From positions 1-5,296 of the forward strand of contig JAABSS010000082.1 in NCBI GenBank assembly GCA_011390235.1: 5,296 bases of DNA, in the 5' to 3' direction. Of the stretch, positions 1 through 5,296 are shown in pieces. Made by a program: the position numbers and the translations under genes. Within the stretch, counting starts at the first letter, position 1. Each line of letters starts with the position of its first letter. A model generated the notes under the pieces. It was not told the DNA's origin and searched no databases. It worked only from the letters and a program-made list of their open reading frames with translations. The DNA is from Desulfotignum sp. (GTDB lineage: Bacteria; Desulfobacterota; Desulfobacteria; Desulfobacterales; Desulfobacteraceae).

Positions 1-205
1 GCAACGCTTTTTGCACCTGATCCAGAACAGCCTTGTCCCGGTTACGGGTATGGACCACAATAATTATGCATATGCAAAAGACCACAAGAGATGCAGTGAA
101 AACCGCAAAAGAAAATGGACTAACACTGAGAACCATGCCGGAGGCCGCCAGAATCAGGAGCAGGATACAAATATTGAAATAAATGCGTTGTAATTGTATT
201 TTCAT
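1..205 (-). CDS. N-terminal part of an unidentified two-helix membrane protein (runs off the window start)
   Basis: Reading the minus strand from an ATG at 205-203 gives 68 uninterrupted codons to the window edge, so only the N-terminus is present. After a short basic start (MKIQLQR) there are two strongly hydrophobic segments, about residues 8-28 and 31-51, joined by a very short turn (SVSP). They are followed by a charged stretch (HTRNRDKAVLDQVQKAL) that could begin a helical cytoplasmic linker. Positive charge on both flanks predicts a hairpin in the inner membrane with both ends in the cytoplasm. Such an N-terminus is compatible with a membrane-anchored sensor or signalling protein, but nothing visible identifies a family. 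A good sigma70-type promoter lies just upstream (220-249), which supports this strand and start. No clear Shine-Dalgarno sequence precedes the ATG. It is divergent from the ilv operon, and a functional link is not evident. Confidence 0.68.
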   Translation of the reverse strand, partial: MKIQLQRIYFNICILLLILAASGMVLSVSPFSFAVFTASLVVFCICIIIVVHTRNRDKAVLDQVQKAL

Positions 206-219
206 AGTGTTTTACCAAA

Positions 220-249
220 ACTATAGCCAATCCCTGACCGGGTTGTCAA
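220..249 (-). promoter_or_regulatory. Sigma70-type promoter for the divergent membrane-protein gene
   Basis: On the minus strand, a perfect TTGACA (-35, at 249-244) is followed after 18 nt by TATAGT (-10, at 225-220). Five of six -10 bases match consensus. Transcription would start near 213, only about 8 nt before the ATG at 205, so the mRNA would be almost leaderless. That fits the lack of a Shine-Dalgarno sequence there. Confidence 0.68.
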
Positions 250-278
250 ATTTAATTATCCCACCCCGTATTTTTTTC

Positions 279-305
279 TTGACAGAGAAAAAATTTATAT
301 ATAAT
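279..305 (+). promoter_or_regulatory. Probable sigma70-type promoter of the ilv operon
   Basis: A perfect TTGACA (279-284) and a perfect TATAAT (300-305) lie in an AT-rich tract upstream of the leader ORF. The spacer is 15 nt, shorter than the usual 16-18, so either the promoter is suboptimal or a weaker overlapping -10 (for example TAATAA at 302-307, 17-nt spacer) is used. The start would fall near 311-313, giving a leader of about 190 nt before ilvD and about 22 nt before the leader-peptide ATG. Confidence 0.62.
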
Positions 306-310
306 AAATT
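292..310. repeat. Short AT-only inverted repeat overlapping the -10 box
   Basis: AATTTAT (292-298) and ATAAATT (304-310) are exact inverted copies separated by 5 nt, and they straddle the -10 of the ilv promoter. This could be an operator for a dimeric regulator. The sequence is only A and T in an AT-rich tract, so chance is a serious alternative. Confidence 0.25.
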
Positions 311-334
311 AATTTTAAACAAAGTGAATATAAC

Positions 335-421
335 ATGATACCCGGTTTTTTGACCATACTACTAGTCCTCATTATTATCGTGGAGGTGATTATTACCACC
401 TCCATACGAAGGGGCTCCTAG
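335..421 (+). CDS. ilv operon leader peptide (attenuator peptide), 28 aa
   Basis: ATG at 335 opens a 28-codon frame ending in TAG at 419-421. Of its residues, 8 are Ile, 4 Leu and 3 Val (15 of 28), and residues 8-20 read ILLVLIIIVEVII, with only one residue that is not branched-chain. This composition, the position between the promoter and a terminator, and the biosynthetic genes downstream match leader peptides such as those of enterobacterial ilvGMEDA and leu operons. The product itself is not expected to act; ribosome progress through the Ile/Leu/Val codons is the sensor. Scarce charged tRNA would stall the ribosome over codons 8-16 and expose the downstream arm of the hairpin at 381-404. 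The start has only a weak Shine-Dalgarno candidate (AAGTGA, 322-327). The hydrophobic run could also be read as a tiny membrane peptide, but the terminator context argues against that. Confidence 0.85.
   Translation: MIPGFLTILLVLIIIVEVIITTSIRRGS
381..404 (+). promoter_or_regulatory. Leader hairpin 1:2 (pause/anti-antiterminator stem) inside the leader ORF
   Basis: TGGAGGTG (381-388) pairs perfectly with CACCTCCA (397-404), giving an 8-bp stem with an 8-nt loop, extendable by one G-U pair. It sits at codons 16-24 of the leader peptide, just after the Ile run. In an attenuator it would act as the first hairpin: it pauses polymerase and keeps arm 2 (about 396-404) from joining the antiterminator. 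A ribosome stalled upstream would cover arm 1. Confidence 0.7.
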
Positions 422-472
422 TGGCATAACCCAAGTTTGACGTTAAAAGCCGTTATCAGCCCCAGGGGGCGG
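396..472 (+). promoter_or_regulatory. Candidate antiterminator fold of the ilv leader
   Basis: Three nested pairings can be drawn. CCACCTCC (396-403) pairs with GGGGGCGG (465-472) with one mismatch and one U-G pair. GGGGCT (411-416) pairs with AGCCCC (458-463) exactly. ATAAC (426-430) pairs with GTTAT (452-456) exactly. The downstream halves belong to the terminator stem and loop, and the first upstream half belongs to hairpin 1:2, so this fold excludes both. A ribosome at the leader stop codon (419-421) would cover 411-430 and block it. Bulges of 7 and 9 nt make its stability uncertain; found by eye only. Confidence 0.55.
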
Positions 473-486
473 ATAACGGCTTTTTT
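445..486 (+). terminator. Intrinsic terminator of the ilv attenuator
   Basis: GCCGTTATC (449-457) pairs perfectly with GATAACGGC (472-480). The stem is extended by A445-448 with T481-484 at the base and, past an A-G mismatch, by GCCC (459-462) with GGGC (467-470) towards a small loop. Six Ts follow directly (481-486), and another T run follows at 489-492. This is a strong rho-independent terminator placed between the leader-peptide stop and the ilvD Shine-Dalgarno (AAGGAG, 493-498). Because it lies upstream of the whole operon and downstream of its promoter, it must be conditional, as in attenuation. Confidence 0.88.
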
Positions 487-504
487 GCTTTTAAGGAGAG
501 ATAC

Positions 505-2172
505 ATGCGAAGCCACATTGCAACAAAAGGGGTGCAAAGAGCACCCCACAGGAGCCTGATGAAGGCGCTGGGCCTGACCGACAGAGAAATCAGCCAGCCG
601 CTGATCGGCATTGCCAACGCTGCCAATGAACTCATTCCCGGTCATATGCACCTGGATACCCTGGTTACAGCCGTGAAGACCGGCATCAGCATGGCCGGGG
701 GCACACCAATGGAATTTTCCACCATCGGGGTGTGTGACGGTATTGCCATGAACCACGCAGGCATGCATTATTCTCTGGCTTCCCGGGAACTGATTGCGGA
801 TTCCATTGAAGTAACTGCCATGGCCCACCCGTTTGATGCCATTGTCATGGTGCCCAACTGTGACAAGATTGTGCCCGGCATGCTCATGGCAGCGGCCCGG
901 CTCAATATCCCGGCCATTTTTATCAGCGGCGGCCCCATGCTGGCCGGCCGCAACCCGGTTGACCAGAAACTAAAAATTGATCTGGTGTCGGTGTTTGAAG
1001 CAGTGGGTGCTGTGCGGGCCGGCCGGATGGATGAAAAAGATCTGGCTGCTGTGGAAGACTGTGCATGCCCTACCTGCGGATCATGCGCCGGCATGTTCAC
1101 AGCCAACTCCATGAACTGCCTCACTGAAGCCATAGGCATGGCCCTGCCCGGTAACGGCACCATCCCGGCTCCCATGTCCAAACGCATCCGCCTGGCCAAA
1201 CAAACCGGCATCCAGATCATGGCGCTGCTGGAAAAAAATATCACCCCGGATAAAATCATGACCCCCAGGGCATTCATGAACGCCCTGACCGTGGACATGG
1301 CCCTGGGGTGTTCCACCAATACCGTGCTGCACCTTGCCGCCATAGCCCATGAAGCAGGTATTCCCCTGGATCTGGCCATGATCAACCAAGTCAGTGAAAA
1401 AGCCCCGCATATCTGTTCTTTGAGCCCGGGAGGGCCGGACCATATCCAGGACCTGGACCAGGCAGGCGGCATCCAGTCGGTGATGAAAGAACTGGCAGAC
1501 CACCACCTGATGGATACATCCTGTCTCACTGCCACCGGCCGCTCAGTTGCTGAAAACCTTGTCGGGATTACTGTTTTGGATCCGGCAGTTATCCGGCCTG
1601 TGGCCGACCCGTATCATACCCGGGGCGGACTGGCGGTTCTGTTCGGCAACCTGGCACCGGAAGGGTGTGTGGTCAAACAGTCGGCTGTGGTGGAAGAGAT
1701 GCTGGTGCACCAGGGTCCTGCCCGGGTGTTTGACTCGGAAGAAGACGCCACTGCCGCTATTTTGGGGGGAAAAATCAACCCCAAAGATGTGGTGGTGATC
1801 CGGTATGAAGGCCCATCCGGCGGGCCCGGCATGCGGGAGATGCTCACCCCGACGTCCGCCATTGCCGGCATGGGCCTGGGAGCTTCCTGCGCTTTGATCA
1901 CTGACGGCCGGTTTTCCGGGGGCACCAAAGGGGCCTGCATCGGCCATGTGTCTCCGGAAGCAGCTACAGGCGGTCCCATGGCAGCGGTAATGGAAAACGA
2001 CATCATCAAAATTGATATTCCGGCCAAAAGCATTACGCTGATGGTTGCACAAGACCAAATTCAAGAGCGGTTGGCCCGGTGGGTCAAACCGGAACCCAAA
2101 ATAACAAAAGGGTATATGGCCCGATATGCCCGGCAGGTATCTTCCGCCGGACAGGGAGCCATTATTCAATAA
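505..2172 (+). CDS. ilvD: Dihydroxy-acid dehydratase (IlvD)
   Basis: The 555-aa protein dehydrates 2,3-dihydroxyisovalerate and 2,3-dihydroxy-3-methylvalerate to the 2-oxo acids of valine and isoleucine synthesis in the cytoplasm. Family signatures run the full length: [12 protein letters not shown] near the start, GVCDGIAM (Asp78, Mg ligand), [12 protein letters not shown] (Cys119 cluster ligand, Asp120, and Lys121, the expected carbamylated lysine), [17 protein letters not shown] (Cys194 as second cluster ligand by alignment with E. coli Cys195), [13 protein letters not shown] (Glu445) and [10 protein letters not shown] (Ser471, expected catalytic base). No key residue is missing, and the length fits the short bacterial form. 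ATG 505 has AAGGAG at 493-498 with a 6-nt spacer, immediately after the terminator T run, so translation begins only on transcripts that escape attenuation. It is the first structural gene; ilvB follows after 17 nt. The Fe-S cluster makes the enzyme oxygen-sensitive in the known family. Confidence 0.97.
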
Positions 2173-2177
2173 TGAAA

Positions 2178-2183
2178 CAGGAG
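2178..2183 (+). promoter_or_regulatory. Shine-Dalgarno sequence that fixes the ilvB start
   Basis: CAGGAG at 2178-2183 lies 6 nt before ATG 2190. An in-frame ATG at 2172 overlaps the ilvD stop (TAATG) and would add six residues (MKQEIT), but its nearest purine-rich site (AGGGAG, 2153-2158) is 13 nt away. The start at 2190 also gives the typical family N-terminus MKLTGAQ. Confidence 0.75.
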
Positions 2184-2189
2184 ATTACA

Positions 2190-3881
2190 ATGAAACTGAC
2201 AGGGGCCCAGATTCTGATTAAAATGATAAAAGCCCAGGGAGTTGACACCATTTTCGGTTATCCCGGCGGGGCCACCATTGACATCCATGATGAGATTGTC
2301 CGCCACGATGACCTGCGCCACATCCTGGTGCGCCATGAGCAGGGGGCGGTACATGCGGCTGATGCCTATTCCCGGGCACACAAAACCACAGGGGTTGCGC
2401 TGGTCACCTCAGGACCGGGGGCCACCAATACCGTCACCGGCATTGCATCCGCCCATGCAGACTCCATTCCCATGGTGGTTTTCTGCGGCCAGGTGCCCAC
2501 CGGGCTCATCGGCAATGATGCGTTCCAGGAAGTGGATATTGTGGGCATCACCCGGCCCTGCACCAAGCACAATTACCTGGTGAAAAACCCGGACAAGCTG
2601 GCAACCACCATCCAGGAGGCCTTTTACATTGCCCGTTCCGGCAGGCCGGGACCGGTGCTGGTGGACCTGCCAAAAGATATCCTCCAGGCTGAAATAGAGT
2701 TTCAGATGCCTGAAGAACCCCGCCTGCGGTCCTACAAGCCCAACTATACCCCCAATAAAAAACAGATCGCCAAGGTGGTGCAGATGGTCAAAGATGCCAG
2801 AAGGCCGGTGATATTTGCCGGCGGCGGGGTGATTTCATCCCGGGCATCGGAACAGCTTACCAGGCTGGCACAAATGGGTCGCATCCCGGTGACCACATCT
2901 CTTATGGGACTGGGGGCGTTTCCGGGCACAGATCCTTTGTGGCTGGGCATGCTGGGCATGCACGGCACCTTCCGGGCAAATATGAGCATCGGCCACTGTG
3001 ATCTGATCATTGCTGTGGGGGTAAGATTCGATGACCGGGTCACGGGGAATATTGCAAAATTTGCCCCCCATGCATCCATCATCCAGATCGATATCGATCC
3101 CACCTCCATCCACAAAAACATCCCGGTGCAGTGCCCCATTGTGGGGGACTGCAAAACCACGCTGGAACATATTCTGGCCCTCATGGAAAAACAAAATCCT
3201 GCAGAATTGACCGTGGAGCGGGACCCGTGGCTGGAACAGATTGACCAGTGGAAACAGACCACTCCCCTCAAATATGACCAGAAGGCAGATGTCATCAAAC
3301 CCCAATTTGTGGTGGAAAAGCTGTGGGAAGTCACCAAAGGACAGGCCATCATCACCACGGAAGTGGGCCAGAACCAGATGTGGGCCGCCCAGTACTACCA
3401 TTTTGACCTGCCCAACCATTTTATCACCTCCGGCGGGCTGGGGGTGATGGGATTCGGCCTGCCGGCAGCCATCGGCGCCAAGGCAGCCTGTCCGGACAAA
3501 CTGGTGGTGGATGTGGCAGGAGACGGCTCCATTCAGATGAACATCCAGGAATTGATGACTGCGGTGGAAAACTGCCTGGATGTGAAAATCGTCATCCTCA
3601 ACAACCGGTATCTGGGCATGGTGCGGCAGTGGCAGGAATTTTTCTACAACAAGGCCTATGCCTGCACCAATATCGAAAATGCCCCGGATTTTGTAAAACT
3701 GGCGGAAGCATACGGCGCTGCAGGGTTCCGGTGCACAGACCCGGCCTGTGTGGAAGACACTTTGCGCAAAGGACTTGACACTCCCGGCACGGTGATCATG
3801 GATTTTGTGGTGGAGCGGGAAGAATCGGTGTATCCCATGGTACCGGCTGGCGGCGGCCTTACGGAAATGCTTCTGGTATAA
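2190..3881 (+). CDS. ilvB: Acetohydroxyacid synthase (acetolactate synthase), large catalytic subunit
   Basis: The 563-aa ThDP- and FAD-dependent enzyme condenses pyruvate with pyruvate or 2-oxobutyrate to acetolactate or acetohydroxybutyrate, the first shared step to valine, leucine and isoleucine. The N-terminal Pyr domain (about 1-165) has FGYPGGATIDIHD and RHEQGA with Glu50, the glutamate that activates ThDP. The middle FAD-binding domain carries AVGVRFDDRVTGN (275-287). The C-terminal PP domain has the ThDP/Mg motif GDGS (444-447) through LNN (470-472), then YLGMVRQWQ with Trp481. The RQWQ motif and the neighbouring regulatory-subunit gene mark the anabolic synthase rather than the catabolic AlsS type. 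An upstream extension of the frame into ilvD is possible but unsupported by a ribosome binding site. ilvN follows after 33 nt, and the two products form the holoenzyme. Confidence 0.96.
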   Translation: MKLTGAQILIKMIKAQGVDTIFGYPGGATIDIHDEIVRHDDLRHILVRHEQGAVHAADAYSRAHKTTGVALVTSGPGATNTVTGIASAHADSIPMVVFCGQVPTGLIGNDAFQEVDIVGITRPCTKHNYLVKNPDKLATTIQEAFYIARSGRPGPVLVDLPKDILQAEIEFQMPEEPRLRSYKPNYTPNKKQIAKVVQMVKDARRPVIFAGGGVISSRASEQLTRLAQMGRIPVTTSLMGLGAFPGTDPLWLGMLGMHGTFRANMSIGHCDLIIAVGVRFDDRVTGNIAKFAPHASIIQIDIDPTSIHKNIPVQCPIVGDCKTTLEHILALMEKQNPAELTVERDPWLEQIDQWKQTTPLKYDQKADVIKPQFVVEKLWEVTKGQAIITTEVGQNQMWAAQYYHFDLPNHFITSGGLGVMGFGLPAAIGAKAACPDKLVVDVAGDGSIQMNIQELMTAVENCLDVKIVILNNRYLGMVRQWQEFFYNKAYACTNIENAPDFVKLAEAYGAAGFRCTDPACVEDTLRKGLDTPGTVIMDFVVEREESVYPMVPAGGGLTEMLLV

Positions 3882-3914
3882 GGGTTTTGACACAACAACT
3901 GTAAGGGAATAACA

Positions 3915-4406
3915 ATGGAAACCAGCAGATATTTACTCTCAATTCTCGTGGACAATGAACCAGGGGTATTGTCCAGGATTGCCGGCCTGTTTTCCGGCAG
4001 GGGCTTTAACATCGATTCGTTGAGCGTGGCCACCACGGATGATCCGGATGTATCCCGGATCACCATGGCCACCACCTGTGATGCCCAGGTCATCGAACAG
4101 ATAAAAAAACAGCTCCACAAGCTCATCAATGTCATCACAGTGAACGACCTTACCGAAAAAAAATATGTGGAACGGCAACTGGCCCTGGTCAAGGTTCATG
4201 CCAAACCGGAAAAGCGGGCGGAAATTTTGCGCATTGTGGATATTTTCCGGTGCCGGGTCGTGGATGTGGGACATGCCCACTACACAGTGGAGATCTCAGG
4301 GGACAGCGGCAAGCACCAGGCGTTTTTGTCTCTGCTAAAACCCATGGGCATCATTGAAATTGCCAGCACAGGGGCCATTGCCCTGGCAAGAGAAATGGGG
4401 AAATAA
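3915..4406 (+). CDS. ilvN: Acetohydroxyacid synthase, small regulatory subunit
   Basis: The 163-aa protein is the regulatory partner of IlvB; it activates the large subunit and usually confers feedback inhibition by valine. An ACT domain occupies about residues 4-78 (LLSILVDNEPGVLSRIAGLF, then GRGFNIDSLSVATTDDPDVSR). The C-terminal small-subunit domain spans about 84-160 (ERQLALVKVHA, DIFRCRVVDVG, YTVEISG, ending GAIALAREMGK). Asn14, Gly17 and Asn32 correspond to Asn11, Gly14 and Asn29 of E. coli IlvH, known valine-response positions, so valine sensitivity is inferred. Length matches the bacterial IlvH/IlvN class. AAGGGA at 3903-3908 sits 6 nt before the ATG. The symbol ilvH is used for the same family in some genomes. 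Only one base separates its stop from the next start. Confidence 0.96.
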   Translation: METSRYLLSILVDNEPGVLSRIAGLFSGRGFNIDSLSVATTDDPDVSRITMATTCDAQVIEQIKKQLHKLINVITVNDLTEKKYVERQLALVKVHAKPEKRAEILRIVDIFRCRVVDVGHAHYTVEISGDSGKHQAFLSLLKPMGIIEIASTGAIALAREMGK

Positions 4407-4407
4407 A

Positions 4408-5296
4408 ATGGATTCAGTAAAACTATACGACACCACCCTCAGGGACGGGATGCAGGGGGAAAACATCTTTTTTTCTCCGGAAGACAAAATAAAAATCGCC
4501 AGAAGACTGGATGATGCCGGCATTCATTATATTGAAGGCGGATGGCCCGGCTCCAATCCCGGGGCAGCCCATTTTTTTGAGCTGGCACAAAAGATCTCCT
4601 TTAACCATGCAAAGGTGGCGGCCTTCGGTGCCACCCGGCGGCCGGGCACAACCTGTGATAGCGATGCCAACCTTGCGGCACTCATTGACTCAGAAGCCCC
4701 AATCATCACCATTTTCGGCAAATCATGGGGCCTGCATGTCACACAGATCATGGATAACACCCTGGCAGAAAACCTGGACATGATCCGGCAGAGTGTGGCC
4801 CACCTGCTCTCCCATGACCGGGAAGTGATGTATGATGCAGAACATTTTTTCGACGGGTACAAGGCCAACCCGCAGTATGCCCTGGATACGCTGGCAGCGG
4901 CCCTGGAAGGCGGCACCCGCACCCTGGTACTGTGTGACACCAACGGCGGGGCCATGCCCTGTGAAATAGATGAGATCGTCAGGTCTGTGATGGACTACTT
5001 CAAGGACCACCCCGGCATCTGTTTCGGGATTCATACCCACAACGACTGCGCCATGGCCGTGGCCAATGCGGTCAATGCCGTGCATGCCGGTGCCGGCATG
5101 GTCCAGGGCACCATCAACGGGTATGGGGAACGCTGCGGCAATGCGGATCTCACCGCCATCATCCCGATCCTGGCCCTGAAGATGAAAAAAAAGTGCATGT
5201 CTGAAGAAAACCTCAAAAAACTGCTGAACCTGTCCAGATTTGTCTCGGAAACCGCCAATATGCCGCCCGTAAGTTCCCGGCCCTTTGTGGGAAAAA
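4408..5296 (+). CDS. cimA: (R)-citramalate synthase, long (CimA) type, 3'-truncated by the window
   Basis: The first 296 codons of a DRE-TIM metallolyase run open to the window end; family members are about 520-540 aa, so the rest of the linker and the C-terminal LeuA-type allosteric domain lie outside. CimA condenses pyruvate and acetyl-CoA to (R)-citramalate, starting threonine-independent isoleucine synthesis. Seen are LYDTTLRDGMQGE (6-18; Arg12, Asp13 in the metal/catalytic site), YIEGGWPGSNPGAA, FGATRRPG, the stretch DAEHFFDGYKANPQYA, VLCDTNGGAMP, HTHND (209-213, metal-binding histidines) and the family pattern GYGERCGNA (238-246). The GGWPGSNP and DAEHFFDGYKANP stretches favour CimA over 2-isopropylmalate synthase or homocitrate synthase, though substrate choice in this family is inferred. 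ATG 4408 follows the ilvN stop by one base, and GGGGA at 4397-4401 inside ilvN serves as ribosome binding site, suggesting translational coupling. Confidence 0.93.
   Translation, partial: MDSVKLYDTTLRDGMQGENIFFSPEDKIKIARRLDDAGIHYIEGGWPGSNPGAAHFFELAQKISFNHAKVAAFGATRRPGTTCDSDANLAALIDSEAPIITIFGKSWGLHVTQIMDNTLAENLDMIRQSVAHLLSHDREVMYDAEHFFDGYKANPQYALDTLAAALEGGTRTLVLCDTNGGAMPCEIDEIVRSVMDYFKDHPGICFGIHTHNDCAMAVANAVNAVHAGAGMVQGTINGYGERCGNADLTAIIPILALKMKKKCMSEENLKKLLNLSRFVSETANMPPVSSRPFVGK

Follow-up and report, generated by a model that had tools for sequence, protein, structure and literature searches.

The 5,296-nucleotide stretch of Desulfotignum sp. DNA analyzed here (the window) carries what we take, with a probability of about 0.9, to be a ribosome-mediated transcription attenuator of an ilvD-ilvB-ilvN-cimA operon. 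Leader peptides of this type control enterobacterial ilv and leu operons by ribosome-mediated attenuation, and the initial annotation had proposed that this operon is controlled in the same way. Sequence comparison backs that proposal through the recurrence of the leader upstream of ilvD and through a terminator and an antiterminator that exclude each other. The general features of an attenuator are found in the window, namely an ORF rich in codons for the end products, a predicted intrinsic terminator 5' of the first structural gene, a competing antiterminator at the leader stop codon and control codons placed such that region 2 would be left free. The genes following the leader, all on the forward strand, were identified with NCBIfam models as dihydroxy-acid dehydratase (ilvD, 505–2172; TIGR00110 and NF002068 above cut-off), the acetolactate synthase large subunit (ilvB, 2190–3881; TIGR00118 above cut-off), the acetolactate synthase small subunit (ilvN, 3915–4406; TIGR00119 above cut-off) and citramalate synthase (cimA, 4408–5296), the last of which is cut by the window end and has TIGR00977 as its best match (405.4 bits, below the cut-off of 450). 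The host had been judged from the sequence to lie apparently outside the Gammaproteobacteria, which agrees with the closest ilvD among the matches listed, that of a Desulfobacula MAG (76% identity); the next nine among those listed belong to records titled Desulfobacterota groups or Deltaproteobacteria.

The leader ORF (335–421, forward strand) runs from an ATG to a TAG at 419–421 and encodes the 28-residue peptide MIPGFLTILLVLIIIVEVIITTSIRRGS. The composition first reported for it, 8 Ile, 4 Leu and 3 Val with the run ILLVLIIIVEVII at residues 8–20, proved exact on re-reading, and its placement between promoter and terminator also holds, with a TTGACA box on its 5' side and an intrinsic terminator on its 3' side. 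In first-order Markov resampling of 206–504, any ORF of at least 15 amino acids with at least 50% Ile/Leu/Val arose in 60 of 2000 sequences, and one that also held at least 15 such residues arose in 1 of 2000. The TTGACA box (279–284, forward strand) is the candidate −35 element of the operon promoter and ends 50 bases from the leader ATG; an AT-rich −10-like stretch is visible by eye at approximately 300–307 and is absent from the promoter scan output. Among the 113 nonredundant leaders described below, TTGAC occurs within 95 nt 5' of the leader ATG in 105, mostly 50–69 nt away (8% in shuffled sequences). The same scan reported TTGACC-17-TATTAT within the leader ORF (350–378; 10 of 12 matches), a site from which transcription would bypass the leader start codon and which is probably there by chance. 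On the minus strand, a divergent hydrophobic ORF (2–205) is cut by the window start and is accompanied by a TTGACA/TATAGT promoter-like site at 249–220. The Shine-Dalgarno pairing at leader starts is weak (median −3.3 vs. −1.5 kcal/mol in shuffled sequences), with no strong Shine-Dalgarno sequence seen by eye before the leader start of the window.

The ORF is followed, 24 bases after its stop codon, by an intrinsic terminator hairpin and T run (446–486, forward strand), recognized by folding, recurrence and covariation; it was not listed by the above scan, probably due to an internal mismatch. Its competitor is indicated by duplex prediction and alignment. The antiterminator 5' arm GGGGCTCCTAGTGGC (region 2, 411–425, forward strand) includes the leader stop codon and pairs with GCCGTTATCAGCCCC (region 3, 449–463, forward strand), which is common to antiterminator and terminator. 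In the window this duplex is GGGGCT cc TAGTGGC with GCCGTTA tc AGCCCC, at −20.6 for the antiterminator vs. −25.3 for the terminator. Within the leader, region 1 (359–374, forward strand) consists of codons pairing with 409–414 and 418–424 according to the minimum-energy fold and a synonymous-codon test, and an inner hairpin inside the ORF (380–405, forward strand; 380–388 with 397–405) is indicated by folding, covariation and the same test. The E. coli ilvB, leu and trp attenuators follow a four-region logic of leader codons, 1:2 pairing, 2:3 antiterminator and 3:4 terminator. The present element appears to follow this logic, with the 1:2 pairing as a putative part, but unlike those attenuators it is a single RNA design that stands before several pathway operons across an order and in which regions 2 and 3 are closely conserved.

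From this arrangement we infer how translation and stalling would affect transcription. RNA polymerase would start upstream of 335 and transcribe the leader ORF, with a ribosome translating behind it. If charged Ile, Leu and Val tRNAs were ample, the ribosome would reach the stop codon at 419–421 and cover region 2, whereupon region 3 would fold into the terminator and transcription would stop before ilvD. If one of these tRNAs were scarce, the ribosome would stall in the Ile/Leu/Val run 5' of region 2 and break the leader hairpins, and region 2, thus freed, would pair with region 3 to form the antiterminator, allowing the operon to be transcribed. In a state free of translation, region 1 would pair with region 2 and the terminator would win again.

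The initial annotation had named an alignment of related ilvD upstream regions as a check on the leader, and a short ORF rich in Ile, Leu and Val whose nucleotides vary is indeed present, together with a terminator, 5' of ilvD at 115 of the 146 loci scanned. A leader was counted if it held at least 36% Ile/Leu/Val and ended anywhere from 80 bases ahead of the terminator hairpin to 15 bases into it. Besides the window and 15 named loci, the 146 include 130 ilvD matches, out of 154 in 194 genomes of the order to which the Desulfobacula MAG belongs; 107 of these 130 have the leader. The 24 matches left out had short upstream sequence or came near or after the end of the list. Three further named loci (L052, L055, and L059), inspected and found to be without such a leader, are outside the 146, and the leader scan did not extend to the remaining loci of the initial ilvD match list. 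Removal of two duplicates from the 115 leaves 113 nonredundant leaders.

The 31 misses are of several kinds. The end of cimA lies directly upstream in 11 (L005, L162, L171, L182, L186, L188, L193, L195, L197, L198, and L201), so that ilvD is internal to its operon there and not its first gene; three of these genomes carry the element before cimA instead (L268, L257, and L256). Six others (L205–L210) are ilvD homologues of 57–59% identity that form a second ilvD lineage in the order, without the leader, and three of their genomes have the element before ilvB (L244, L249, and L250). Both leader and terminator can be recognized by eye at L098 and L107, which failed the scan. At L118, an inverted-repeat insert of approximately 100 bases, seen by eye, separates the leader from the terminator and would part region 2 from region 3. 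L110 retains the terminator and the conserved arm with no leader ORF found by the scan, and is possibly a case of decayed control. Neither leader nor terminator was found in the stretch scanned at L008, L009, L014, L018, L020, L025, L026, L092, L203, and L204 (54 bases for L204), and the genomes of L008 and L009 carry the element before cimA (L267 and L270).

The competing structures recur with the leader. In all 113 leaders, sequence at the stop codon or a little 5' of it can pair with the terminator 5' arm. The median energy of the best antiterminator duplex, a figure that has no shuffled control, is −21.5 kcal/mol (−13.9 to −30.7) and equals the terminator median. For covariation, 63 of the 113 leaders were aligned, chosen for similarity below 0.82; the shuffle figures that follow are not probabilities, as kinship alone can lift sequences above shuffles without any structure. 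Of the cells belonging to the 15 terminator pairs, 96.2% are paired, and changes on both sides occur in seven pairs and 49 cells (0 of 500 shuffles; at most 7 cells in slid versions). For the 13 antiterminator pairs, the paired share is 92.0% (20–59% in slid versions), which exceeds all 500 shuffles, and their covariation score of 0.160 was reached by none of the 500 and compares with at most 0.065 when slid. Changes on both sides affect six antiterminator pairs and 15 cells; six pairs were reached in 5 of 500 shuffles, and a version slid by +3 has six pairs and 16 cells, so that these raw counts alone are no proof of the pairing. Compensatory changes are many in the terminator and the inner hairpin and fewer in the antiterminator. 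RNAalifold predicted the terminator alone from the long alignment, which is expected because the structures exclude each other.

Two RNA words are conserved, CCGTTATCAG, a near-invariant terminator arm, and TGATAATGGC, its partner. Such words, together with a conserved hairpin, resemble an aptamer, and a metabolite-binding riboswitch or protein-binding leader that controls the terminator, with the ORF as a by-product, would account for them. However, the terminator, the antiterminator and the stop codon already do so, and the remainder codes for protein, with Ile/Leu/Val content in one frame as the property that the leaders share. Nor was a riboswitch recognized by Rfam: across 4227 families, the window and 40 related loci gave no match at the gathering score on the element, and the lone match above threshold is a tRNA apart from it (L238, 1913–1983). 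The best matches below threshold were, in the window, sau-19 (28.1 of 80 bits) and, in L002, Rev39_5p_UTR (25.4 of 88 bits). We regard a riboswitch or protein-binding leader as highly improbable, and attenuation through translation of the ORF as the reading to be preferred.

Codon content and placement point in the same direction. In the 113 leaders, Ile, Leu and Val make up 53.5% of residues in frame, and the other two frames give 23.4% and 6.5%, the in-frame value being raised because the leaders were selected with a 36% floor. Placement can be read directly from the sequences, which were selected for Ile/Leu/Val content and not for its position, relative to a region 2 start that was set approximately from the duplex. 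Between −66 and −18 nt, 54–91% of positions hold Ile/Leu/Val codons, and closer to region 2 their share drops to 31% at −15, 28% at −12 and at most 10% over the last stretch, −9 to 0. It rises again, to 23% at +3 and 56% at +6, in leaders that continue across region 2 and end in, for example, LIMA. A ribosome footprint reaches approximately 12–15 nt past the A site and the run ends at about −18, roughly the point at which a ribosome that stalls would just fail to cover region 2. PMC4833913 has the ribosome covering up to 12 nt 3' of a stop codon. Codons for Ile, Leu and Val are all present in the control stretch, and all three branched-chain aminoacyl-tRNAs would presumably be sensed.

A peptide of this kind would also be hydrophobic enough to form one membrane helix, which raises the question of whether its product is a small membrane protein with a function of its own, the terminator and the codon pattern being incidental. 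The hydrophobic residues in the 113 leaders are, however, largely Ile, Leu and Val, with low shares of Phe (1.2%), Met (1.1%), and Ala (3.6%). Phe and Met together make up 4.2% of NTN codons (3 of 16 if all were equal), and this scarcity argues against a mere membrane segment. The C-terminus also speaks against a membrane protein, as the region 2 word is translated in varying frames across loci, giving for example G before TGA, W before TAA, or IMA and VMA before TAA or TAG, with the stop codon inside or just after the word in most. The varying frames and the position of the stop suggest that the word is conserved as RNA and not as peptide. Codon choice, moreover, tracks RNA folding, and all 40 model matches inspected precede genes of the branched-chain pathway (both treated below). 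A membrane protein is thus very unlikely to explain the ORF, and its role as the leader of an attenuator is retained.

The constraint on codon choice is seen in the folds of the 113 leaders, which have an energy of −28.1 kcal/mol as they stand vs. −20.1 kcal/mol when synonymously recoded (mean z −2.25); synonymous codon choice favors leader hairpins. In the inner hairpin, across the 63-sequence alignment, both sides have changed in 77 cells vs. 31 in shuffled alignments (0 of 500; at most 52 when slid), and 76.3% of cells are paired vs. 68.7% in shuffles; the counts of changed pairs and of pair types are not clearly above the shuffles (76 and 84 of 500). For region 1:2, pairing in 72.4% of cells vs. 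71.7% in shuffles (93 of 500) gives no covariation support. Against synonymous recodings it has a mean z of −1.16, with 83% of the 113 leaders below zero, the sequences not being independent of each other; two neighboring stretches gave −0.78 and −0.70 in the same test. The inner hairpin of the window contains GGAGGTGAT at 382–390, a strong Shine-Dalgarno-like word inside the leader ORF that occurs also in L001, L002, L003, L082, and L083 and could slow a ribosome. With this word in the ORF, ribosome arrest might be caused by it or by the nascent peptide in place of codon starvation. Nascent-chain arrest, however, usually requires conserved residues, and the feature common to the leaders is an amino acid class and its position. 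Other leaders looked at by eye keep the inner hairpin with a different sequence. Arrest by peptide or internal word is accordingly given hardly any weight beside stalling at Ile, Leu and Val codons.

The range of the element was examined with a covariance model, R1, built from 63 leaders. At E up to 0.001, R1 matched 174 of the 194 order genomes and left 20 without a match, with 57 of the 63 leaders coming from that same genome set and so matching by construction. It matched 44 of 395 genomes in a phylum draw, some of which are of the same order. These genome searches used strict filters by which weak matches can be lost. We inspected 40 matched loci, 20 following the first ten phylum-draw loci and 20 order matches away from the ilvD starts already read, and all 40 precede a branched-chain gene: ilvD in 4 (already in the ilvD set), ilvB in 17, cimA in 14, and a leuA-family gene in 5. 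The name cimA was given at L234, L240, and L256 from the second ORF listed, by its start, and L233 was named by its resemblance to L228. Ile/Leu/Val make up 33–58% of the best leader candidates in these loci, with L238 lowest at 5 of 15. Within the leuA family, L228 and L232 pass TIGR00973; L258 and L259, of approximately 560 residues, resemble 2-isopropylmalate synthase below its cut-offs, have a Leu-rich copy of the leader and are possibly a distinct leuA type.

Leader composition appears to differ between these genes. Two genomes near the window have both kinds of leader, with 8 Ile, 2 Leu and 5 Val or 7 Ile, 2 Leu and 5 Val before ilvD, and 2 Ile, 6 Leu and 3 Val or 3 Ile, 6 Leu and 3 Val before the leuA-family gene, a difference that fits sensing of the pathway's own product as far as two related genomes can indicate. 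When pooled, the share of Leu among Ile, Leu and Val is 0.30 for 16 ilvB leaders, 0.34 for the 113 ilvD leaders, 0.40 for 17 cimA leaders and 0.49 for four leuA-family leaders. In 49 named genomes searched with R1 at E up to 0.01, 15 had matches, ten of them Desulfobacterota with leaders before ilvD (seven) or cimA (L267, L268, and L270). Matches in genomes of other phyla by record title (L269, L271, L272, and L273) look like plain terminators with no leader or branched-chain gene and were set aside as false positives, as was a match of the same kind in a MAG titled Proteobacteria (L274), whose genome is also among those of the phylum draw. R1 gave no matches in the named Desulfovibrio and Desulfacinum genomes (L018, L026, L055, and L059).

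The weak Rev39_5p_UTR match led to a comparison with the E. coli K-12 ilvXGMEDA attenuator (IlvL, L280), which likewise combines a 32-residue Ile/Leu/Val-rich leader with a terminator-like hairpin. Homology to the ilvL leader RNA was rejected, with one local stretch of likeness remaining. R1 does not clearly recognize the ilvL leader (11.4 bits, E of 0.087 in 2.3 kb), blastn of window positions 335–490 against E. coli genomes gave no match, and the ilvL terminator and region 2/3 sequences differ by eye from those of the element. The local stretch pairs window positions 374–400 with L280 859–887 (ATTA.CGTGG.GGTGATTATTA..CCACC). For the inner hairpin in the clade of the window, a comparison chosen after the match was noticed gave a local score of 37 against ilvL (codon shuffles: mean 21, maximum 28, 0 of 300 as high), and the median score for all 113 members was 18. 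We take this likeness, without proof, as convergence under the same demands on codons and hairpin. The ilvB-II motif of Corynebacterium and the ilvB-OMG motif likewise place a branched-chain-rich uORF before ilvB, with attenuation proposed, and the ilvB-II motif has a terminator stem (PMC10272879). No match to Rfam families of this type was found in the 40 loci (E up to 0.5) or in window positions 1–900 (E up to 5), the presence of the motifs in Rfam being assumed.

The element very likely works like classical ribosome-mediated attenuation, here in Desulfobacterota, and priority is not claimed. A literature search, judged by titles and the beginnings of abstracts, returned no report of branched-chain attenuation in Desulfobacterota; the surveys of Vitreschak et al. 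(2004), cited in PMC10272879, and Lopatovskaya et al. (2010), cited in PMC4833913 and PMC10272879, may list such cases, and the passages of PMC545781 consulted contain no word beginning with ilv. As CCGTTATCAG and TGATAATGGC are common to the ilvD, ilvB and cimA leaders and have a close form in those of the leuA family, the released leader RNA of one operon might act in trans on other branched-chain operons. We consider this improbable; if true, the attenuated transcript would also be a small regulatory RNA coupling these operons.

The lineage-wide spread of the element is the part of this work that adds something. One RNA design before ilvD, ilvB, cimA, and leuA-family genes would give the lineage a testable regulon, and R1 offers a means to mark its leader genes in approximately nine of ten genomes of the order. 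The more than 100 natural variants could also be used to study how leader codons, antiterminator and terminator are jointly tuned.
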